The translations under genes were made by a program, and so were the position numbers. A DNA stretch of 64,000 nucleotides from Microbacterium testaceum StLB037 (GTDB lineage: Bacteria; Actinomycetota; Actinomycetes; Actinomycetales; Microbacteriaceae), in assembly GCF_900104345.1 (NCBI RefSeq), contig NZ_FNJN01000004.1, positions 124,802-188,801 of the forward strand, given 5' to 3'. Below, piece after piece: positions 1-64,000 of the stretch (the first letter of the stretch is position 1; each line of letters starts with the position of its first letter). The notes below the pieces were generated by a model. The model worked only from the letters and a program-made list of their open reading frames with translations. It was not told the DNA's origin and ran no database searches.

Positions 1-14
1 TCGAGGCCATGCCC

Positions 15-527
15 TCAGTCTGTCGCTCCGGCGGGCGCGGCGGCACCACCCGTGCGACCGTCGGCCACGCGTGCCCGTGCCCGGTCGTGTCGCGAGGCGA
101 CGGGCACGATCTCGGTCGCCCGCGGCAGACCCATCGGCGGGGTTGCGACGTAAATGGTCTCGGCGCGCTCGACCACGTGCGTCTCGTGCCAGATGCCGAC
201 CGCGCCGGGGGTCTTCCGCGCCCGCTGGTTGAAACGCGTCCAGGCGGGCCGGTGCTCCTGGGTCGGCGCCGAGGCGTAGGCGTAGAGCTTGTCGAGCGAC
301 GACCAGTACTGCACGAGGTAGGGACCCCGGGAGCCGAGCAGCATCGTGAAACCGAGGAGCCCGGAGTCGGGGTCGGTGCTCAGCTCGCGCAGCATCCTGG
401 GCATGTCGCCCATCAGCGGCATCCACTGGTCGGGTCGCCACCACTTGTTGACCGTCATGCCGATGTGGAAGACGACGAGCTCGCCGTCGTAGCGGTGGGT
501 CGTTCGTCCCGGATTGATGGATGCCAT
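15..527 (-). CDS. DUF4188 family protein
   Basis: This 170-residue protein has the landmarks of DUF4188, a family of unknown reaction: VVFHIGMTVNKWW at residues 18-30, LGSRGPYLVQYW at 64-75 and GIWHETH at 111-117. The ATG at 527 follows a GAGGAC ribosome-binding stretch. It is divergent from the MerR-type regulator starting at 598, and the 70-bp gap holds a large symmetric operator, so control by that neighbour is likely (inference). The last 30 residues are low-complexity and rich in Ala, Arg and Gly. The family call is fairly secure from pattern recognition; the function is unknown. Confidence 0.8.
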   Translation of the reverse strand: MASINPGRTTHRYDGELVVFHIGMTVNKWWRPDQWMPLMGDMPRMLRELSTDPDSGLLGFTMLLGSRGPYLVQYWSSLDKLYAYASAPTQEHRPAWTRFNQRARKTPGAVGIWHETHVVERAETIYVATPPMGLPRATEIVPVASRHDRARARVADGRTGGAAAPAGATD

Positions 528-538
528 GGCTCGTCCTC

Positions 539-584
539 ACTCGATAGTGTCACTATCCAGTGTTGGATAGTCTTGCTATCGAGT
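539..584. promoter_or_regulatory. Symmetric operator between DUF4188 gene and merR-type gene
   Basis: Two inverted repeats share one centre (561.5): outer arms ACTCGATAG (539-547) and CTATCGAGT (576-584), inner arms ACTATCC (552-558) and GGATAGT (565-571). The same sequence can be read as two 15-bp sites, a perfect GATAGTG-T-CACTATC at 543-557 and an imperfect copy at 566-580, with centres 23 bp apart. It lies in the 70-bp divergent gap, as expected for autoregulation by the MerR-type protein. The DNA symmetry is seen directly; the bound protein is inferred. Confidence 0.7.
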
Positions 585-597
585 CAAGGGGCGAGCG

Positions 598-1209
598 GTG
601 CGGATCTCGGAACTGTCGGCGACCAGCGGAGTACCCGTCGCCACCATCAAGTACTACCTGCGCGAGCGACTGCTGCCCGAGGGCGAGCGCACCTCGCCGA
701 CGCAGGCGAGCTACGCAGCCTCGCACGTCCAGCGCCTCGGCGTCATCCGCGCGCTCGTCGACGCGGGCGTCGGGATCGCGGGGGTGCGCAAGGTGATCGG
801 CGTGCTCGAAGAGCCGCCCGAGAACCCCTACGACCTGCTCGGCGCCGCCAATGCCGCCGTGACCCCGGTGGTCGACGGCGACCTCGACGTGACCGCGGCG
901 ACCGCGCTGCTCGAGCGCATGGGCGGATCGCCCGTCGACTGTTTTCCCGACCAGCTCCGTGCCGTCGCCCAGGCCCTCGCGACACTCGATCGCGCCGGGT
1001 TCACCGTGCCGCCGTCGGTGATGGACAGCTACGTCACGCATCTCGCCGCGATCGGCGAGGCGGAGCTCGCCGCGACACCCGAGACGTCGATGGACGACGC
1101 TGTGCGCTACGTCGTGCTCGGCACCGCACTCGTCGAGCCGCTCATTCTGGCCCTGCGGCGGGTCGGCGAGCAGATCGCGGCGTCGAGACGCTTCTCGGCG
1201 GAAGGCTAG
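598..1209 (+). CDS. MerR family transcriptional regulator
   Basis: This 203-residue protein begins with a typical MerR winged-helix domain: RISELSATSGVPVATIKYYL at residues 2-21, then an RLG-like segment and a dimerisation helix to about residue 72. The remaining 130 residues resemble no effector domain I can name, and there is no obvious metal-binding cysteine cluster, so an organic ligand is more likely than a metal. The GTG at 598 is chosen because AAGGGG (586-591) sits 6 nt upstream and the HTH starts at residue 2. It is divergent from the DUF4188 gene across a palindromic operator. Its stop overlaps the stop of the convergent DUF4287 gene. Confidence 0.88.
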   Translation: MRISELSATSGVPVATIKYYLRERLLPEGERTSPTQASYAASHVQRLGVIRALVDAGVGIAGVRKVIGVLEEPPENPYDLLGAANAAVTPVVDGDLDVTAATALLERMGGSPVDCFPDQLRAVAQALATLDRAGFTVPPSVMDSYVTHLAAIGEAELAATPETSMDDAVRYVVLGTALVEPLILALRRVGEQIAASRRFSAEG

Positions 1210-1496
1210 GGGTTCGGATTCGACGCCGCGCCGTCGAGCCAGAGGGTGTCGCTCTTGTCGCCGTGCGGCCCGCTGCGGCCGACGTGCGTGTCGCCGATCT
1301 GCGGGCCCTTCGTGATCACGTGCACGAGGGCCATGCCGTGGCCGCGCCCGAGGTCGTAGTCGTCCTTCAACCATTCGAGAATCGGGGTCGCCTTCGTGCC
1401 CGGACCGAAACCGCGCTCGGCGGCGAGGGCGACGAACTGCCGCGGGGTGAGACCCGTCTTGGTCTCGATGTTGTCGAGATACGCCTGGAAAGACAT
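1206..1496 (-). CDS. DUF4287 domain protein
   Basis: This 96-residue protein matches DUF4287: an N-terminal SFQAYLDNIETKTGLTPRQF helix pair (residues 2-21) and a central LKDDYDLGRGHGMALVHVI stretch (about 43-61). Such proteins are small, soluble and of unknown role, and some relatives carry a C-terminal DUF5655-like part that is absent here. The ATG at 1496 is probably leaderless, because a TAGCCT -10 hexamer (1503-1508, minus strand) lies exactly 6 nt upstream. It is convergent with the MerR-type gene, the two stop codons overlapping by 4 bp. Confidence 0.75.
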   Translation of the reverse strand: MSFQAYLDNIETKTGLTPRQFVALAAERGFGPGTKATPILEWLKDDYDLGRGHGMALVHVITKGPQIGDTHVGRSGPHGDKSDTLWLDGAASNPNP

Positions 1497-1502
1497 GGCC
1501 GC

Positions 1503-1508
1503 AGGCTA
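1503..1508 (-). promoter_or_regulatory. -10 element of DUF4287 gene (leaderless)
   Basis: TAGCCT, 6 nt before the ATG at 1496, so transcription should begin at the start codon. Confidence 0.55.
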
Positions 1509-1565
1509 CCGCGCACCTCCGACAGGGGTCCAGGCGAGAGCGCGGATCGGCCTCGCCGGCCGTTG

Positions 1566-1571
1566 TACGGT
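1566..1571 (+). promoter_or_regulatory. -10 element of GNAT gene (leaderless)
   Basis: TACGGT, 6 nt before the ATG at 1578. No convincing -35. Confidence 0.5.
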
Positions 1572-1577
1572 CGAGGG

Positions 1578-2039
1578 ATGGCCGTCACCGTGCATCGTTC
1601 CGCTGTCGCCGACATCGCCCCGCTCACGCTGTACCGCATCCTCTGGATGCGAGTGGCCGTGTTCGTGGTCGAGCAGGAGGCCGCTTACCCCGAGATCGAC
1701 GGCCGCGACATCGAGCCCGGCGCCGAACTGTTCTGGGCCGCCGATGGCGACGAGATCCGCGCGACGCTCCGCGTTCTCCGGGAGGCGGGGAACACGCGCA
1801 TCGGCCGGGTCGCCACCGCTCCCGCGGCTCGAGGGCGCGGCATCGCCGCCGACCTCATGCGGGCGGCGATCGATCTTCTGGATGCCGAGGCTCCCGGCAT
1901 CCCGATCCTGCTCGACGCTCAGGCGCACCTCGCCTCCTGGTACGGACGGTTCGGCTTCGTCGTGTCGGGGGCCCCTTTCGCCGAGGACGGCATTCCCCAC
2001 GTGCCGATGCGGCGCACCCACCTCGCCGGCGAGCGCTGA
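1578..2039 (+). CDS. ElaA-like GNAT family N-acetyltransferase
   Basis: This 153-residue single-domain protein transfers an acetyl group from acetyl-CoA to an amine whose identity is unknown. The N-terminal LTLYRILWMRVAVFVVEQ (about 14-31) and YPEIDGRD motifs are typical of the ElaA branch. The acetyl-CoA pyrophosphate loop is GRVATAPAARGRGIAADLM (about 76-94), and the C-terminal LASWYGRFGFVVSG is the last GNAT motif. The ATG at 1578 is chosen because a TACGGT -10 hexamer lies 6 nt upstream and the N-terminus then aligns with the family. The stop is 1 nt from the stop of the convergent membrane protein gene. Confidence 0.85.
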   Translation: MAVTVHRSAVADIAPLTLYRILWMRVAVFVVEQEAAYPEIDGRDIEPGAELFWAADGDEIRATLRVLREAGNTRIGRVATAPAARGRGIAADLMRAAIDLLDAEAPGIPILLDAQAHLASWYGRFGFVVSGAPFAEDGIPHVPMRRTHLAGER

Positions 2040-2040
2040 C

Positions 2041-2262
2041 CTAGAGCTGGATGCCGTTGTCCTCGTCGTTCACCCCGACGTTGCGTCCGCGGCTCGACTC
2101 GTAAGCGAGGAGCCACCCGACCGACACGGCGGCGGCGATGACGATGCCGAGCCACACGTTCTGCCACACGAGGCCGAACAGCACCCCCAGGCCGAGCAGG
2201 AGCACGCTCCCGAGAACCCAGTACGTCCGTCCGCGTGGCCAGCCCGTTCCCGTCTGCGTCAT
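2041..2262 (-). CDS. Small membrane protein, two transmembrane segments
   Basis: This 73-residue protein has two hydrophobic segments (about 14-33 and 36-53) and short polar ends: a basic N-terminus (WPRGR) and an acidic C-terminus (NDEDNG). I recognise no family. The ATG at 2262 is supported by a TAGGCT -10 hexamer exactly 6 nt upstream (2269-2274), indicating a leaderless transcript. It lies between a GNAT gene (convergent) and the glycosylase gene (same strand, upstream), with separate promoters for each. Confidence 0.65.
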   Translation of the reverse strand: MTQTGTGWPRGRTYWVLGSVLLLGLGVLFGLVWQNVWLGIVIAAAVSVGWLLAYESSRGRNVGVNDEDNGIQL

Positions 2263-2268
2263 GGGCTC

Positions 2269-2274
2269 AGCCTA
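2269..2274 (-). promoter_or_regulatory. -10 element of small membrane protein gene (leaderless)
   Basis: TAGGCT, 6 nt before the ATG at 2262. It lies just past the glycosylase stop region. Confidence 0.55.
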
Positions 2275-2278
2275 GGGG

Positions 2279-3268
2279 TCACCGATCGCGGTGATCCTCG
2301 GGGTGCAGGCGCGGGCCGCGGCGCGGTTCGAGCGCAGAGCCGGCATAGATCAGACGGATGACGCGCTGACGGTGCCCGGCGAACGGCTCGAGCAGCTCGA
2401 GCATGCCGTCGTCGTCGGTGCGATGCCCGGTGAGGGCGAAACCCACCTGATGGGAGAGATGGTAGTCGCCGACGCTCACGGCATCCGGATCGCCGAAAGC
2501 ACGGATCCGCGTCTCGGCGCTCGTCCAGATGCCCACCCCGCGGAGGCTGATGAAGACGCGATCGCGGGCCTCGCCGTCGACGGCCGCCTCGGCGGCACGG
2601 ACGATGGAGGCCCCCCGGCGCGACGTCTCGACGATGGTGCGCGACTGCGGCGGCTCGAGACCCGCGCGATGCCACGCCCACGAGGGGACGAGGCGCCATC
2701 CGTCGACGTCGGGAGGAGCGAACATCGGCCGAGGGGTCGGACCGGGAGCGCGCTCGCCGTACCAGGTGACGATGCTCCGCCAGGCGGAGAAGGCCTGCAT
2801 GCTCGTGACCTTCTGCTCCATGATGGCGCTGACCAGCGCATCGAAGACGAGGTCGGTGCGGCCGATACGGAGGTCGGGGTGCCGGCGATGCCACTCGGCG
2901 ACGGACGGATGCCGCGACGCGTCGAAACCGTCGGGATCGTCGTCGCGACCGCACAGCGCGGGCAGTTGGTCGAGAGCCCACTCGGCTCCCGGCCCCCACG
3001 CCGCGGCCTTGACCGCACCGCCGACGCGCATGCGCAAGGCGAGGGTGGCGACCCCGAGAGGGGTGCGACTCACCCGCCAGACGACGCCCCCGGCCGGGAG
3101 CGGCTGCGAGGCGAAGTACGTGGGGTCGTTCGCACCGTGACGCTGTGCCGCGACGGCACGGCCGATGTCGACCGGACGGGCGGGGCGGTACTCCGACTCG
3201 ATCGGGTCGCCCGCGGGAGCGGCCGATTCACGCGGCGCGTGATGCGCGCGGACTCCGATCGACCTCAT
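2279..3268 (-). CDS. HhH-GPD DNA glycosylase (3-methyladenine glycosylase 2 / AlkA-like)
   Basis: This 329-residue protein of the HhH-GPD superfamily should excise alkylated bases from DNA as the first step of base excision repair. The helix-hairpin-helix is SLRGVGIWTSAE (241-252), and the catalytic aspartate is D268 in SVGDYHLSHQVG. The helical lobe includes DLVFDALVSAIMEQKVTSMQAF (139-160). No iron-sulfur cysteine cluster is present, which fits the AlkA side of the superfamily rather than MutY/Nth. The ATG at 3268 has a TAGGGT -10 hexamer 6 nt upstream. Neighbouring genes do not suggest a DNA-repair operon. Confidence 0.85.
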   Translation of the reverse strand: MRSIGVRAHHAPRESAAPAGDPIESEYRPARPVDIGRAVAAQRHGANDPTYFASQPLPAGGVVWRVSRTPLGVATLALRMRVGGAVKAAAWGPGAEWALDQLPALCGRDDDPDGFDASRHPSVAEWHRRHPDLRIGRTDLVFDALVSAIMEQKVTSMQAFSAWRSIVTWYGERAPGPTPRPMFAPPDVDGWRLVPSWAWHRAGLEPPQSRTIVETSRRGASIVRAAEAAVDGEARDRVFISLRGVGIWTSAETRIRAFGDPDAVSVGDYHLSHQVGFALTGHRTDDDGMLELLEPFAGHRQRVIRLIYAGSALEPRRGPRLHPEDHRDR

Positions 3269-3274
3269 GCCGAC

Positions 3275-3280
3275 ACCCTA
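3275..3280 (-). promoter_or_regulatory. -10 element of glycosylase gene (leaderless)
   Basis: TAGGGT, 6 nt before the ATG at 3268. Confidence 0.5.
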
Positions 3281-3331
3281 CGTCCGAGCGCCGACATCGC
3301 GGCATCCGCTCCCGCAGAGCGGGAAGAGGCG

Positions 3332-4054
3332 TCAGAACCGGTCGGGCGAGGGGGTGCCGTGTCCGTAGCGGATCGACACGTCGGCGTGGCGGTCGAAGCG
3401 GTACCCGACGCCGCGCACGGTGCGCACGATGTCCTCGTACACGCCGAGCTTCGCGCGCAGGCGCCGCACGTGCACGTCGATGGTGCGCTCGCCCGGGGCG
3501 TCATCGTCGGTCGAGCCCTCCCAGAGGGATGCCACCAGCTCGGTGCGCTCGATCGTGCGGCCTTCGCGCAGAACGAGGTACTGCAGCAGCTCGAACTCCT
3601 TGAACGTGAACGCAGCGGACTCGCCGTCGATGAGCACGCGCTTGCGCGAGATGTCGACCACGACGCCTCCCGGCGCGCGGTCCTCTTCGGCGGGCTCGTC
3701 CTTGGTGCGTGCGATCGCCGACGGCTCGTGCAGGGCGAGACGCACCACGTCCACGTCGCGGCCACCGGACCCGACCGGGGCGAGGGCGACCGTCGCGTAG
3801 GTCTCGGCGGCGGGGGCCAGCTCGCCGAGCGTACGGCGGAGGGCTTCGACGAGAGTACCGAGGCTGACGCCGGCGGCGGCGGCCTTCGCCTCGTCGATGC
3901 CGACGTAGAGAGCGAAGCCCCGCGGGGCGGTGGTGGCGGGGGCGGCGGGGCGAGCCGCAGGGGCCGACGCTGCGGTCGCGTGGGGAGCGGCGTCGCGGGC
4001 GGCGGGACGGGCGGCGGCGGTGGAGGGGCGGTCGAGAACGGCGGAGATCGACAT
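3332..4054 (-). CDS. Winged-helix (OmpR/PhoB-type) transcriptional regulator without receiver domain
   Basis: This 240-residue protein ends in a complete OmpR/PhoB-type DNA-binding domain (about 131-225): strand VVVDISRKRVLIDG, helix FTFKEFELLQYLVL, recognition helix ERTIDVHVRRLRAKLG (189-204) and wing IVRTVRGVGYRF (209-220). There is no phospho-acceptor receiver. Instead the N-terminus is a 45-residue Ala/Pro tail, then a compact domain (47-112) of unknown function that may sense a signal. AAGGA (4065-4069, minus strand) lies about 10 nt before the ATG. A cysteine-rich leader peptide gene on the same strand ends 177 bp upstream, suggesting attenuation by cysteine or sulfur supply (inference). 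Confidence 0.8.
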   Translation of the reverse strand: MSISAVLDRPSTAAARPAARDAAPHATAASAPAARPAAPATTAPRGFALYVGIDEAKAAAAGVSLGTLVEALRRTLGELAPAAETYATVALAPVGSGGRDVDVVRLALHEPSAIARTKDEPAEEDRAPGGVVVDISRKRVLIDGESAAFTFKEFELLQYLVLREGRTIERTELVASLWEGSTDDDAPGERTIDVHVRRLRAKLGVYEDIVRTVRGVGYRFDRHADVSIRYGHGTPSPDRF

Positions 4055-4063
4055 GAGGAGAGA

Positions 4064-4092
4064 ATCCTTGGGTGTGTGAACCCGGGCGTCAA
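4064..4092 (-). promoter_or_regulatory. Possible second promoter close to the winged-helix gene
   Basis: TTGACG (4087-4092, minus strand) is followed after 17 bp by AAGGAT (4064-4069). The -10 match is weak and the same bases could be the ribosome-binding site, so this is tentative. If real, it would bypass the leader peptide. Confidence 0.25.
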
Positions 4093-4231
4093 CGAGAGCG
4101 GGGTTCGACGGGAGGGAGAGGCCGGAGGGCCGGAGTGCGGTGCCGGGGTACGCGTGATCGACGCGGACGTCAGGCGGCCGAGGGACGACGTCGGTGTTCA
4201 GAAACCGAGGTGGTCCGAGCGAGGGTCGCTG

Positions 4232-4333
4232 TTAGCGGCACATTCGACAACACAGCGCAACGCGGCCGGGCATCATCATGCCGGCAGTCCTGTTCGCCTC
4301 CCGGGCGGACAGAGAACGCGCGTTGAGAGTCAT
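4232..4333 (-). CDS. Cysteine-rich leader peptide (putative attenuator uORF)
   Basis: A 33-codon ORF ending LCCRMCR, with three cysteine codons among its last seven (TGT, TGT, TGC). The ATG at 4333 coincides with the predicted transcription start: a -35 TTGACG and -10 CATAAT with an 18-bp spacer leave exactly 6 nt before the ATG, so the uORF is leaderless. Polycysteine leaderless small ORFs are known in mycobacteria as cysteine-responsive attenuators of downstream sulfur genes. The downstream gene here is the winged-helix regulator. The 177 bp between them contain a weak GACGTC/GACGTC pairing but no T-run terminator, so coupling through translation or Rho is more likely than a classical hairpin switch. 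Confidence 0.7.
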   Translation of the reverse strand: MTLNARSLSAREANRTAGMMMPGRVALCCRMCR

Positions 4334-4339
4334 GGGGGG

Positions 4340-4369
4340 ATTATGACGCAGCGTGTCCGACCTCGTCAA
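4340..4369 (-). promoter_or_regulatory. Promoter of the leader peptide
   Basis: -35 TTGACG (4364-4369), 18-bp spacer, -10 CATAAT (4340-4345), then six C residues and the ATG. This is the best sigma-70-type promoter in the window and places +1 on the A of the start codon. Confidence 0.75.
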
Positions 4370-4476
4370 ATCGGCATGGATGCCGTCAGGGGCGCGCATC
4401 ATGCTCAGTTTCGCGGCCTCCCGGGCCGTCGCACCGTGCACTCTGCCGCGACGGAGCCCGTCCATCGAGGGCGGCG

Positions 4477-4482
4477 TAGCCT
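4477..4482 (+). promoter_or_regulatory. -10 element of GNAT-like gene
   Basis: TAGCCT, 7 nt before the ATG at 4490. Probably leaderless. Confidence 0.4.
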
Positions 4483-4489
4483 CTCCGTC

Positions 4490-4789
4490 ATGGCTGACCT
4501 GCTTTTCGCCGACGACAAGACCGCGTCCCGCTACACGTTGCACGATGGAGACGACCTCGTCTCGGTCCTCGATTATCGCGACGACGGGCGCACGGTCGCC
4601 CTGACTCGCGCCTTCACCATCCCCACCTTCCGCGGACACGGCTACGCCGCCGTGATCACCGAGCGCGCGGTGGACGCGATCGAGGCGGCGGGCGACCGCG
4701 AGATCCTGCCCGTGTGCTGGTACGTGGGGGAGTGGTTCGAAGCCCACCCCGAGCGGGCGGCCATCCTGCACCAGCGACCCGCCTCCTGA
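4490..4789 (+). CDS. Small YjdJ-type GNAT acetyltransferase-like protein
   Basis: This 99-residue protein has the short GNAT fold of the YjdJ/Gcn5-related group (COG2388-like). RAFTIPTFRGHGYAAVITERAVD (about 43-65) is the CoA-binding loop and helix, and REILPVCWYVGEWFEAHPE (about 72-90) is the conserved C-terminal motif with the cysteine and histidine region. Proteins of this type bind acetyl-CoA, but their acceptor is unknown. The ATG at 4490 gives a full-length domain, and a TAGCCT hexamer lies 7 nt upstream. It is divergent from the leader peptide/regulator unit. Confidence 0.8.
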   Translation: MADLLFADDKTASRYTLHDGDDLVSVLDYRDDGRTVALTRAFTIPTFRGHGYAAVITERAVDAIEAAGDREILPVCWYVGEWFEAHPERAAILHQRPAS

Positions 4790-4880
4790 ACCGAGCGCCT
4801 ACGCAGACCGCGTCCGGCCGTCAACCCCTGCCGGGTCCTCCGCCCGCCCGACGAAGCTGGTCGGGTCGAAAGGGGAAGTC

Positions 4881-5090
4881 ATGACAGACGACCGCGACCT
4901 GCCCGAGGGTGTCATCAACGCCGACCCTCCCGGTGGGTGGGAGAGCGGCGCCGTCGCCGACGGTGAGACCGCAGAGCAGAACGAGCACGCGAAGGGCTCG
5001 CCGCGCCTCAACGACGCGGAGCCCTCGGACCCCATCGAGGGGGATGCCGCCAGCCAGGGCATCGACCCCGACCTGAGCACGGAGGACTGA
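4881..5090 (+). CDS. Small acidic hypothetical protein
   Basis: A 69-residue, highly acidic, Gly/Asp/Glu-rich polypeptide with no hydrophobic segment and no recognised family; it is probably intrinsically disordered. The ATG at 4881 is preceded by an AGGGGAAG ribosome-binding stretch. Its stop lies 1 nt before the next gene's ATG, so the two are almost certainly co-transcribed and translationally coupled. Codon use (GC at third positions) matches the neighbours, supporting a real gene. Confidence 0.6.
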   Translation: MTDDRDLPEGVINADPPGGWESGAVADGETAEQNEHAKGSPRLNDAEPSDPIEGDAASQGIDPDLSTED

Positions 5091-5091
5091 C

Positions 5092-5409
5092 ATGACGGAT
5101 GAGACTCGGGCGCCCCAGCCCACCAGCGGTCCCGACGGGGGAGCAGACGCCGCGGACTCGGTCGGCGGCGCTGTGCACCGCGATCGCAAGATCTCGCGAC
5201 CCGACGAGCAGTCCGAACCGGCCATGGACACCCACCCGACCGACGACGAGGCCCGCATCGCCGGCGTCGTCGTGCAGACGCGCGCCGACGTCGGCGACAA
5301 GAGCGAGGAGCGCATCGCCGACGTGCTGCGTCAGCGTTTCCGCGACATCGGCCTCGACCTGGGCGACGACCGCATCCGCGCCCTGGCCGCGGAGGTCTCG
5401 GGCTCCTGA
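5092..5409 (+). CDS. Small hypothetical protein, acidic N-terminus
   Basis: This 105-residue soluble protein has a disordered acidic first half and a helical second half (about 55-102) containing RIADVLRQRFRDIGLDLGDDRI. I recognise no family. GGAGG (5081-5085) lies 6 nt before the ATG. It is the second gene of a two-gene unit with the 69-residue protein and is followed by a strong hairpin terminator at 5422-5456. Function unknown. Confidence 0.6.
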   Translation: MTDETRAPQPTSGPDGGADAADSVGGAVHRDRKISRPDEQSEPAMDTHPTDDEARIAGVVVQTRADVGDKSEERIADVLRQRFRDIGLDLGDDRIRALAAEVSGS

Positions 5410-5421
5410 TCCCTCGAGAAC

Positions 5422-5456
5422 GCCCCGCCCCGGAAAGACCCGGCGGCGGGGCTTTT
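5422..5456 (+). terminator. Rho-independent-type terminator
   Basis: GCCCCGCC (5422-5429) pairs perfectly with GGCGGGGC (5445-5452) and is followed by TTTT. It closes the two-gene unit at 4881-5409. Confidence 0.75.
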
Positions 5457-5515
5457 CCGTGGGACGAACCCGTCGGGTCGGGCGTTTGCTGCGAGCCGAT
5501 GTCGGAGGTGCGACG

Positions 5516-5521
5516 TACCGT
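5516..5521 (+). promoter_or_regulatory. -10 element of sbcD (leaderless)
   Basis: TACCGT, 6 nt before the ATG at 5528. No clear -35. Confidence 0.5.
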
Positions 5522-5527
5522 GTCTGC

Positions 5528-6682
5528 ATGCGGATCCTGCACACCTCCGACTGGCACATCGGGCGCTCCTTCCACGGGCACTCGACCCTCGATGCGCTGA
5601 GCGGCGTCCTCGACGCCCTCGTCGCGCAGGTGCGCGAGAACTCCGTCGACGTGGTGATCGTCGCGGGCGACGTCTTCGATTCCGCGGCCCCCTCGGCGGC
5701 CTGTTATCCGGTCTTGACGTCGACCCTGGCGTCGCTGGCGGCCGCCGGAGCGCGTGTCATCGTCACGAGCGGCAACCACGACTCGGCTGCCCGTCTCGGC
5801 TTCCAGTCCGCTCTGTTGCGCGACGAGATCACGGTCGTCACCGCCCCCCACGCCGTGGGTACCCCGGTGACCATCGACGACGAGCACGGCTCCGTGCACT
5901 TCTACGGCATCCCGTACCTCGAGCCCGCCATCGTGCGCCACCTCTGGGAGGGCGTCGAACTGCGCAGCCAGGCACAGACCATGCAGCACGCCCTCGACCT
6001 CGTCCGCGCCGACCTCGCCGAGCGCGGTGGGCGTTCGGTGGTGGCGGCTCATTGCTTCGCCGCAGGCGTCGACGCGACGCCGGGGGTGGAGCGCGAGATC
6101 CGCCAGGGGGGTCTCGACGTGGTTCCGCTTTCCGCCTTCGACGGGCCCGATTACGTCGCCCTCGGACACATCCACGGCCGCCAGCAGATCTCCACCCGCG
6201 TCCGATACGCCGGAGCGCCGGTGCACTACAGCTTCGGTGAGGCGGGCAAACCGCGCGGATCCTGGTTGGTGGATCTCGACGCCGACGGGCTCGCGAACGT
6301 GACCTGGCTCGACCTGCCCGTTCTCCGCCCGCTCGTCACCCTCCGTGCCCCCCTCGACGACCTCCTGACCGACGATCGCTTCGCCGACTTCCACGAGCAC
6401 TGGGTGCGCGCCGAGTACACCGACTCCACTCCACAGCCCGATCCCATGCGCCGGCTGCAGGCGCGCTTCCCGTGGTGCGCCACGGTCGTCCACCTCCCCG
6501 CTCAGACCCTGCCCGACGACGGGTCGGGGTACGCCCGACGGGTGCGGTCCGCGCGCGACGACGGCGAGGTCATCGACACCTTCCTCGCCCACGTCCGCGA
6601 GGGAGAAGGGGCCTCCGAGGCCGAGCGCGCCCTCATCCGCGAGGTGCTCGACGGCCGGTCCGTCGCGGAGGCCACGGCGTGA
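5528..6682 (+). CDS. sbcD: Exonuclease SbcCD, nuclease subunit SbcD
   Basis: This 384-residue Mre11-type metallophosphoesterase is the nuclease partner of SbcC; it trims DNA ends and cleaves hairpins in double-strand break processing. Metal ligands are visible in order: D8 and H10 in TSDWH, D48 in AGDVFD, N83/H84/D85 in SGNHD, a histidine in VVAAHC, and the LGHIHGRQ motif. A C-terminal capping and SbcC-interaction region follows. The length is normal for the family. The start is fixed by a TACCGT -10 hexamer 6 nt upstream and by the MRILHTSDWH beginning. Its TGA overlaps the GTG of sbcC (GTGA), so the two are translationally coupled. Confidence 0.97.
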   Translation: MRILHTSDWHIGRSFHGHSTLDALSGVLDALVAQVRENSVDVVIVAGDVFDSAAPSAACYPVLTSTLASLAAAGARVIVTSGNHDSAARLGFQSALLRDEITVVTAPHAVGTPVTIDDEHGSVHFYGIPYLEPAIVRHLWEGVELRSQAQTMQHALDLVRADLAERGGRSVVAAHCFAAGVDATPGVEREIRQGGLDVVPLSAFDGPDYVALGHIHGRQQISTRVRYAGAPVHYSFGEAGKPRGSWLVDLDADGLANVTWLDLPVLRPLVTLRAPLDDLLTDDRFADFHEHWVRAEYTDSTPQPDPMRRLQARFPWCATVVHLPAQTLPDDGSGYARRVRSARDDGEVIDTFLAHVREGEGASEAERALIREVLDGRSVAEATA

Positions 6683-9600
6683 AGCTCCACAGCCTCGTCC
6701 TCGAGGGGTTCGGGCCGTTCCTCGAGGCGCAGACCGTCGACTTCGACGTGTTCACCGCTGACGGCATCTTCCTCATCACGGGACGCACCGGAGCCGGTAA
6801 GTCGAGCGTGCTCGACGGGGTCTGCTACGCCCTGTACGGGGGCGTTCCGCGGTACGACGGTGCGGAGCGCCGCCTGCGCAGCGACCATTGCGAGCCCGAC
6901 GACCCGACCCGCGTGACACTGGAGTTCAGCGCCGAGGGCGAGCGCTGGCGCATCACTCGGTCTCCGGAGTTCGAGCGGCCGAAGCGACGCGGGGGAGGGA
7001 CGACGAAAGAGCCTCATCGGGCGCTGCTCGAGGTCCTCGCTCCCGAAGGGTGGACGGGCGTGGCCGCGCGTCCGGTCGATGTCGCCGCTCGTCTCGACGA
7101 GATCCTCGGTCTGACCCAGCAGCAGTTCCTCCAGGTCATCCTGTTGGCGCAGAACCGCTTCGCGCGCTTCCTCCTCGCCAAGAACGACGAACGACTGAGC
7201 CTGCTTCGAACGTTGTTCGGTACCCGGTCCTTCGAGCAGTACGCGACCGATCTCGACGAACGCCGCAAGCGCGCGTCCGAGCGTCTCGCCACCGAGGGCG
7301 TCGAGGTCGCGACCCTCCTCGACGAAGCCGAGCGTCTCGCCCTCGAGCTCGACGCCGAGGCCTCGACGGTCGGCGCGGTCGAAGGTGAATCGGACGCGGG
7401 TGCAGCGCTCGGAGTCGGCGAACGTGTCGCCCGCGTCGTGCGAGCGGTGGAACGCGCCGACTACCGCGTCGAGTCGGCTGCGCGCGAACGCGACGACAGC
7501 AACGCGCGTCTCGATCGGGCGTTGATCGCCGAGCGCGAAGCGACCGCCCTCACCGAGCGGCAACACGATCGCGCACGTCTTCGCGCTCGCCTGACGGCCC
7601 TCGAGGCGGACGACGCCCGGATGTCCGACGCGCGCGATGAGTCTTCCGCCGCGGCCGAGGCCGAGACCCTCCGCGGCGCGATCGAGGCGGCCGAGTCGGC
7701 GCGCAGGGGGCTCGCCTCCGCCCGGGACCGCTCCCGCGCCGCGATCGAGAAGGCCCGTCGGCTCGGCGAGCCGGTCGGCTCCGCGTCGTCCCTCGAGGTC
7801 GGCGTCGACCGGGCAGAGCTCGTCGCCCGCGACGACGAGATCACCGCCCTGCTCGCCCGGGGCGAGTCGGCACTCGCCGCCGAGGTCGAACTTGACGAGC
7901 TCGTCGCCGAAGCCGACCGGTTCACCGCGCTCCTCGCCCGCACCACCGCGGATCGGGACGCGTTGATCGACGGGCGACTCGAGGTTCCGGAGCTTCTGCG
8001 CGGCCTCGATGAGCGACTCATGCGACTGGCCGGAGCGGAGACCCGGAAGTCGACCGCGGCGACCGCGCGAGACGACGTGATTCGCCGGCTCGAGGCCGCG
8101 CGCCGCGCCGCGGCCCTGCTCGAGGAACGCGAACGGGCGGATCTGGCGGCTCTCGTCCGTGCCGACGAGGTGCAGCGTGCCGTCGACGCCTGGACCGCCC
8201 TTCTCCGCCGTCGTCTCGCGGGTGCCGCCGTCGAGCTGGCCCACGATCTGGTCGACGGCGAACCGTGCGCCGTGTGCGGAGCGCGCGAGCATCCGCACCC
8301 CGCGCGCGGTGACGATGCTCCCGTGTCCGACGACGAGATCAACGCCGCCGAAGATCGCAAGAACGTCGCCGTCGAGCAGGACCGACTCGCCTCCGACGCC
8401 GCGCGCGTCGCGCGTGACGCGCACACGCTGGCCGCAGCTCTCGCGGGCGGAGAGAGCGTCGAGGTCCTCGAGGAGCGTCTGGCCCAGACGGAAGAGGCCC
8501 TCACCTCGGCTGAGGCCGAGGTCGACGAGCACGAGCGCGTGCAGGAGGAACGGGCGCGGGTGGCAGAACTCGATGCGTCGATCGCCGAGCGTATCGACGG
8601 CCTCTCGGAGAAGCTCGCGAACACCCGCCAGTCCCTCGCGCTCACCGAGCAGCGGATCGAGATCCTGCGCGTCGAGGTCGCCGCGGCGCGCGGAGATTCC
8701 GACAGCGTGGCCGAGCGGCAGCGCGACCTTCGCTCCCGACGAGAAGTGGTGCGCGAGCTCGTCGCCGCGCAGGATCTGCTCGAGACCGCGATCGCGCATG
8801 AGAGCGAGACCGCAGCGATCGTCGCGGGCCTCGTGGCCGACAGCCCGTTCGCAGACGTCGAGGCCGTGACCCGGGCTCTCCGGCCGGCGTCGGAGCGGCA
8901 CCGCCTCGACACGGCGATCGCGGAGCACGACGCGGCGGTCGCCTCCGTCCGCCAGCGATTGCTGGATCTCGAGTTGCTCCTCGTCGACGCCCCCGACGAG
9001 CCCGTCGACCTGGCTCCGTTCGCGCTCGCCGTCGCCGAGGCGCGTGAGGCCGTCCAGCGTTCGTCCGCGGCGCACGCCTCGGCTCGCGCGCTGGCCGACC
9101 GTCTGAGGGGCCTCTCGCAGCGCGCCGACGCCGGGCACACGGCGGTGGCGGCGCTCTCCGACGAGCACGCCGTGATCGCCCGCCTCGCCGACACCGTGGC
9201 CGGGCGCGCTCCGAACACGCGTCGGATGACGCTCGAGACCTTCGTGCTCGCGGCCGAGCTCGAAGAGATCGTGGCCGCGGCCAATCTGCGGCTCGACCAC
9301 ATGTCGTCCGGCCGGTACCGCTTGCAGCACAGCGACGCCCTGGCCGCCCGAGGTGCCGCGAGCGGGTTGGGCCTCGAGGTGGTCGACGCCTTCACCGGGC
9401 AGAGTCGCCCCCCGCAGTCGCTGTCGGGCGGCGAGACGTTCCTCACGTCGCTCGCGCTGGCTCTCGGCTTGGCCGAGGTGGTCACGGCGAGAGCGGGCGG
9501 CATCCGGCTCGACACGCTCTTCATCGACGAGGGATTCGGATCGCTCGACGACGACACCCTCGACCTCGCCATGAGAACGCTCGACGAACTGCGGCAGGGA

Positions 9601-9729
9601 GGCCGAACAGTCGGAGTCATCAGTCATGTCGCGGCCATGAAGGACCAGCTGCCCGCTCAGCTGCACGTCACCGCGACGACCCGAGGCCCGAGTGTGATCC
9701 GACAGGGGGTGGGTGCGACTGTCGGCTGA
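6679..9729 (+). CDS. sbcC: Exonuclease SbcCD, ATPase subunit SbcC
   Basis: This 1016-residue SMC-like ATPase drives the SbcD nuclease. The N-terminal half-ATPase carries the Walker A motif GRTGAGKSS at 35-43. Long Glu/Ala/Arg-rich coiled coils flank a zinc-hook CAVC (C530, C533) near the middle. The C-terminal half-ATPase has the signature LSGGE at about 915 and Walker B LFIDEGFGSLD at about 945-955. The GTG at 6679 overlaps the sbcD stop by 4 bp. All expected parts are present. The last codon is followed directly by a new leaderless promoter for the small membrane protein. Confidence 0.97.
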   Translation: MKLHSLVLEGFGPFLEAQTVDFDVFTADGIFLITGRTGAGKSSVLDGVCYALYGGVPRYDGAERRLRSDHCEPDDPTRVTLEFSAEGERWRITRSPEFERPKRRGGGTTKEPHRALLEVLAPEGWTGVAARPVDVAARLDEILGLTQQQFLQVILLAQNRFARFLLAKNDERLSLLRTLFGTRSFEQYATDLDERRKRASERLATEGVEVATLLDEAERLALELDAEASTVGAVEGESDAGAALGVGERVARVVRAVERADYRVESAARERDDSNARLDRALIAEREATALTERQHDRARLRARLTALEADDARMSDARDESSAAAEAETLRGAIEAAESARRGLASARDRSRAAIEKARRLGEPVGSASSLEVGVDRAELVARDDEITALLARGESALAAEVELDELVAEADRFTALLARTTADRDALIDGRLEVPELLRGLDERLMRLAGAETRKSTAATARDDVIRRLEAARRAAALLEERERADLAALVRADEVQRAVDAWTALLRRRLAGAAVELAHDLVDGEPCAVCGAREHPHPARGDDAPVSDDEINAAEDRKNVAVEQDRLASDAARVARDAHTLAAALAGGESVEVLEERLAQTEEALTSAEAEVDEHERVQEERARVAELDASIAERIDGLSEKLANTRQSLALTEQRIEILRVEVAAARGDSDSVAERQRDLRSRREVVRELVAAQDLLETAIAHESETAAIVAGLVADSPFADVEAVTRALRPASERHRLDTAIAEHDAAVASVRQRLLDLELLLVDAPDEPVDLAPFALAVAEAREAVQRSSAAHASARALADRLRGLSQRADAGHTAVAALSDEHAVIARLADTVAGRAPNTRRMTLETFVLAAELEEIVAAANLRLDHMSSGRYRLQHSDALAARGAASGLGLEVVDAFTGQSRPPQSLSGGETFLTSLALALGLAEVVTARAGGIRLDTLFIDEGFGSLDDDTLDLAMRTLDELRQGGRTVGVISHVAAMKDQLPAQLHVTATTRGPSVIRQGVGATVG

Positions 9730-9760
9730 GAGCACGGCCGGCAGCCCCGGTCCCCGGTTC

Positions 9761-9766
9761 TAGGCT
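9761..9766 (+). promoter_or_regulatory. -10 element of small membrane protein gene (leaderless)
   Basis: TAGGCT, 6 nt before the ATG at 9773. Confidence 0.55.
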
Positions 9767-9772
9767 GGACGC

Positions 9773-9955
9773 ATGCGCAAAAGCACCCTCTGGACCATCC
9801 TCGGCGTCGTCGTCGCCGTGATCATCGCGTGGGTGCTCGTGAACATCCTGTTCTCGCTCATCGCCTTCGCCTTCCGCCTCCTCGCCGTCGCGGTCGTCGC
9901 CGTGATCGTGTTCTTCGTGTTGCGCGCGGTCTTCGCCCGCCGCGACGTCGACTGA
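9773..9955 (+). CDS. Small hydrophobic membrane protein
   Basis: A 60-residue protein, almost entirely hydrophobic between residues 6 and 52, which could form two closely spaced transmembrane helices. It has a basic N-terminus (MRKS) and a charged ARRDVD tail. No family recognised. The start is supported by TAGGCT exactly 6 nt upstream. It stands alone between sbcC and the MFS exporter gene, each with its own promoter. Confidence 0.6.
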   Translation: MRKSTLWTILGVVVAVIIAWVLVNILFSLIAFAFRLLAVAVVAVIVFFVLRAVFARRDVD

Positions 9956-10022
9956 CCCCCGCGTCCGCAGAGGACGAGATGCCCCCGCGCGCAAGCCCGG
10001 GTCCGGTGTCCGACCCCCGGAG

Positions 10023-10028
10023 TACCGT
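10023..10028 (+). promoter_or_regulatory. -10 element of MFS transporter gene
   Basis: TACCGT, 8 nt before the ATG at 10037. Near-leaderless. Confidence 0.35.
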
Positions 10029-10036
10029 CGGCGTCG

Positions 10037-11536
10037 ATGACTCCTCCCTCTGCGCCCACGGATTCCGCCCATCCCCCCACGCGTGACATCGTGCTGTCGC
10101 CGCGGCATCGGTGGCGTGCCTACTGGGTCGCGGTCGCGGTCGCGGCGCTGACGATCCTCGACCTCACGAAGGTCAACGTCGCACTCCCCTCGATCGAGGC
10201 GGCACTGAACGCCGGCCCGACCGAGTTGCAGCTCGTGGTCTCGGGCTACATCCTGACCTTCGGCCTCGTACTCGTGCCGGCCGGACGCCTGGGCGACCTC
10301 CGCTCTCGGCGGATGCTCTTCCTCGTCGGCCTGTCACTGTTCCTCGTGACGAGCCTGGCCTGCGCGCTCGCGCCGAACACCACCGTGCTTCTGGCCGCTC
10401 GCCTTCTGCAGGGCGTCGCGGCCGGCATCCAGATGCCCCAGGTGCTCGGGCTCGTCCAGCAGTTGTTCCAGGGCAAAGAGCGAGGCCGCGCGTTCGGGCT
10501 CTTCGGTGCCACGATCGGCATCGCGACCGCCTTCGGTCCGACCCTGGGCGGTCTGCTCATCGCCATCGGCGGCGACACCGACGGCTGGCGGCTCATCTTC
10601 TGGATCAACGTCCCGCTCGTCGCGATCGTCATCGCCCTGGCGGCGTGGCTGCTTCCCGACACGCGCACCAAATCGCACCGCAAGCTCGATCTCGACCCGG
10701 TCGGCGTCGTACTGTTCGCGTTGACGATCCTGTCGTTGATGTGGCCGTTCCTGTTCACGACGGGCAGCCCCGACGACAACCCGCACCGCTGGTGGTTCCT
10801 CGTGGCGTCTGTCGTGTTCGCCGCGGGTTTCGTCTTCTGGGAACGGCGATATGCGGAGCGCGGCCGGATGCCGCTCATGCCGTTCTCGATCTTCTCCCTC
10901 TCGTCCTACCGCAACGGCGTGCTCATCTCGACCGCCTACTTCTCGGCCGTTCCCGCGATGTTCCTTCTCGGCACCCTGTTCCTCCAGGGAGGACTCGGCC
11001 TCGAACCCGTGTTCGCGGGAATGGTCACGATCGGCTTCGCCGTGGCATCCGCGGGGAGCTCGTGGATCGGCGGCAACCTCGTCACTCGACTGGGGCGCCC
11101 CCTTGTCGTCTGGGGGATCCTGGGCATGGTCGCCACCGCCGGTGGGCTCGTCCTGGTCGCCCTCTTCACCGACCCCGGGTGGACCCCCTGGGCGATGGCG
11201 GCGGTCATGACGTTCGGCGGTTTCGCCGGTGGACTCGTCATCTCGCCGAACCAGACGCTCACCCTCGCCGACATCCCGGTCAAGAGCGGCGGCGTCGCCG
11301 GATCCGTCGGCCAGCTGGGGCAGCGCATCGGCACGGCCGTGGGCACGGCCATCGCCCTCGCCCTGTTCTACGCGACGGTCTATCGCGAGCAGGGCAGCAT
11401 AGACGACATGGCCGTGCTGTACCACGACGCCTACGCGTCGGGCATGATCACGGTCGGCGTCTTCCTGGCGCTCGCGCTCGTCGTAGGGGTCACCGACCTC
11501 GCGGGTCGAGCGCGTTCGGGCTCGCAGACGCCCTGA
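10037..11536 (+). CDS. MFS transporter, DHA2 (EmrB/QacA) type
   Basis: This 499-residue inner membrane protein of the 14-helix drug:H+ antiporter class probably exports a small toxic compound using the proton gradient; the substrate cannot be read from sequence. Family marks are LTKVNVALPSIE after the first helix (motif D1), GRLGDLRSRRMLF at the 2-3 loop (motif A), LLQGVAAGIQMPQ in the fourth helix and GLFGATIGIATAFGPTLGG in the fifth (motif C, typical of exporters). It is monocistronic and convergent with the nucleosidase gene. The length is typical. No linked regulator. Confidence 0.9.
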   Translation: MTPPSAPTDSAHPPTRDIVLSPRHRWRAYWVAVAVAALTILDLTKVNVALPSIEAALNAGPTELQLVVSGYILTFGLVLVPAGRLGDLRSRRMLFLVGLSLFLVTSLACALAPNTTVLLAARLLQGVAAGIQMPQVLGLVQQLFQGKERGRAFGLFGATIGIATAFGPTLGGLLIAIGGDTDGWRLIFWINVPLVAIVIALAAWLLPDTRTKSHRKLDLDPVGVVLFALTILSLMWPFLFTTGSPDDNPHRWWFLVASVVFAAGFVFWERRYAERGRMPLMPFSIFSLSSYRNGVLISTAYFSAVPAMFLLGTLFLQGGLGLEPVFAGMVTIGFAVASAGSSWIGGNLVTRLGRPLVVWGILGMVATAGGLVLVALFTDPGWTPWAMAAVMTFGGFAGGLVISPNQTLTLADIPVKSGGVAGSVGQLGQRIGTAVGTAIALALFYATVYREQGSIDDMAVLYHDAYASGMITVGVFLALALVVGVTDLAGRARSGSQTP

Positions 11537-11560
11537 GCGCAGGCGGCGTCGCGGTCGCGC

Positions 11561-12118
11561 TCAGACGCCGTAGCGGGTGCGGATCTCAGCGCGGAGCTCG
11601 TGACTGCACCGTTCCACGACATCGTCCCAGAGTTCGGTCGCGCCGTCCTGTGCGCGGTCCGACACGGCACGGAGGATGCGAATGGGCACACCGAACTGCT
11701 GCGCTACCCAGATGAGCGCGTAGGACTCCATGTCGACGAGACTCCCGCCGAGGCCACGGATGAGTCGCACGGTCTCGGCATCGTCGACGAAATGGTCTCC
11801 TGTGGCGATGACCATGCCCTCGTGACCGGTCTCGACGCGAGCGGGGAGCGAAACGTGCTCGCCGAAGGCGCCGTCGAGGCCCTTCACGTCGTGCTGGATC
11901 GCCGCGGCGATGTCGTAGATGCCGCCCTGGACGTCGTCGTCGATCGCTCCGGCGGTTCCGACGACGACGATCTCGTCGTAATCGCCCGCGCACAGGGCCC
12001 GCGTCAATGCGTAGGCGGCCGGGATCTTGCCCACTCCGGTGAGCAGGCGCTCGAACCCGGTGATCTCCGCCTCGAAGGCGATGAGTTCGGACGCATGGGC
12101 GGCGACGAGGAGCTTCAC
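11561..12118 (-). CDS. Purine nucleosidase / MTA-SAH nucleosidase-like protein
   Basis: This 185-residue protein of the PNP/UDP phosphorylase superfamily probably hydrolyses methylthioadenosine, S-adenosylhomocysteine or a related nucleoside in methyl-cycle salvage. Visible motifs are LTGVGKIPAAYAL, EIVVVGTAGAID, VDMESYALIWVA (glutamate of the ribose site) and ILRAVSD (catalytic aspartate). It is shorter than E. coli Mtn (about 230 residues). The GTG at 12118 is preferred because coding beyond it is arginine-rich and unlike the family. The start is less certain than the family. A strong hairpin separates it from the aldo-keto reductase gene upstream. Confidence 0.8.
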   Translation of the reverse strand: MKLLVAAHASELIAFEAEITGFERLLTGVGKIPAAYALTRALCAGDYDEIVVVGTAGAIDDDVQGGIYDIAAAIQHDVKGLDGAFGEHVSLPARVETGHEGMVIATGDHFVDDAETVRLIRGLGGSLVDMESYALIWVAQQFGVPIRILRAVSDRAQDGATELWDDVVERCSHELRAEIRTRYGV

Positions 12119-12185
12119 CCCACCATTGTCGCCGACGCCGCCGCGCGTTCGCGCCGCCTGCCTGCGCGACCTGCCCGCGCGACGA

Positions 12186-12241
12186 AACGCCCGCCGCACC
12201 GGAACACGCACCGTGGGTGCGCTCCGCGTGCGGCGGGCGTT
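12186..12241 (-). terminator. Long-stem terminator after the aldo-keto reductase gene
   Basis: AACGCCCGCCGCAC (12186-12199) and GTGCGGCGGGCGTT (12228-12241) form a perfect 14-bp stem with a 28-nt loop. On the minus strand it lies just after the aldo-keto reductase stop and ends in GTTTC, so it likely isolates the nucleosidase gene. Confidence 0.65.
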
Positions 12242-12264
12242 CAGTCGAGGGAGAGAGTCGTCAC

Positions 12265-13209
12265 TCAGCCCTGTGCGGGCTCGGATGCGGCCGACAGGTG
12301 CGCGAGCTCGTCGCTCGTCAACTCGAGCGATGCGCTGGCGAGCAGGTCGGCGACCTGCTCCACCTTGGAGGCGCTCGCGATGGGGGCGGCCACGGTGGGC
12401 TGCAGGCGCAGCCAGGCCAGCGCCGTCGCCGCGATGGAGGAACCGTGCGCGTCACCGACCTCTTCAAGGGCGTCGATCAGCTTGAGCCCTGCGGGAGTGG
12501 CGAGTTTCGCCGCACCCTCCGCGCGAGGCGAATCGCCCGTGGCATCCGCCGAGCGGTACTTGCCGGTGAGGAACCCGCTGGCGAGGGCGTAGTACGGCAC
12601 GAGCGACATGCCGTACTGCTCGGCGACGGGCACGATGTCGCTCTCGACCTCGGTGCGGTGCACGAGGTTGTAGTGCGGCTGGATCGCGACCGGCAGGTCG
12701 GCGCCGGCGGCCTCGGCGAGCGAGATCCACTCGCGGATACGGGCCGCGGTGTAGTTCGACACCGCGACGTAGCGCACGAGCCCGTCCGTCACGAGATCGG
12801 CGAAACCGGCCACGGTCTCTTCGAGCGGGGTGTCGGCGTCGTCGAAGTGCGCGTAGTACAGGTCGATCGTGTCGACGCCGAGACGCGCCAGCGACGCCTC
12901 CGCAGCGGCACGGATGTTCTTCGCGCTCAGCCCGCGGAACTGAGGGTGCTGGCTGACCTTCGTCGCCACGACGACGTTCTCGGGCTTGCGCGAGGCGAGC
13001 CACTCGCCGATGAGGGTCTCGCTCTCACCGCCCGAGTTGCCGGGCACCCAGGCGCTGTAGGCGTCGGCGGTGTCGATGAAGTCGCCCCCACCGGAGTGGA
13101 ACGCGTCGAGAACGGCGAACGAGGTGTCGCGGTCCGCGGTCCAGCCGAAGACGTTGCCGCCCAGGGAGAGGGGGAGGATGTCGAGGTCGCTGCGTCCGAT
13201 ACGCGTCAT
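12265..13209 (-). CDS. Aldo/keto reductase
   Basis: This 314-residue NADPH-dependent reductase of carbonyl compounds has a TIM-barrel fold. The catalytic tetrad is visible: D46 and Y51 in FIDTADAYSAW, K84 in VVATKVS and H121 in LYYAHFDD. The substrate is unknown; the closest general type is the 'general stress' YqkF/Tas-like group. The ATG at 13209 is chosen because GGAAGGGC lies just upstream and the sequence then begins MTRIGRSDL, as in relatives; an upstream in-frame extension is less likely. Upstream on the same strand are two very small membrane proteins, not obviously related in function. Confidence 0.92.
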   Translation of the reverse strand: MTRIGRSDLDILPLSLGGNVFGWTADRDTSFAVLDAFHSGGGDFIDTADAYSAWVPGNSGGESETLIGEWLASRKPENVVVATKVSQHPQFRGLSAKNIRAAAEASLARLGVDTIDLYYAHFDDADTPLEETVAGFADLVTDGLVRYVAVSNYTAARIREWISLAEAAGADLPVAIQPHYNLVHRTEVESDIVPVAEQYGMSLVPYYALASGFLTGKYRSADATGDSPRAEGAAKLATPAGLKLIDALEEVGDAHGSSIAATALAWLRLQPTVAAPIASASKVEQVADLLASASLELTSDELAHLSAASEPAQG

Positions 13210-13284
13210 GATGCCCTTCCTGTCGAAATCGGTGACGTGGAGGTCAACGATCACCGTCGGAGGGCATTCCCGCGACGCGCCGGT

Positions 13285-13428
13285 TCAGCTGCCTCCGGAC
13301 AGGATGCCGATCAGGCCGCTGATGAGCAGCCACAGGCCGATGCCCGCGCCGGCGATCCAGATGACGACGGTGCCCGCCGGGTACTTCTTCTTCCCGTCGG
13401 AGCCGCCGGGGGTCTCGGGGGCGCTCAC
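13285..13428 (-). CDS. Very small single-pass membrane protein
   Basis: A 47-residue protein starting GTG at 13428: a hydrophilic, Gly/Lys-rich N-terminus (GGSDGKKKYPAG) followed by one hydrophobic segment (about residues 20-43). Its GTG overlaps the TGA of the preceding 65-residue membrane protein gene by 4 bp (GTGA), a standard coupling arrangement, which is the main evidence that it is real. No family recognised. The short C-terminus ends SGGS. Confidence 0.6.
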   Translation of the reverse strand: MSAPETPGGSDGKKKYPAGTVVIWIAGAGIGLWLLISGLIGILSGGS

Positions 13429-13622
13429 GAGCGCACCATCATGACGATCGAGACGATGAGCACGGCGAGTCCTCCGATGACGGCGATGGCGGCGATGATG
13501 GGTCCTCCGCCGGTCAGGTAGGCGGCGACACCCAGGGCGAGGAAGAGCACGGCCAGCACGATGCCGACGATCTGGTAGACGCGATATCGCCGGCCGTCGT
13601 GCGTGGTCTTCTGTTCGCTCAC
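13425..13622 (-). CDS. Small membrane protein, two transmembrane segments
   Basis: A 65-residue protein with a charged N-terminus (EQKTTHDGRRYR) and two hydrophobic segments (about 16-35 and 40-62). It starts GTG at 13622 after a GAGGGGG ribosome-binding stretch. Its last bases overlap the start of the 47-residue membrane protein, so the two should be made together and may form one complex (inference). No recognised family. Confidence 0.65.
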   Translation of the reverse strand: MSEQKTTHDGRRYRVYQIVGIVLAVLFLALGVAAYLTGGGPIIAAIAVIGGLAVLIVSIVMMVRS

Positions 13623-13710
13623 GGTGCCCCCTCGGTCACCAGGCTACCGAAAAGCTGTGCGCCTCCTGAGCCGGTATGCGGGGAATCGCCCGAGTATGCG
13701 GATCGCGGCG

Positions 13711-13716
13711 TACCGT
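13711..13716 (+). promoter_or_regulatory. -10 element of DUF427 gene (leaderless)
   Basis: TACCGT, 6 nt before the ATG at 13723. Confidence 0.5.
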
Positions 13717-13722
13717 GGGCGC

Positions 13723-14220
13723 ATGGCGCGTCCCGTACCCGACCCCGTTCGTCCCGGCCAGGAATCCGTGTGGGACTACCCCCGCCCACCGCGCGTGGAG
13801 CGCGTCCGCAAGCGCGTGCAGATCGACTTCGGCGGCGTGCGGATCGCCGATACCGATGACGTCGTCCGTGTGGTCGAGACCAGCCATCCGCCGGTGTACT
13901 ACGTGCCCATCGTGGCGTTCGGCGATGCGCTGACCCTCGGTGAGGGCGCGTCGTTCTGCGAGTTCAAGGGGGGAGCCCGGTACTTCGATGTCCACGGGGG
14001 TGGGGGAGCGGTCGCCGCTCGCGCCGCCTGGAACTATCCGCACCCCATGCCCGGGTACGAGATCCTCGAAGACCGGGTCGCCGTGTACGCGGGCCCGATG
14101 GATCGCGTCGTGCTGGGCGGCGAGACGGTCGAACCGCAGCCGGGCGGCTTCTACGGCGGGTGGGTGACGAGCGACCTCGCGGGCCCGTTCAAGGGCGTTC
14201 CGGGGTCGATGGGCTGGTAG
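13723..14220 (+). CDS. DUF427 domain protein
   Basis: This 165-residue soluble protein of the DUF427 family has unknown function. Family landmarks are VWDYPRPPRVER near the N-terminus, FGGVRIADTDDVVRVVETSHPPVYYVP (about 35-61), FCEFKGGARYFDV and a C-terminal GGFYGGWVTSDLAGPFKG. The ATG at 13723 is chosen over an upstream ATG because TACCGT lies exactly 6 nt before it and the family begins at this point. It is monocistronic and convergent with nadE. Confidence 0.85.
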   Translation: MARPVPDPVRPGQESVWDYPRPPRVERVRKRVQIDFGGVRIADTDDVVRVVETSHPPVYYVPIVAFGDALTLGEGASFCEFKGGARYFDVHGGGGAVAARAAWNYPHPMPGYEILEDRVAVYAGPMDRVVLGGETVEPQPGGFYGGWVTSDLAGPFKGVPGSMGW

Positions 14221-14258
14221 GGCCCGTCAGCGGGTGGGGTCGCGCGCGGACCGCGGGC

Positions 14259-16319
14259 TCACTCGCTCCGGAACGCCTCCGGCACGGCCGCGTGCAGGTC
14301 GGCCAGCCACACGCGGGCGTTGCCGTCGGAGGGTGCACGCCAGTCGCCGCGCGGCGACAGCGAGCCCGCGGGCGACACCTTGGGTCCGTTCGGAATCGCG
14401 GTGCGCTTGAACTGCGCGAAGCCGAAGAACCGCTTCAGGAACACCTCGAGCCACTTCGCCACGGTGACGAGGTCGTACACCGGTCGCCCTGCCTCGGGGT
14501 AGCCGGGGGGCCAGGCGCCGGCATCCCGATCGCTCCAGGCGTGAGCCGCGAGGAAGGCGATCTTGGACGGTCGGAAGCCGAAGCGCAGCACGTGGTAAAG
14601 CGTGAAATCGTGCAGGTTGTACGGGCCGATACGGTCCTCGGTGGACTGCATCCGGCCGTCCTGGCCGGCGGGCACCAGCTCGGGACTGATCTCGGTGTCG
14701 AGCACGGACTGGAGCACGTCGACGGTCTCATCGCTGAGCTCGCCTGAGGAGATCACCCAGCGGATGAGGTGCTGGATGAGCGTCTTGGGGACGCCGGGGT
14801 TCACCGAGTAGTGGCTCATCTGGTCGCCCACGCCGTACGTGGACCACCCGAGGGCGATCTCGGACAGGTCGCCGGTGCCGACGACGATCCCGTTGTTCTG
14901 GTTCGCCAGACGGAACAGGTAGTCGGTGCGGAGCCCCGCCTGGACGTTCTCGAACGTGACGTCGTGGACGGGCTGCCCCGCCGCGAAGGGGTGTCCCATG
15001 CGCGAGAGCATCTCGGTCGCCGCCGGGCGGATGTCGATCTCTTCGATCGAGGCGCCGACGGCTTCGGCGAGGGCGATCGCGTTGCGCTTGGTCTTCTCGC
15101 TCGTGGCGAACCCGGGCAGCGTATAGGTGAGGATGTCGCTGCGCGGACGCCCCATCCGGTCCATGGCGCGGGCGATCACGAGCAGCGCGTGCGTGGAGTC
15201 GAGTCCGCCGCTCACACCGAGAACCGGACGCGGGTCGCCGATGGCCCGGAGCCGCTGCACGAGGCCCGACACCTGGATGTTGAACGCCTCGTAGCAGTCC
15301 TGTGCGAGGCGAGCCGGATCGTCGGGGACGAAGGGGAAGCGATCGACCGCGCGGCGCAGACCGAGGTCGGTCGCGGGCGGGGCGAGCTCGAACGACACCG
15401 TCCGGAACGCGGGGCCGGTCGTGCGGCGGTTGTCGTCGAATGTGCCCTGCCGCAGGCGATCCTGTCGCAGACGGTCCAGGTCGACGTCGGCGACGCTGCG
15501 CCGTGGTCCGTCGGGGAAGCGCTCGGTCGTGGCGAGCAGGTGCCCGCCCTCGTAGATCATGGTCTGGCCGTCCCATGAGACGTCGTTGGTCGATTCGCCC
15601 TGACCCGCGGCCGCGTAGACGTAGGCCGCGAGGCACCGCATGGACTGCGACTGCGACAGCAGGTTCCGATCGTCGGCACGCCCGATCGTGATGGGACTGC
15701 CCGATAGGTTGGCGAGCACCGTCGCCCCTGCGAGCGCCGCCCCCGAGGACGGCGGGATCGGCACCCAGACGTCTTCGCACACCTCGGCGTGCAGGGTGAG
15801 ACCGGGTACGTCGGCCGCCTCGAACAGCAGGTCGGGTCCGAACGGCACCGTCTCGCCGGCGACGCGGATGTGCTGACCGACCTGGTCGTCTCCGCGCGCG
15901 TACCAGCGGTGCTCGTAGAACTCGCGATAGGTGGGCAGGTACGCCTTGGGAGCCACGCCGAGCACCCGACCGCGGTGGATCACGACCGCGCAGTTGAACA
16001 GGCGGTTGCCGTGGCGCAGCGGCGCGCCGACGAGGAGCACCGGAAGAAGATCGGCGGATGCCAGCACCAGGCGCTCGAGAGCGGTTTCAACGGCATCGAG
16101 GAGGGGATCCTGCATGACGAGGTCGTCGATCGCGTAGCCGGTGAGGCACAGCTCGGGGAAGACGGCGACGGCGACGCCCTCAGCGTCGCACGCGCGCGCG
16201 GAGTCGAGCACGGCGTCGGCATTGGCGGCGGGGTCGGCGACCGCGACGGGAATCGTGCACGCCGCGACGCGCGCGAACCCGTGCCGGTACACGTTCTCGA
16301 ACGGCAGGTCGGTGATCAC
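14259..16319 (-). CDS. nadE: Glutamine-dependent NAD(+) synthase
   Basis: This 686-residue two-domain enzyme makes NAD+ from deamido-NAD+, ATP and glutamine, the last step of NAD synthesis. The N-terminal nitrilase-fold glutaminase shows its triad: E56 in FPELCLTGY, K125 in APKAYLP and C181 in AEVCEDVW. The C-terminal synthetase domain has the PP-loop GVSGGLDSTHA at about 370 and STYGVGDQMSHYSVN further on. Length and architecture match the M. tuberculosis enzyme type. It starts GTG at 16319 with GAGGGG immediately upstream. It is monocistronic. Confidence 0.96.
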   Translation of the reverse strand: MITDLPFENVYRHGFARVAACTIPVAVADPAANADAVLDSARACDAEGVAVAVFPELCLTGYAIDDLVMQDPLLDAVETALERLVLASADLLPVLLVGAPLRHGNRLFNCAVVIHRGRVLGVAPKAYLPTYREFYEHRWYARGDDQVGQHIRVAGETVPFGPDLLFEAADVPGLTLHAEVCEDVWVPIPPSSGAALAGATVLANLSGSPITIGRADDRNLLSQSQSMRCLAAYVYAAAGQGESTNDVSWDGQTMIYEGGHLLATTERFPDGPRRSVADVDLDRLRQDRLRQGTFDDNRRTTGPAFRTVSFELAPPATDLGLRRAVDRFPFVPDDPARLAQDCYEAFNIQVSGLVQRLRAIGDPRPVLGVSGGLDSTHALLVIARAMDRMGRPRSDILTYTLPGFATSEKTKRNAIALAEAVGASIEEIDIRPAATEMLSRMGHPFAAGQPVHDVTFENVQAGLRTDYLFRLANQNNGIVVGTGDLSEIALGWSTYGVGDQMSHYSVNPGVPKTLIQHLIRWVISSGELSDETVDVLQSVLDTEISPELVPAGQDGRMQSTEDRIGPYNLHDFTLYHVLRFGFRPSKIAFLAAHAWSDRDAGAWPPGYPEAGRPVYDLVTVAKWLEVFLKRFFGFAQFKRTAIPNGPKVSPAGSLSPRGDWRAPSDGNARVWLADLHAAVPEAFRSE

Positions 16320-16428
16320 CCCCTCAGTCTGTCAGCACGGTCCGACACCGGGCGGTCGGATTGCGAGAGGAGGCCGGCCTGTGGATGGCGGAACCCGATG
16401 TCGGTGGCCCCGATTAGCGTTGAGGACC

Positions 16429-19400
16429 ATGCGGTACATCGAGCAGGAGGCGCGGATCGTCTGGAGCGCCAGCGACCTCAAGGCGGCGGCGGAGTGCGAG
16501 TTCGCGTGGCTGCGCGCCATCGACGCGAAGATCGGTCGCGTCGCGCCCGTCGACGACCCCGAGGACGCCACCCTCGAACGCGCGGCCCGCCTGGGCACGG
16601 CGCACGAGCTGCGGGTGCTCGACGATGACCGCGCCCGCTTCGGCGCGGCGGTGCGCGAGATCCCGGCGGCCCGATCGTCCGACGCCCAGGCCCTCGCCGA
16701 AGCCGTGCGCCTCACCGACGAGGCTCTGGCCGACCCGTCCGTCGAGGTGGTGTACCAGGCCGCTTTCGCCACCGATGAGTTCGTGGGGTTCGCCGACTTC
16801 CTCGTCCGCGAGTCCGACGCGTCGCCCGAGGGAACGCGTCGGTGGATCGTGCAGGACACGAAGCTCGCGCGTCGGGCCCGGGTGACCGCACTCATGCAGC
16901 TCGCCGCCTACGTGGATCAGCTCGATCGTCTCGGCGTCCCGCGCGCGGACGAGGTGCAGTTGCTGCTCGGCGACGGCTCGACGAGCACGCACCGCGTCGA
17001 CGACCTCCTCCCGGTCTTCGGTCTGCGCCGGGAGCGCCTGCGCGCGCTGATCGCCGACCGGAGGGTCGAGCTCGGCGTCGCCGGGCCGGCGATCGCCTGG
17101 GGCGATGCGCGGGGCGATCTCGGGGTCATCGCATGCGGCCGGTGCGCGACGTGCGAGCTCGAGGTCGTCGCGCACCGCGACCTGCTTCTGGTCGCCGGCA
17201 TGCGCCCCGTCCAGCGCGATCGGCTCCGTGCCGGCGGCATCGAGACCATCGACCAGCTGGCGTCTGCTCCGACCGCTCCCGCCGCGATGAGTGCCGACAC
17301 CTTCGCGTCACTCCGCACGCAGGCGCGTCTGCAGCTCGAGAGTCCGGCGGGGGTCCCGGGCGGCGATGCCCCCGCCTCCGCCGTGCCGACGTTCGAGGTC
17401 GTCGCGCCGAAGTCGCTCGGGGTGCTTCCCCGGCCCGACCACGGCGACCTGTTCTTCGACTTCGAGGGCGACCCGCTCTACACCGAGGGGGTCGGTGAGC
17501 ACTGGGGCATCGACTACCTCTTCGGCTGGGTCGACTCTCGCGAAACCTACGGGGCCCTGTGGGCGCACACCTTCGACGAGGAGCGAGCGGCCCTCGAGCG
17601 CTTCCTCGACATGGTGGCGCTACGCCGTCAGCAGTACCCGGGCATGCACATCTACCACTACGCCCCCTACGAACCGACCCATCTGCTCACGATGGCGGCT
17701 CGCTACGGAGTTCGAGAGGCGGACGTCGATCGGCTCCTGCGCGACGGCGTCTTCGTCGACCTGTACCCGGTCGTCCGGCGAGCCCTGCGGGTCGGCTCGC
17801 GCTCGTATTCGATCAAGAAGCTCGAGCCCCTCTACATGGGCGATGAGGTGCGCACCAGCGACGTCCAGCGCGGAGACGACTCCATCGTGAAGTACGTCGA
17901 GGCCCGCGCGCTCGCCGCCGACGGCGACACGACCGCCGCGCAACGCGTGCTCGACGATCTCGCCGACTACAACCGCTACGACTGCGTGTCGACCCGGCGA
18001 CTACGCGATTGGCTGGTCGAGCGTGCCCGCGAGTCGGGCGCCGTCCCGGCGCGAGGCGCCGAGCCCGACGAACAGGCGTATGAGCCTTCGCCGCGCGCCA
18101 CAGCCCTGCAGAGGTGGGCGGCCGACGCCGCCGAGCCCGATGCGACGGCGCTCCGTCTCGCCGCTGCCGCCATCGACTACTACCCGCGCGAAGAGAAGAC
18201 CTATTGGGCCACGCACTTCCTGCGCCTGCGCGAGCCGCTGTCGGTGTGGGAGGACACGCGTGACGTCGTGGTGATCGATGCGGCACGTTCGCGGGTGGTC
18301 GCCGACTGGCATGTCCCCGAGTCGGGCCGGGGCTCGCAGCGCCGACTCGTCGAGCTTCGCGGTGAGGTCGCCCCCGGGACGCGCCTGAGCGCGGACGCCG
18401 AACCTTTCGCGGTCTACGATCTGCCCGCTCCGTTCCCGCTCGAGACACGGCCGCGGTGGATCCACGGTGCGCGCCGTACGACCGTTCGCGAGGTCCTCGA
18501 CGACGGGGCGATCGTCGAGGAGATCGCCGCCGACGGAGTGACCTGGGACGACCTGCCACTCGCCCTCACCCCACCCGCGCCGCCCCGCGCCGGCAATCAG
18601 CAGAAGGCGATCGACGCGTGGGCCGACGCCGTCCTCGCGGCGGCCCCGGCGATCCCGCAGGGAGCCGCGGCCGACATCCTCCGCCGGGTCCCACCGCGGA
18701 CGCTCTCGGGCGCTCTCGCCCCGGTCACCAGCATCGACGGCCGAGGCGGCGACGACGACGTGGCGGCGATCGCTCGGAGCGTGGCCGACCTGGACCACAG
18801 CTACCTGGCCGTGCAGGGCCCTCCCGGCACGGGCAAGACCTACGTCGGCTCCCACGTCATCGCCCGCCTCGTCGCCGATCGCGGGTACCGCGTCGGGGTC
18901 GTGGCGCAGTCGCACGCGACCGTCGAGCACATGCTCGACCAGGTCATCGCGGCGGGGGTGCCGGCATCCCGAGTCGGGAAAGCGCCGAAGGACCCGGGCG
19001 TCTCGCACTCCTTCACCGTTCTGCCGAAGAACGGGATCGCGGCGTTCACCGGCGAGAACGCAGCGACCGGTTTCGTCGTCGGCGGGACCGCGTGGGACTT
19101 CAGCCACGAGACCCGGATCCCCCGCGGAAGTCTCGATCTGCTGGTGATCGACGAAGCGGGGCAGTTCTCGCTCGCGTCCACGATCGCGGTGTCGCTCGCG
19201 GCGCGGCGCCTTCTTCTGCTGGGCGACCCCCAGCAGCTGCCGCAGGTCAGTCAGGGCACGCACCCCGAGCCCGTCGACACCTCGGCGCTCGGGTGGATCA
19301 TCGACGGAGCCGAGGTGGTGCCCGAGGAGTTCGGCTACTTCCTCGCCCGCACGCGCCGCATGCACCCCGCCGTCGCCGAGCCGGTGTCACGCCTGTCGTA

Positions 19401-19977
19401 CGAGGGTCGCCTCGCCGCGCACCCCTCCACCGCTCTGCGCCGCCTCGACGGCGTCGAACCGGGGGTGCACGTGGTCCCGGTGCGCCACAGCGGAAATGCG
19501 ACGTTCTCGAGCGAAGAGGCCGCCGAGGTCGCCCGATTGGTCGCCGAGCTCGTCGGACGTGAATGGACCGGAGCCGAGGGAGGGGCGGGCGATTCCGCCA
19601 CCGTGCACGAACCTCGTGCGCTCCGGTCCGACGACATCATCGTCATCACCCCGTACAACGCCCAGCAGGTCGCCGTCGAGGAGGCGCTGGCCGCGGCCGG
19701 CTTCGCCGACGTCCCGGTCGGCACGGTCGATCGGTTCCAGGGGAAGGAGGCGGTCGTGGCGATCCTGACGCTCGCCGCCTCATCGGGGCGGGAGGCCCCC
19801 CGCGGGCTCGAGTTCCTCCTGCTGCGCAACCGCATCAACGTCGCGATCTCGCGAGCGATGCAGGCCGCCTACGTGGTGTACTCACCCGCTTTGCTCGACG
19901 ACCTTCCGCGGACCCCCGAGGGGGTCGCGCGGCTCAGCGGCTTCGCACGGTTGGTGGGCGCTCAGGCCGTGCCGTAA
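16429..19977 (+). CDS. TM0106-type RecB-like nuclease fused to superfamily I helicase
   Basis: This 1182-residue protein has three parts. An N-terminal RecB-like nuclease module (about 1-330) includes FADFLV and a [12 protein letters not shown] metal-site motif and a CGRCATC cysteine group near 236. An RNase H-like domain begins [15 protein letters not shown] (about 340). A C-terminal Dna2/Upf1-type helicase has Walker [13 protein letters not shown] (about 795), Walker [13 protein letters not shown] (about 905), ARTRRMHP, and [16 protein letters not shown] near the end. The family is predicted to process DNA or RNA but is not well characterised. Its last 16 bp overlap the convergent upp gene. 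Confidence 0.88.
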
Positions 19978-20594
19978 AGGCGGTCGCCCGCGTCGCCGAG
20001 GCCGGGCACGATGTAGCCCTTCTCGTTGAGGCGCTCGTCGACGGCGCCGAGCACGAGGGTCACGTCGTGCCCCTCGACCTGCTTCTCGATCGCCGCGACA
20101 CCCTCGGGGGCGCCGAGCAGGCAAATCGCGGTGACGTCCTGCGCGCCGCGCGCGAAGAGGAAGTTGATGGCCGCGCCGAGCGAGCCGCCGGTGGCGAGCA
20201 TCGGGTCGAGCACGAAGCACTGGCGGTCGCTGAGGTCGTCGGGAAGGCGCTCGGCGTAGGTCGTCGGCTCGAAGGTCTCTTCGTCGCGCACCATGCCGAG
20301 GAAGCCGACCTCGGCGGTGGGGAGAAGCTTCACCATGCCCTCGAGCATGCCGAGCCCGGCGCGAAGAATCGGGACGACGATCGGACGGGGCTCGCTGATC
20401 TTGACGCCCATGGTCGTGGTGACCGGAGTCTGGATCTCGATCGGGTCGACGCGCACGTTGCGGGTCGCCTCGTAGGCGAGGAGCGTCACGAGCTCCTCGG
20501 TGAGCTGGCGGAACACCGGCGACGACGTCTGCACGTCACGCAGCACCGTGAGCTTGTGGGTGATGAGCGGGTGGTCGGCGACGTGGACACGCAT
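19962..20594 (-). CDS. upp: Uracil phosphoribosyltransferase
   Basis: This 210-residue enzyme of pyrimidine salvage converts uracil and PRPP to UMP. The PRPP-binding motif is [12 protein letters not shown]. Family-specific stretches are [10 protein letters not shown], the flexible region [11 protein letters not shown] and the C-terminal [16 protein letters not shown], which contacts uracil. The ATG at 20594 begins [15 protein letters not shown] as in relatives. TAGCCT lies 7 nt upstream. Its 3' end overlaps the nuclease-helicase gene on the other strand by 16 bp. Confidence 0.97.
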
Positions 20595-20601
20595 AGGCTC
20601 A

Positions 20602-20607
20602 AGGCTA
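20602..20607 (-). promoter_or_regulatory. -10 element of upp
   Basis: TAGCCT, 7 nt before the ATG at 20594. Confidence 0.4.
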
Positions 20608-20652
20608 ACCGCTCCACCCGCAGACCACCGCCCGTCTTTCACCGGAGACCCC

Positions 20653-21114
20653 GTGACGCCCACCGCCCGCGACCTCACCGCGATGCGGCGCGCCCTCGCC
20701 CTCGCCGATGCCGCGGCGGCCGACGGCGACGTCCCGGTGGGCGCCGTGGTCGTGGATGCCGCGGGCGAGGTCATCGGCGAAGGCCGCAACTTGCGCGAGG
20801 TCACGGGGGACCCGACGGCTCACGCCGAGGTCGTCGCCCTGCGCGAAGCCGCCCGCCGCCTGGGCACGTGGCACTTGGCCGACTGCACCCTGGTCGTCAC
20901 CCTCGAGCCGTGCGTCATGTGCGCCGGTGCGATCCTCCAGGCGCGCATCGAGCGGGTCGTCTTCGGATCGTGGGATGCCAAGGCCGGAGCCGCCGGCTCC
21001 CTGTACGACGTTCTGCGCGACCGGCGGCTTCCGCATCGCGTCGAGGTCGTCGGCGGGGTCGAGGAGGAAGGGGCCTCGGACCGGCTGCGCGCGTTCTTCG
21101 AGGGCCGCCGCTGA
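20653..21114 (+). CDS. tadA: tRNA adenosine(34) deaminase
   Basis: This 153-residue zinc-dependent deaminase converts adenosine-34 to inosine in tRNA-Arg(ACG). The zinc and proton-shuttle residues are H57 and E59 in TAHAEVVAL and C87/C90 in [10 protein letters not shown]. The [10 protein letters not shown] strand is the usual beginning of the deaminase fold. GTG at 20653 is preferred over an internal ATG at 20683 because CGGAG lies 5-6 nt upstream and it includes the first helix. It is divergent from upp, a common pairing in actinobacteria. Confidence 0.94.
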
Positions 21115-21118
21115 CGAC

Positions 21119-22048
21119 TCAGCGGGGGAGGAGCGGAAGCACATCCGTGCCGATCTGGTCGGCGTGATCGAGGTCGCGGAGGTCCATCAGCTGGAAGTAG
21201 ACCCGTTCGGCGCCCAGCCCGCGAAGCCGCTCGACCTTCTCGGCGACCTGTGAGGGAGTGCCGACGATGTTCGCCCCGTCGTCGAACTGGTCGCGGGTGC
21301 GGCCGATCGCGTCGAGGCGGCGGTCGATCTCGGCGTCGTCCGCCCCGACGACGGTCGGAAGCGCCACCGAGAGCTTCAGCGTGCCCGGGTCCCGCCCGAT
21401 CGCTTCGCACGCGGCGCGCACGACGGCGAACTTCTCGGCCACGACGTCCTCCGAGACGAACCCGATGTTGAACTCGGTGGCGTACCTCGCGGCCAGTGCG
21501 GGGGTGCGCTTCGGGCCGCCCCCGCCCACGATCACCGGAACCGGGGATTGCACCGGTTTCGGGAGCGCCGGCGCCTCGTCGAGGTCGTAGTGCTCGCCGT
21601 GGAACGTGAAGGTGTCGGCATCCGGGGTCGACCAGAGACCCGTCACGACCTGGAGCTGCTCTTCGAGCAGATCGAAGCGCTTGGGCGGGAACGGGATGCC
21701 GTAGGCGCGGTGCTCGCGCTCGAACCACCCCGTTCCGAGCCCCAGCTCGACGCGGCCACCCGACATCGCGTCGACCTGGGCGACCTGGATCGCGAGGATC
21801 GCCGGGACCCGGTAGGTCACGGACGACACGAGGGTGCCCAGGCGGATCCGCGAGGTCTCGCGGGCGAGGCCGGCGAGCGTCGTCCACGCGTCGGTGGGGC
21901 CGGGGCGCGCATCTCCCTCGCCCATGCGCAGGTAGTGGTCCGACCGGAAGAACCCGTCGAGACCGTGCTCTTCGGCGGAGCGCGCGAAAGCGAGCTGGTC
22001 ATCGTAGGAGAAGCCCTGCTGGGGCTCGGTGAACAGGCAGTACTCCAC
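21119..22048 (-). CDS. LLM class (probably F420-dependent) oxidoreductase
   Basis: This 309-residue luciferase-like TIM-barrel flavin/F420 oxidoreductase has an unknown substrate. Landmarks are GLDGFFRSDHYLR (about 30-42), IRLGTLVSSVTYR, GGRVELGLGTGWFEREHRAYG and PVIVGGGGPKRTPALAARYA. The GTG at 22048 is chosen because GGAGG lies 5 nt upstream and upstream in-frame sequence is not conserved. It is 29 bp downstream of an alpha/beta hydrolase gene on the same strand, so the two may form an operon. It converges on tadA with 4 bp between stops. Confidence 0.88.
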   Translation of the reverse strand: MEYCLFTEPQQGFSYDDQLAFARSAEEHGLDGFFRSDHYLRMGEGDARPGPTDAWTTLAGLARETSRIRLGTLVSSVTYRVPAILAIQVAQVDAMSGGRVELGLGTGWFEREHRAYGIPFPPKRFDLLEEQLQVVTGLWSTPDADTFTFHGEHYDLDEAPALPKPVQSPVPVIVGGGGPKRTPALAARYATEFNIGFVSEDVVAEKFAVVRAACEAIGRDPGTLKLSVALPTVVGADDAEIDRRLDAIGRTRDQFDDGANIVGTPSQVAEKVERLRGLGAERVYFQLMDLRDLDHADQIGTDVLPLLPR

Positions 22049-22077
22049 GGGGACCTCCGGGGCGGGTCGGGGATGGG

Positions 22078-23190
22078 TCAGTCGGCCGAGCGCAGGATGA
22101 TCGCCTCGGTCGGGGGTGCCGGGTCGGCGGGGCGACCGACGTAGCCGATGTGGGTCAGCAGAGCCTGACGGAACACCGCGGGGCGTTCGAGGTGCACGGA
22201 GTGTCCGGCGCCCTCGACGGGCACCTCGGCGACCTCGCCGCCCTTCTCCGCATAGGTCGAGAGCACATCGCGCGTCTGCGAGACCATCGGCTGCGCGGGC
22301 GCGACATCGACGCCGGGCCAGTCGGGGACCACGCCGAGCGCGCCGAGGTGGTTGACGTCCGAGAACGAGGTGTCCGAGACGATCGCATCGGCGGTGCCGT
22401 AGATCCACAGGATCGGCGGCTTCGCGGCGAGGTCCACGATGCCCGAAACGTCGAAGTACTTCGGCGCGAGGGCGTTCAGCACTCCCGTCGTCCCGGGGGC
22501 GAAGCCCGGCCAGGTCGAGGTGGTGACCGAGTCGCCCGGGTAGTTGCCGGTGGCCGTGGACGTCGACAGCATCGCTTCGACCCAGACGTCCTCGTGCTCG
22601 CTCCGGTAGCCGTCGGCGACGTAGCTGCTGCGGAACACGGAGCGGGGAGAGGTGGGGGCCCCGTCGGTGGTGTCGTGGTCGATGAGGCGTTGAATGAAGT
22701 CGGGGTTCGCCGCGCCCGCGCCCGCGCCCGCGTCTTCGTCGCTCAGACGGGAGCCGTCGCGACGTGTGCCGCCGAACCCGTACGGCGAGATCGGCGACTG
22801 CAGGGTCAGTGACAGGACGGGGTGATCGAGCGCGTACTGCAGCACGACGGCTCCGCCCATCGACCAGCCGACGAGGTGGGCGGTGGAGATGCCGAGAGCC
22901 TCGAGCGTCGCGTGCAGGTCGTCGCTGAAATCGCGGACGCCGCGCGTGGCATCGATCGGGCTGTGCTCGGTACGACCGAAGCCGCGCAGGTCGACCGCGA
23001 TCACCCGCAGCTCGCTCGGCAGGTCCTGCATGATCTCCTGCCAGAACAGCGAGGAGGCGACGTTGCCGTGCACGAAGACCACCGTGTGCTCGGGGGAGGT
23101 GGAGGGGTCGTCACCGACGCGCTCGAGCACGTTCACACCCAGCCGGTCGGTCTCGACCAGGCGCGCGGTGATGCCGTCGAAGAGAGTCAT
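22078..23190 (-). CDS. Alpha/beta hydrolase
   Basis: This 370-residue serine hydrolase has the catalytic triad in place: oxyanion HGNVASSLFW, nucleophile serine in VGWSMGGAV (about 135), an acidic residue near IYGTADAIV, and histidine in EGAGHSVHLE. A long lid or insert lies between about 170 and 260. The substrate is unknown. The ATG at 23190 follows an AGGA ribosome-binding stretch 7 nt upstream. It is likely co-transcribed with the LLM oxidoreductase gene downstream. Confidence 0.88.
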   Translation of the reverse strand: MTLFDGITARLVETDRLGVNVLERVGDDPSTSPEHTVVFVHGNVASSLFWQEIMQDLPSELRVIAVDLRGFGRTEHSPIDATRGVRDFSDDLHATLEALGISTAHLVGWSMGGAVVLQYALDHPVLSLTLQSPISPYGFGGTRRDGSRLSDEDAGAGAGAANPDFIQRLIDHDTTDGAPTSPRSVFRSSYVADGYRSEHEDVWVEAMLSTSTATGNYPGDSVTTSTWPGFAPGTTGVLNALAPKYFDVSGIVDLAAKPPILWIYGTADAIVSDTSFSDVNHLGALGVVPDWPGVDVAPAQPMVSQTRDVLSTYAEKGGEVAEVPVEGAGHSVHLERPAVFRQALLTHIGYVGRPADPAPPTEAIILRSAD

Positions 23191-23300
23191 CGCTAGTCCT
23201 CCGTGTCGCTCGCCGGTGCTCCGGCACACCGTTTTCCGACTCTAACGCGCGCCCCTATCGGTCGCACTCAGGCTTGCCCCCGCCATCGGCGACGGATTCG

Positions 23301-23306
23301 TAAACT
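23301..23306 (+). promoter_or_regulatory. -10 element of proC
   Basis: TAAACT, 7 nt before the ATG at 23314; close to leaderless. Confidence 0.45.
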
Positions 23307-23313
23307 GTGCCGT

Positions 23314-24159
23314 ATGACGGATGCCACGACCTCGCTGCCCCCGATCGCGATCCTCGGAGCCGGTTCCATGGGAGGAGCGATCCTCCGCGGCCTCGTCGCC
23401 GCGGGCCTGACCGAGGGCGGGGTGACGGCCACCAACCGCTCCGTCGCCAAAGCGGCCGAGCTCGCCGAGCTCGACGGGGTGACCAGTGTCGCGCTCGAGG
23501 TCAATCCCGCGGGCAACACCGACGCCGCGTCCGCCGCCGACATCGTGCTGGTGGGCGTGAAGCCCGCGATGGTGCCCGACCTGCTCGACGAGATCGCCCC
23601 GCACCTGCGACCCGGCGCGATCGTGGTGAGTCTGGCGGCGGGAGTCACCCTCGACACGTTCGCCGCTCACCTCGGCGAGGGCGTCTCCACCCTGCGCTCG
23701 ATGCCGAACACCCCCTCCCTCGTCGGCCAGGGCGTGACGGGGCTCGCCGCCGGGTCCGCGGCGTCCGCCGACGACGTCGCGGTGGTCCGAGCCCTCTTCG
23801 AGACCGTGGGTTCGGTGCTCGAAGTCCCCGAGTCGCAGATCGACGCCCTCTCGACCATCTCGGGCTCCGGTCCCGCCTATGTCTTCCTGCTCGTCGAGGA
23901 GTTCACCAAGGCCGCCGTGCGGATGGGGTTCGACGACGATCAGGCGCGTCTGCTCGCGGAGCAGACCTTCATCGGAGCGACCGCGCTCATGGCATCCGCA
24001 GAGGTGGATCCCGCCGAGCTCCGCCGCCGCGTGACCAGCCCGAAGGGCACCACCGAGCGCGCCGTCACCGTCTTGCAGGACGCTCGTCTCGACGACACCT
24101 TCACCACCGCCGCCGAAGCGGCCCTCGCCCGGGCGAAAGAACTGGCCGCGGGCAACTGA
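23314..24159 (+). CDS. proC: Pyrroline-5-carboxylate reductase
   Basis: This 281-residue enzyme makes proline by NAD(P)H reduction of pyrroline-5-carboxylate. The Rossmann motif is ILGAGSMGGAI (13-23). The C-terminal dimerisation domain contains the family signature ISGSGPAYVFLLVE and the SPKGTTERAV stretch. The ATG at 23314 lies 7 nt after TAAACT. The DUF1905 gene follows after 2 bp and is probably in the same operon. In M. tuberculosis proC is likewise close to an excisionase-like HTH gene and bS22, found here 3 kb downstream. Confidence 0.96.
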   Translation: MTDATTSLPPIAILGAGSMGGAILRGLVAAGLTEGGVTATNRSVAKAAELAELDGVTSVALEVNPAGNTDAASAADIVLVGVKPAMVPDLLDEIAPHLRPGAIVVSLAAGVTLDTFAAHLGEGVSTLRSMPNTPSLVGQGVTGLAAGSAASADDVAVVRALFETVGSVLEVPESQIDALSTISGSGPAYVFLLVEEFTKAAVRMGFDDDQARLLAEQTFIGATALMASAEVDPAELRRRVTSPKGTTERAVTVLQDARLDDTFTTAAEAALARAKELAAGN

Positions 24160-24161
24160 TC

Positions 24162-24449
24162 ATGCGCCTGCGGTTCACCGGGACGATCTGGTACTGGCGC
24201 GGCCCCGCGCCGTTCCATTTCGTCTCGGTGCCCCCGGCGGAGGCGGCGATGATCGCCGAGGTCGCCCCGGTCGTCACCTACGGGTGGGGGATGATCCCCG
24301 CATCCGTCACGATCGGCCGCACCACCGTGACCACCTCGCTCTGGCCGAAGGACGGCGGGTACGTGGTGCCGGTGAAGAAAGCACTGCAGGATGCCGAGGG
24401 CCTCGGCGTCGACGACGAGGTCGAGCTGACCCTGGACATCGACGCCTGA
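24162..24449 (+). CDS. DUF1905 domain protein
   Basis: This 95-residue protein consists only of a DUF1905 beta-barrel-like domain. Landmarks are FTGTIWYWRGPAPFHFVSVP at the N-terminus, WGMIPASVTIGRTT in the middle and YVVPVKKALQDAEGLGVDDEV near the end. Its role is unknown; in some bacteria the domain is fused to others. It starts 2 bp after the proC stop, so it is probably translated from the proC message. Confidence 0.85.
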   Translation: MRLRFTGTIWYWRGPAPFHFVSVPPAEAAMIAEVAPVVTYGWGMIPASVTIGRTTVTTSLWPKDGGYVVPVKKALQDAEGLGVDDEVELTLDIDA

Positions 24450-24459
24450 GCGCGTCGAC

Positions 24460-25131
24460 TCAGCGGTCGAGCGAGGCGAAGCGCTCGATGTCGGAGTTCG
24501 TGCCCGACACGATGATGAGGTCGTGGTTGGTGACGACGGTGTTCGCCTCGGCGTAGCGGAACGGACGGCCCGGGCTCTTCACCCCGACCACCGTGACGTT
24601 GTACTTCGAGCGGACGCCCGACTCGTTCAGCCCCACCCCGCGGACGAGCTTGGGCGGGTACATCTTGGCCAGGACGAAGTCGTCGTCGAAGCGGATGAAG
24701 TCGAGCATGCGGCCGCTCACGAGGTGGGCGACGCGTTCTCCGGCTTCGGCTTCGGGGTAGATCACGTGGTTCGCACCGACGCGGGCGAGGATCTTGCCGT
24801 GCGACTGCGACACGGCCTTCGCCCAGATCTGCGGCACCTTGAGGTCGACGAGGTTGGCCGTGATGAGCACCGACGCCTCGATGAGCGAGCCGACCGCGAC
24901 GACGGCGACCTGGAAGTCCTGGGCGCCGATCTGGCGCAGGGCGTCGATGTTACGGGCGTCGGCCTGCACGGCGTGCGTGACGCGCTCCGACCACTTCTGG
25001 ACGAGCTCGAGGTTGCCGTCGACGGCGAGCACCTCGCGGTCGAGGCGGTCCAGTTCACCCGCGCACGCGGCGCCGAAGCGCCCGAGGCCGATCACCAGGA
25101 CGGGGGCGTCACTGCGGATGCGTTCAACCAA
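24460..25131 (-). CDS. K+ uptake regulatory subunit, TrkA/KtrA type (RCK)
   Basis: This 223-residue cytoplasmic RCK protein gates the membrane K+ transporter encoded immediately upstream. The N-terminal TrkA-N domain has the nucleotide motif VIGLGRFG (13-20) and acidic D38 in VDGNLELV; a TrkA-C domain follows from about 140. The start codon appears to be TTG at 25131: GAAAGG lies 7 nt upstream, no ATG or GTG is available before the Rossmann motif, and the start lies 8 bp inside the trkH-type gene. This overlap implies strict translational coupling. Confidence 0.9.
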   Translation of the reverse strand: MVERIRSDAPVLVIGLGRFGAACAGELDRLDREVLAVDGNLELVQKWSERVTHAVQADARNIDALRQIGAQDFQVAVVAVGSLIEASVLITANLVDLKVPQIWAKAVSQSHGKILARVGANHVIYPEAEAGERVAHLVSGRMLDFIRFDDDFVLAKMYPPKLVRGVGLNESGVRSKYNVTVVGVKSPGRPFRYAEANTVVTNHDLIIVSGTNSDIERFASLDR

Positions 25132-26566
25132 CGATGGGCCTTTCCACGGGGAGCGCGTACAGCTGCGACCGGGAGGACGCAGCCACTGCCGCAGCGAGTG
25201 TCACTGTACCAATGCGCCCCATGAACATCGTGGCGGCCATGACGTACTTGGCGGCCTCGGGAAGCTCGGCGGTGAGCCCCGTCGACAGGCCCACCGTGGC
25301 GAAGGCCGAGACGACGTCGAAGAGCACGTGTTCGATCGGAGCGTCGGTGATCCGGCTGATGGTCACGGTCGAGATCGCGACGATCGTGGCCCCCCACGCG
25401 ACGACGGAGAGCGCGACGCGCTGCACGTCGCTCGGGATGCGGCGGCCGAACGCCTGCACCGACGGGCGCCCCTTCGCCTCCGAGAACACGGCGAGGGCGA
25501 GGACCGCCAGCGTCGTGACCTTGATACCGCCCGCGGTGGAGGCCGAACCGCCGCCGACGAACATGAGCATCGAACCGACGATGAGGGTGGCGCCGTTCAG
25601 ATCGCCGATATTGATGACGCTGAATCCGCCCGACCGTGTCATCGCCGAGAGGAAGAAGGCCTGGAACGTGGTGTCCCACGCATCCATGCTGCCGAATGTG
25701 AGGGGGTTGTCGTATTCCAACAGCAGAATGACGCCGGCACCGGCGAAGAACAGCACGACCGTGGTGATGATCGTGAGCTTCGCGTGCAGCGACCACAGGC
25801 GGAACCGCCAATAGTGGCGCCACAGCGTGAAGATGACCGGGAATCCGATCGAGCCGAGGAAGACCCCGGCCATCAGCACGGTGAGCAGGTAGTAGTCCTG
25901 CGCGAAGGGCGTGAGGCCGTCGGCGTTGGGGACGAAGCCGGTGTTCGTGAACGCCATCGCCGCGTAGTACGGCGCCTCCCACAGGGCCACGAGCGGATTG
26001 ATCCCGCCGATGATGAGCGAGGGGTAGATGAGGACGGTCAAGCCCGCCTCGATGACCAGGGTGGACAGGGCCACCGTCCGCAGCAGCTGGCCGACCTCGC
26101 CGAGCCGGACGGTCTGGCCCTCGTTCACCGGCCCGCCGTGGACCCGCAGGGGGTTGCTGTCGCCCGCGGCGATCAGCTTGGCGCGCAGCCCGAGGCGTTT
26201 CGAGATGACCAGGCCGAGGATCGAGGCGAGGGTCAGGACACCCAGGGCGCCGACGTTGACGCCGATGTAGGTGATGACGCGCCCCAGGGGCGAGAAGTCG
26301 GAGTACATGTTCAGCGTCGACAGGCCCGTCACGCAGATCGTGGACACCGCGGTGAACAGAGCGTCGGCGAAGGCGATCCGTTCGCCCGTCGCAGACGCCG
26401 CGGGCAGCGAGAAGAGCGCGGTGAACAGCGCGATGAGCGTGACGAACACGAGCACCGCGAATCGCGCGGGTGAGGCGGTCGTCAGGTTGCGCAGACGATC
26501 CCATGCCTCGTAGGCGATGCGACGCAGTCGCACGGCCAGTCGAGCCTCGTTCGGCGTCGCCGCCAT
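25124..26566 (-). CDS. K+ uptake membrane subunit, TrkH/KtrB family
   Basis: This 480-residue membrane protein belongs to the superfamily of K+ transporters with four pore-loop repeats. The selectivity segments are visible as STICVTGLSTL (about 76-86), MAFTNTGFVP, LSAMTRSGGFSV and SAFATVGLSTGL, each with the key glycine. It works with the RCK subunit encoded downstream with an 8-bp overlap. The ATG at 26566 follows AAGGGAG. It is probably Na+- or H+-driven, as in KtrAB, but the ion cannot be read from sequence. Confidence 0.93.
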   Translation of the reverse strand: MAATPNEARLAVRLRRIAYEAWDRLRNLTTASPARFAVLVFVTLIALFTALFSLPAASATGERIAFADALFTAVSTICVTGLSTLNMYSDFSPLGRVITYIGVNVGALGVLTLASILGLVISKRLGLRAKLIAAGDSNPLRVHGGPVNEGQTVRLGEVGQLLRTVALSTLVIEAGLTVLIYPSLIIGGINPLVALWEAPYYAAMAFTNTGFVPNADGLTPFAQDYYLLTVLMAGVFLGSIGFPVIFTLWRHYWRFRLWSLHAKLTIITTVVLFFAGAGVILLLEYDNPLTFGSMDAWDTTFQAFFLSAMTRSGGFSVINIGDLNGATLIVGSMLMFVGGGSASTAGGIKVTTLAVLALAVFSEAKGRPSVQAFGRRIPSDVQRVALSVVAWGATIVAISTVTISRITDAPIEHVLFDVVSAFATVGLSTGLTAELPEAAKYVMAATMFMGRIGTVTLAAAVAASSRSQLYALPVERPIVG

Positions 26567-26622
26567 GCGCCGCTCCCTTCGGTGCCCGAACCCGAATCAT
26601 GGTACTCGGGCCGGGGCGCCGC

Positions 26623-26628
26623 TAATCT
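26623..26628 (+). promoter_or_regulatory. -10 element of ArsR-type gene (leaderless)
   Basis: TAATCT, 6 nt before the ATG at 26635. Confidence 0.55.
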
Positions 26629-26634
26629 GATGCC

Positions 26635-27030
26635 ATGGCGGACATCTTCGACGTGATCGCTGACGGAACGCGTCGCGACATCCTTCAGCTGCTCCTCGAC
26701 CGGGCGACCGGTGGCGAACGCGGAACGAGCGTGTCGCAGATCGTCGCGGCACTCGGGGTGAGTCAACCCACCGTGTCCAAGCACCTCAAGGTGCTGCGCG
26801 AGGCCGAGCTCGTCTCGGTCCGCGAAGAGGGCCAGCACCGCTACTACAGCCTCGCGGTCGCGCCCCTCGACGAGGTCGACGATTGGCTCGTGCCCTTCTT
26901 CTCGATCGACGACGACAACGAACCCGCGCTCCCCGAATCCGCGATGCACGCCGCCGAGGTGGTGGGGCGCGCCGCCGCATCGGTGAAGCACTCCTTCTCG
27001 ACCGCGTTCCGCAAGCTCCCGGGGCGATGA
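26635..27030 (+). CDS. ArsR-family winged-helix regulator
   Basis: This 131-residue protein has an ArsR-like DNA-binding domain at 1-85: DVIADGTRRDILQLLL, recognition helix GVSQPTVSKHLKVLREAELV (about 40-59) and wing REEGQHRYYSL. No metal-binding cysteine motif is present, so it probably does not sense a metal. The C-terminal 45 residues are unassigned. It is divergent from the K+ uptake genes across 68 bp, where it could act, but the target is unknown. TAATCT lies 6 nt before the ATG. Confidence 0.88.
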   Translation: MADIFDVIADGTRRDILQLLLDRATGGERGTSVSQIVAALGVSQPTVSKHLKVLREAELVSVREEGQHRYYSLAVAPLDEVDDWLVPFFSIDDDNEPALPESAMHAAEVVGRAAASVKHSFSTAFRKLPGR

Positions 27031-27093
27031 CGACGATGGATGCCGCGGATTTCCGGCATCCATGAATCACATTCGTCACAGTGGGCCCATAGG

Positions 27094-27123
27094 TTTACAG
27101 CCGTCCCGGCCAGACCCTAGAGT
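27094..27123 (+). promoter_or_regulatory. Promoter of HTH protein / bS22 unit
   Basis: TTTACA (27094-27099), 18-bp spacer, TAGAGT (27118-27123), leaving a 5' untranslated region of about 40 nt with a GAGGGG ribosome-binding site before the ATG at 27171. Confidence 0.5.
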
Positions 27124-27170
27124 GTGCACAGCATCAGGAGGGTGAGTTCACCCGGAACGAGGGGTGAGCG

Positions 27171-27362
27171 ATGGCCGAGCTGCCGGACGTGCGGTTTCTG
27201 ACGGTCGCCGAGGTCGCAGAGCTCATGCGCGTGTCGAAGATGACGGTCTACCGTCTCGTGCACGCGGGAGAACTGCCGGCGGTGCGCTTCGGACGCAGCT
27301 ACCGGGTGCCGGAATCGGCGGTCGCCGAAGCCGTGCAACGACCGGTGTCCGACGTCGGCTAG
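27171..27362 (+). CDS. Excisionase/BldC-like helix-turn-helix protein
   Basis: A 63-residue protein made of one MerR-like (excisionase family) DNA-binding domain: FLTVAEVAELMRVSKMTVYR (9-28), then LVHAGELPAVRFGRSYRVPESAV. Proteins of this type bind direct repeats as small regulators. It lies just upstream of bS22, the same neighbourhood as in mycobacteria (Rv0500A next to Rv0500B, from memory), so this is a conserved chromosomal gene rather than phage debris. The ATG at 27171 follows GAGGGG. Confidence 0.85.
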   Translation: MAELPDVRFLTVAEVAELMRVSKMTVYRLVHAGELPAVRFGRSYRVPESAVAEAVQRPVSDVG

Positions 27363-27444
27363 ACTGATCCGAGGCTTTTTTCCAACGCCTGCTGTTCCCG
27401 GGGGCCGAAATCGGCACCCAGACCCCGACTTAGTGAGGTTTTCC

Positions 27445-27543
27445 GTGGGTTCTGTCATCAAGAAGCGCCGTAAGCGCATGGCGAAGAAGAAGCACCGCAA
27501 GCTGCTTCGCAAGACTCGTCACCAGCGCCGCAACAAGAAGTAA
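27445..27543 (+). CDS. Ribosomal protein bS22 (AURKAIP1/COX24-type)
   Basis: A 32-residue, very basic peptide starting GTG at 27445: GSVIKKRRKRMAKKKHRK then LLRKTRHQRRNKK. This pattern is the near-invariant actinobacterial AURKAIP1/COX24 domain protein, which structural work in mycobacteria identified as small-subunit protein bS22. GAGG lies 6-9 nt before the GTG. It follows the excisionase-like HTH gene, a conserved arrangement. Confidence 0.9.
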   Translation: MGSVIKKRRKRMAKKKHRKLLRKTRHQRRNKK

Positions 27544-27558
27544 GCGGCCACCACACCG

Positions 27559-27586
27559 AGCGCCTGTCCGATTCGTGACGGGCGCT
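27559..27586 (+). terminator. Hairpin after bS22
   Basis: AGCGCCTGTC (27559-27568) pairs with GACGGGCGCT (27577-27586) with one G-T pair and an 8-nt loop. There is no T-run, so the strength is uncertain. Confidence 0.4.
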
Positions 27587-27651
27587 TCGTGTATCCGGCG
27601 CGACGATCTCGCGCCGCCGAACCGTCTCGACCGTCTTCCTCGGAGGAAAGC

Positions 27652-27945
27652 ATGCAGTCCATCTCGGTCCACGATCTGCACGCGGGGCGCCAGCGTCCCC
27701 TGATCGACGTGCGCGAGGAGCACGAGTTCGCCGCGGGACACGTTCCCGGCGCGGTGAACCTGCCGATGTCCACGATCGGCGAGCACCTCGACGAGCTTCC
27801 GGGCGAGCCCTTCGACGTCATCTGCCAGGCCGGCGGCCGCTCGGCGAGGGTCGTCGAGGCACTGTCGGCGCGCGGCCACGACGCCACGAACGTCGAGGGC
27901 GGCACGGGCGACTGGATCGCCGCGGGATACGACGTCGAGTCCTGA
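27652..27945 (+). CDS. Rhodanese-like sulfurtransferase domain protein
   Basis: This 97-residue single rhodanese domain carries sulfur as a persulfide on C58 in FDVICQAGGRSARV. Other landmarks are PLIDVREEHEFAAGHVPGAVNLP (17-39) and EGGTGDWIAAGYDV at the end. The partner is unknown. GGAGG precedes the ATG at 27652. It is followed by a glutaredoxin-like gene, so a thiol/sulfur-related cluster is possible. Confidence 0.9.
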   Translation: MQSISVHDLHAGRQRPLIDVREEHEFAAGHVPGAVNLPMSTIGEHLDELPGEPFDVICQAGGRSARVVEALSARGHDATNVEGGTGDWIAAGYDVES

Positions 27946-27998
27946 TCGGTCCGCGGACACACGCGGCGCACGCCGCGGCCCGTCGTTCCCCCGCCTCC

Positions 27999-28004
27999 TA
28001 GGAT
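27999..28004 (+). promoter_or_regulatory. -10 element of glutaredoxin-like gene
   Basis: TAGGAT, 7 nt before the GTG at 28012; favours that GTG over the ATG at 28003, which overlaps the hexamer. Confidence 0.4.
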
Positions 28005-28011
28005 GGGGAGG

Positions 28012-28290
28012 GTGACGACCCTCACGCTGATCGGTAAGCCCGACTGCCACCTCTGCGACGTGGCGGAGCAGATCGTGGAGACCGTCGTCGCCGAGCTCCC
28101 CGAGGGTGCCGCTGACCGCGTCACCATCGAACAGGCCTCGATCGCCGACGACGCCGCCCTCTACGAGAAGTGGTGGGAGAAGATCCCGGTCGTCCTCATC
28201 GACGGCGAATTGCACGCCCACTGGCGCGTGTCCGCCGACCGACTTCGCGCCGCTCTCCTCGCGGCAGACACCCAAGGAGCCTCCGCGTGA
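28012..28290 (+). CDS. Glutaredoxin-like (DUF836) protein
   Basis: This 92-residue thioredoxin-fold protein has the redox pair C12/C15 in KPDCHLCDVA, as in the DUF836 glutaredoxin-like group. The cis-proline loop is KIPVVLIDGE. It probably reduces disulfides or mixed thiols; the partner is unknown. The start is set at GTG 28012 because a TAGGAT -10 element overlaps the alternative ATG at 28003. Its stop overlaps the next gene's GTG (GTGA). Confidence 0.85.
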   Translation: MTTLTLIGKPDCHLCDVAEQIVETVVAELPEGAADRVTIEQASIADDAALYEKWWEKIPVVLIDGELHAHWRVSADRLRAALLAADTQGASA

Positions 28291-28589
28291 GCATCCGTCA
28301 CATCGTCCTGTGGAAGCTGTCTGCTGACGACGCCGACACGCGTGCCCTGCACGCCGAGCAGATCGCCGAGCGCCTGCTCGCCCTCGCTCCCGTGATCGAC
28401 GACATCCAGCACATCGAGGTGGGGCGCAACATCGTCAACCCGCAGTCGAACTGGGACGTCGCTCTGGTCAGCGAGTTCGCCGACGTCGATGCGCTCGAGC
28501 GTTACCAGGTGCACCCCGCTCACCAGGAGGCTGCGGCGTTCGTCCGCTCCGTCGTGGCGGAGCGCTCTTCGGTCGACTACCCGTTCTGA
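28287..28589 (+). CDS. Dabb (stress-responsive alpha/beta barrel) domain protein
   Basis: This 100-residue protein of the Dabb family typically forms dimeric barrels of varied or unknown function. Landmarks are IRHIVLWKLS at the start, IDDIQHIEVGRNIVN in the middle and the YQVHPAHQEAAAFV motif near the end. It starts GTG at 28287 inside the stop of the glutaredoxin-like gene, with AAGGAG 7-12 nt upstream, so the two are coupled. Confidence 0.88.
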   Translation: MSIRHIVLWKLSADDADTRALHAEQIAERLLALAPVIDDIQHIEVGRNIVNPQSNWDVALVSEFADVDALERYQVHPAHQEAAAFVRSVVAERSSVDYPF

Positions 28590-28629
28590 GTCGGCTGAGC
28601 TCCCCGAGCAGTTTTTCGTCGCCCGTTTG

Positions 28630-28644
28630 TGATAACGATTCTCA
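28630..28644. promoter_or_regulatory. Zur-type operator upstream of the S53 peptidase operon
   Basis: Read on the minus strand this is TGAGAATCGTTATCA, a 7-1-7 palindrome matching the actinobacterial Zur (FurB) consensus TGANAATNATTNTCA at all fixed positions but one. It abuts a perfect 10-bp palindrome TTATCGATAA (28645-28654). A possible promoter (TTGTGA 28627-28632, TAAGCT 28652-28657, 19-bp spacer) overlaps it, which would allow repression. The match is seen; the regulator is inferred. Confidence 0.55.
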
Positions 28645-28698
28645 TTATCGATAAGCTCTCGATCGGTTCACCTGAGCCCCCGACCGAGAAAGCTGTCC

Positions 28699-30471
28699 AT
28701 GCCCGCACGCCTCCGTCGTCGACAGACGACTTCCCTGGCCGCCCTGTTGATCGCGGCGGCAACCCTCTCCACCGCCTGCAGCGCCCCGCCCGCAGCGCCG
28801 GCCGGCCCCACCGACGGGCGACGAACCCTCGCCGCCACTGCTCCCGGATGGGCATCAGCCGCCCCCGAGGTCGCCCTCGATGCACGTCTGTCGGCCACCG
28901 TCCTCCTCGCCGACTCGGCAACCCCCGCGGAGGTGAGCGCGGCGCGCTCGTGGCTCCAGGCCGTCGGGATCGATGTCGTCCGCGACCGCGAGAGCATCCG
29001 CGCGCTCTCGGTGACCGGGTCGGCATCGGCGTTCGCGTCGGCGTTCGACACCGCGTTCGGTCAGACGACCGTGGACGGGCGCGCGGCCGTCGCGCCCACC
29101 CGTGATCTGTCCGTCCCCCGCGAGGGAAGCGCCATCGAGTCCGTCGCCGGCCTCGTCGACACCGATGCCATGAACCCCAGCGTGGACCCCGCGCCCGTGC
29201 GAAGCGACGACTGCGCCGCGTACTGGGGGCAGACGCTCTCGTCGTCATGGCCCTCGTCGGTTCAGGTCGAGCATCGCTCCAACGCGCTGTGCGGGTACGG
29301 GCCCACGCAGCTCCGAGCCGTTCACCGACTCCCCGCCGACGCACGCGGCGCAGGCGCGACGGTGGCGATCGTCGGAGTCTTCGACGACGATACGGTCGCC
29401 GCCAACACCGACACGTATTTCGCCCGGGAAGGCCTGTCGACGCTGCGCGACGGCCAGTACACCCACCATGCGCCCGCGAATCCGAACGTCACCCGGTGCG
29501 GGGGTCCGTCGGCATGGACCGTCGAGCAACACCTCGACGTGCAGGCGGTGCGCGCGATGGCGCCGGACGCCGACATCGTCTACTGGGGTGCCGATGACTG
29601 CCTCGCAGCGACGCTCTATCTGCGCGTCCTCGACGCGGTCGAAGCCCCCACCACCCCGAGTGTGGTGTCACTGTCGTTCGGCGGCCCGGAGGAGCTCGAC
29701 ACCGACGCCGACCGCACTCTCCTGAATCGCGTCCTCGTCGAAGCCGCGTCCCGGGGAGTGTCGGTATTCGCCTCGAGCGGCAACGACGGCGATTACTCCC
29801 TCGCCGGCGACCACCACGACGAGACCGACGTGGCGACCCCGGCCTCGAGCCCGTACGTCACCGCGGTGGGCGGAGCCAGCATCGGCCTCGACGCCGACAA
29901 CGGCATCGCCGTCGAGTCCGGATGGGAGGTGCAGACCCGCTTCGCGCAGAACGGGGGCATCATCCCGCCGGGCTTCCTCTACGGGGCCGGGGGCGGAGAG
30001 TCGGCCTTCTACCCGCGCCCCAGCTGGCAGAGCGACCGCATCGCCCACTCCGGATCGGGGCGTCTCGTCCCCGACGTCGCGTCGCTGGCCGACCCCAACA
30101 CGGGCTTCACCGTGGCCGTTCCGCGCGACGGGGCGGTGTCGTACGAAGCTCACGGGGGGACGAGCCTGGCCACGCCGATGGTCGCGAGCATGGTGGCCAT
30201 CGCGAAGGCGCGCACGGGGGTGAGAGTCGGCCTCGCCGCGCCCTTCCTCTACCGGCTGTCCGGCTCGAGCGCGATCCGTGACATCGTGCCCGCGTCCGCC
30301 GGTACCTGGTACCGCCGCGACAAGGGCACCGGTCAGCTCTGGCTCGAGACCCTCTACCTGTGGGATACGCGTCCGCAGTCCCTCCAATCGGCCACCGGGT
30401 GGGACCCGGTGACCGGCGTCGGCATCCCGAACGGCGCAGACTTCCTCGACCGATTCGGAGCAGACCAGTGA
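28699..30471 (+). CDS. S53 family (sedolisin) serine-carboxyl peptidase, probable lipoprotein
   Basis: This 590-residue secreted peptidase has a signal peptide ending LSTAC27, a lipobox-like site that should anchor it to the membrane. A pro-kumamolisin activation domain (about 50-150) is followed by the catalytic domain: E276 and D280 in EQHLDVQAV, the oxyanion-hole aspartate D363 in SSGNDGD, and the nucleophile S489 in GGTSLATP. The C-terminal calcium site is suggested by IRDIVPAS and ATGWDPVTGVG. All key S53 residues are present. A Zur-type box lies about 55 bp upstream. Its stop overlaps the GTG of the wall-anchored protein gene. Confidence 0.9.
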   Translation: MPARLRRRQTTSLAALLIAAATLSTACSAPPAAPAGPTDGRRTLAATAPGWASAAPEVALDARLSATVLLADSATPAEVSAARSWLQAVGIDVVRDRESIRALSVTGSASAFASAFDTAFGQTTVDGRAAVAPTRDLSVPREGSAIESVAGLVDTDAMNPSVDPAPVRSDDCAAYWGQTLSSSWPSSVQVEHRSNALCGYGPTQLRAVHRLPADARGAGATVAIVGVFDDDTVAANTDTYFAREGLSTLRDGQYTHHAPANPNVTRCGGPSAWTVEQHLDVQAVRAMAPDADIVYWGADDCLAATLYLRVLDAVEAPTTPSVVSLSFGGPEELDTDADRTLLNRVLVEAASRGVSVFASSGNDGDYSLAGDHHDETDVATPASSPYVTAVGGASIGLDADNGIAVESGWEVQTRFAQNGGIIPPGFLYGAGGGESAFYPRPSWQSDRIAHSGSGRLVPDVASLADPNTGFTVAVPRDGAVSYEAHGGTSLATPMVASMVAIAKARTGVRVGLAAPFLYRLSGSSAIRDIVPASAGTWYRRDKGTGQLWLETLYLWDTRPQSLQSATGWDPVTGVGIPNGADFLDRFGADQ

Positions 30472-32462
30472 TCTCGCGTCCGCTTACCCGATTCGTCGCC
30501 CTCCTCGCCGGCGCGGTCGTGACGGCCGCCGTCGTCGCCGGGGCCGTCCCCGCGAGCGCTGCGGCGACGATCCCCTCGACCTCGGCCTCCGGCATCCAGA
30601 TGCTCGATGCCGACGGCGGCGAGCTCCAGCAGCCCGCCCCGCTGAGCGAATGGACAAGGGGAGCCACGGTCGAGGACTCTCTCGCTCAGACCGGCGATGT
30701 GCTCAAGCTCAACACCACCCGTTCAACGGGTCTGACCGCCCGAGCAGCTTCCGACGGCGCGCAGGCGACGATCGAGAGCGGACTGTTTCAGCTGCGTGAT
30801 CGCGTCCCGATCGCCTTCACCGGGCTCCGCGCCAGCTGCGGGACGGATGGAAGCACGTCGGTGACGTTCGACACCCTGACCGTCGACGGCAAGAACGTCC
30901 TGAACGCGGCGAAGCTCTCGGCGGGGTACACCGTCGCTTTACCCACCTCAGACACGTGGGGGTCGACGCGACTCATCGTGGGGGAGCGCGCCGTCGACCG
31001 CGGTCGCGCCCAGGTGACGGCCCTGCGGATCGAGGCGGAAGCGGGCTGGTCCGAGATCTGGCGTGTACGTCTCGGCGTCGTCGCCTGTGCTCCGACGGTT
31101 CCGGCGTCGCCCGCCCTGGTCTCGGGGGTCACCGTCACGTCGCCGAGCGGTGCTGCCCTCATCCCGGGAGCCCCGCACCTGGATGCCGAGGGGTCGGTCT
31201 CCACGCAGACGGTGAGCGGAACCGCTCCCGCGTCGACGGGCTCGGATGTGTCCGTCGCGCATGCGGCGGACGGATCGAGCGCGGTCTCGGTGGGATCGTT
31301 CCGTCAGGTGCCGGACACCTCGTCGGTGGGCGAGTACATGTGGTCGGCCCTGCGTGTCTACGGCCTGCGTCTCACCGTGGACGCCGACGGCTCATCACGC
31401 GTGACCTTCGCCGACACCGGATCCGCGGTCTTTGTCAACGGCATCTGGATCAACACGGGAACCGACCTCTACACGGGCGTGGATGCCACGGGCGCACCGC
31501 GCGTGCGCGTGCACCTGAACGAGCGCGTCGCGCAGAGCGACGGCAGCGTGGTGATCACCGCGCTGCGCTACGAAGACCTCACCGGGGCATACCCCGCGGT
31601 CAGCCTCGGGGTCGTGCGGTGGTCTGCCTCGGCGGGTGGATCCACCCCTACGCCCGAGCCGACGAAGACCACCGCGCCGCCGCTGCCCGCGCGGTACGCC
31701 TTCGCGGTCGACGCCACCGGTCCCTCGGCGATCGCCCCGGCTTTCGTCGCGGCGCCCGGGGAGACGAAGATCGCGCACGTCGCATCCGGCGGCGCCGACG
31801 AGCAGACGGTGACCGACGGGTACGCCGGGCAGATCTCCGTCCGCGGCGTCGCGACCGCCAGCTCCGATGCGGCGGCCTCGGTCGGAGTGGACGACCTCGT
31901 CCTCTATCCCGGAACGGCGATGGAGGTGTCGCTGCGAAACGTGCGCCTCAAGGTCACGTCGGTCGGGACGACGCTGACCACCGGGGGTGGAACAGTGGCC
32001 GGGCAGGCGGTTCCGGCGGGGGCGGTGGCGGCCGGAACCCGCTTCGCCGTCGCGGGGCGCGCGGCGGTGATCACGTTGAACACGCAATCGGTCGACGGGC
32101 AGGCGCAGACCGCCGTCGCCCTCGAGGTGGATGACCGTCGCGGCCTCGGCGCGTTCGTGCGGGTCGGCGTCGTCACGGCCGACGCTCCGCAGCAGTCGCC
32201 GGATCCGGGAGGCGGCACGTCGCCCGCCCCGCAGCCGCAGCCGTCGGGGGGCTCGTCTTCGGAACAGTTCTCCCCCGGTCCGATCGGCAGGGACGACGTG
32301 CGCGTCGCCGGCGGGGGCGCAGCATCGACGTCCGGTCCTCTGGCGAGAACCGGCGCAAATGTGTCGGCGCTCCCCGGGCTGATCGGCGCGGGTCTGTTCG
32401 CGGCGGTCGGCGGTGCCGTCCTGATCGTCTTCACCCGACGCCGTCGCACACGGCGCGAGTGA
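30468..32462 (+). CDS. Wall-anchored (LAxTG) surface protein with three repeated domains
   Basis: This 664-residue protein has a signal peptide (to about 35), three related domains of 130-170 residues, each ending in a VTALRxE/VITALRYE-like strand followed by RLGVVAC, SLGVVRW or RVGVVTA, a Pro/Thr-rich linker near 400 and a Ser/Gly-rich stalk. It ends in LARTG (625-629), a hydrophobic helix and RRRRTRRE. LAxTG is the form preferred by actinobacterial class E sortases. The repeats resemble 'choice-of-anchor P' type domains (weak recognition). It starts GTG at 30468, overlapping the peptidase stop by 4 bp. Ligand unknown. Confidence 0.8.
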   Translation: MISRPLTRFVALLAGAVVTAAVVAGAVPASAAATIPSTSASGIQMLDADGGELQQPAPLSEWTRGATVEDSLAQTGDVLKLNTTRSTGLTARAASDGAQATIESGLFQLRDRVPIAFTGLRASCGTDGSTSVTFDTLTVDGKNVLNAAKLSAGYTVALPTSDTWGSTRLIVGERAVDRGRAQVTALRIEAEAGWSEIWRVRLGVVACAPTVPASPALVSGVTVTSPSGAALIPGAPHLDAEGSVSTQTVSGTAPASTGSDVSVAHAADGSSAVSVGSFRQVPDTSSVGEYMWSALRVYGLRLTVDADGSSRVTFADTGSAVFVNGIWINTGTDLYTGVDATGAPRVRVHLNERVAQSDGSVVITALRYEDLTGAYPAVSLGVVRWSASAGGSTPTPEPTKTTAPPLPARYAFAVDATGPSAIAPAFVAAPGETKIAHVASGGADEQTVTDGYAGQISVRGVATASSDAAASVGVDDLVLYPGTAMEVSLRNVRLKVTSVGTTLTTGGGTVAGQAVPAGAVAAGTRFAVAGRAAVITLNTQSVDGQAQTAVALEVDDRRGLGAFVRVGVVTADAPQQSPDPGGGTSPAPQPQPSGGSSSEQFSPGPIGRDDVRVAGGGAASTSGPLARTGANVSALPGLIGAGLFAAVGGAVLIVFTRRRRTRRE

Positions 32463-32467
32463 AGGGA

Positions 32468-32494
32468 GGGGCTCCGGGTGCGTCCCGGAGCCCC
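32468..32494. terminator. Bidirectional hairpin between convergent genes
   Basis: GGGGCTCCGGG (32468-32478) and CCCGGAGCCCC (32484-32494) form a perfect 11-bp stem with a 5-nt loop between the LAxTG gene and the ABC-type gene. Confidence 0.75.
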
Positions 32495-32501
32495 TGCCCA
32501 C

Positions 32502-33566
32502 TCAGTGAATCGGGCGAACCGCGGCCGGCACGATCGCGAGAGCGAGACGCACGGGGTCACGGTCGCCGAGACGCTGCTCGGGCGCATGCTCGACGACGAC
32601 GCGACTGCCGTCGCTCGTGAGCACCGTCGAACGACGGACGCTGCCGAGGAAGGTCGACTCCTCGACCACTCCGTCGACGCCGGGGGAGTCGGGTCCGACG
32701 AGGAGGACGTTCTCGGGGCGCACGACGACCTCGCAGTGACCGTCGTGCGCGGACTCCGCGAGCGGGAGTTCCTGACCCCACACCTCGACGGTGAGGCCCT
32801 CGACGATCCCGGGAACGGCGCTCACCGGTCCGAGGACCTCGGCGACGGCGGTGTCCGCAATCCGGGAGTACACCTCGTCCGGGCAGCCCGCGGCGACGAT
32901 GCGACCCTGGTCCATGACGACGAGGTGATCGGCGACCGCCGCGGCCTCGGCCGTGTCGCGCGTCGCCCAGAGTGTCGTGACGCCGCGCTCGCGGAGCTCC
33001 CGGACGAGTCGGTCTCGCGTCTCGGAGCGAGCCGTCGTGTGAAGGGCCGCGAGGGCGTCGTCGAGGACGAGAGCCCGCGGGTGAGAGGCGAGCGCGCGAG
33101 CGAGAGCCCACCGTTGCCGATCGCCGTGCGACAGCCGGTGCACGCTCTTGTCCGCGGTGCCGAGTCCCACGAGGTCCAGCAGTCGATCGGTCTCGCCGTC
33201 GGGGTCGACGTCGCCGGCGTGCCGCGAGGCCGCGACGATCGCCGCCCGGACGCGTCCGAACCGCGCCACAGGGGTGCGGTCGCGGACCTCCGGAATGCGG
33301 GGTGCCGCGGCGCCCGAGCGTCCTTCGACGAGGACGGTGCCGGCATCCGGTCGTTCCGAACCGCTCACCACGCGCAGCAGGGTCGACGCTCCGCAGCCCG
33401 ACGGGCCGACGAGGGCGACGATGGTGCCCGGAGCCACCTCGAGATCGATGTCGCGGAGGATCGGCACCCCGGCGCGCTCGCGCGTGACGTCGTGGAGGGT
33501 GATGGACCAGCCCGCGCGCGGTCGCTCCCCGGCGGGTGGGGGATCCACGGGGATGACGGCGACCAT
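32502..33566 (-). CDS. ABC transporter ATPase-like protein with degenerate catalytic motifs
   Basis: This 354-residue protein has the fold order of an importer ATPase plus a C-terminal TOBE-like region (EVVVRPENVLLV). Its active site is eroded: Walker A is GPSGCGAST with A60 where lysine is required, the signature is LSHGDRQR (145-152), Walker B ends D169-D170 instead of Asp-Glu, the D-loop ends in His, and the H-switch has R203 instead of His. ATP hydrolysis is therefore doubtful. No permease gene is nearby. The ATG at 33566 is supported by TACCGT 6 nt upstream. It is intact, with normal codon use, so it is not a decaying pseudogene. Confidence 0.85.
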   Translation of the reverse strand: MVAVIPVDPPPAGERPRAGWSITLHDVTRERAGVPILRDIDLEVAPGTIVALVGPSGCGASTLLRVVSGSERPDAGTVLVEGRSGAAAPRIPEVRDRTPVARFGRVRAAIVAASRHAGDVDPDGETDRLLDLVGLGTADKSVHRLSHGDRQRWALARALASHPRALVLDDALAALHTTARSETRDRLVRELRERGVTTLWATRDTAEAAAVADHLVVMDQGRIVAAGCPDEVYSRIADTAVAEVLGPVSAVPGIVEGLTVEVWGQELPLAESAHDGHCEVVVRPENVLLVGPDSPGVDGVVEESTFLGSVRRSTVLTSDGSRVVVEHAPEQRLGDRDPVRLALAIVPAAVRPIH

Positions 33567-33572
33567 TCGCCC

Positions 33573-33578
33573 ACGGTA
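33573..33578 (-). promoter_or_regulatory. -10 element of ABC-type gene (leaderless)
   Basis: TACCGT, 6 nt before the ATG at 33566. Confidence 0.5.
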
Positions 33579-33599
33579 GGAAGGACGCATGACGCACGA

Positions 33600-33625
33600 A
33601 CGCCCGGGGGGTGAACCCCGGGCGT
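33600..33625 (-). terminator. Hairpin terminator downstream of aspS
   Basis: ACGCCCGGGG (33600-33609) and CCCCGGGCGT (33616-33625), perfect 10-bp stem with a 6-nt loop, 16 bp after the aspS stop on the minus strand. Confidence 0.7.
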
Positions 33626-33641
33626 CGCTCACTCGAACCTT

Positions 33642-34979
33642 TTACGGGGCGAGGCGGGTGGGACCGCGGAAGAGGAACGTAACCTCGCGGATCGACGACT
33701 CGCCGAGCATCAGCATCAGGATGCGCGCGAGCCCCATACCGAAGCCGCCGTGCGGCGGAGCGCCGAAGCGGAAGAAGTCGAGGTAGAAGTCGAGGTGCTC
33801 GGGGTCGAGACCCTTCTCTTTGGCCTGTTCGATCAGCACGTCCACGCGGTGCTCGCGCTGCGCACCCGTGGTGATCTCGACGCCGTTGAAGAGCAGGTCG
33901 TACGACTTGGTGAGCCCGGTCTCTTCGTCGCGCATGTGGTAGAAAGCGCGGATCTCGGGGTGGTAGTCCGTGATGAAGACGAAGGGGTGGCCGAAGGTCT
34001 CGCGCACGTGCGCGGCGATCTGACGCTCGCCCTCGGGGTCGAGGTCGCCGTCGGTACGGGGGATGTCGTACCCGCGGGCGGCGACGATCTCGCGGGCCTC
34101 GGCCAGCGGAATGCGCGGGAACGGAATCGCGGGCACCTCGACCTCGACGCCGAAGAGCTCGCGGATCTCGTCGCCGTGCTTGTCGGCGACCGCCTGGAAC
34201 GCGGTGTGCAGCAGCTCCTCCTGCATGCGCGCCACGTCTTCGTGCGAATCGATCCAGCTGATCTCGGCGTCGATCGAGGTGAACTCGGTGGCGTGACGAC
34301 TGGTGAAGGAGGGGTCGGCGCGGAAGGCCGGGGCGATCTCGAAGATCTTGCCGAAGCCGGCGACCTGAGCCATCTGCTTGAAGAACTGCGGGCTCTGCGC
34401 GAGGTAGGCCGTCTTGTCCTCGAAGTAGGGCACCTCGAACAGCTCCGCGTTGGACTCCGAGGGGGATGCCATCAGCTTCGGGGAGTGCACCTCGATGTAG
34501 TCGCGCTCGACCCAGTAGGTGCGCATGGCGTGCTCGAGCGTGGTCTGCACGCGGAAGATGAGGTTGTTTCGACGCTGGCGAAGGTCGATGAAGCGCCAGT
34601 CCATGCGCTTGTCGGGGCTGCTGTCGGCGGCGATGGGGGTCTCGGGGTTGGCCGCGGCCGCGATCTCGAGCTCGCCGACCTTGATCTCGACCCCGCCGAG
34701 CTTCACACGCTCATCGTGCTTGAGCTCGCCGCGCACGGTGAGGAACGTGCCGGTCGCGAGGGCGCCGATCGTCTCGGTGAGGGCGAGGGCGGCGGCATCC
34801 TGCTCCGTTTCTTCGGAGGGGCGGGTCGCCGGGTTCACGAGCTGAACGGCGCCGGTCTCGTCGCGGAGGACGACGAACTGCACCTTCTTCTGGTCGCGCA
34901 CGGTTTCGACCCATCCCGACACCTCGACGGGGCCGGCGGGCAGGGACTTCAGCTGGTTGACCAGGACGCGTTCGCTCAC
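33642..34979 (-). CDS. aspS: Aspartate--tRNA ligase, archaeal (probably non-discriminating) type
   Basis: This 445-residue class II synthetase charges tRNA-Asp and, in this subtype, often tRNA-Asn. It has an OB-fold anticodon domain (about 1-110), motif 2 region FEIAPAFRADPSFTSRHATEFTSIDAE and motif 3 GGFGMGLARILMLML. It lacks the GAD insertion that makes bacterial AspRS about 590 residues long, which marks it as the archaeal type. If non-discriminating, Asn-tRNA would need GatCAB. It starts GTG at 34979, 8 nt after TAGACT. Monocistronic. Confidence 0.92.
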   Translation of the reverse strand: MSERVLVNQLKSLPAGPVEVSGWVETVRDQKKVQFVVLRDETGAVQLVNPATRPSEETEQDAAALALTETIGALATGTFLTVRGELKHDERVKLGGVEIKVGELEIAAAANPETPIAADSSPDKRMDWRFIDLRQRRNNLIFRVQTTLEHAMRTYWVERDYIEVHSPKLMASPSESNAELFEVPYFEDKTAYLAQSPQFFKQMAQVAGFGKIFEIAPAFRADPSFTSRHATEFTSIDAEISWIDSHEDVARMQEELLHTAFQAVADKHGDEIRELFGVEVEVPAIPFPRIPLAEAREIVAARGYDIPRTDGDLDPEGERQIAAHVRETFGHPFVFITDYHPEIRAFYHMRDEETGLTKSYDLLFNGVEITTGAQREHRVDVLIEQAKEKGLDPEHLDFYLDFFRFGAPPHGGFGMGLARILMLMLGESSIREVTFLFRGPTRLAP

Positions 34980-34987
34980 GATCGACC

Positions 34988-34993
34988 AGTCTA
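34988..34993 (-). promoter_or_regulatory. -10 element of aspS
   Basis: TAGACT, 8 nt before the GTG at 34979. Confidence 0.4.
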
Positions 34994-35026
34994 CGTGCGT
35001 GGTCCGCACCGAACCGGGCGCGAACC

Positions 35027-35032
35027 TACGAT
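35027..35032 (+). promoter_or_regulatory. -10 element of small membrane protein gene (leaderless)
   Basis: TACGAT, 6 nt before the GTG at 35039. Confidence 0.5.
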
Positions 35033-35038
35033 GGGGGC

Positions 35039-35428
35039 GTGACCTTCTCGATGCCGCCCGAGTCGTTCCGGACCCTGCGGCCGGAACCGACGGCGCGCAG
35101 GGCCCGCGGATGGGATGTCGCCCTCACCATCGTGCTGCTGGTCCTGCTCCCCCTGCTGGCGCTCGCCGCGTCCTACGCCGGGGTGTTCCTCGTATACGCC
35201 GCGGACGCGTGCGGGTCGGTCACCTGCGACACGGGACTGATGAACATCGGCTTCTGGACCGCGGTCGTCTCGCCCTGGGTCGTGCTGATCATCGGTGTCG
35301 TCATCTCCATCGTGCGTCTCGTTCGTCACCGCCTCGCCTTCTGGGTTCCGCTCGTGACCGTCGTGACGATCGCCGCCGTGTGGTTCGTCGCGGCCGCGCT
35401 CGTCGGCGCGGGGGTCTCGGCATCCTGA
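35039..35428 (+). CDS. Membrane protein, three predicted transmembrane segments
   Basis: This 129-residue protein has hydrophobic segments at about 28-52, 72-93 and 99-122; the loop between the first two contains two cysteines (DACGSVTCDTG) that could form an extracytoplasmic disulfide. No family recognised. It starts GTG at 35039 with TACGAT 6 nt upstream. Divergent from aspS. Downstream, GGGGG-CAA-CCCCC (35436-35448) could form a short hairpin, without a T-run. Confidence 0.65.
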   Translation: MTFSMPPESFRTLRPEPTARRARGWDVALTIVLLVLLPLLALAASYAGVFLVYAADACGSVTCDTGLMNIGFWTAVVSPWVVLIIGVVISIVRLVRHRLAFWVPLVTVVTIAAVWFVAAALVGAGVSAS

Positions 35429-35528
35429 TCCGCTCGGGGGCAACCCCCAGGTAGGGCGCGGGTTCGCAACCTACCCTGAGAGCGGGCGTCCGCACCGGGC
35501 GGCCGATCACCGAGCGCGAAGGCACCCG

Positions 35529-36254
35529 ATGACCGACACCACCCTCTCTCTCGCCCCGTTGCGGTCGACCTCCGGCTCCGGGGAGGGACAGTCCTGGCTG
35601 ACGTCGCTCGCGGACTGGACCGTTTCGCTCATGGAGATCATCGGGCCCGTCGGGGCCGGTGTCGCGATCGCCCTCGAGAACCTCTTCCCCCCGCTTCCCA
35701 GCGAGGTCGTTCTGCCGATGGCCGGGCTCACCGCCAGTCGCGGCTCCTTCACGTTGTTCGAGGCGCTGCTGTGGACGACGATCGGCTCCGTCGTCGGCGC
35801 TTTCATGCTCTATGGTCTCGGCCGCTGGCTCGGAGCGGCGCGGCTGCGCTCGTTCGCCGCGAAGATGCCGCTGCTGCACCCCGAAGACGTCGACCGGACG
35901 GTTGCGTGGTTCGAGCGCCACGGCGGCAAGGCCGTGTTCTTCGGGCGGATGATCCCCATCTTCCGCAGTCTCATCTCGATCCCCGCGGGGGTGTCGAAGA
36001 TGCCGATGTGGCGCTTCGGTCTGCTCACCGGTGCGGGAAGCCTCATCTGGAACACGATCTTCGTGCTGTCGGGCTTCCTGCTGGGCGAGAACTGGCACAT
36101 CGTCGAGGAGTACGCGTCGATCCTGCAGTACGTGGTCATCGCCGCGGTCGCGATCGGCCTCGCGTGGTTCCTGTACTCGCGCGTCCGATCGCTGCTCGCC
36201 TCCAAGCGCGCCGGCGATCGCGACGACGCTCCCGCCGCTCAGCACGACGCCTGA
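35529..36254 (+). CDS. DedA family membrane protein
   Basis: This 241-residue multi-spanning membrane protein of the DedA/VTT superfamily, several members of which move phospholipids or polyprenyl phosphates across the membrane. Landmarks are ENLFPPLPSEVVLPMAG (about 51-67), GARLRSF-type loop, then FFGRMIPIFRSLISIPAGVSKM (about 137-158), which contains the conserved arginines, and GSLIWNTIF. GAAGG lies before the ATG. The 100 bp upstream contain an inverted repeat GGTAGG (35450-35455)/CCTACC (35470-35475) of unknown purpose. Confidence 0.9.
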   Translation: MTDTTLSLAPLRSTSGSGEGQSWLTSLADWTVSLMEIIGPVGAGVAIALENLFPPLPSEVVLPMAGLTASRGSFTLFEALLWTTIGSVVGAFMLYGLGRWLGAARLRSFAAKMPLLHPEDVDRTVAWFERHGGKAVFFGRMIPIFRSLISIPAGVSKMPMWRFGLLTGAGSLIWNTIFVLSGFLLGENWHIVEEYASILQYVVIAAVAIGLAWFLYSRVRSLLASKRAGDRDDAPAAQHDA

Positions 36255-36327
36255 GCGTCGCTCGGTCGGTTATCTCCACGTCGAGGCAACCGGCATCCGG
36301 ACTCAGTCAGACCACAGAACCCGCCCG

Positions 36328-36333
36328 TAGACT
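36328..36333 (+). promoter_or_regulatory. -10 element of the cytochrome c biogenesis operon (leaderless)
   Basis: TAGACT, 6 nt before the GTG at 36340. Confidence 0.55.
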
Positions 36334-36339
36334 GGCGTC

Positions 36340-36984
36340 GTGCCCGCCGACCGCCTTCATCTCGTGCGCCACGGAGAGGTCCACAACCCCCGTCGCGTGC
36401 TCTACGGTCGGCTCCCCGGATTCGGCCTGAGCGTCGACGGTCGCCGCATGGCGCGTCAGGCGGCCGAGCACGTGAAGGGTCTCGATCGTCCGGTCTCGGC
36501 CCTGGTGGTCTCGCCGCTGCAGCGCACGCGCGAATCGGCGGAGCCGTTCGTGGAGATGTTCGGCGCCGAGCCGTTCATCGACGACCGCGTCATCGAGCCG
36601 ACCAACGTCTTCGAGGGGCGGCGCATGAAGCAGGCTCTGGCGAACCCGCTCAACTGGCGTCACCTGAGCCGGCCGGCCGTTCCCAGCTGGGGCGAGCCCT
36701 ACGAGCGGATCGTCGCCCGCATGACGGCCGCGATGACCGATGCCTGGGACCGCGTCCCCTCGGGCGACGTGGTTGTCGTCTCGCACCAACTCCCCATCTG
36801 GGTGACTCACCTCGCCCTGTCCCAGCAACCCACCCGCCACGACCCCCGCAAGCGCCGTTGCGCGCTGTCGAGCGTGACGAGCTTCGAACGGCGAGACGGC
36901 GCCGACGGCTCGGCGCGCTGGGTCGAGGTGGCGTACGCCGAGCCGGCGAGCACCGCCGGAGCCGTCGATGTAGGAGCCGTCTGA
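36340..36984 (+). CDS. Histidine phosphatase family protein
   Basis: This 214-residue phosphatase of the phosphoglycerate mutase-like superfamily has the nucleophile histidine in HLVRHGEVHN (about 7-16) and the second catalytic histidine in VVVSHQLPIWV. The substrate is unknown. It is the first gene of the cytochrome c biogenesis operon; a homologue occupies the same place in mycobacteria, so the association is conserved although its role is unclear. Its TGA shares one base with the next ATG. Confidence 0.88.
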   Translation: MPADRLHLVRHGEVHNPRRVLYGRLPGFGLSVDGRRMARQAAEHVKGLDRPVSALVVSPLQRTRESAEPFVEMFGAEPFIDDRVIEPTNVFEGRRMKQALANPLNWRHLSRPAVPSWGEPYERIVARMTAAMTDAWDRVPSGDVVVVSHQLPIWVTHLALSQQPTRHDPRKRRCALSSVTSFERRDGADGSARWVEVAYAEPASTAGAVDVGAV

Positions 36985-37589
36985 TGCGCAGAATCCTCAC
37001 CGCCGCGGGGTCGATCCTCGCCGCGGCGACCTTGGTCGCCGGGCTGTCGGCCTGCACCGCCGACCCCCTCGCCGACCAGTACCGGGCCGGCGACAACAAG
37101 GGCTACATCGCCGCCAACGGATTCCAGACCGACGAGATCGCCCCCGAGAACCGCAAGGAGCCCGTCGACTTCGCGGGCACCCTCGACAACGGCTCCCCGG
37201 TGTCGAGCGCCGACTTCGCGGGCAAGGTGCTGGTCGTGAACTTCTGGTACGCCACGTGCGGCCCGTGCATCATCGAGGCCCCGCGCCTCGAGCAGGCCTA
37301 CCAGACCTTCCAGGGGCAGGACGTGGCCTTCCTCGGCATCAACACGTACGACCAGCCGGCCACGGCCCTGTCGTTCGCGCGCGACCACGGGGTGTCGTAC
37401 TCCAGCGCCATGGCGGTCGGGGACGCCCAGCTCAAGCTCGCGTTCACCGATGCGGCGCCCTTGAACGCGACCCCCACGACCCTCGTGCTCGACAAGCAGG
37501 GGCGCGTCGCCGCTCGCATCGTCGGTGAGCTTCCCGAGGCGTCGATCCTCGAGTCGATCGTGCGCACGCTGGTCGCGGAGAACGCGTGA
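36984..37589 (+). CDS. TlpA/ResA-like thioredoxin, lipoprotein
   Basis: This 201-residue extracytoplasmic thiol-disulfide oxidoreductase has a lipoprotein signal peptide ending LSAC24 and a thioredoxin domain with CGPC in NFWYATCGPCIIEAP. It should reduce apocytochrome c cysteines before haem attachment, taking electrons from CcdA encoded next. The cis-proline loop is NATPTTLVLD. Both neighbours overlap it by 1-4 bp, indicating tight coupling. Confidence 0.92.
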   Translation: MRRILTAAGSILAAATLVAGLSACTADPLADQYRAGDNKGYIAANGFQTDEIAPENRKEPVDFAGTLDNGSPVSSADFAGKVLVVNFWYATCGPCIIEAPRLEQAYQTFQGQDVAFLGINTYDQPATALSFARDHGVSYSSAMAVGDAQLKLAFTDAAPLNATPTTLVLDKQGRVAARIVGELPEASILESIVRTLVAENA

Positions 37590-38335
37590 ACCCGGGCGCC
37601 CTCGTCTTCGACGGGGCGCTGTGGATCGCCGTTCCCATCGCCCTGGCCGCCGGCCTCATCTCGTTCCTGTCGCCGTGCGTGCTTCCGCTCGTGCCGGGGT
37701 ACCTCGGCTACATCGGCGGTGCCGTGGCGCCGCGCGGGGGTTCGGCATCCGCCTCCGGCAAGGGCCGCCTGCTCGGCGGGACCCTGTTGTTCATCGCCGG
37801 GTTCACCCTCGTGTTCATGGCGATCAACGTCCTCGGAGGAGCGCTCGGCCGTTTCTTCATCGAGTACGCCGACCTCATCACCCGCGTCATGGGCGTCGTC
37901 ATCATCATCATGGGACTGGTCTTCATCGGTCTCTTCGGTCTCGCTCAGCGTTCGGTGCGGATGCAGTCGCGGGGCAACCTCGGCCTCATCGGGGCCCCGC
38001 TGCTGGGCATCGCCCTCGGCATCGGGTGGACGCCGTGCATCGGCCCCACGCTGACCGCGATCATCTCGGTGTCCTACAACCTGGGCGACCCGGGCCGGGC
38101 CGCGCTCCTGGGCCTGGCGTACTCGCTGGGTCTCGGCATCCCGTTCCTGCTCCTCGCCCTCGGCTTCGGGTGGGCGACCAAGTCCGTCGCGTTCGTGCGC
38201 ACGCACATCCGCGTCGTGAACCTCATCGGCGGAGCGCTTCTGATCGTGCTCGGCCTGCTGATGGTGACCGGGTTCTGGGGCCAGTGGATGTCGACCCTGC
38301 AGGGGGTGATCGGCAATGTCCAGCTCCCGCTCTGA
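37586..38335 (+). CDS. ccdA: Cytochrome c biogenesis protein CcdA
   Basis: This 249-residue six-helix membrane protein of the DsbD/CcdA family passes electrons from cytoplasmic thioredoxin to the extracytoplasmic ResA-like protein. The conserved cysteines are in FLSPCVLPLVPGYLGY (about 28-43) and GWTPCIGPTL. It starts GTG at 37586, overlapping the TlpA-like gene stop (GTGA). Confidence 0.94.
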   Translation: MNPGALVFDGALWIAVPIALAAGLISFLSPCVLPLVPGYLGYIGGAVAPRGGSASASGKGRLLGGTLLFIAGFTLVFMAINVLGGALGRFFIEYADLITRVMGVVIIIMGLVFIGLFGLAQRSVRMQSRGNLGLIGAPLLGIALGIGWTPCIGPTLTAIISVSYNLGDPGRAALLGLAYSLGLGIPFLLLALGFGWATKSVAFVRTHIRVVNLIGGALLIVLGLLMVTGFWGQWMSTLQGVIGNVQLPL

Positions 38336-38357
38336 TCGTTCCGACCGAGGTAACACC

Positions 38358-40031
38358 GTGACCGACCCGCTGCGCCCCTCCGACCACGCCGACTCCACGG
38401 CGGACGACATCACGCAGCCGCGCCTCGGGGTGGTCGGCTGGTTGCGATGGGGCTGGCGGCAGCTGACCAGCATGCGCACCGCGCTGGTGCTCCTGCTGCT
38501 CCTCGCGATCGCCGCCGTCCCCGGCTCGCTCGTGCCCCAGCGCACCGCCGACCCCAACGGCGTCACGCAGTACTTCACCGACAACCCCGACCTCGCGCCG
38601 GTCCTCGACAAGCTCAGCCTGTTCGACGTCTACAGCTCGCCGTGGTTCTCGGCCATCTACCTCCTGCTGTTCATCTCGCTCATCGGGTGCGTCCTCCCGC
38701 GGACCAAGCACCACTGGAAGGCCCTGCGCTCGCAGCCCCCGCGCACGCCCGCCCGACTGTCGCGGCTGGACGACCACCGCACCCGCACCATCGAGGTGGA
38801 CGGCGATGCGGATGCCGTGGCCGCCGCGGCCGTCGAGAGCGCCGCCGCCCAACTGCGCAAGAGCGGTTACCGCGTCGCGCGCTACGACTCGCGCGGCGCC
38901 TTCTCGGTCTCGGCGGAGCGCGGCTACCTCCGCGAGACCGGCAACCTGCTCTTCCACGGGGCGCTCGTCGGCGTTCTGATCGCCGTCGGCGTCGGTGGCG
39001 GCTTCACCTACACCGGCCAGCGGGTCCTCGTCGAAGGACAGGCCTTCAGCAACAGCCTGCTCGACTACTCGTCGTTCAACCCCGGCCGCTTCGTGGGCGG
39101 CGACACCCTCACGCCGTACTCGATGACCCTCGACACCTTCGACGTCACGTACGTGCCGCCGGGACAACCCGGCTCGGGGCAGGCCGGCAACTTCGTCGCG
39201 CACGTGACCACCCAGGCCCCGGGCGCCGACCCGCAGGACGGCGAGGTGCGGGTGAACCACCCCCTCGACGTCCAGGGCGACCGCGTCTACCTTCTCGGCA
39301 ACGGATACGCCCCGACCGTGACGATCCGCGATGCCCAGGGCAACGAGGTGTTCCACGACTCGGTCGCCTTCCTGCCGCAGGATGCCAACATGACCTCGCT
39401 CGGCGTCATCAAGGTCGCCGACGGGCTGCCGCAGCAGCTCGGGCTCCTCGGCTTCTTCTACCCGACGATGGACGTGCTCGACTCGGGCGCCCTCACCTCC
39501 ACCTACGGCGCTCTCGAGTACCCCACGCTCACCCTTCGCGTGTACGAGGGAGACCTCGGCATCGATGACGGAACCCCGCGCTCGGTGTACACGCTCGATC
39601 CCTCGGGGATGACCCAGATCGCCGGCGGCGACAGCGGCACCCCGGCTCTGCAGTTGATGCCCGGTCAGACCGAGAACCTGCCGAACGGGCTGGGGACGAT
39701 CACCTTCGAGAACGAGGCCCCGGCCGGTGCCGTCGGCTACGAGCAGTCCGTCAAGCGTTTCGCCTCGCTGTCGATCCACCGCGACCTCGCCGGCCCCTGG
39801 GTGCTGGGCTTCGCCCTCCTCGCCCTGTTCGGTCTGCTCGCCGCGCTCTTCGTCCCCCGTCGCCGCATGTGGGTCAAGGCGACGCCGCGGACCGGCGCCG
39901 TCGAGATCGAGTACGCAGGCCTCGCCCGAGGCGAGGATCCGACCCTCGCGGCGGCCGTCGACCAGCTCGTCGACAAGCACAGCGCGACCCTTCCCACCCA
40001 GAGCCACCCCGACACCGGAAAAGTAGACTGA
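38358..40031 (+). CDS. resB: Cytochrome c biogenesis protein ResB
   Basis: This 557-residue membrane protein forms, with CcsB, the system II cytochrome c synthase that attaches haem to apocytochromes. Transmembrane segments lie near the N-terminus (TALVLLLLLAIAAVPGSLVPQR), at YLLLFISLIGCVLPR, at FHGALVGVLIAVGVGGGF and near the C-terminus, around a large extracytoplasmic domain. GTG at 38358 is preferred (GAGG 7 nt upstream); an ATG at 38316 would overlap ccdA by 20 bp. The end contains a promoter for ccsB. Confidence 0.92.
   Translation: MTDPLRPSDHADSTADDITQPRLGVVGWLRWGWRQLTSMRTALVLLLLLAIAAVPGSLVPQRTADPNGVTQYFTDNPDLAPVLDKLSLFDVYSSPWFSAIYLLLFISLIGCVLPRTKHHWKALRSQPPRTPARLSRLDDHRTRTIEVDGDADAVAAAAVESAAAQLRKSGYRVARYDSRGAFSVSAERGYLRETGNLLFHGALVGVLIAVGVGGGFTYTGQRVLVEGQAFSNSLLDYSSFNPGRFVGGDTLTPYSMTLDTFDVTYVPPGQPGSGQAGNFVAHVTTQAPGADPQDGEVRVNHPLDVQGDRVYLLGNGYAPTVTIRDAQGNEVFHDSVAFLPQDANMTSLGVIKVADGLPQQLGLLGFFYPTMDVLDSGALTSTYGALEYPTLTLRVYEGDLGIDDGTPRSVYTLDPSGMTQIAGGDSGTPALQLMPGQTENLPNGLGTITFENEAPAGAVGYEQSVKRFASLSIHRDLAGPWVLGFALLALFGLLAALFVPRRRMWVKATPRTGAVEIEYAGLARGEDPTLAAAVDQLVDKHSATLPTQSHPDTGKVD
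40024..40029 (+). promoter_or_regulatory. -10 element of ccsB inside the end of resB (leaderless)
   Basis: TAGACT, 6 nt before the ATG at 40036, embedded in the last codons of resB. Suggests ccsB can be transcribed independently. Confidence 0.5.
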
Positions 40032-40035
40032 CACC

Positions 40036-41046
40036 ATGCCCGGAACCGACCCGCTTCTCCTCGACGAGATCTCCCTCCTCCTGGTGTGGACGGCGGTCGC
40101 CATCTACGTGCTGGCGTTCTTCGCCTACGCCATCGACCTCGCGCGACGCTCCGACCTCGCCCTGAAGGCGAAAGACGAGGTCGTCGCGCGCGAGCTCGTC
40201 ACCGCGGGCGGCGGGGGAGTGATCGGCGGATCCGCAGGGTCGTCGGCATCCGGAACCGCTTCCGCCCAGCCGCGTTACCTCTGGGCCCGCCTCGGCACGG
40301 TGCTCACCGCGCTGGGCTTCGTGTTCCACCTGGTCGCCACGGTCCTGCGCGGCGTCGCCGCGGGGCGCGTGCCCTGGTCGAACATGTACGAGTTCGCGCT
40401 GACCGGTCTGCTGCTGATCATCGCGGTCTACCTCGTCGTGCTGACGCGTTTCGATCTGCGCTTCCTCGGCTCTCTGATGACCGGCCTGGCCGTGCTGCTG
40501 CTCGGCGGGGCCACGCTCGCCTTCCACGTCGAGGTCGTGCCGCTCGCCGACCCGCTGAAGTCGGTGTGGCTGGTCGTGCACGTGTTCGTCGCGAGCCTGG
40601 CGACGGCCTTGTTCGCTCTGGCCTTCGGGTTGTCGGTCGTTCAGCTCATCCAGACGCGCCGCGAGCGCAAGCTCGCCGAGGCTCCCGCGGACGCCGCGAC
40701 CACGCGGAGCTTCCTCCGTACGGTGCCGAACGCCGACGCGCTCGAGTCGCTCGCCTACCGCTTCGCGATCGTCGGGTTCATCTTCTGGACCTTCACCCTC
40801 ATCGCCGGTTCCATCTGGGCGAACGACGCGTGGGGCCGCTTCTGGGGCTTCGACACCAAGGAAGTCTGGACCTTCGTCATCTGGGTGCTCTACGCCGGAT
40901 ACATCCACGCCCGCGCGACCCGCGGCTGGCGCGGCACCCGCTCGGCATGGTTGTCGATCATCGGCTTCACCGCGGTGCTGTTCAACTTCACGATCGTCAA
41001 CGTCTTCTTCAAGGGGCTGCACGCCTACAGCGGCTTGACCACCTGA
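40036..41046 (+). CDS. ccsB: Cytochrome c biogenesis protein CcsB (CcsA/CcsB type)
   Basis: This 336-residue multi-spanning membrane protein handles haem. The tryptophan-rich haem-handling motif is visible as WGRFWGFDTKEVW, with histidines in VFHLVA, LVVHVFVA and YIHARA that likely ligate haem. It partners ResB. The start is 4 bp after the resB stop, with its own TAGACT promoter element. A terminator follows at 41062-41097. Confidence 0.94.
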   Translation: MPGTDPLLLDEISLLLVWTAVAIYVLAFFAYAIDLARRSDLALKAKDEVVARELVTAGGGGVIGGSAGSSASGTASAQPRYLWARLGTVLTALGFVFHLVATVLRGVAAGRVPWSNMYEFALTGLLLIIAVYLVVLTRFDLRFLGSLMTGLAVLLLGGATLAFHVEVVPLADPLKSVWLVVHVFVASLATALFALAFGLSVVQLIQTRRERKLAEAPADAATTRSFLRTVPNADALESLAYRFAIVGFIFWTFTLIAGSIWANDAWGRFWGFDTKEVWTFVIWVLYAGYIHARATRGWRGTRSAWLSIIGFTAVLFNFTIVNVFFKGLHAYSGLTT

Positions 41047-41061
41047 CAGAGGCCGCAGAGG

Positions 41062-41097
41062 AGGGTCCGTTCGGCGTGAGCCGGGCGGGCCCTTTCC
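41062..41097 (+). terminator. Terminator of the cytochrome c biogenesis operon
   Basis: AGGGTCCG (41062-41069) pairs with CGGGCCCT (41086-41093) with one G-T pair, followed by TTCC. Confidence 0.6.
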
Positions 41098-41494
41098 TGT
41101 TGGGGGGTCGGGATGCCGGGGCGTGGGCGGCGGGTGACCGGCGTCGTGGGGTCGCCGCGGGGCGTGGGCTTCGGTGCTCGATGTCGAGGAGGCGCCGTCG
41201 GGCGCGGGCTTCGGTGCTCGGTGGCGAGCGGACGCCGCGGGGCGCGGGCGGATACGTCATGCGCGCGGGGTCGTTGCGGGGTGGGACGTGCGCTACGGCG
41301 GGGCGCTTCGCGAAACGCCGGGTGCTGCGGTCGTGCTCGTGGCGTGTCGCCAAAAGCGCCCGCCGTTGTGCGCGGGTGGGAGGAGGGCGACGGGATGCCG
41401 CGTGCTCGGGGCCCGAGGAGACGTCACGGACCGGCGCGCCTCCGTTCCCTGACACGGGACGTGGACGTTCGCGACCGGGCTCGGGCGGGCGAGA
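41098..41494. other. Gene-free GC-rich interval with a short direct repeat
   Basis: No ORF here shows family resemblance or a plausible start signal. A 15-bp direct repeat GGGCTTCGGTGCTCG occurs at 41166-41180 and 41206-41220, 40 bp apart. The rest is G-rich on the plus strand up to about 41430 and shows no promoter or RNA I can name. Confidence 0.5.
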
Positions 41495-41538
41495 GCGCCC
41501 GGGCGCGAAGGCCGCCGCGCGGCTCCGCGCCCGGGCGC
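41495..41538. terminator. Paired GC palindromes downstream of the YhgE/Pip gene
   Basis: Two copies of the 12-bp palindrome GCGCCCGGGCGC (41495-41506 and 41527-41538) can fold separately or pair with each other. They end 5 bp from the YhgE/Pip stop codon, so termination on the minus strand is likely. Confidence 0.5.
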
Positions 41539-41543
41539 GGGAG

Positions 41544-43586
41544 TCAGGCGGCGATCGCCGCGGCGCGGGCCGAGACGGTCCGGCGACGCACCACGACCAG
41601 CGTCGTCACGAGGATCGACAGCACCGCCCACACCACGAGGCCCGCGGCTCCCGCACCCACTCCGCCGGCCGCGGACAGAGCGCCGAGCATCGCCGAATAG
41701 GCGGGCGAGGTCGGAAGCAGCGACGCGAAGGCCGCGAGGACCGGCGGCACCGTCGAGACGATGCTCGTCGCGAGCGCGAGGGCCCCGATGATCGCGGAGA
41801 CCCATCGTCCGGCGCCCCCAAGGAGCGCGACGAGCGCCTGGTTCACGGCGGCGAAGGCGACCCCGGCGAGAAGGCAGATCATCGCGAACACGGCCCAGTC
41901 GCCCCAGGCGTAGTCGGATGCCACCTGCACCACGCTCGCGACCAGCAGTCCCTGCACGGCGCCGACGATCGCCGCCGGCGCGAAGCCGCGCAGGGCGACG
42001 AGGCCCGAGGGACGGCGGCTGGTCAGCGAGCGGGCCGACACGGCCTGGAACACGACGAACGAGGCGAGGGCGCCGAACCACAGCACCGCCATGGCCAGCA
42101 GCGGGACCGCGGCGCCGCCGAAGAGCGAGTCGGTGCCGCCCGTCGCCGAGACGGGGTCTGCGACGACGTCGGCGAGGTTCGTGGCCTGGGCATCGGTGTA
42201 GGTGGGGAGCTTCGACACCGCGGTGTCCAGGCCATCGGCGAGGGAGGTGGTGCCGGTCGCGACCTGGCTGACGCCGTCCGCGAGCTGGCCGGCTCCGGTC
42301 TCGGCGCCGGAAGCTCCGGATGCCACCTGCTCGGCGCCCGAGGCGAGAGCCGAGGCGCCCGTGCCGAACTGCCGCGCGCCGTCGGCGAGCTTCGTGGCTC
42401 CGCCGGCGATGCCGTCCATGCCGCCGGCGATGGTGGTGATGCCCTTCGCCGCGTCGTACCCGCCGTCGGCGAGCTTCTGGTTCGCCTCGGCGATGGCACT
42501 GACCCCCGCGGGAAGCTTGGTGGCCTCGGCCGAGAGGCCGCCGATCTGCGTCACGGTCTCTTTCGCCTTCGGCAGGGCCGCGTCGGCGTTGTCGGATGCC
42601 GTGCGCAGAGCGGCGCACTGCTCGGGCGTGCCCGTGCACTCGTCGGCCGCTTTCTGCAGGGCGGCTGCAGCGTCGGTCAGTGCGGTGTTGATCTGCGGTG
42701 CCGCGTCGGACAGCTGTTGTGCGTCCTGGGCGAAGTTCGGCGGGATCTGCGCGGCGAGGGCGTTGATCTGCTTCGCCAGTTCGGCGTTGCCGTCGGCGAG
42801 CTTGGTGACGCCGGCCGCCGCCGAGCGGGTTCCGCCGGCGAGTGCTCCCGCGCCACTCGAAAGCTGGTCGGCGCCGCTGGCGAGCGGACCGGCGCCGGCG
42901 GCGAGCTTCGACGCGCCGTCGGCCAGGGCCGTGGCTCCGGACGAGAGCTGCCCGAGGCCGTCGCGCAGCCCGGCCGCTCCGGTGGACGCCTGCGATGCCC
43001 CGTCGGCGAGCTGGTGAGCCCCGCTCGCGGCGCTGCCGAGCTGGTCGCTCAGGGTCGTGAAACCGAGGAAGACGTTCTTCAGGTACTGCGACGACAGGGT
43101 GCTGCCGTAGACCTGGGAGGCGGTGGATGCCAGTGCCCCGGTGATCGCGCCGTCGACGACGCGGGCGTTGGGCGCCGTCTGCACACCGATCGTCGCCTTC
43201 TCGGGAGTCTCGCCCGGTCGGGTCGAGAGCGAGGCTGCGGTGAAGTTCTCGGGGATCGTCACGACCGCGGTGTAGGTGCCGTCCTTGAGACCGGCGGCGG
43301 CGTCCTCGTCGTTGGAGATGACCCAGTCGATGTTGCTCGGCTGGTCGTCGGCGCCTTTCACGAGGCCGCCGGTGAGCTGTCGCCCGAGGGGGACGAGCTG
43401 GCCGTTGAGCTCCACGGCCTTGTCGTCGTTCACGATCGCGGCGGTGATGTTCTCGAGTCGATCGGTGGGCTTGTAGAGCGCACCGACCAGGATGCCGCCG
43501 ATCACCGCCGGGAGCAGGAGGACGCCGACGAGCGTGAGCCAGGTGACGGGGCGGCGCGAGCGGGAGCGCTCGACGGGGAGAGTCAT
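41544..43586 (-). CDS. YhgE/Pip family membrane protein
   Basis: This 680-residue protein has one N-terminal transmembrane helix (about 13-37), a large extracytoplasmic part and about five helices at the C-terminus. The middle (about 190-460) is a long run of heptad-like repeats of the form LADGAxxLaxGA, typical of YhgE/Pip proteins and expected to be coiled coil. Relatives act in export or phage infection; the exact role here is unknown. Its ATG overlaps the stop of the MMPL gene (ATGA), so the two are coupled and probably form one export system. Confidence 0.9.
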   Translation of the reverse strand: MTLPVERSRSRRPVTWLTLVGVLLLPAVIGGILVGALYKPTDRLENITAAIVNDDKAVELNGQLVPLGRQLTGGLVKGADDQPSNIDWVISNDEDAAAGLKDGTYTAVVTIPENFTAASLSTRPGETPEKATIGVQTAPNARVVDGAITGALASTASQVYGSTLSSQYLKNVFLGFTTLSDQLGSAASGAHQLADGASQASTGAAGLRDGLGQLSSGATALADGASKLAAGAGPLASGADQLSSGAGALAGGTRSAAAGVTKLADGNAELAKQINALAAQIPPNFAQDAQQLSDAAPQINTALTDAAAALQKAADECTGTPEQCAALRTASDNADAALPKAKETVTQIGGLSAEATKLPAGVSAIAEANQKLADGGYDAAKGITTIAGGMDGIAGGATKLADGARQFGTGASALASGAEQVASGASGAETGAGQLADGVSQVATGTTSLADGLDTAVSKLPTYTDAQATNLADVVADPVSATGGTDSLFGGAAVPLLAMAVLWFGALASFVVFQAVSARSLTSRRPSGLVALRGFAPAAIVGAVQGLLVASVVQVASDYAWGDWAVFAMICLLAGVAFAAVNQALVALLGGAGRWVSAIIGALALATSIVSTVPPVLAAFASLLPTSPAYSAMLGALSAAGGVGAGAAGLVVWAVLSILVTTLVVVRRRTVSARAAAIAA

Positions 43587-46471
43587 GCGAACACCTCGGA
43601 GAGATCGGCGAAGGTTTCGGGTTCGGGACGATGCCGGCGCGGGGTCGGCAGCGAGAGGGACGACACGTCCGGACGTTGAGCGTCGGCCAGAAGGGCCAGC
43701 GCGCGGCGTTCGTCGCGGGCGGACACGATCAGGGTGAACGGCGACGAGTCATCGTCGCTGCGCTCGCGCGCCTCGGTGGCGGCCCGGCGGAGCACCTGGG
43801 CCACGTCGTCGCTGGTGTCGTCGTCGAGGCGGTCGATGTCCGACACGAACACGACCCGGGTGCCGCGCGATGCGGCGCGGGCGACGTCGGCGGCGGCCTC
43901 GGCAGGGTCGTCGAGGAGCGCGACGCCGACACGGGCGCGCACCGCTCCGGCGCGCTCGGGGACGAGCAGCCCGTCCACGCGCAGGCGCCCCTCGATCTGC
44001 GACAGGCGGCCCGACAGGGCGAGCAGCAGGGTGCGCGTCGTGCGGGTCTCGCCGGTCACGAGCAGCGTCCCCCCGTACCCGAGGCGCAGCGACACCTCCG
44101 AGAACACGGGCTCCTCGGCATCCGTTGCTCCCACCGTGCGCAGATCGTCGGCGGCGATCGCGATCCCGGGCTCGGTCGGCCAGTCGGCGAGGCGCACCTC
44201 ACGTTCGACGGCCTCGCCCTCGACGTCGAGCTTGGGGAGGATCCGGTCGAGCCAGCGCGGCATCCACCAGGCCTTCGCGCCCAGCAGCGCGAGGATCGCG
44301 GGCACCAGGGTCATGCGCACGAGGAACGCGTCGACCGCGACGCCGACGGCCAGTCCCAGCGCGATGGGCTTGAGGCTCGAGTCGCCCTCGGGCACGAACG
44401 CGACGAAGACCGCGAACATGATGACCGCGGCGGCGACGACAACGCGGGCGGATGCCGAGAAGCCGCTGCGGACGGCGCCGAGCGCCACCTCGCGGGGCGT
44501 GCGACCCTCGCGTTCGGCGTGCACGAAGTCTTCGCGCATGCGCGAGACGAGGAACACCTGGTAGTCCATGGCGAGGCCGAAGAGCACGCCCATCACGACG
44601 ATGGGCATGAAGCTGATGATGGGGCCGACCTTGGCCACGTGCAGGGCGTCGGCGAACCAGCCCCACTCGAACACCGCGGCGACGACGCCGAACGAGGCCG
44701 CGACCGACAGCAGGTACCCGCCGGCGGCGGTCAGCGGCACCCAGATCGAGCGGAACACGATCATCAGCAGCACGAGCGAGAGGCCCACGACGAACAGGCC
44801 GAACGGCAGCAGGGCGGCGCCGAGCTGGTCGGAGATGTCGATCGTGACGGCGGTGTAGCCGGTGACGAGCAGGTGCACGCCGAACTGGTCGTAGAGGCGC
44901 GGCTCGGCCGCGCGGAGCTCGCGCACGAGGTCGGCGGTGCGCGGGTCGTCGGGCGCGGTCTCGGGCACGATCTGCACGATGCCGGTGTCGGCGGTGGCGT
45001 TCGGCGTCGCGAGGGCGACCTTCGCGACCCCCGGGATCTTCGCGATCTCGTCGCCGATGCTCGTCATGAGGTTCAGCGGGTCGTTCGAGGTGACGATCGT
45101 GCCCGTCATGATGAGGGGACCGTTGGCGCCGGGGCCGAAGTACTCGTCGGTCAGCTCGTAGGCGACGCGCGCCTCGTCGCCCGGGGGGAGTTGCCCGGCG
45201 TTCGGAAGGGTGAGCGCGAGGGACGCGGCCGGGATCGCGGTTACCCCCAGCAGGCCGATCACGGCGACGGAGGTGACCACTGGATGCCGGGTGACCAGGC
45301 CGACCCAGCGCTTGGCGGGCCCGTTGCGCTGGGCGCGGACGGCCGCGGTGGAGGCGCGGCGCACGCTTTCGGCGGCGGCCTCTTCGGCGGCCGCCGCGTC
45401 GTCTTCGGCGGTGGCCGTGCGGGAGCGCTTCTTCTGCTTCTTGTATCCCCAGCCGACGACGCGGTGCCTCGCGAATCCCAGGAACGCCGGAGTGAGCGTG
45501 AGTCCCACGCAGACCGCGATCGCCACGGCGACGGAGGCGGCGATGCCCATGGTCGTCAGGAACGGGATGCCGGCGAAGCTCAGGCCGATGAGGGCGATGA
45601 GCACCGTGATGCCGGCGAACACGACCGCGGATCCGGCGGTACCGACGGCGCGGGCGGTCGATTCCTCGGGGTCCATTCCCGCGCGCGTCTGGTCTTGATG
45701 TCGCGACACGATGAAGAGGGCGTAGTCGATGCCCACCGCCAGCCCCAGCATCACCGCCAGCAGGGGAGTGGTCGACGACACGGTCGCGAAGCCCGTCGCG
45801 ATGAAGATGAGCCCGATCGAGAGGGCGACGCCGAGGATCGCGGTGGCCAGCGGCATCCCGGCCACGAGGAACGAACGGAACGTCACCATGAGCACGAGCG
45901 CGGCGATGAGGACGCCGAGCGCCTCGGTGAGCGAGGCGCCGGGGATCTCGGTGGCGAAGAGCTGTCCGCCCAGGATCGCCTGGGATCCGGAGGGCAGGGC
46001 GGTGCTGAGTGCCGTGGTGGCGTCGCGGAGGGCGTCCTTGGTGTCGGCGGGCACCGCCGTCGACTCTCCGGCGAACTGGATGCGCACGATCGCCGCGCGC
46101 CCGTCGTCGGAGATGCCGCCGGACACGCGGGTGTCGTAGGGGTCGGTGACGGCCTCGACGAAGTCGAGCGTGCCGATGTCGCCGGTCGTCTTCTGGATGG
46201 CGTCCTGGTAGCTCTGGTCGCGAACGCTCGACCCGTCCGCGGAGACGACGATGATCTCGGCGCTCGCTCCACTCACCTGGGGGAAGGTGCGCCCGAGCAT
46301 CTCGAGGCCGGCCTGCGACTCGGTGCCCGGGATCGAGAAGGTGTTGTCCGTCCCCTTCGCGAACACCGCGACTCCGCCGCCGGCGATCACGAGGATGAGG
46401 AGCCAGCCGGTCAGAACGCGCCAGGGGTGGCGGAACGACCAGCGACCCAGGGTGTAGAGGAATGTCGACAC
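43583..46471 (-). CDS. MMPL-family (RND-type) transporter with C-terminal degenerate ABC-like domain
   Basis: This 962-residue protein has the two six-helix halves of an MMPL exporter; key stretches are TPLLAVMLGLAVGIDYALFI (first half) and GVLFGLAMDYQVFLVSRMRE (second half), with the conserved Asp-Tyr pairs of the proton path. After about residue 785 comes an ABC-ATPase-like segment (PVFSEVSLRLGYGGTLLVTG then RTTRTLLLALSGRL; VVFVSDIDRLDD), but Walker A reads GETRTTRT, without the lysine or glycines. GTG at 46471 is chosen over GTG 46483 because GGGAG lies 5 nt upstream. It is divergent from the TetR gene with palindromic operators between. Confidence 0.9.
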   Translation of the reverse strand: MSTFLYTLGRWSFRHPWRVLTGWLLILVIAGGGVAVFAKGTDNTFSIPGTESQAGLEMLGRTFPQVSGASAEIIVVSADGSSVRDQSYQDAIQKTTGDIGTLDFVEAVTDPYDTRVSGGISDDGRAAIVRIQFAGESTAVPADTKDALRDATTALSTALPSGSQAILGGQLFATEIPGASLTEALGVLIAALVLMVTFRSFLVAGMPLATAILGVALSIGLIFIATGFATVSSTTPLLAVMLGLAVGIDYALFIVSRHQDQTRAGMDPEESTARAVGTAGSAVVFAGITVLIALIGLSFAGIPFLTTMGIAASVAVAIAVCVGLTLTPAFLGFARHRVVGWGYKKQKKRSRTATAEDDAAAAEEAAAESVRRASTAAVRAQRNGPAKRWVGLVTRHPVVTSVAVIGLLGVTAIPAASLALTLPNAGQLPPGDEARVAYELTDEYFGPGANGPLIMTGTIVTSNDPLNLMTSIGDEIAKIPGVAKVALATPNATADTGIVQIVPETAPDDPRTADLVRELRAAEPRLYDQFGVHLLVTGYTAVTIDISDQLGAALLPFGLFVVGLSLVLLMIVFRSIWVPLTAAGGYLLSVAASFGVVAAVFEWGWFADALHVAKVGPIISFMPIVVMGVLFGLAMDYQVFLVSRMREDFVHAEREGRTPREVALGAVRSGFSASARVVVAAAVIMFAVFVAFVPEGDSSLKPIALGLAVGVAVDAFLVRMTLVPAILALLGAKAWWMPRWLDRILPKLDVEGEAVEREVRLADWPTEPGIAIAADDLRTVGATDAEEPVFSEVSLRLGYGGTLLVTGETRTTRTLLLALSGRLSQIEGRLRVDGLLVPERAGAVRARVGVALLDDPAEAAADVARAASRGTRVVFVSDIDRLDDDTSDDVAQVLRRAATEARERSDDDSSPFTLIVSARDERRALALLADAQRPDVSSLSLPTPRRHRPEPETFADLSEVFA

Positions 46472-46498
46472 GGCTGCTCCCACGATCGGTGAACGAGT

Positions 46499-46532
46499 CG
46501 ATACATCACCGTATCGGATACATCAATGTATC
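46499..46532. promoter_or_regulatory. Two abutting palindromic operators between TetR and MMPL genes
   Basis: CGATAC-N6-GTATCG (46499-46516) and GATACAT-CA-ATGTATC (46517-46532) lie end to end; three GATAC-type half-sites share orientation. This AT-richer island sits in the divergent gap and is the obvious site for the TetR-family repressor. Confidence 0.7.
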
Positions 46533-46587
46533 GTAGACCTCGAGGGTGCGACCGAAGCTGGACGTCCGCCCAGAACAGGAGACGCGG

Positions 46588-47214
46588 ATGACCGACACCG
46601 CACCCGCCCCCTCACGGCGGCGCGAGAACACCCGGACGCGCCTCATGGACGCCGCCGCGGAGATGTTCGCCGAGGTCGGCATCGACGCGGCCTCGGTCGA
46701 GGCGATCTGCGACCGCGCCGGGTTCACGCGCGGCGCGTTCTACTCGAACTTCGGCTCGAAGGAAGAACTCTTCCTCGCCCTCTGCGCCCGCTCCGCCGAG
46801 ACCACGATCGCCGCTGTCCGCGACCGGGTCACCTCGATCGAGGACCGCGGACTGGATGCCACGGGCGAAGTCCTCCATCTCGTCCAAGAAGTACTCGAGG
46901 TCGCGGGCGAGGACCGCCTCGACGTCCTCCTCGGCGCCGAGACCCGCGTGCAGGCCCTGCGCAACCCCGAGTTCGCGGCGGCCTACCTCTCATCGAACGG
47001 CGCCCTGTGCGACAGCGTCACGCAGCTCGTGCGCGACATCGCCGACGCGCGGGGGCTGACTCTGCGACTGCCCGCGGACGCCGCGACGGAGCTTCTGCTG
47101 TCCGCCTGGATCTCGGCATCCGAGACCGCCGTCATGACGGGAACGTCACCCTCCGACGCGCGCGGTCAGCTGGGCGAGCGGCTCGCTCAGATCGTGCGAC
47201 TCATCCTCGAGTGA
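46588..47214 (+). CDS. TetR family transcriptional regulator
   Basis: This 208-residue repressor-type regulator has a TetR HTH at about 12-58: RTRLMDAAAEMFAEVGIDAA, then CDRAGFTRGAFYSNFGSKEELF. The C-terminal ligand domain is unassigned. It is divergent from the MMPL/YhgE export genes with two palindromic operators in between, so it very likely controls them and itself. AGGAG lies 6 nt before the ATG at 46588. Its last 14 bp overlap menC on the other strand. Confidence 0.92.
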   Translation: MTDTAPAPSRRRENTRTRLMDAAAEMFAEVGIDAASVEAICDRAGFTRGAFYSNFGSKEELFLALCARSAETTIAAVRDRVTSIEDRGLDATGEVLHLVQEVLEVAGEDRLDVLLGAETRVQALRNPEFAAAYLSSNGALCDSVTQLVRDIADARGLTLRLPADAATELLLSAWISASETAVMTGTSPSDARGQLGERLAQIVRLILE

Positions 47215-48202
47215 TCTCGAGAGCGGCGTAGCACCGCCGCAGCCGGTCCAGCCACCACTCCCGTCGATCGTCCGTCGCCGCCACCCGATCGAGGTCGGAC
47301 ACCGAGGGGCGGGGGCGCTCGAGCGGCAGCATTCCGCCGCGGGCCACGAGGGGGGATCCCACGACATCGACCGTGAACAGCGAGGCGGTGCCGAGTCCGC
47401 AGTCGTAGTCGAGGTCGGGCAGCGCCGCCGCCAGCGCCACCCCCATCGACAGGCCGATCGAGGTGTCCAGGGCGCTGGAGACGACGGCGGGCAGTCCCGC
47501 CTGCGCGACGATCTCTCGCGCCGCGTGGACGCCGCCGAGGGGCTGAGCCTTGATGACGAGCAGATCGGCGGCACCGGCACGCGCCACACGCAGGGGGTCG
47601 GCGGCCTTGCGGACGCTCTCGTCGGCCGCGATCGGGATGTCGAGATAGTCGATCCGCTCGCGCAGCTCGGCGAGCTCGTCGATCTCGGCGCAGGGCTGCT
47701 CGACGTACTCGAGGTCGAACTCGGCGAGGGCGTGGACCGCTCGCTCGGCCTCGTCGACGTTCCACGCACCGTTCGCGTCGACGCGCACCCGTCCCTCGGG
47801 CCCCATCGCCTCGCGGACCGCTCGGACGCGCGCCACGTCCGCGGCGAGCGTCTGGCCCGCCTCGGCGACCTTGACCTTGACCGTGCGGCATCCGTCATAC
47901 CGGGCGAGGATCCTCGGCACTTCGGATGCCGCGACCGCGGGCACCGTGGCATTGACGGCGACGCGGTCGCGCACGGCCGGCGGTGACGGACGCCACCCGA
48001 AGTCGATGGCCCCGGCGAGCCAGGTCGCGGCTTCCGCATCGGCGTACTCGACGAACGGCGAGAACTCCGTCCACCCCTCGGGGCCCTCGAACACGAGCGC
48101 CTCTCGTGTCTCGATCCCCCGGAAGCGGGCGGCGAGCGGGAGGGAGACGACGCGCGCCGAGTCGAGGATCTCGGCGAGCGAGGGGAGGGCGACGGTGCTC
48201 AT
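47201..48202 (-). CDS. menC: o-Succinylbenzoate synthase
   Basis: This 333-residue enolase-superfamily enzyme dehydrates SHCHC to o-succinylbenzoate in menaquinone synthesis. Catalytic and metal residues are in TVKVKVAE (lysine pair), VRVDANGAW (Asp), YVEQPC (Glu), IPIAADES (Asp/Glu) and LLVIKAQPLGG (lysine). The start at ATG 48202 gives full family length. It is convergent with the TetR gene (14-bp overlap) and lies at the edge of the men block, transcribed opposite to menB-menE-menA. Confidence 0.93.
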   Translation of the reverse strand: MSTVALPSLAEILDSARVVSLPLAARFRGIETREALVFEGPEGWTEFSPFVEYADAEAATWLAGAIDFGWRPSPPAVRDRVAVNATVPAVAASEVPRILARYDGCRTVKVKVAEAGQTLAADVARVRAVREAMGPEGRVRVDANGAWNVDEAERAVHALAEFDLEYVEQPCAEIDELAELRERIDYLDIPIAADESVRKAADPLRVARAGAADLLVIKAQPLGGVHAAREIVAQAGLPAVVSSALDTSIGLSMGVALAAALPDLDYDCGLGTASLFTVDVVGSPLVARGGMLPLERPRPSVSDLDRVAATDDRREWWLDRLRRCYAALEITRG

Positions 48203-48218
48203 GCCCTCATCCTGCCGC

Positions 48219-48398
48219 TCAGCGCGGCCCGCCGCCGCCGAACCCGCCGAGCCAGAACGTCTGACGTTCGACGGTGTAGGAGGAGAGGTCGGGGGTGGAC
48301 TCGAGCGACTCCTTCGCCGCCTCGGACTGCTCGTGGGTGCGTCGCGGGCCGAACAGGTAATCGCGCAGTCGCGCGAGCTTCGACATCTTCTTCGTCAT
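48219..48398 (-). CDS. Small hypothetical protein, paralogue A
   Basis: A 59-residue protein beginning MTKKMSKLARLRDYLFG, with a QSE motif at 24-26 and a Gly-rich C-terminus (WLGGFGGGGPR). It is a paralogue of the 59-residue protein at 49331-49510: the N-terminal pattern MTKKxSxLxRxRxY is shared and 31 bp around the start (48388-48418) are identical. GGAG lies 6 nt before the ATG and TAGCGT (48426-48431, minus strand) is a possible -10. Family unknown. Confidence 0.65.
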   Translation of the reverse strand: MTKKMSKLARLRDYLFGPRRTHEQSEAAKESLESTPDLSSYTVERQTFWLGGFGGGGPR

Positions 48399-48418
48399 GC
48401 TGACTCCGATCGTCGGGG
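48388..48418. repeat. 31-bp identical block, copy 1
   Basis: Identical to 49500-49530. It covers the first 11 coding bases and 20 bp of leader, including the ribosome-binding site, of the 59-residue paralogue A gene. Confidence 0.9.
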
Positions 48419-48480
48419 CCTTCCCACGCTACGCGGCACCGAGCGGAGAATCCACCCGCCCGGGTGTCGGAGGGCGGGCA

Positions 48481-48486
48481 TAGGCT
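48481..48486 (+). promoter_or_regulatory. -10 element of LLM oxidoreductase gene (leaderless)
   Basis: TAGGCT, 6 nt before the ATG at 48493. Confidence 0.55.
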
Positions 48487-48492
48487 GACGCC

Positions 48493-49290
48493 ATGCTCTT
48501 CGATACCCCCGTCCGGCTCGGCGTGCAGATCCAGCCGCAGCACGTGCAGTACTCCGACATCCGCGACGCCGTCCTCCGTCTCGAAGAGATGGGCGTCGAC
48601 GTCCTGTTCAACTGGGACCACTTCTATCCCCTCTACGGTGACGCCGAGGGTGAGCACTTCGAGTCGTGGACCATGCTCTCCGCCTGGGCCGAGCAGACCG
48701 AGCGCGTCGAGTTCGGCGCCCTCGTCAACTGCAACAGCTACCGCAATCCCGACCTGCAGGCGGACATGGCCCGCACCGTCGACCACATCAGCAAGAAGGG
48801 CGGCGACGCGGGTCGCTTCATCTTCGGCACGGGATCGGGATGGTTCCAGCGCGATTACGACGAGTACGGCTACGACTTCGGCACCGCCGGTTCGCGGCTC
48901 AACGCTCTGGCGACCGATCTCGACCGGGTCGTCGCGCGCTGGGGCAAGCTCAACCCGGCGCCCACCCGCAAGATCCCCGTCATGATCGGCGGTAAGGGGG
49001 AGCAGAAGACCCTGCGCATCGTCGCTCGTCACGCCGACATCTGGCACAGCTTCGTCACCCCCGACGAACTGCCGCACAAGTTTGGTGTGATCGAGAAGTG
49101 GGCCGAGGCAGAGCAGCGCGACCTGTCGGGCCTCGTCGTCTCGAACGAGCTCAAGGACCGAGACGAAGACGTGGCCGACGCCCTGTTCGACGCCGGAACC
49201 CGCCTTTTCACGCTCGGCTTCTCAGGTCCCGAGTGGGACTACTCGCTCGTCGAGCGCTGGCTGCGGTGGCGCGACAGCAAGAACGCGTGA
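48493..49290 (+). CDS. LLM class (probably F420-dependent) oxidoreductase
   Basis: This 265-residue luciferase-like oxidoreductase has LGVQIQPQHVQYSDIRDAV at the start, VDVLFNWDHFYPLYGD (about 35-50), RFIFGTGSGWFQRDYDEYG and PVMIGGKGEQKTLRIVARHADIWH. The substrate is unknown. It lies between two paralogous 59-residue genes on the opposite strand and is followed by a strong hairpin at 49296-49324. TAGGCT lies 6 nt upstream. Confidence 0.88.
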   Translation: MLFDTPVRLGVQIQPQHVQYSDIRDAVLRLEEMGVDVLFNWDHFYPLYGDAEGEHFESWTMLSAWAEQTERVEFGALVNCNSYRNPDLQADMARTVDHISKKGGDAGRFIFGTGSGWFQRDYDEYGYDFGTAGSRLNALATDLDRVVARWGKLNPAPTRKIPVMIGGKGEQKTLRIVARHADIWHSFVTPDELPHKFGVIEKWAEAEQRDLSGLVVSNELKDRDEDVADALFDAGTRLFTLGFSGPEWDYSLVERWLRWRDSKNA

Positions 49291-49295
49291 ACGGT

Positions 49296-49324
49296 GCGGC
49301 GCCCCGAGGATCTCGGGGCGCCGC
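49296..49324. terminator. Strong bidirectional hairpin
   Basis: GCGGCGCCCCGAG (49296-49308) and CTCGGGGCGCCGC (49312-49324), a perfect 13-bp stem with a 3-nt loop between convergent genes (LLM oxidoreductase and the 59-residue paralogue B). Confidence 0.75.
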
Positions 49325-49330
49325 CCGCTG

Positions 49331-49510
49331 TCACGGCTTGAACTGCGCGCCGCCGGACGTGCCCGTCCAGGTCTTCGCGGCCTCGCCGTTGTGGAACGCG
49401 GTCTCGCTCTGGTGGTTCATCGACCGCCGCGCGTCCTCGGACTGGTCGTGTGCGGGCGCCCCGAGAAAGTACTCGCGGATGCGGCCCAGGATCGACACTT
49501 TCTTCGTCAT
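49331..49510 (-). CDS. Small hypothetical protein, paralogue B
   Basis: A 59-residue protein beginning MTKKVSILGRIREYFLG, with QSE at 23-25 and a second HQSET later; the C-terminus is Gly/Thr-rich and ends FKP. It is paralogous to the gene at 48219-48398, with an identical start region. Not membrane-spanning. TAGCCT (49537-49542, minus strand) is a possible -10, giving a leader of about 20 nt with GGAG. Function unknown. Confidence 0.65.
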   Translation of the reverse strand: MTKKVSILGRIREYFLGAPAHDQSEDARRSMNHQSETAFHNGEAAKTWTGTSGGAQFKP

Positions 49511-49530
49511 GCTGACTCCGATCGTCGGGG
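49500..49530. repeat. 31-bp identical block, copy 2
   Basis: Identical to 48388-48418, covering the start and leader of the 59-residue paralogue B gene. Confidence 0.9.
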
Positions 49531-49602
49531 TCGTCCAGGCTACGGGGCATGGCGGCGGTCGTCCACCGCCTTCATGCCTGCTCTCGCGGCGACCCCCGCG
49601 CG

Positions 49603-49608
49603 TAGGCT
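49603..49608 (+). promoter_or_regulatory. -10 element of menB (leaderless)
   Basis: TAGGCT, 6 nt before the GTG at 49615. Confidence 0.55.
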
Positions 49609-49614
49609 GAACGG

Positions 49615-50517
49615 GTGACCGTCTCCGAGCTCTTCGACCCCGCGGAATGGACCCTGGCGCCCGGCGCCGAGGACTACACCGACATCACCGCCCACGTCAC
49701 GCACGACGGTCGGGTCGCGCGTATCGCCTTCGATCGTCCCGAGGTGCGAAACGCGTTCCGCCCGCACACGGTCGACGAGCTGTACCGCGCCCTCGACATC
49801 GCGCGCCAGGATCATCGCATCGGCGTCGTCCTGCTCACCGGCAACGGCCCGAGCCCCAAGGACGGCGGCTGGGCGTTCTGCTCCGGTGGTGACCAGCGCA
49901 TCCGCGGCCGCGACGGCTACAAGTACTCCGAAGACGAGACGACCGTGCACGACCCCGGTCGCGCGGGTCGCCTGCACATCCTCGAGGTGCAGCGGCTCAT
50001 CCGGTTCATGCCGAAGGTCGTCATCGCGGTCGTCCCGGGGTGGGCGGCGGGTGGCGGGCACTCGCTCAACGTCGTGTGCGATCTCTCCATCGCGAGCGCC
50101 GAACACGGTCGTTTCAAGCAGACGGATGCCGACGTGGGCTCGTTCGACGCCGGGTACGGTTCCGCGTACTTCGCGCGCCAGATCGGCCAGAAGTTCGCGC
50201 GCGAGATCTTCTTCCTCGCCGAGGAGTACTCCGCCGAGCGCGCGTACGAGATGGGCGCGGTCAACCGCGTCGTGCCGCACGCCGAGCTCGAGCGCGAGGC
50301 CCTCTCGATGGCGCGCACGATCCTGACGAAATCGCCGACCGCGATCCGCATGCTCAAGTACGCCTTCAACGCCGTCGACGACGGTCTCGTCGGCCAGCAG
50401 TTGTTCGCCGGCGAGGCGACGCGCCTCGCCTACGGCACCGACGAAGCGGCCGAGGGGCGCGACTCGTTCCTCGAGAAGCGCGACCCCGACTGGTCCGACG
50501 TCCCGTGGCACTACTGA
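49615..50517 (+). CDS. menB: 1,4-Dihydroxy-2-naphthoyl-CoA synthase
   Basis: This 300-residue crotonase-fold enzyme closes the second ring of the naphthoquinone, turning o-succinylbenzoyl-CoA into DHNA-CoA. The oxyanion and active-site motifs are FCSGGDQRIRG, VPGWAAGGGHSLNVVCDLSIAS, and DADVGSFDAGYGSAYFARQIG with the essential Asp/Ser/Tyr. It is the first gene of menB-menE-menA. GTG at 49615 follows TAGGCT by 6 nt. Confidence 0.96.
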   Translation: MTVSELFDPAEWTLAPGAEDYTDITAHVTHDGRVARIAFDRPEVRNAFRPHTVDELYRALDIARQDHRIGVVLLTGNGPSPKDGGWAFCSGGDQRIRGRDGYKYSEDETTVHDPGRAGRLHILEVQRLIRFMPKVVIAVVPGWAAGGGHSLNVVCDLSIASAEHGRFKQTDADVGSFDAGYGSAYFARQIGQKFAREIFFLAEEYSAERAYEMGAVNRVVPHAELEREALSMARTILTKSPTAIRMLKYAFNAVDDGLVGQQLFAGEATRLAYGTDEAAEGRDSFLEKRDPDWSDVPWHY

Positions 50518-50533
50518 CCGCCGGAGTCCCCTC

Positions 50534-51694
50534 GTGAGGCTCGAGCCGGCGGCATCCGACGATCCGCGCGACGTGCTGCGCGCTCTGCGGGCGGCCGTCC
50601 TCGGCGCTGGTCCCGCCGTGGCACTCGGCGGCTCGGACCTCGCCGGTGAGGTCCCCCCGGGGACGGCGGCGGTGGTCACGACCTCGGGGTCGACGGGTGT
50701 GCCCAAGTCGGTCGTGATCAGCCGCAACGCCCTCATCGCGAGTGCGTACGCCACGGCGGCGCGCATCGGCGAGGGCGCGTGGCTGCTCGCGGTCCCCGCC
50801 ACCTACGTCGCCGGGGTGCAGGTGATCGTGCGGGCACTGCTGGCCGATCGAGAGCCCGCCGTCGTCGCGGGTCCGTTCCGCGCCGAGCCGTTCGCCGCGG
50901 CGGCCCTCGGTATGGCGTCGCACGTCGGCGGTGCCCGCGTCCCGAGCTACACCTCGCTCGTCCCCGCGCAGCTGCAGAGACTTCTGGATGCCGCCGAGCA
51001 CGACGCCACCGTGGCGCAGGCCCTGCGTTCGTTCGAAGCCATCCTGATCGGAGGGCAAGCTCTGGCGCCGGCGGTGCGAGAGCGAGCGGAGGCGGCGGGA
51101 GCACGGATCGTGCGCACCTACGGCTCGAGCGAGACCAGCGGCGGGTGCGTCTACGACGGCGTCCCGCTCGACGGCGTGGGCGTCGCGATCGTCGACGGCG
51201 AGGTGCGCCTGTCGGGACCGACACTCGCCGAGGGCTACCTCGGCGACCCCGAGCGCACGGCATCCGTCTTCCCCTCCGATGCGGCCGGCACTCGGTGGTA
51301 CCGCACGGGTGACGGGGGAGAGATCGTCGGCGGCGTGCTCAACGTCACCGGTCGCCTCGACAACGTCATCGTCTCGGGAGGGGTGAACGTCTCGCTCGAC
51401 CGGGTCGAAGCGGCCGTGCGCGGCATCCCGGGCTTGGAATCCGCCGTCGTCGTGCCGATCCCGGACACGGACTGGGGCCAGGGGTCCGCCGTGGTGGTGC
51501 CCGGAATCGATCCGTCCCGAGAGCGCGAGGTGCTCGCCGCGGTGCGCGAGGTCGTCGGTGCGGCGGTCGGGGCCCCGGCACGACCGGCCCGCGTGATCGC
51601 GATCGCCGAGGTGCCCACCCTGCGCTCGGGCAAACCCGATCGGGCGACGCTGCGTCGACTCGTCGGCGAGGGCTCGCCGGACCCGCGGGATTAG
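50534..51694 (+). CDS. menE: o-Succinylbenzoate--CoA ligase
   Basis: This 386-residue short adenylate-forming enzyme activates o-succinylbenzoate with ATP and CoA. The AMP-binding loop is VVTTSGSTGVPKSVV (about 47-61), with later motifs TYGSSETSGG, YRTGDGG, GRLDNVIVSGGVNVSL and the catalytic lysine in LRSGKPDR near the C-terminus. It starts GTG at 50534, 16 bp after menB, with CGGAG upstream. It is shorter than general acyl-CoA ligases, as usual for actinobacterial MenE. Confidence 0.93.
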   Translation: MRLEPAASDDPRDVLRALRAAVLGAGPAVALGGSDLAGEVPPGTAAVVTTSGSTGVPKSVVISRNALIASAYATAARIGEGAWLLAVPATYVAGVQVIVRALLADREPAVVAGPFRAEPFAAAALGMASHVGGARVPSYTSLVPAQLQRLLDAAEHDATVAQALRSFEAILIGGQALAPAVRERAEAAGARIVRTYGSSETSGGCVYDGVPLDGVGVAIVDGEVRLSGPTLAEGYLGDPERTASVFPSDAAGTRWYRTGDGGEIVGGVLNVTGRLDNVIVSGGVNVSLDRVEAAVRGIPGLESAVVVPIPDTDWGQGSAVVVPGIDPSREREVLAAVREVVGAAVGAPARPARVIAIAEVPTLRSGKPDRATLRRLVGEGSPDPRD

Positions 51695-51697
51695 ACT
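51692..51697 (+). promoter_or_regulatory. -10 element of menA
   Basis: TAGACT, 8 nt before the GTG at 51706, overlapping the menE stop. Confidence 0.35.
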
Positions 51698-51705
51698 GAC
51701 CCCTC

Positions 51706-52677
51706 GTGGCAGCACAGTTTCGCAAGCGTCCGAACACCGCCAAGAAGCGTCATCCGGGCGGCAACCCGCAGAAGGCGAAGAGCGGTGCGCCGCAGGCGGT
51801 CACGCCCGCCACCGCGCGGGACTGGATCGCCGCCGCGCGCCTGCGCACGCTGCCGCTCGCCATCACCCCCGTGCTCATCGGTACGGGGGCTGCGACCCTC
51901 GTCGACGACCAGTTGCACGGGGTGATCGCCCTCGCGTGTCTCGCCGTCGCCTTCGCGCTGCAGATCGGCGTCAACTACGCCAACGACTACTCCGACGGCA
52001 TCCGCGGCACCGATGACGTGCGTGTCGGCCCGGGGCGCCTCACCGGCGGCAAGAAGGCGAAGCCGCGGACCGTGCTGATCGTCGCGCTGTCGTTCTTCGC
52101 TCTCGCCGCGGTGATCGGGCTCGCCCTGGTGATCCGCACGGGGCAGTGGTGGCTTCTCCTCGTCGGCGCCGTGTGCATCGTCGCGGCCTGGTTCTACACC
52201 GGCGGCAAGCGTCCCTACGGCTACAACGCGATGGGCGAGATCTTCGTCTTCGTGTTCTTCGGCCTGGTCGCCACCCTCGGCACGACCTGGCTGCAGGTGC
52301 TGTCTCTGCCGCAAGAGGCGTGGTTCGGGGCGGTCGCCGCGGGGCTCCTCGCCTGCGCGGTGCTGCTGGCGAACAACCTGCGCGACATCGACCAGGACCG
52401 TCTCGCGGGAAAGCGCACCCTCTCGGTTCTCATCGGCCGTCGCGCGACCCAGGTGCTGTTCACGGTCTTCGTGCTCGCACCCTTCGCGATCGCCGCGTTC
52501 CTCGCCCTGGTCTACCCGCTGGCCTGGCTCGAGGGGATCCCGCTGCTCGGCGGGCTCGCCGCGATCCTCATCGTGTGGACCTACCGCGCCCCGCGCGAGC
52601 TGATCACCGCGCTCCAGGTGACGAGCTTCACCTCGGTGGCGTACGGCGCGGTCCTCTTCGCGGCGTTCGCGGTCTGA
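51706..52677 (+). CDS. menA: 1,4-Dihydroxy-2-naphthoate polyprenyltransferase
   Basis: This 323-residue UbiA-family membrane enzyme joins the polyprenyl chain to DHNA. The two Asp-rich motifs are NYANDYSDGIRGTDD (first) and NNLRDIDQDRLAGKRT (second), among about eight or nine transmembrane helices. The first 35 residues form a basic, non-membrane extension. It starts GTG at 51706. It converges on the DUF4229 gene. Confidence 0.95.
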   Translation: MAAQFRKRPNTAKKRHPGGNPQKAKSGAPQAVTPATARDWIAAARLRTLPLAITPVLIGTGAATLVDDQLHGVIALACLAVAFALQIGVNYANDYSDGIRGTDDVRVGPGRLTGGKKAKPRTVLIVALSFFALAAVIGLALVIRTGQWWLLLVGAVCIVAAWFYTGGKRPYGYNAMGEIFVFVFFGLVATLGTTWLQVLSLPQEAWFGAVAAGLLACAVLLANNLRDIDQDRLAGKRTLSVLIGRRATQVLFTVFVLAPFAIAAFLALVYPLAWLEGIPLLGGLAAILIVWTYRAPRELITALQVTSFTSVAYGAVLFAAFAV

Positions 52678-52701
52678 CTCGCGCACGATCGGCGCCCGGG
52701 C

Positions 52702-53028
52702 TCAGGCGCGCGGAGCCTCGGGCGTCGCGTCCGGACCGTCGGTGCGCGTGGCATCCACCACCGCATCCTCGGCGTCGGCGTCGGTCTCGGCGCCCGTCCG
52801 GCGACCGGTCGTCGCGCGCTGCGCACGACGCTCGGCGAGACCGCCGGTGACCTTGGCGAGCGGGCGGCGCAGGAACAGCGTCGACAGGCTCAGCCCGATG
52901 AGGGCGGCGAAGATCGCTGCGAGCCACGGCAGCTCCTGGAAAACCGGGAACAGCAGCAGGATGCCGAGGGGCACGAGGAAGGCGAGCAGACGCAGCACCG
53001 TGTAGACGAGGGCCGAACGTGCACGCAT
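52702..53028 (-). CDS. DUF4229 membrane protein
   Basis: This 108-residue protein has two transmembrane helices (about 7-28 and 33-53) followed by a basic stretch RRPLAKVTGGLAERRAQR and an acidic disordered tail, the usual DUF4229 layout. The function is unknown, but the gene is commonly found inside actinobacterial menaquinone clusters. TAGACT lies 6 nt before the ATG at 53028. Confidence 0.8.
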   Translation of the reverse strand: MRARSALVYTVLRLLAFLVPLGILLLFPVFQELPWLAAIFAALIGLSLSTLFLRRPLAKVTGGLAERRAQRATTGRRTGAETDADAEDAVVDATRTDGPDATPEAPRA

Positions 53029-53034
53029 GCCCCC

Positions 53035-53040
53035 AGTCTA
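53035..53040 (-). promoter_or_regulatory. -10 element of DUF4229 gene (leaderless)
   Basis: TAGACT, 6 nt before the ATG at 53028. Confidence 0.55.
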
Positions 53041-53125
53041 CGGCGGGCACCCACGGCCCCGATCCGGGTCGTTCGACGGCGGAAGACCGTGCGCCCACTC
53101 CGGGCCGCTGTCCAGCCGACGCACG

Positions 53126-53131
53126 TAGAAT
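53126..53131 (+). promoter_or_regulatory. -10 element of PLDc_N gene (leaderless)
   Basis: TAGAAT, 6 nt before the ATG at 53138. Likely also drives menD. Confidence 0.55.
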
Positions 53132-53137
53132 CAGGTC

Positions 53138-53554
53138 ATGGCACGGTTGCTTCTCATCCTGGCGCTCGTGGCGACCGTCTTCTGGGTCTACACGATCGTG
53201 GACTGCGCCGTGCAGAGCCCCTCTCGTCACCGCGGCGTCAACAAGCCCGCGTGGATGGCGATCGTGATCCTTCTGCCCGTGCTCGGCGGCATCCTGTGGT
53301 TCGCCATCGGCCGCGGGCGCGCCACGCAGACGGTCGTTCGACGGGCTCCCGACGACGACCCTGAGTTCCTCGGCCGCATGACCGCCTCGGCGCGCGCCGA
53401 CCAGGACGAGCGGATCCGTCGCCTCGAAGAAGAGCTGGCGCAGCTCGACTCCGAGGCCGAAGATCCCCAGCTTCCTCAGAAGACGACCGATCCGGGCGAC
53501 ACCCCCGGCAAGGGCGACGACGACACCCGCGACCAGCGCGGCGCTGTCGGCTGA
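53138..53554 (+). CDS. PLD nuclease N-terminal-like (PLDc_N) membrane protein
   Basis: This 138-residue protein has two transmembrane segments (about 2-24 and 38-56) of the PLDc_N type: YTIVDCAVQS, then NKPAWMAIVILLPVLGGILWFAIGRGR. The rest is a charged coiled-coil-like tail (RIRRLEEELAQL, about 88-99) and a disordered end. No phospholipase domain is present. It precedes menD by 3 bp and is probably co-transcribed with it. Confidence 0.85.
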   Translation: MARLLLILALVATVFWVYTIVDCAVQSPSRHRGVNKPAWMAIVILLPVLGGILWFAIGRGRATQTVVRRAPDDDPEFLGRMTASARADQDERIRRLEEELAQLDSEAEDPQLPQKTTDPGDTPGKGDDDTRDQRGAVG

Positions 53555-53557
53555 CCC

Positions 53558-55330
53558 GTGGTCGACACCGCGCGTACCGCCGCGCCCGCCACCGACGCGG
53601 CCGCGGCCCTGCTGGCCGGGCTCGTCTCCCGCGGCGTGCGGCACATCGTCGTCAGCCCGGGATCACGCTCCCAGGCGCTGGCCCTCGTCGCCGCCGAGCT
53701 CGAACGGGCGGGGCTCATTCATCTGCACGTGCGCATAGACGAGCGCGTCGCGGGCTTCACGGCCCTCGGGATCGGACGCGAGACCGGGATGCCGGCGGCC
53801 GTCGTCTGCACGTCGGGCACCGCCGTCGCGAACCTGGTGCCGGCCGCCCTCGAGGCGCATCACGCGGGTGTTCCCCTTCTGCTGCTCACCGCCGATCGCC
53901 CCCCGGAGCTGCGCGGGGTAGGCGCCAACCAGACCACCCGACAGCCGGGACTGTTCCGTTCCGCCGTCCGGCTCGAAGCCGACCTCGCGGTTCCGGAGGC
54001 GACCGACGACGGCGCCACCGGCGAGCAGACCGCGGAGCTCGATGCGGTGGCCGCCGCAGCGCTCGAGGCCGCCCTCGGCGAGGGTGCCCGCGCGGCAGGG
54101 CCCGTGCACCTGAACGTACCGTTCCGGGAGCCGCTCGCCGGCGCCGCGCCGGCGTGGCTCGCGGAGCGGGCGGCATCCGGTGCCGTTCCCGCTGAAGAGA
54201 ACAGCGACGGCTCCGGGGCGCTCTACCAGGGCGGCGGGGGCATCGGCGAGGCCGACGTGGCACCTGTCGCCGAGGCGGCGCACGTGGTCGACCCCGGTCC
54301 GCGGACGGTGGTCGTCGCGGGCGCGGACGCCGGGGACGCGGCGGAGCAGTTCGCCCACGACGGCGGCTTCCCCCTCGTGGCGGAGATCGTCAGCGGCGCG
54401 CGCTTCGGGCGCCAGATCGTGCACGGCTACCGCGCCCTGCTGAGTGACCCCGAGCTCGGCGGCCGCGTCGAGCGCGTCGTCGTGTTCGGCCGTCCGACGC
54501 TCAGCCGCGAGGTCACGCGCCTGCTCATGCGCGACGACGTTGAAGTCCTCGCCGTGCGCGGGCCGGGCGAGCCCGTGAACCTGAACGGCTCGACGCTGGC
54601 GGTCGACGCGGTGCGAGTCGGCTCGGGAGCCGCTGACCGCGCGTGGCTCGGAGACTGGATGCGCGCCTCGCGCGCCGCCGCCGTCGACCTCTCGCCCCCG
54701 GCCCCCGACGCAGACGGACTCGCCTCCGCCGTGCCGCACGAACGGCTCGGCGCGATCAACGCCGAGGTCGAGGTCATGCGTGCACCCCTGGATCGCGCCG
54801 CCCTCGTCGACGCGCTGTGGCGCGCGAGCTGGCCCCACGATCGGCTCGTCTTCGGGTCCTCGCGCATCGTGCGCGTCGCCGACGAACTTCTGGGCGGCAA
54901 GAAGGTCGCCGTGCACTCGAACCGCGGCCTTGCGGGCATCGACGGAACCATCGCCACGGCCACGGGTGTCGCACTCGCCAGCCAGGTCGACGAACGCCCC
55001 GGCGTGACGCGTCTGCTCCTCGGCGATCTCGCGTTCCTGCACGACATGGGTGCGTTGCTCCTTCCCCCCGGCGAGATCGAGCCCCGCTTGCAGGTCGTGG
55101 TCGGAAACGACGGTGGGGGCACGATCTTCGACGGTCTCGAGGTCGCCACGGTCGCCGGTGACGACGCGATGTCGCGCGTGCAGTACACCCCGCAGACGGC
55201 CCGGCTCGAGCAGCTCGCTCTCGCGTTCGGGTGGGAGTACCACCGGTGCACCACGCGTGTCGCCCTCGACCAGGTGCTCACCGCTCCCACCGGCGGTCGG
55301 CAGCTGATCGAAGTGCCCCTTCCGCGCTGA
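53558..55330 (+). CDS. menD: SEPHCHC synthase (2-succinyl-5-enolpyruvyl-6-hydroxy-3-cyclohexene-1-carboxylate synthase)
   Basis: This 590-residue thiamine diphosphate enzyme condenses isochorismate with 2-oxoglutarate. The N-terminal PYR domain has VVSPGSRSQALAL, HVRIDERVAGFTALG (the catalytic glutamate lies in IDER) and VCTSGTAVANLVPA. The C-terminal PP domain has SNRGLAGIDGTIATATG, LLGDLAFLHDMGALLL and VVGNDGGGTIFDGLE. It starts GTG at 53558, 3 bp after the PLDc_N gene. Full length. Confidence 0.96.
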   Translation: MVDTARTAAPATDAAAALLAGLVSRGVRHIVVSPGSRSQALALVAAELERAGLIHLHVRIDERVAGFTALGIGRETGMPAAVVCTSGTAVANLVPAALEAHHAGVPLLLLTADRPPELRGVGANQTTRQPGLFRSAVRLEADLAVPEATDDGATGEQTAELDAVAAAALEAALGEGARAAGPVHLNVPFREPLAGAAPAWLAERAASGAVPAEENSDGSGALYQGGGGIGEADVAPVAEAAHVVDPGPRTVVVAGADAGDAAEQFAHDGGFPLVAEIVSGARFGRQIVHGYRALLSDPELGGRVERVVVFGRPTLSREVTRLLMRDDVEVLAVRGPGEPVNLNGSTLAVDAVRVGSGAADRAWLGDWMRASRAAAVDLSPPAPDADGLASAVPHERLGAINAEVEVMRAPLDRAALVDALWRASWPHDRLVFGSSRIVRVADELLGGKKVAVHSNRGLAGIDGTIATATGVALASQVDERPGVTRLLLGDLAFLHDMGALLLPPGEIEPRLQVVVGNDGGGTIFDGLEVATVAGDDAMSRVQYTPQTARLEQLALAFGWEYHRCTTRVALDQVLTAPTGGRQLIEVPLPR

Positions 55331-55410
55331 CCGAGCGGCATCCGTTCCCGCGGCTCGGCATCGTCGTCAACGGGTGGCGGAGATTCCGGATGCCACGGCA
55401 CGATGTCGGG

Positions 55411-56268
55411 ATGAGCACGAGCAGCAGATGGTCCACGCCCGCCGCCGACGCCCTGCGCGTGGAGCCCGGATTCCGCCTCGCCGACATCGATCCGCGATCC
55501 ACGCCCGGCTACGACGGCGACAAGGCCGACGGTCGCGCCGACCTCGACGCGGGCCGAGCGCCGTTGGAGGGGCTGCAGGAACGCCTCTTCGCGCAGAGCG
55601 TCGCGGGCACGGCCACGGGCTCGGTACTGCTCGTGCTGCAGGCGATGGACACCGCGGGCAAGGGCGGGATCGTCCGGCACGTCGTGGGTGCCGTCGACCC
55701 CCAGGGCGTCGAACTCGCCTCGTTCAAGAAACCCACCGCCGAGGAACTCGAGCACGACTTCCTCTGGCGCATCGAGAAGCGTCTGCCCGACGCGGGGCGC
55801 CTCGGCGTCTTCGATCGCTCGCACTACGAGGACGTCCTCATCGGTCGGGTGCGCGAGCTCGCGCCGCACGATGAGATCGAGCGCCGCTACGGCGCGATCG
55901 TCTCGTTCGAGGCGCAGGCCGCCGAGATGGGCATCCGCGTGGTGAAGGTCATGCTGCACATCTCGAAGGACGAGCAGCGGGAGCGCCTCGGCGAGCGGCT
56001 CGAACGACCCGACAAGCACTGGAAGTACAACCCCTCCGACGTGGACGAGCGCGAGCTCTGGGACGCCTACATGGACGCGTACCAGGTCGCGATCGAGCGC
56101 ACCTCGACGCCCGTCGCGCCGTGGCACGTCGTCCCGGCCGACCGCAAGTGGTACGCGCGCCTCGCCGTGCAGCAGCTGCTCATCGACGCCCTCGAAGACA
56201 TCGATCCGCGGTGGCCCGCGGCCGACTACGACGTCGAGGTCGAGAAGGGCCGGCTCGCGAACTCCTGA
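55411..56268 (+). CDS. PPK2 family polyphosphate kinase
   Basis: This 285-residue kinase moves phosphate between polyphosphate and nucleotides. Walker A is LQAMDTAGKGGIVRHV, Walker B region FDRSHYEDVLIGRV, lid RERLGERLERPDKHWKYN, and WHVVPADRKWYARLAV is the usual C-terminal motif. It belongs to the one-domain 'PPK2 nucleotide phosphotransferase' group; direction and nucleotide cannot be told. The ATG at 55411 is chosen because upstream in-frame codons run into menD. It converges on menF with 1 bp between the stop codons. Confidence 0.92.
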   Translation: MSTSSRWSTPAADALRVEPGFRLADIDPRSTPGYDGDKADGRADLDAGRAPLEGLQERLFAQSVAGTATGSVLLVLQAMDTAGKGGIVRHVVGAVDPQGVELASFKKPTAEELEHDFLWRIEKRLPDAGRLGVFDRSHYEDVLIGRVRELAPHDEIERRYGAIVSFEAQAAEMGIRVVKVMLHISKDEQRERLGERLERPDKHWKYNPSDVDERELWDAYMDAYQVAIERTSTPVAPWHVVPADRKWYARLAVQQLLIDALEDIDPRWPAADYDVEVEKGRLANS

Positions 56269-56269
56269 G

Positions 56270-57547
56270 TCAGGCCAGCGCCTCGACGATCGGGCGGAAC
56301 TTCACGCGCGTCTCGAGCAGCTCGGACTCCGGCACGCTGTCGGCGACGATGCCCGCGCCGGCGTAAGCGGTGATCGGCGCGGTCGGCGACGAGGGGGCGG
56401 CGCGGTCGATCTGCGCGCACCGCAGGGCGATGGCCCACTCGCCGTCGCCCGAGGCGGCCGTCCACCCGACCGCGCCGGCGTACCGGCCGCGGTCGAAGGG
56501 TTCGAGGCGACGGATGACGTCCATCGCCGCGGCGGTGGGGGTCCCCGCGACCGCGGCCGTCGGATGCAGCACCGAGATCAGGTCGAGTGAGGACGCGTCC
56601 TCGCTCAGCTCGCCCTCGACGTCGGTGGCCAGGTGCCAGACGTTCGGCAGCTTCAGGGTGAAGGGCTCATCCGCGGCGGCGAGCGCCGAGGTGTGGGGCC
56701 CGAGGGCCTTGAGCACGCTCTGCACGGCGAACCGGTGTTCGTCCTGGTCCTTCGTGCTCCGGGTGAGACCGATGGATGCCGCGACATCGGCGTCGGCGTC
56801 ACCGCCGCGCGCGACGGTACCGGCGAGGACGCGAGCGGTCACCGTTCCGCCGGAGACGGTGACGAGGGTCTCGGGGCTCGCGCCGATGAGTCCGTCGACC
56901 GCGAAGACCCAGCAGTCGGGGTACCCCTCGAGCAGGGACCGGACGAGGCGCCGCAGGTCGGACCCGGCGGGGACGGTGCCCGTGATGTCGCGGGCGAGGA
57001 CGACCTTGCCCACCTCGCGGCGGCCGATGGCCTCGATGGCCTGGCGGACGGCATCCTGATACTTCTCCGCCGTCTGCCGACCGGGGCCGAGCGTCGCGGA
57101 CCAGTGCGGACCGAAGGGGGAGCGGGGTGGGAGCTCGGGTTCGGGCCCGTCGGGGGTGTCGTCGAAGGCGAGGCGGGTGACCCACGCACGGCCGCTGTGG
57201 CGACCGACGATCATGCCGGGCACGCGCAGGACGTTCTCGCGCTCCGAGTGCGGATCGAACACGAACGACCCGAATGCCACGAGGCCCGTGCCCGGCAGCT
57301 GCACGGGGTCGTCGATCTCGGCGGCGGCGGCGATCGCGCGCCACCGCTCCGAGATGGTGGCGTCGCCCGGCTGCTCTCCGGCGTACCGCAGCGTCAGCAG
57401 GTCGCCGAAGGCCGCGAGCGACTCTCCGCGGCGGCTCCAGAACAGGGGGTCGTACGGGGTCGTGTAGGCGAGGACATCGTCCATCGGGGGCAGCTCGCGC
57501 GTGACCACGCGCAGGCGCGGCACGACGTCTTCCGCGGGTTCGAGCAC
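56270..57547 (-). CDS. menF: Isochorismate synthase
   Basis: This 425-residue chorismate-binding enzyme makes isochorismate, the entry step to menaquinone. Landmarks are GKVVLARDITGTV, FAVDGLIGASPETLVTV, LPNVWHLATDVEGEL, LHPTAAVAGTPTAAA and FDRGRYAGAVGW. It starts GTG at 57547, 7 nt after TACGCT. It is transcribed opposite to menD and menG. A siderophore role (EntC/DhbC) is not excluded by sequence alone, but the context favours MenF. Confidence 0.92.
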   Translation of the reverse strand: MLEPAEDVVPRLRVVTRELPPMDDVLAYTTPYDPLFWSRRGESLAAFGDLLTLRYAGEQPGDATISERWRAIAAAAEIDDPVQLPGTGLVAFGSFVFDPHSERENVLRVPGMIVGRHSGRAWVTRLAFDDTPDGPEPELPPRSPFGPHWSATLGPGRQTAEKYQDAVRQAIEAIGRREVGKVVLARDITGTVPAGSDLRRLVRSLLEGYPDCWVFAVDGLIGASPETLVTVSGGTVTARVLAGTVARGGDADADVAASIGLTRSTKDQDEHRFAVQSVLKALGPHTSALAAADEPFTLKLPNVWHLATDVEGELSEDASSLDLISVLHPTAAVAGTPTAAAMDVIRRLEPFDRGRYAGAVGWTAASGDGEWAIALRCAQIDRAAPSSPTAPITAYAGAGIVADSVPESELLETRVKFRPIVEALA

Positions 57548-57554
57548 GTCTTTC

Positions 57555-57560
57555 AGCGTA
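57555..57560 (-). promoter_or_regulatory. -10 element of menF
   Basis: TACGCT, 7 nt before the GTG at 57547. Confidence 0.4.
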
Positions 57561-57640
57561 GACCCGCGGGCGGCAGCGCGGCGGGACGGGTGACCGGGAT
57601 GCTTCGGCGTCGAGCGAGACGGGGGTGGCCGAGCACGTTT

Positions 57641-57646
57641 TAGACT
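57641..57646 (+). promoter_or_regulatory. -10 element of DUF402 gene (leaderless)
   Basis: TAGACT, 6 nt before the ATG at 57653. Confidence 0.55.
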
Positions 57647-57652
57647 CCGAAC

Positions 57653-58216
57653 ATGGATCCTCGACCCGCCCCCGGCACCCGGCTGATGTTCGAGTGGCGC
57701 AAATGGGACGGCTCCCCGCACTGGGTGCAGGACAGCGTCTACCTCGGATCCGACGAGTGGGGCGAGTGGTTCGGCCAGCAGGTGGGGTGGCGCAGCGCGA
57801 GACCGGGCGCCGAGTTCGTCTGCCGGCAGCCGAACGTGACGCTCGTGCCGGCGACGGGGGACTGGGCATTCACCCACAACGCCGATCCGCACCCGGTCGC
57901 GGTGTACATCGACCTGGCGTGGGACGTCCGCTGGCACGATGACGGCGTGCCACGCGGCATCGACATGGACCTCGACGTCGTGCGGCGCACCGACGAGCGC
58001 GGCACCTGGGTCGACGATCGCGACGAGTGGGACGAGCACCGCGTGCAGTACGGCTACCCGGCCGAGATCGTCGAGCACCTCGAGGCCACGGCCCTCGACC
58101 TCGAGCGGCGGGTGCTCGCGCGGGAGGAGCCGTTCTCGGACGAGGTGACCGGCCCCTGGCTCGAACGCCTCGCGTCGATGGCAACCCCCGACGACCGCCC
58201 CGCGGCACGCGCCTAG
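57653..58216 (+). CDS. DUF402 (FomD-like) protein
   Basis: This 187-residue protein has a DUF402 barrel: PGTRLMFEWRKWDGSPHW near the start, DPHPVAVYIDLAWDVRWHDDG (about 80-100), GIDMDLDVVRR and a DEHRVQYGYPAEIVEH helix. Relatives hydrolyse nucleotide-linked phosphonates or other nucleotides; the substrate here is unknown. Its last codons contain the TAGACT promoter element of menG. Confidence 0.82.
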   Translation: MDPRPAPGTRLMFEWRKWDGSPHWVQDSVYLGSDEWGEWFGQQVGWRSARPGAEFVCRQPNVTLVPATGDWAFTHNADPHPVAVYIDLAWDVRWHDDGVPRGIDMDLDVVRRTDERGTWVDDRDEWDEHRVQYGYPAEIVEHLEATALDLERRVLAREEPFSDEVTGPWLERLASMATPDDRPAARA

Positions 58217-58219
58217 ACT
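58214..58219 (+). promoter_or_regulatory. -10 element of menG (leaderless)
   Basis: TAGACT, 6 nt before the GTG at 58226; the hexamer contains the DUF402 stop codon. Confidence 0.55.
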
Positions 58220-58225
58220 CGACGG

Positions 58226-58945
58226 GTGAGCAGCGACCCCAACCGCGCCGATCTCGGCAAAGACCCGAAGCGCGTCAGCGGAATGTTCGACCAGGTCGCC
58301 GCGGCCTACGACCGCACGAACTCCGTGCTCAGTCTCGGAAACGACCGCTTCTGGCGCGTCGCGACGCTGCGCGCGGTCGCTCCGCAGCGCGGGGAGCGCA
58401 TCCTCGACCTGGCCGCCGGCACCGGCACCTCGTCGATGGCGTTCGTGCCGAGCGGGGCCCACGTGGTCGCCGCCGACTTCTCGCGCGGCATGATCGAGGA
58501 GGGACGCCGCCGTCACGGCGACGTGCCGAACCTCGAGTTCGTGCAGGCCGACGCCACCGACCTGCCTTTCGCCGACGGCGAGTTCGACGCCGTGACGATG
58601 TCGTTCGGTCTGCGCAACGTCATCGACCCGCGTCGGGCCCTCCGCGAACTCCGCCGCGTGACCCGCCCCGGCGGGCGCATCGTGGTGTGCGAGTTCTCGC
58701 ACCCGCCGTCCCGCGCGTTCAACGGTCTCTACCGCTTCTACAACGACCGGGTCCTCCCGATCGTCGCGAAGGCCGTCAGCTCGAACGCCGAGGCCTACGA
58801 CTACCTCAACGAGTCGATCCGCGACTGGCCCGACCAGCCCACTCTCGCCGGATGGATGAGGGATGCCGGATGGGATGACGTGGCCTACCGCAACCTCACA
58901 TTCGGCATCGTCGCGCTGCACCGCGGCATCCGTCCCGCTTCTTAA
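58226..58945 (+). CDS. menG: Demethylmenaquinone methyltransferase
   Basis: This 239-residue SAM-dependent methyltransferase of the UbiE/MenG family carries out the last step of menaquinone synthesis. N-terminal [23 protein letters not shown] motif [15 protein letters not shown] (about 59-73), [29 protein letters not shown] and the C-terminal [12 protein letters not shown] are typical. It starts GTG at 58226. The side-chain synthase gene follows. Confidence 0.95.
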
Positions 58946-58994
58946 CCCCTGTCAACCGTCGAGATACCGTCGGCGGGCCCTCAGCGCGCCAGGA

Positions 58995-59000
58995 TAGGCT
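58995..59000 (+). promoter_or_regulatory. -10 element of polyprenyl synthase gene (leaderless)
   Basis: TAGGCT, 6 nt before the GTG at 59007. Confidence 0.55.
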
Positions 59001-59006
59001 GAAACC

Positions 59007-60068
59007 GTGACCCCGAGACCGCCCGCGGCCGGCACCCGCCTGTCGGGCAAGCTGGGCCTGAGTGACCGCATCTTCGCAGGCCTGCGTTCGCGCACCCTCC
59101 TCTCCACCGTCGAGGCGGGCCTCGCGCGCGTCGAGACCGAGCTCGAGGGCGAGGTGCGCAGCGCCGACAAGCTCGCCGACGTCACCGCCCGCTACCTCTA
59201 CGAGGCCGGCGGCAAGCGTGTGCGACCCATGCTCGCCATCCTCACCGCGCAGCTCGGTCAGGGCACCACGAAAGAGGTCGTCGAGGTCGCCACGGCGCTC
59301 GAGCTGACCCATCTCGGCTCGCTGTACCACGACGACGTCATGGACGGCGCCGACAAGCGCCGCGGCGTCCCGAGCGCGCAGACGGTGTGGGGCAACAACA
59401 TCGCCATCCTCACCGGCGACCTGCTCTTCGCCCGCGCGAGCCAGCTCATGGCCCGCCGCGGTGAGCGCGCGATCCAGCTGCAGGCCGACACCTTCGAGCG
59501 CCTCGTGCTCGGGCAGATGCACGAGACCGTGGGCCCGCAGGAGGGCGACGAGCCCGTCCACTTCTACCTCAAAGTGCTCGCCGACAAGACCGGTTCGCTC
59601 ATCGCCGCGGCCGCGCAGTCGGGTGTCATCTACTCGGGTGCACCCGAGGAGTTCGAGCAGCCCATGGTCGTGTTCGGAGAGAAGGCCGGAGTCGCCTTCC
59701 AGTTGCTCGACGACGTGATCGACCTGTCGCCGGATCCCTCCGAGACCGGCAAGGTCCCCGGAACCGACCTGCGCGCCGGTGTCCCGACTATGCCGTACCT
59801 GCTGCTCGGGCACCGCTCCGACGCGGCATCCGCCGATCTCCGCGCCCGCATCGACGAAGGTCAGCAGCGCATCGCCGCCGGCGCCGACTCGTCGGTGCTC
59901 GACGGACCGCTCGCCGAACTGCGCGAGCACGACACCACGCACGAGACCCTGCGCCTCGCGCACCAGTGGTCGCAAGAGGCGATCGACGCCCTCGCGCCGC
60001 TGCCCGACGGCGCCGTGCGCGAAGCGTTGACGCGCTTCGCCCGCGCCGTGGCCGACCGCTCGGCCTGA
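59007..60068 (+). CDS. Long-chain polyprenyl diphosphate synthase
   Basis: This 353-residue trans-prenyltransferase extends FPP or GGPP with isopentenyl diphosphate to the menaquinone side chain. The first Asp-rich motif is LYHDDVMDGADKRRG and the second is FQLLDDVIDLSPD, with GGKRVRPML and KTGSLIAAAAQSG between. Chain length is not certain from sequence. It lies directly after menG and before the ferredoxin reductase gene. GTG start with TAGGCT 6 nt upstream. Confidence 0.94.
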   Translation: MTPRPPAAGTRLSGKLGLSDRIFAGLRSRTLLSTVEAGLARVETELEGEVRSADKLADVTARYLYEAGGKRVRPMLAILTAQLGQGTTKEVVEVATALELTHLGSLYHDDVMDGADKRRGVPSAQTVWGNNIAILTGDLLFARASQLMARRGERAIQLQADTFERLVLGQMHETVGPQEGDEPVHFYLKVLADKTGSLIAAAAQSGVIYSGAPEEFEQPMVVFGEKAGVAFQLLDDVIDLSPDPSETGKVPGTDLRAGVPTMPYLLLGHRSDAASADLRARIDEGQQRIAAGADSSVLDGPLAELREHDTTHETLRLAHQWSQEAIDALAPLPDGAVREALTRFARAVADRSA

Positions 60069-60108
60069 CCCTTTCCCCACCCCCCCCGATCGCGATCGAG
60101 AGGAACCC

Positions 60109-61482
60109 ATGACGAAGCTGCGCCTCGCCATCGTCGGAGCCGGCCCCGCCGGCATCTACGCCGCCGACATCCTGCTGAAGTCCGAGCGTCAGTTCGACGT
60201 CTCCATCGACCTGTTCGAGCAGCTCCCGGCGCCCTACGGCCTGGTCCGCTACGGCGTCGCCCCCGACCACCCGCGCATCAAGGGCGTCGTCACGGCGCTG
60301 CGCGAAGTGCTCGACCGCGGCGACATCCGCATCTTCGGCAACGTGCGCTTCGGCGAGGACATCACCCTCGACGACCTGAAGAAGCACTACAACGCCGTCA
60401 TCTTCTCGACCGGCGCGATCCGCGACGCCGACCTCGACATCCCCGGAATCGACGCGAAGGGCTCCTACGGCGCCGCCGACTTCGTCAGCTGGTTCGACGG
60501 CCACCCCGACGTGCCGCGCGAGTGGCCGCTCGAGGCCGAGTCGGTCGCCGTGATCGGCAACGGCAACGTCGCCCTCGACGTGACCCGCATGCTGGCCAAG
60601 CACGCCGACGACCTGCTGCCCACCGAGGTGCCCGACAACGTGTACCAGGGGCTCAAGGCCTCTCCGGTCACCGACGTCCACGTCTTCGGTCGTCGAGGTC
60701 CCGCCCAGGTGAAGTTCACCCCGCTGGAGCTCCGCGAGCTCGGCGAGCTGCGCGACGTCGACATGGTCGTCTACGACGAGGACTTCGACTACGACGAGGC
60801 CTCGAAGACCGCCATCGAGACCAACAAGCAGGTCAAGGTCATCGACCGCGTGCTGCAGCAGTGGCGCACCCGCCCGGGCGTGAACAACGCCGGGGGCGAG
60901 GCGTCGCGCCGCCTGCACCTCCACTTCTGGGCGAAGCCCGTCGAGGTCGTCACCGACGACGAGGGCCGGGTGGCCGCCTTCCGCTACGAGCGCACGAAGC
61001 CCGACGCCGAGGGCGGAGTCGTCGGCACCGGCGAGATCCGCGAGGTCCCCATCCAGGCGCTGTACCGCGCGGTCGGCTACTTCGGCTCGCCCCTGAAGGA
61101 CGTCCCCTTCGACGAGCAGCACGGCGTCATCCCCAACCACGAGGGTCAGGTGCTCTCGGCCGACTCGAACTCCCGACTGCCCGGCGTCTACGCCACCGGC
61201 TGGATCAAGCGCGGTCCCGTCGGCCTCATCGGACACACCAAGTCGGATGCCATGGAGACGGTGCGCCACGTCATCAATGACCAGGCGGAGTGGTGGCGGC
61301 CCGAGCACCCCGAGGAAGAGGCCATCCCGGCTCTGCTCGAGGAGCGTGGCGTGCGCTGGACCGACCTCGACGGCTGGCACCGCCTCGACGAGCACGAGGT
61401 CGCGCTCGGCGCTCCGCACGAGCGCGCGCGCATCAAGGTCGTGCCCCGCGACGAGATGATCAAGATCTCGCGCGGCGAGTAG
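60109..61482 (+). CDS. Ferredoxin--NADP+ reductase, FprA/adrenodoxin reductase type
   Basis: This 457-residue flavoprotein transfers electrons between NADPH and ferredoxin. The FAD motif is AIVGAGPAGIYAADILL (8-24), then PYGLVRYGVAPDHPRIKGV, the NADP motif VIGNGNVALDVTRML (about 147-161) and GWIKRGPVGLIGHTKSDA near the C-terminus. GAGAGGAA precedes the ATG. A terminator follows at 61495-61530. Its electron partner is not in the window. Confidence 0.94.
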   Translation: MTKLRLAIVGAGPAGIYAADILLKSERQFDVSIDLFEQLPAPYGLVRYGVAPDHPRIKGVVTALREVLDRGDIRIFGNVRFGEDITLDDLKKHYNAVIFSTGAIRDADLDIPGIDAKGSYGAADFVSWFDGHPDVPREWPLEAESVAVIGNGNVALDVTRMLAKHADDLLPTEVPDNVYQGLKASPVTDVHVFGRRGPAQVKFTPLELRELGELRDVDMVVYDEDFDYDEASKTAIETNKQVKVIDRVLQQWRTRPGVNNAGGEASRRLHLHFWAKPVEVVTDDEGRVAAFRYERTKPDAEGGVVGTGEIREVPIQALYRAVGYFGSPLKDVPFDEQHGVIPNHEGQVLSADSNSRLPGVYATGWIKRGPVGLIGHTKSDAMETVRHVINDQAEWWRPEHPEEEAIPALLEERGVRWTDLDGWHRLDEHEVALGAPHERARIKVVPRDEMIKISRGE

Positions 61483-61494
61483 CCCTCCCCGCTG

Positions 61495-61530
61495 AAGAGC
61501 CGCCCCGTCATCGCGACGCGGGCGGCTCTT
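61495..61530 (+). terminator. Hairpin terminator after ferredoxin reductase
   Basis: AAGAGCCGCCC (61495-61505) and GGGCGGCTCTT (61520-61530), perfect 11-bp stem with a 14-nt loop. Confidence 0.75.
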
Positions 61531-61547
61531 CGCGAAAACGCCCGTCG

Positions 61548-61553
61548 TAGGCT
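61548..61553 (+). promoter_or_regulatory. -10 element of alpha/beta hydrolase gene (leaderless)
   Basis: TAGGCT, 6 nt before the ATG at 61560. Confidence 0.55.
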
Positions 61554-61559
61554 GGGGCG

Positions 61560-62522
61560 ATGGGGGAGTGGCGACCGGACGTCCTCGGCGACGGGTTCGA
61601 GCAGCAGACGCTGCCTCTCGGCGACGACGCCGAGGGCGAGGTCGTCGCGACGCTGGTCCGCTCCCGACCGCACCCCGGCGCGCGCCTCTTCGGCGACCTG
61701 CGCGACACCGACGTCCTCTACGTGCACGGCTGGTCGGACTACTTCTTCCAGACCGACCTCGCGCGCTTCTTCACCGACCGCGGGGCGCGCTTCTACGCCC
61801 TCGACCTGCGCAAGTACGGCCGGAGTCTGCGGCCCGGGCAGGCTCCGGGATACATCGCAGCCCTCGACGTCTACGACGCCGACATCGGGGCGGCCCTCGA
61901 CGCCATGGCCACGAAACGAGAGAACCGACGCCTGCTTCTGCTCGGCCACAGCACGGGGGGACTCACCCTCACGCTCTGGGCCGCGCGGCATCCCGGCGTC
62001 GCCGACGCCCTCGTGCTGAACAGCCCGTGGCTCGAACTGCAGCTCGGTCCGCTCGGACGTCAGGCCCTGGCGCCGATCGTCAACGCGCGCGCCCGCTTCG
62101 ACCCCCTCGGCACGCATCCGGTGGTCGACCTCGGCTTCTACACGCGGGCGCAACGCGATCTGGGCACTCTGCCCGACAGCCCCGAGGGCTGGCGACCGCC
62201 GCAGGGTTTTCCCACCCACCCCGGCTGGCTCGCGGCGATCATCGCGGGGCACGCGCGGGTGGCATCCGGAGTCGACGTGGGCTGCCCGGCGCTCGTGCTG
62301 CTGTCGGCGAGGTCCACGCCGGCACTCACCTGGAACGACGCGATGCGCGAGACCGACTCGGTGCTCGTGGTCGACGACATCGCCCGTTCGGCGACCCGCA
62401 TCGCGAGAACCGTCACCATCGCCCGGATCGATGGGGCGCTGCACGACGTGTTCTTATCCGCCCCGGATGCCAGGGCTCGGGCTTTCGACGCACTCGCGGC
62501 CTGGACGAGAGGTCTAGCGTAG
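61560..62522 (+). CDS. Alpha/beta hydrolase (serine aminopeptidase S33-like)
   Basis: This 320-residue serine hydrolase has oxyanion YVHGWSDYFFQTDLA, nucleophile serine in LLGHSTGGLTLTLW (about 126-139) and histidine in GALHDVFLSA; an aspartate probably lies in the LSARSTPALTW strand region. It is monoacylglycerol lipase-like in layout, but the substrate is unknown. Its motifs do not single it out as MenH. The next gene starts 20 bp after its stop, so the two could share a transcript with the acyl-CoA ligase. Confidence 0.87.
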   Translation: MGEWRPDVLGDGFEQQTLPLGDDAEGEVVATLVRSRPHPGARLFGDLRDTDVLYVHGWSDYFFQTDLARFFTDRGARFYALDLRKYGRSLRPGQAPGYIAALDVYDADIGAALDAMATKRENRRLLLLGHSTGGLTLTLWAARHPGVADALVLNSPWLELQLGPLGRQALAPIVNARARFDPLGTHPVVDLGFYTRAQRDLGTLPDSPEGWRPPQGFPTHPGWLAAIIAGHARVASGVDVGCPALVLLSARSTPALTWNDAMRETDSVLVVDDIARSATRIARTVTIARIDGALHDVFLSAPDARARAFDALAAWTRGLA

Positions 62523-62542
62523 AACGCGTTCGAAGGAGCTCC

Positions 62543-64000
62543 ATGACACCCACCGCCGCGACCGAGCGCTACCGCGCCGCCCGTGACCACCTTCTCGCCG
62601 TCCGCACCGATCCCGCCGCCGCCGCGGACTTCGTCTGGCCGAGCTTCGAGGGGGCGTTCAACTGGGCGATCGACTGGTTCGACCCGATGGCCCGCGGCAA
62701 CGACGGCACGGCGCTGATCGTCGTCGACGATGACGGAACGCACCACGAGCGCACGTTCGACGAGCTCGCGCGGCGCTCCGACCAGGTCGCCGCGTGGCTC
62801 GAGACGCGGGGCGTCCGCCGCGGCGAGACCGTGCTGCTCATGCTCGACAACCAGGTGGAGCTGTGGGAAGCCATGCTCGGCATCATGAAGCTCGGCGGCG
62901 TCATCGCCCCGACAACCACGGCGCTCGGCTCGGTCGACCTCGCCGACCGCATCGAGCGCGCCGAGATCCGCCACGTCGTCGTCGGAGCGGCGGATGCCGC
63001 CAAGTTCGACGACCTGCCCGAGGGTCTCGGTCGCATCGTCGTCGGTGGCGAGCACACGGGGTGGGCGACCTACTCGGACGCCTTCGCCGTCGAGGCGGAG
63101 CCCGCTCGGCATCCGGGGACCACTGCCGACGAGCGCCTGCTGCTGTACTTCACCTCGGGGACGACCTCGAAGCCCAAGCTCGTCGAGCACACGCACTCGT
63201 CGTACCCGGTCGGTCACCTCAGCACGATGTACTGGCTGGGGCTGCAGCCCGGCGACGTGCACCTCGCGATCAGCTCGCCCGGGTGGGCCAAGCACGCGTG
63301 GAGCCTGTTCTTCGCGCCGTGGATCGCCGGGGCGACAGTGCTCGCCCTGAACTATTCGCGCTTCTCGGCGGAGCACCTGCTCACCGAGCTCGAGAACGAC
63401 CGCGTGACGACCTTCTGCGCGCCGCCGACGGTGTGGCGCATGCTCATCCAGGCCGATCTGACCGGGCGCCGCGGGTCGCTGCGCGAGGTCGTGTCGGCGG
63501 GTGAGCCGCTCAATCCCGAGGTCATCGCCTCGGTGCAGCGCGCGTGGGGCCTCGACATCCGCGACGGGTACGGGCAGACCGAGATGACCGCGGTCGTCGC
63601 CAACACCCCGGGCGCCGACCTCGTTCCGGGCTCGATGGGGCGGCCCCTGCCCGGGTGCCCGGTCGTGCTCGTCGACCCGGTGACGGGCGAGCGCGCCGAC
63701 GAGGGCGAGATCTGCATCGACCTCACCGAGCGGCCCGTCAACCTCACGACGGGGTACGTGGGCGACCCCGAGCGCAACGCCGAGGCGTTCGCCGACGGGC
63801 TCTTCCACACCGGCGATGTGGCGCGGCGCGATGAGACGGGCAGCATCACCTATATCGGCCGTACCGACGACGTCTTCAAGGCCTCGGACTACAAGATCAG
63901 CCCGTTCGAGCTCGAGAGCGTGCTGATCGAGCATCCGGCGGTCATGGAGGCCGCGGTCGTTCCCGCGCCCGACGAGCTGCGCCTCGCGGTGCCGAAGGCC
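62543..64000 (+). CDS. Acyl-CoA synthetase / AMP-binding enzyme (3' end cut by window)
   Basis: 486 codons are visible and the frame is open at the window edge. It activates a carboxylic acid with ATP and CoA. Motifs in order: LLLYFTSGTTSKPKLVEHTH (ATP loop, about 197-216), ISSPGWAKHAW, VVSAGEPLNPEV, IRDGYGQTEMT (about 340), LFHTGDVARRDETG and YIGRTDDVFKASDYKISPFELE. Relatives include medium-chain and acetyl-CoA synthetase-like enzymes (about 550-570 residues), so roughly 80 residues with the catalytic lysine are missing. GAAGGAG lies before the ATG at 62543. Confidence 0.92.
   Translation, partial: MTPTAATERYRAARDHLLAVRTDPAAAADFVWPSFEGAFNWAIDWFDPMARGNDGTALIVVDDDGTHHERTFDELARRSDQVAAWLETRGVRRGETVLLMLDNQVELWEAMLGIMKLGGVIAPTTTALGSVDLADRIERAEIRHVVVGAADAAKFDDLPEGLGRIVVGGEHTGWATYSDAFAVEAEPARHPGTTADERLLLYFTSGTTSKPKLVEHTHSSYPVGHLSTMYWLGLQPGDVHLAISSPGWAKHAWSLFFAPWIAGATVLALNYSRFSAEHLLTELENDRVTTFCAPPTVWRMLIQADLTGRRGSLREVVSAGEPLNPEVIASVQRAWGLDIRDGYGQTEMTAVVANTPGADLVPGSMGRPLPGCPVVLVDPVTGERADEGEICIDLTERPVNLTTGYVGDPERNAEAFADGLFHTGDVARRDETGSITYIGRTDDVFKASDYKISPFELESVLIEHPAVMEAAVVPAPDELRLAVPKA

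Follow-up and report, generated by a model that had tools for sequence, protein, structure and literature searches.

Polycysteine leaderless small open reading frames (sORFs) are known from mycobacteria, as set out in the accessible part of Shell 2015 (PMC4633059). The mycobacterial cysteine leaders of Canestrari 2020 are described in the accessible portions of PMC9031893, PMC13236596, and PMC9094748, and in PMC13236596 they are presented as a case of translation attenuation. For the cys and cbs operons of Actinobacteria, poly-Cys leaders without terminators were reported and Rho was suggested in 2005 (PMC1262725, sections available). In Streptomyces lividans TK24, the available text of a reannotation from 2021 lists a leaderless metL, seen by RNA-seq, in front of the methionine importer metNIQ; its peptide ends in CMCRRMCAF, and the mode of termination is left unclear there (PMC8079986). 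No description of the leader treated here was found among the titles and abstract openings returned by searches of an open-access library.

The upstream open reading frame (uORF) in question is located on the minus strand of 64,000 nucleotides of Microbacterium testaceum StLB037, the whole stretch that was analysed and that is herein called the window. Its anatomy is collected in Table 1. The two promoter hexamers are separated by 18 nt, and 6 nt lie between the −10 hexamer and the ATG (4333–4331). This is the sole 10/12 sigma-70–type match of the 64 kb, 9/12 being reached by three others, and a search over 2.4 kb returned one such promoter against 0.1 expected. The transcript is predicted, from the promoter sequence, to start with the ATG itself or with the adjoining base. 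The peptide tail reads LCCRMCR, and the uORF matches no family in Pfam and NCBIfam scans. A classical attenuator with an intrinsic terminator, meaning a G+C hairpin followed by a U run, was not found before the regulator; the number of terminator-like sites in 3000–5400 is zero, and Rfam gives no match for the whole window at the gathering threshold or for 4000–4450 at an E value of 5. The initial annotation of this DNA had placed a 33-codon ORF at the predicted +1 of the best promoter of the window, followed by a 177-bp spacer without clear intrinsic terminator, and the sequence and the terminator scan agree with it.

Table 1 Features of the leader and of the regulator gene, in positions of the window
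Feature	Position	Strand	Remark
−35 hexamer TTGACG	4364..4369	minus	10/12 together with −10
−10 hexamer CATAAT	4340..4345	minus	predicted +1 is the uORF ATG (4333) or the adjoining base
Leader ORF, leaderless (predicted)	4232..4333	minus	33 codons plus stop, peptide MTLNARSLSAREANRTAGMMMPGRVALCCRMCR
Regulatory codons TGT TGT CGA ATG TGC (Cys-Cys-Arg-Met-Cys)	4238..4252	minus	a single codon separates them from the stop
Core codon pair CGA-AUG	4241-4246	minus	within the regulatory codons of the uORF
Spacer from uORF to regulator, candidate Rho-loading region	4055..4231	minus	177 nt, 83 C / 39 G
AAGGA, candidate Shine-Dalgarno sequence of the regulator	4065..4069	minus	AGGA conserved here in an alignment of 26 relatives
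Regulator, 240 aa, ATG at 4054, stop ending 3332	3332..4054	minus	PhoB/GlnR-type winged helix

The leader accompanies its regulator throughout the family. A uORF is found 5' of the regulator orthologue in 145 of 145 family loci with enough upstream DNA, 144 of them by script and L061 by motif. Herein, 149 family loci were fetched (L004–L072 and L089–L168), of which four lack usable upstream DNA: L134, L162, L045 with its match at contig base 100, and L069 with 2214 bases. The assignment of the family to the Microbacteriaceae rests on 80 named records among these loci, including L133 (Actinomycetota only) and L162 (Cellulosimicrobium). Since the loci are best-scoring matches and may repeat a genome, distinct sequences were counted. 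A TTGAC or TTGCC −35 element ends 29 to 31 nt before the uORF ATG in all 117 distinct upstream sequences, with a distance of 31 nt in 81, 30 nt in 35, and 29 nt in one. An ATG at, or almost at, the 5' end of the mRNA would produce such a constant distance; the leaderless architecture assumed in the initial annotation is consistent with the comparison (30–31 nt in 116 of 117), the +1 being predicted from the promoter. The uORF varies between 25 and 37 codons in the family, and whatever its length, the tail is read in the frame of the ATG nearest to the promoter. The script that chose the ORFs scored TTGAC promoters and C-R-M tails upward, so that the counts of uORFs, tails, and promoters lean towards both; this lean is limited by a profile search and by the fact that no judgeable family locus is without a uORF.

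For the profile search, 29 distinct uORFs were combined and 150 family genomes were searched. Of the 147 genomes with the regulator, 115 have a match (E up to 0.012) that lies 0 to 900 nt upstream of this gene and on its strand. All matches with E <1e-4 adjoin the regulator, except for that in G164 (E 3e-10), which lies near a contig end in a genome where the regulator was not found; the three remaining matches elsewhere are second, weak ones in G120, G140, and G107. With almost all matches standing beside the regulator, there is essentially one leader per genome, and it is tied to one gene. The profile found no uORF beside the regulator in 32 of the 147 genomes (e.g., G063, G068, G071, G085, and G088), of which 19 are of 2.0 Mb or less and one, G181, has the regulator at a contig end. 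Since GC-rich DNA contains many short ORFs, the uORF might be taken for a chance reading frame between two genes. The presence in 145 of 145 judgeable loci is, however, more than chance, and together with the 115 of 147 genomes and the fixed promoter spacing it refutes such an origin, to which we assign practically no probability.

Beyond the family, the leader becomes more variable. In sister family f6 (presumed Micrococcaceae), 27 of 43 loci contain C-(x)-R-M near the uORF end, several of them as CCC-R-M, and 16 are without a C-x-R-M uORF. The f6 loci of genus g271 (L214, L218, L222, and L228) exhibit, by eye, a promoter-like stretch and a seemingly leaderless ORF without any Cys; in this genus the leader may be retuned or decayed. 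In f7 (presumed Brevibacteriaceae), 12 loci were compared (L087, L088, L207, and L241–L249), and nine of them carry a leaderless ORF that contains Cys close to its end, mostly as CVRD, CVRG, or similar, with VCCCL in L241 and GCCCCL in L249. The exceptions are L246, which has no terminal Cys, and L244 and L245, which have no clear uORF.

The most constant element of the leader is the codon pair CGA-AUG, as opposed to the Cys cluster around it. In all 109 distinct uORFs of the family, the Arg codon is CGA and is followed by ATG, and the codon before CGA encodes Cys (TGT in 78, TGC in 31). The second codon before CGA is a Cys codon in 103 of the 109, and the codon after ATG is Cys in 105 (TGC 74, TGT 31) and Ser in four. 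The same CGA ATG is present in 27 of 27 C-x-R-M uORFs of f6 and in 30 of 30 leaders before metN in a genus presumed to be Streptomyces. The Arg codon played no part in selecting the uORFs for these counts, which applies to the 109, the 27, and the first 27 metN leaders. By comparison, CGA makes up 104 of 4014 Arg codons (2.6%) in the regulator genes of the family, a count with a small error from the truncated loci L045, L061, and L069, which were read at the wrong place, and one of 81 in three genes of the window. The last seven residues hold three Cys in 97 of the 109 uORFs, two in 11, and four in one; Met and Cys together account for seven or eight of the last 15 residues in 92. In most relatives, the tail Cys-Cys-Arg-Met-Cys is preceded by one further Met.

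These numbers bear on the cysteine response proposed in the initial annotation. A lack of conservation of the Cys codons in relatives had been named there as refuting it, and the codons before CGA (109/109) and after AUG (105/109) are in fact conserved. A response to Cys supply alone, however, does not explain the constant CGA-AUG, and the Cys-rich tail is rich in Met as well and recurs with the same CGA-AUG before metN. Hence, Met or both amino acids may be sensed, and Cys alone is not established as the sensed amino acid. In most bacteria, CGA is decoded by inosine wobble. For yeast, the available part of PMC6379720 describes codon pairs with CGA, among them CGA-AUA, as both slow and conserved, and it names the I-A wobble as a cause. 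By analogy with these yeast measurements, CGA-AUG is probably a built-in slow codon pair that makes this step of translation critical.

The motif was also looked for elsewhere. Within the window, TGYCGAATG occurs additionally at 25690-25698 (+) and 58899-58907 (−), with 0.6 occurrences expected in the window; the former was considered as another leader and rejected, being inside long open frames and not leader-like. In the genome of this strain, TGYTGYCGAATG is found at three places, two of them inside long open frames, and TGYTGYTGYTGY gives 23 matches versus 75 for its reversed control. Base pairing between the CGA-AUG string and the spacer was likewise dismissed: CATTCG is found in some spacers and is absent from that of the window.

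The S. lividans leader metL carries a similar tail in a different genetic context. The printed metL peptide was searched in 394 genomes of the class, and matches with E <1e-5 were obtained only in genus g171, which was taken as Streptomyces from a 96% match to the S. lividans peptide; the best 30 matches are treated here (L274–L303). CGA ATG is contained in all 27 leaders first parsed and in the remaining three, in L278 without Cys beside the CGA, whereas only 17 of 792 Arg codons of the metN genes downstream are CGA in this genus presumed to be Streptomyces. For two 100-residue ORF fragments located downstream, the best match is MetN (TIGR02314). The tail at the 30 loci is mostly C-M-C-R-M-(C/R)-x-x and resembles that of the Microbacterium uORF; compared with most of these loci, the printed S. 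lividans tail CMCRRMCAF contains one Arg more. The −10 element is of the TTTACT type (by eye), and the spacer is C-rich here too, with a median C/G of 1.61 at 27 loci. In a comparison of metL with the Microbacterium uORF without composition correction, the median real score is reached by eight of 20000 full shuffles and by 1462 of 20000 shuffles in which the tail is kept; once composition is corrected for, shuffles score as well as metL. The likeness is therefore confined to the tail, and a shared tail signature and architecture are claimed rather than common descent.

The regulator downstream consists of a PhoB/GlnR-type winged helix (residues 145–220) and an N-terminal part (about residues 45–110) that matches no Pfam family; a Pfam receiver domain is not found. 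This agrees with the orphan OmpR/PhoB-type DNA-binding protein of the initial annotation. By sequence and fold, the best PDB match of the DNA-binding domain is GlnR (8hml, E 1.4e-17), an actinobacterial member of the OmpR/PhoB family with which the regulator shares the motif R-T-[IV]-DVHVRRLRAKLG. The match covers only this domain; regulators of the GlnR family carry an (atypical) N-terminal receiver domain, which has no Pfam counterpart in the regulator. A structure model from an input with 44 close relatives is poor (mean pLDDT 63, pTM 0.43) and, at low confidence, suggests only a short alpha/beta part at the N terminus, too weakly for assigning this domain to a type. The nearest orthologues among named genomes are 98% (uncultured Microbacterium MAG), 95% (Microbacteriaceae MAG), and 93% (M. 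testaceum) identical. Within the genus, 56 of 59 genomes have an orthologue (E 1.2e-60 or better), and the remaining three genomes are 44–88% complete. It is likewise present in 147 of 150 family genomes and in each of 100 genomes that were searched in a sister family.

A sulfur-responsive regulator, as the initial annotation had it, finds no backing in the neighborhood. No sulfur gene was recognized beside the regulator in 12 genomes (by eye from translations), and PF01507 (PAPS reductase/ATP sulfurylase small subunit and relatives), found in 25 of 150 family genomes and not in that of this strain, is not associated with the uORF, which is present in 17 of 25 genomes with and 98 of 125 without it (p = 0.30). 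Control of sulfur genes by the regulator is a conjecture. Judged by this domain, the family seems to be mostly without assimilatory sulfate reduction; it may thus depend on reduced sulfur, which would fit a sensor of Cys or Met.

Several further features were observed around the regulator. In f6 (L073–L081 and L240), a pair of TTGTTAC-like repeats, spaced by about 20 bp, lies across the promoter from which the leaderless uORF is read. GlnR-type operators consist of GTNAC repeats, and autoregulation is hence a lead, not a result. Three of 12 genomes have a tadA-like ORF, recognized by eye, at no more than about 2 kb from the regulator (L265 814–1185, L272 7035–7514, and L273 6807–7274); tadA encodes the tRNA adenosine deaminase that is needed to read CGA. 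Also by eye, a upp-like gene (uracil phosphoribosyltransferase) lies near the regulator in L263, L264, L266, L268, and L273. In two other families, a small Cys-containing protein, which we take to be DUF1540-like, is encoded beside a distant regulator homologue (L268 4951–5355 and L269 4674–5078); that of L268 ends in ...HVSECSVASCGYNHDGCHA, and that of L269 is similar.

The spacer between uORF and regulator is C-rich and G-poor. Within the 150 nt after the uORF stop, C exceeds G in 127 of 127 distinct loci, with a median C/G of 1.68 versus 0.98 in an upstream control and 1.14 in the gene. The spacer of the window has a C/G of 2.13, which is reached by 0.09% of the 177-nt windows of the 64 kb. 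Together with the lack of an intrinsic terminator, this composition resembles a Rho-dependent switch, which is plausible at the spacer from its base composition. Of the attenuation proposed in the initial annotation, the missing hairpin terminator stands, and a Rho-type switch suits the C-rich, G-poor spacer better.

With moderate confidence, we regard the ORF at 4333–4232 as the leader peptide of a translation-coupled attenuator sensing the supply of sulfur amino acids. That it acts as a leaderless leader-peptide attenuator is very likely, and that Cys and/or Met are the sensed amino acids is likely, as we infer from the tail. In the proposed mechanism, transcription would start at or beside the ATG, as the promoter suggests, and a 70S ribosome would begin directly on the mRNA end. 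It would move fast until it reaches the tail, where the Cys, Cys, Arg (CGA), Met, and Cys codons are read just before the stop. With plentiful Cys and Met, the ribosome would finish and leave, the spacer would be exposed, and Rho (or a competing fold) would switch the regulator off. If charged Cys- or Met-tRNA runs short, the ribosome would halt at the tail and shield the start of the spacer, so that RNA polymerase could continue and the regulator would be made. The putatively slow CGA-AUG, flanked by Cys codons and mostly located two to three codons from the stop, would bring the ribosome to a halt at the border of the spacer.

The same tail could also be an arrest motif (C-R-M with CGA-AUG), acting through the nascent chain or the codon pair, whose signal is not amino-acid supply but, for instance, the general speed of translation, a drug, redox conditions, or the inosine state of tRNA-Arg(ICG). 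A parallel is given by the whiB7 uORF, which answers to ribosome stalling. The pair being more constant than any Cys (109/109, 27/27, and 30/30) agrees with such an arrest, as do the tadA-like ORFs at 2 kb or less from the regulator gene of L265, L272, and L273 and the slow, conserved CGA pairs of yeast (PMC6379720, part available). However, this slowness was measured in yeast and not in these bacteria, and the richness in Cys and Met, the CCC(C) tails of L241 and L249, and the metN context favor sulfur amino acids; an arrest of this kind appears unlikely to us. Somewhat less unlikely, yet still a minority view, is translational attenuation without Rho, in which the uORF RNA would pair with the regulator start and a stalled ribosome would change this pairing. 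The mycobacterial cysteine leaders are so described in the accessible part of PMC13236596, and the inverted repeats GAACCC/GGGTTC and GCGTCGATCACGC recur in spacers. Moreover, CATCAT is contained in the regulator start region of 40 of 124 distinct leaders, and in 23 of the 124 (including L017, L023, L063, L109, and L156), 11 nt of uORF codons 18–22 (CATGATGATGG, part of a Met-Met-Met run) are perfectly complementary to the regulator start CCATCATCATG. In 18 CATCAT leaders of the 62 tested, the predicted probability of an unpaired start codon averages 0.11, compared with 0.40 when the upstream leader is shuffled. This is a subgroup only: the start codon of the other 44 is as open as in shuffled leaders (0.46 versus 0.43), and the accessibility of the Shine-Dalgarno sequence over all 62 is 0.36 versus 0.33 in shuffled controls. 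The longest perfect uORF complement to the regulator start is only 5 nt in the leader of the window, whose AAGGA is predicted to be paired, apparently in a small local AGGA/TCCT hairpin without the uORF. Folding of the whole leader across 26 leaders showed no convincing covariation, with a consensus covariation term of +1.45. Since the hidden start is limited to the CATCAT subgroup and the leader of the window is outside of it, translational control is not the general rule; within the subgroup it is plausible from these fold predictions.

Some of the conservation is carried by the RNA itself. In 59 Microbacterium-type uORFs, third codon positions are hardly more variable than first and second ones (entropy 0.35, 0.33, and 0.40), and codons 9, 10, and 12–14 are invariant while codon 11 between them changes its amino acid. 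This places the RNA under constraint and would suit a reading in which nucleotide conservation chiefly reflects an RNA or DNA element (a fold, a protein site, or a polymerase pause) with the open frame being secondary. Against it, RNAalifold on 45 uORFs gave −4.23 kcal/mol and no convincing covariation, the corresponding term being only −0.75 and three of 15 pairs having a sequence changed on both sides, and Rfam lists no match. The Cys codons, in addition, interchange between TGT and TGC, and the tail keeps the frame of the leaderless ATG despite length changes. We hold such an element to be quite improbable as the main explanation.

A leader-peptide attenuator sensing sulfur amino acids, if true, would mean that leaderless attenuation of the cysteine type, known from mycobacterial sulfur operons, also reaches a transcription factor in other actinobacterial families. 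It would also turn CGA-AUG into a named invariant codon pair that is directly testable as a stalling signal, and it would give a first clue to the function of a regulator that 147 of 150 family genomes and all 100 sister-family genomes searched possess. A wider proposal, offered tentatively and with more doubt than belief, joins these observations. Herein, CGA-AUG before the stop would be the unrecognized signature of widespread actinobacterial leaderless leaders, with the inosine-read CGA making the decoding of AUG and the flanking Cys codons rate limiting and thus creating a sharp sensor of Met- and Cys-tRNA charging. In Streptomyces, this sensor might control Met import; in the Microbacteriaceae and the sister family, it might control a GlnR-like regulator whose N-terminal domain is new. 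This regulator would then be a hitherto undescribed master regulator of sulfur starvation in bacteria that mostly seem to be without sulfate assimilation.

Compared with the described systems, the poly-Cys leaders of the cys and cbs operons share Cys codons near the stop, the lack of a conserved terminator hairpin, and the suggestion of Rho with this uORF, as far as the available sections go; they differ by preceding enzyme operons and by being a prediction only. The metL leader precedes the Met importer gene metN, whereas the Microbacterium uORF precedes a regulator. The mycobacterial polycysteine sORFs are leaderless and conserved, carry the Cys cluster just before the stop, and are located upstream of a presumed target; this uORF shares the conservation, the Cys cluster, and the location, and it is predicted to be leaderless as well. 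In contrast to them, the gene downstream is here a transcription regulator as opposed to an identifiable sulfur gene, and the tail is C-C-R-M-C with an invariant CGA-AUG and additional Met as opposed to a plain Cys run. The best reading of the locus is a variant of the mycobacterial polycysteine leaders that would respond to Cys and/or Met and control a GlnR-like regulator, with the invariant CGA-AUG pair as its most notable feature.
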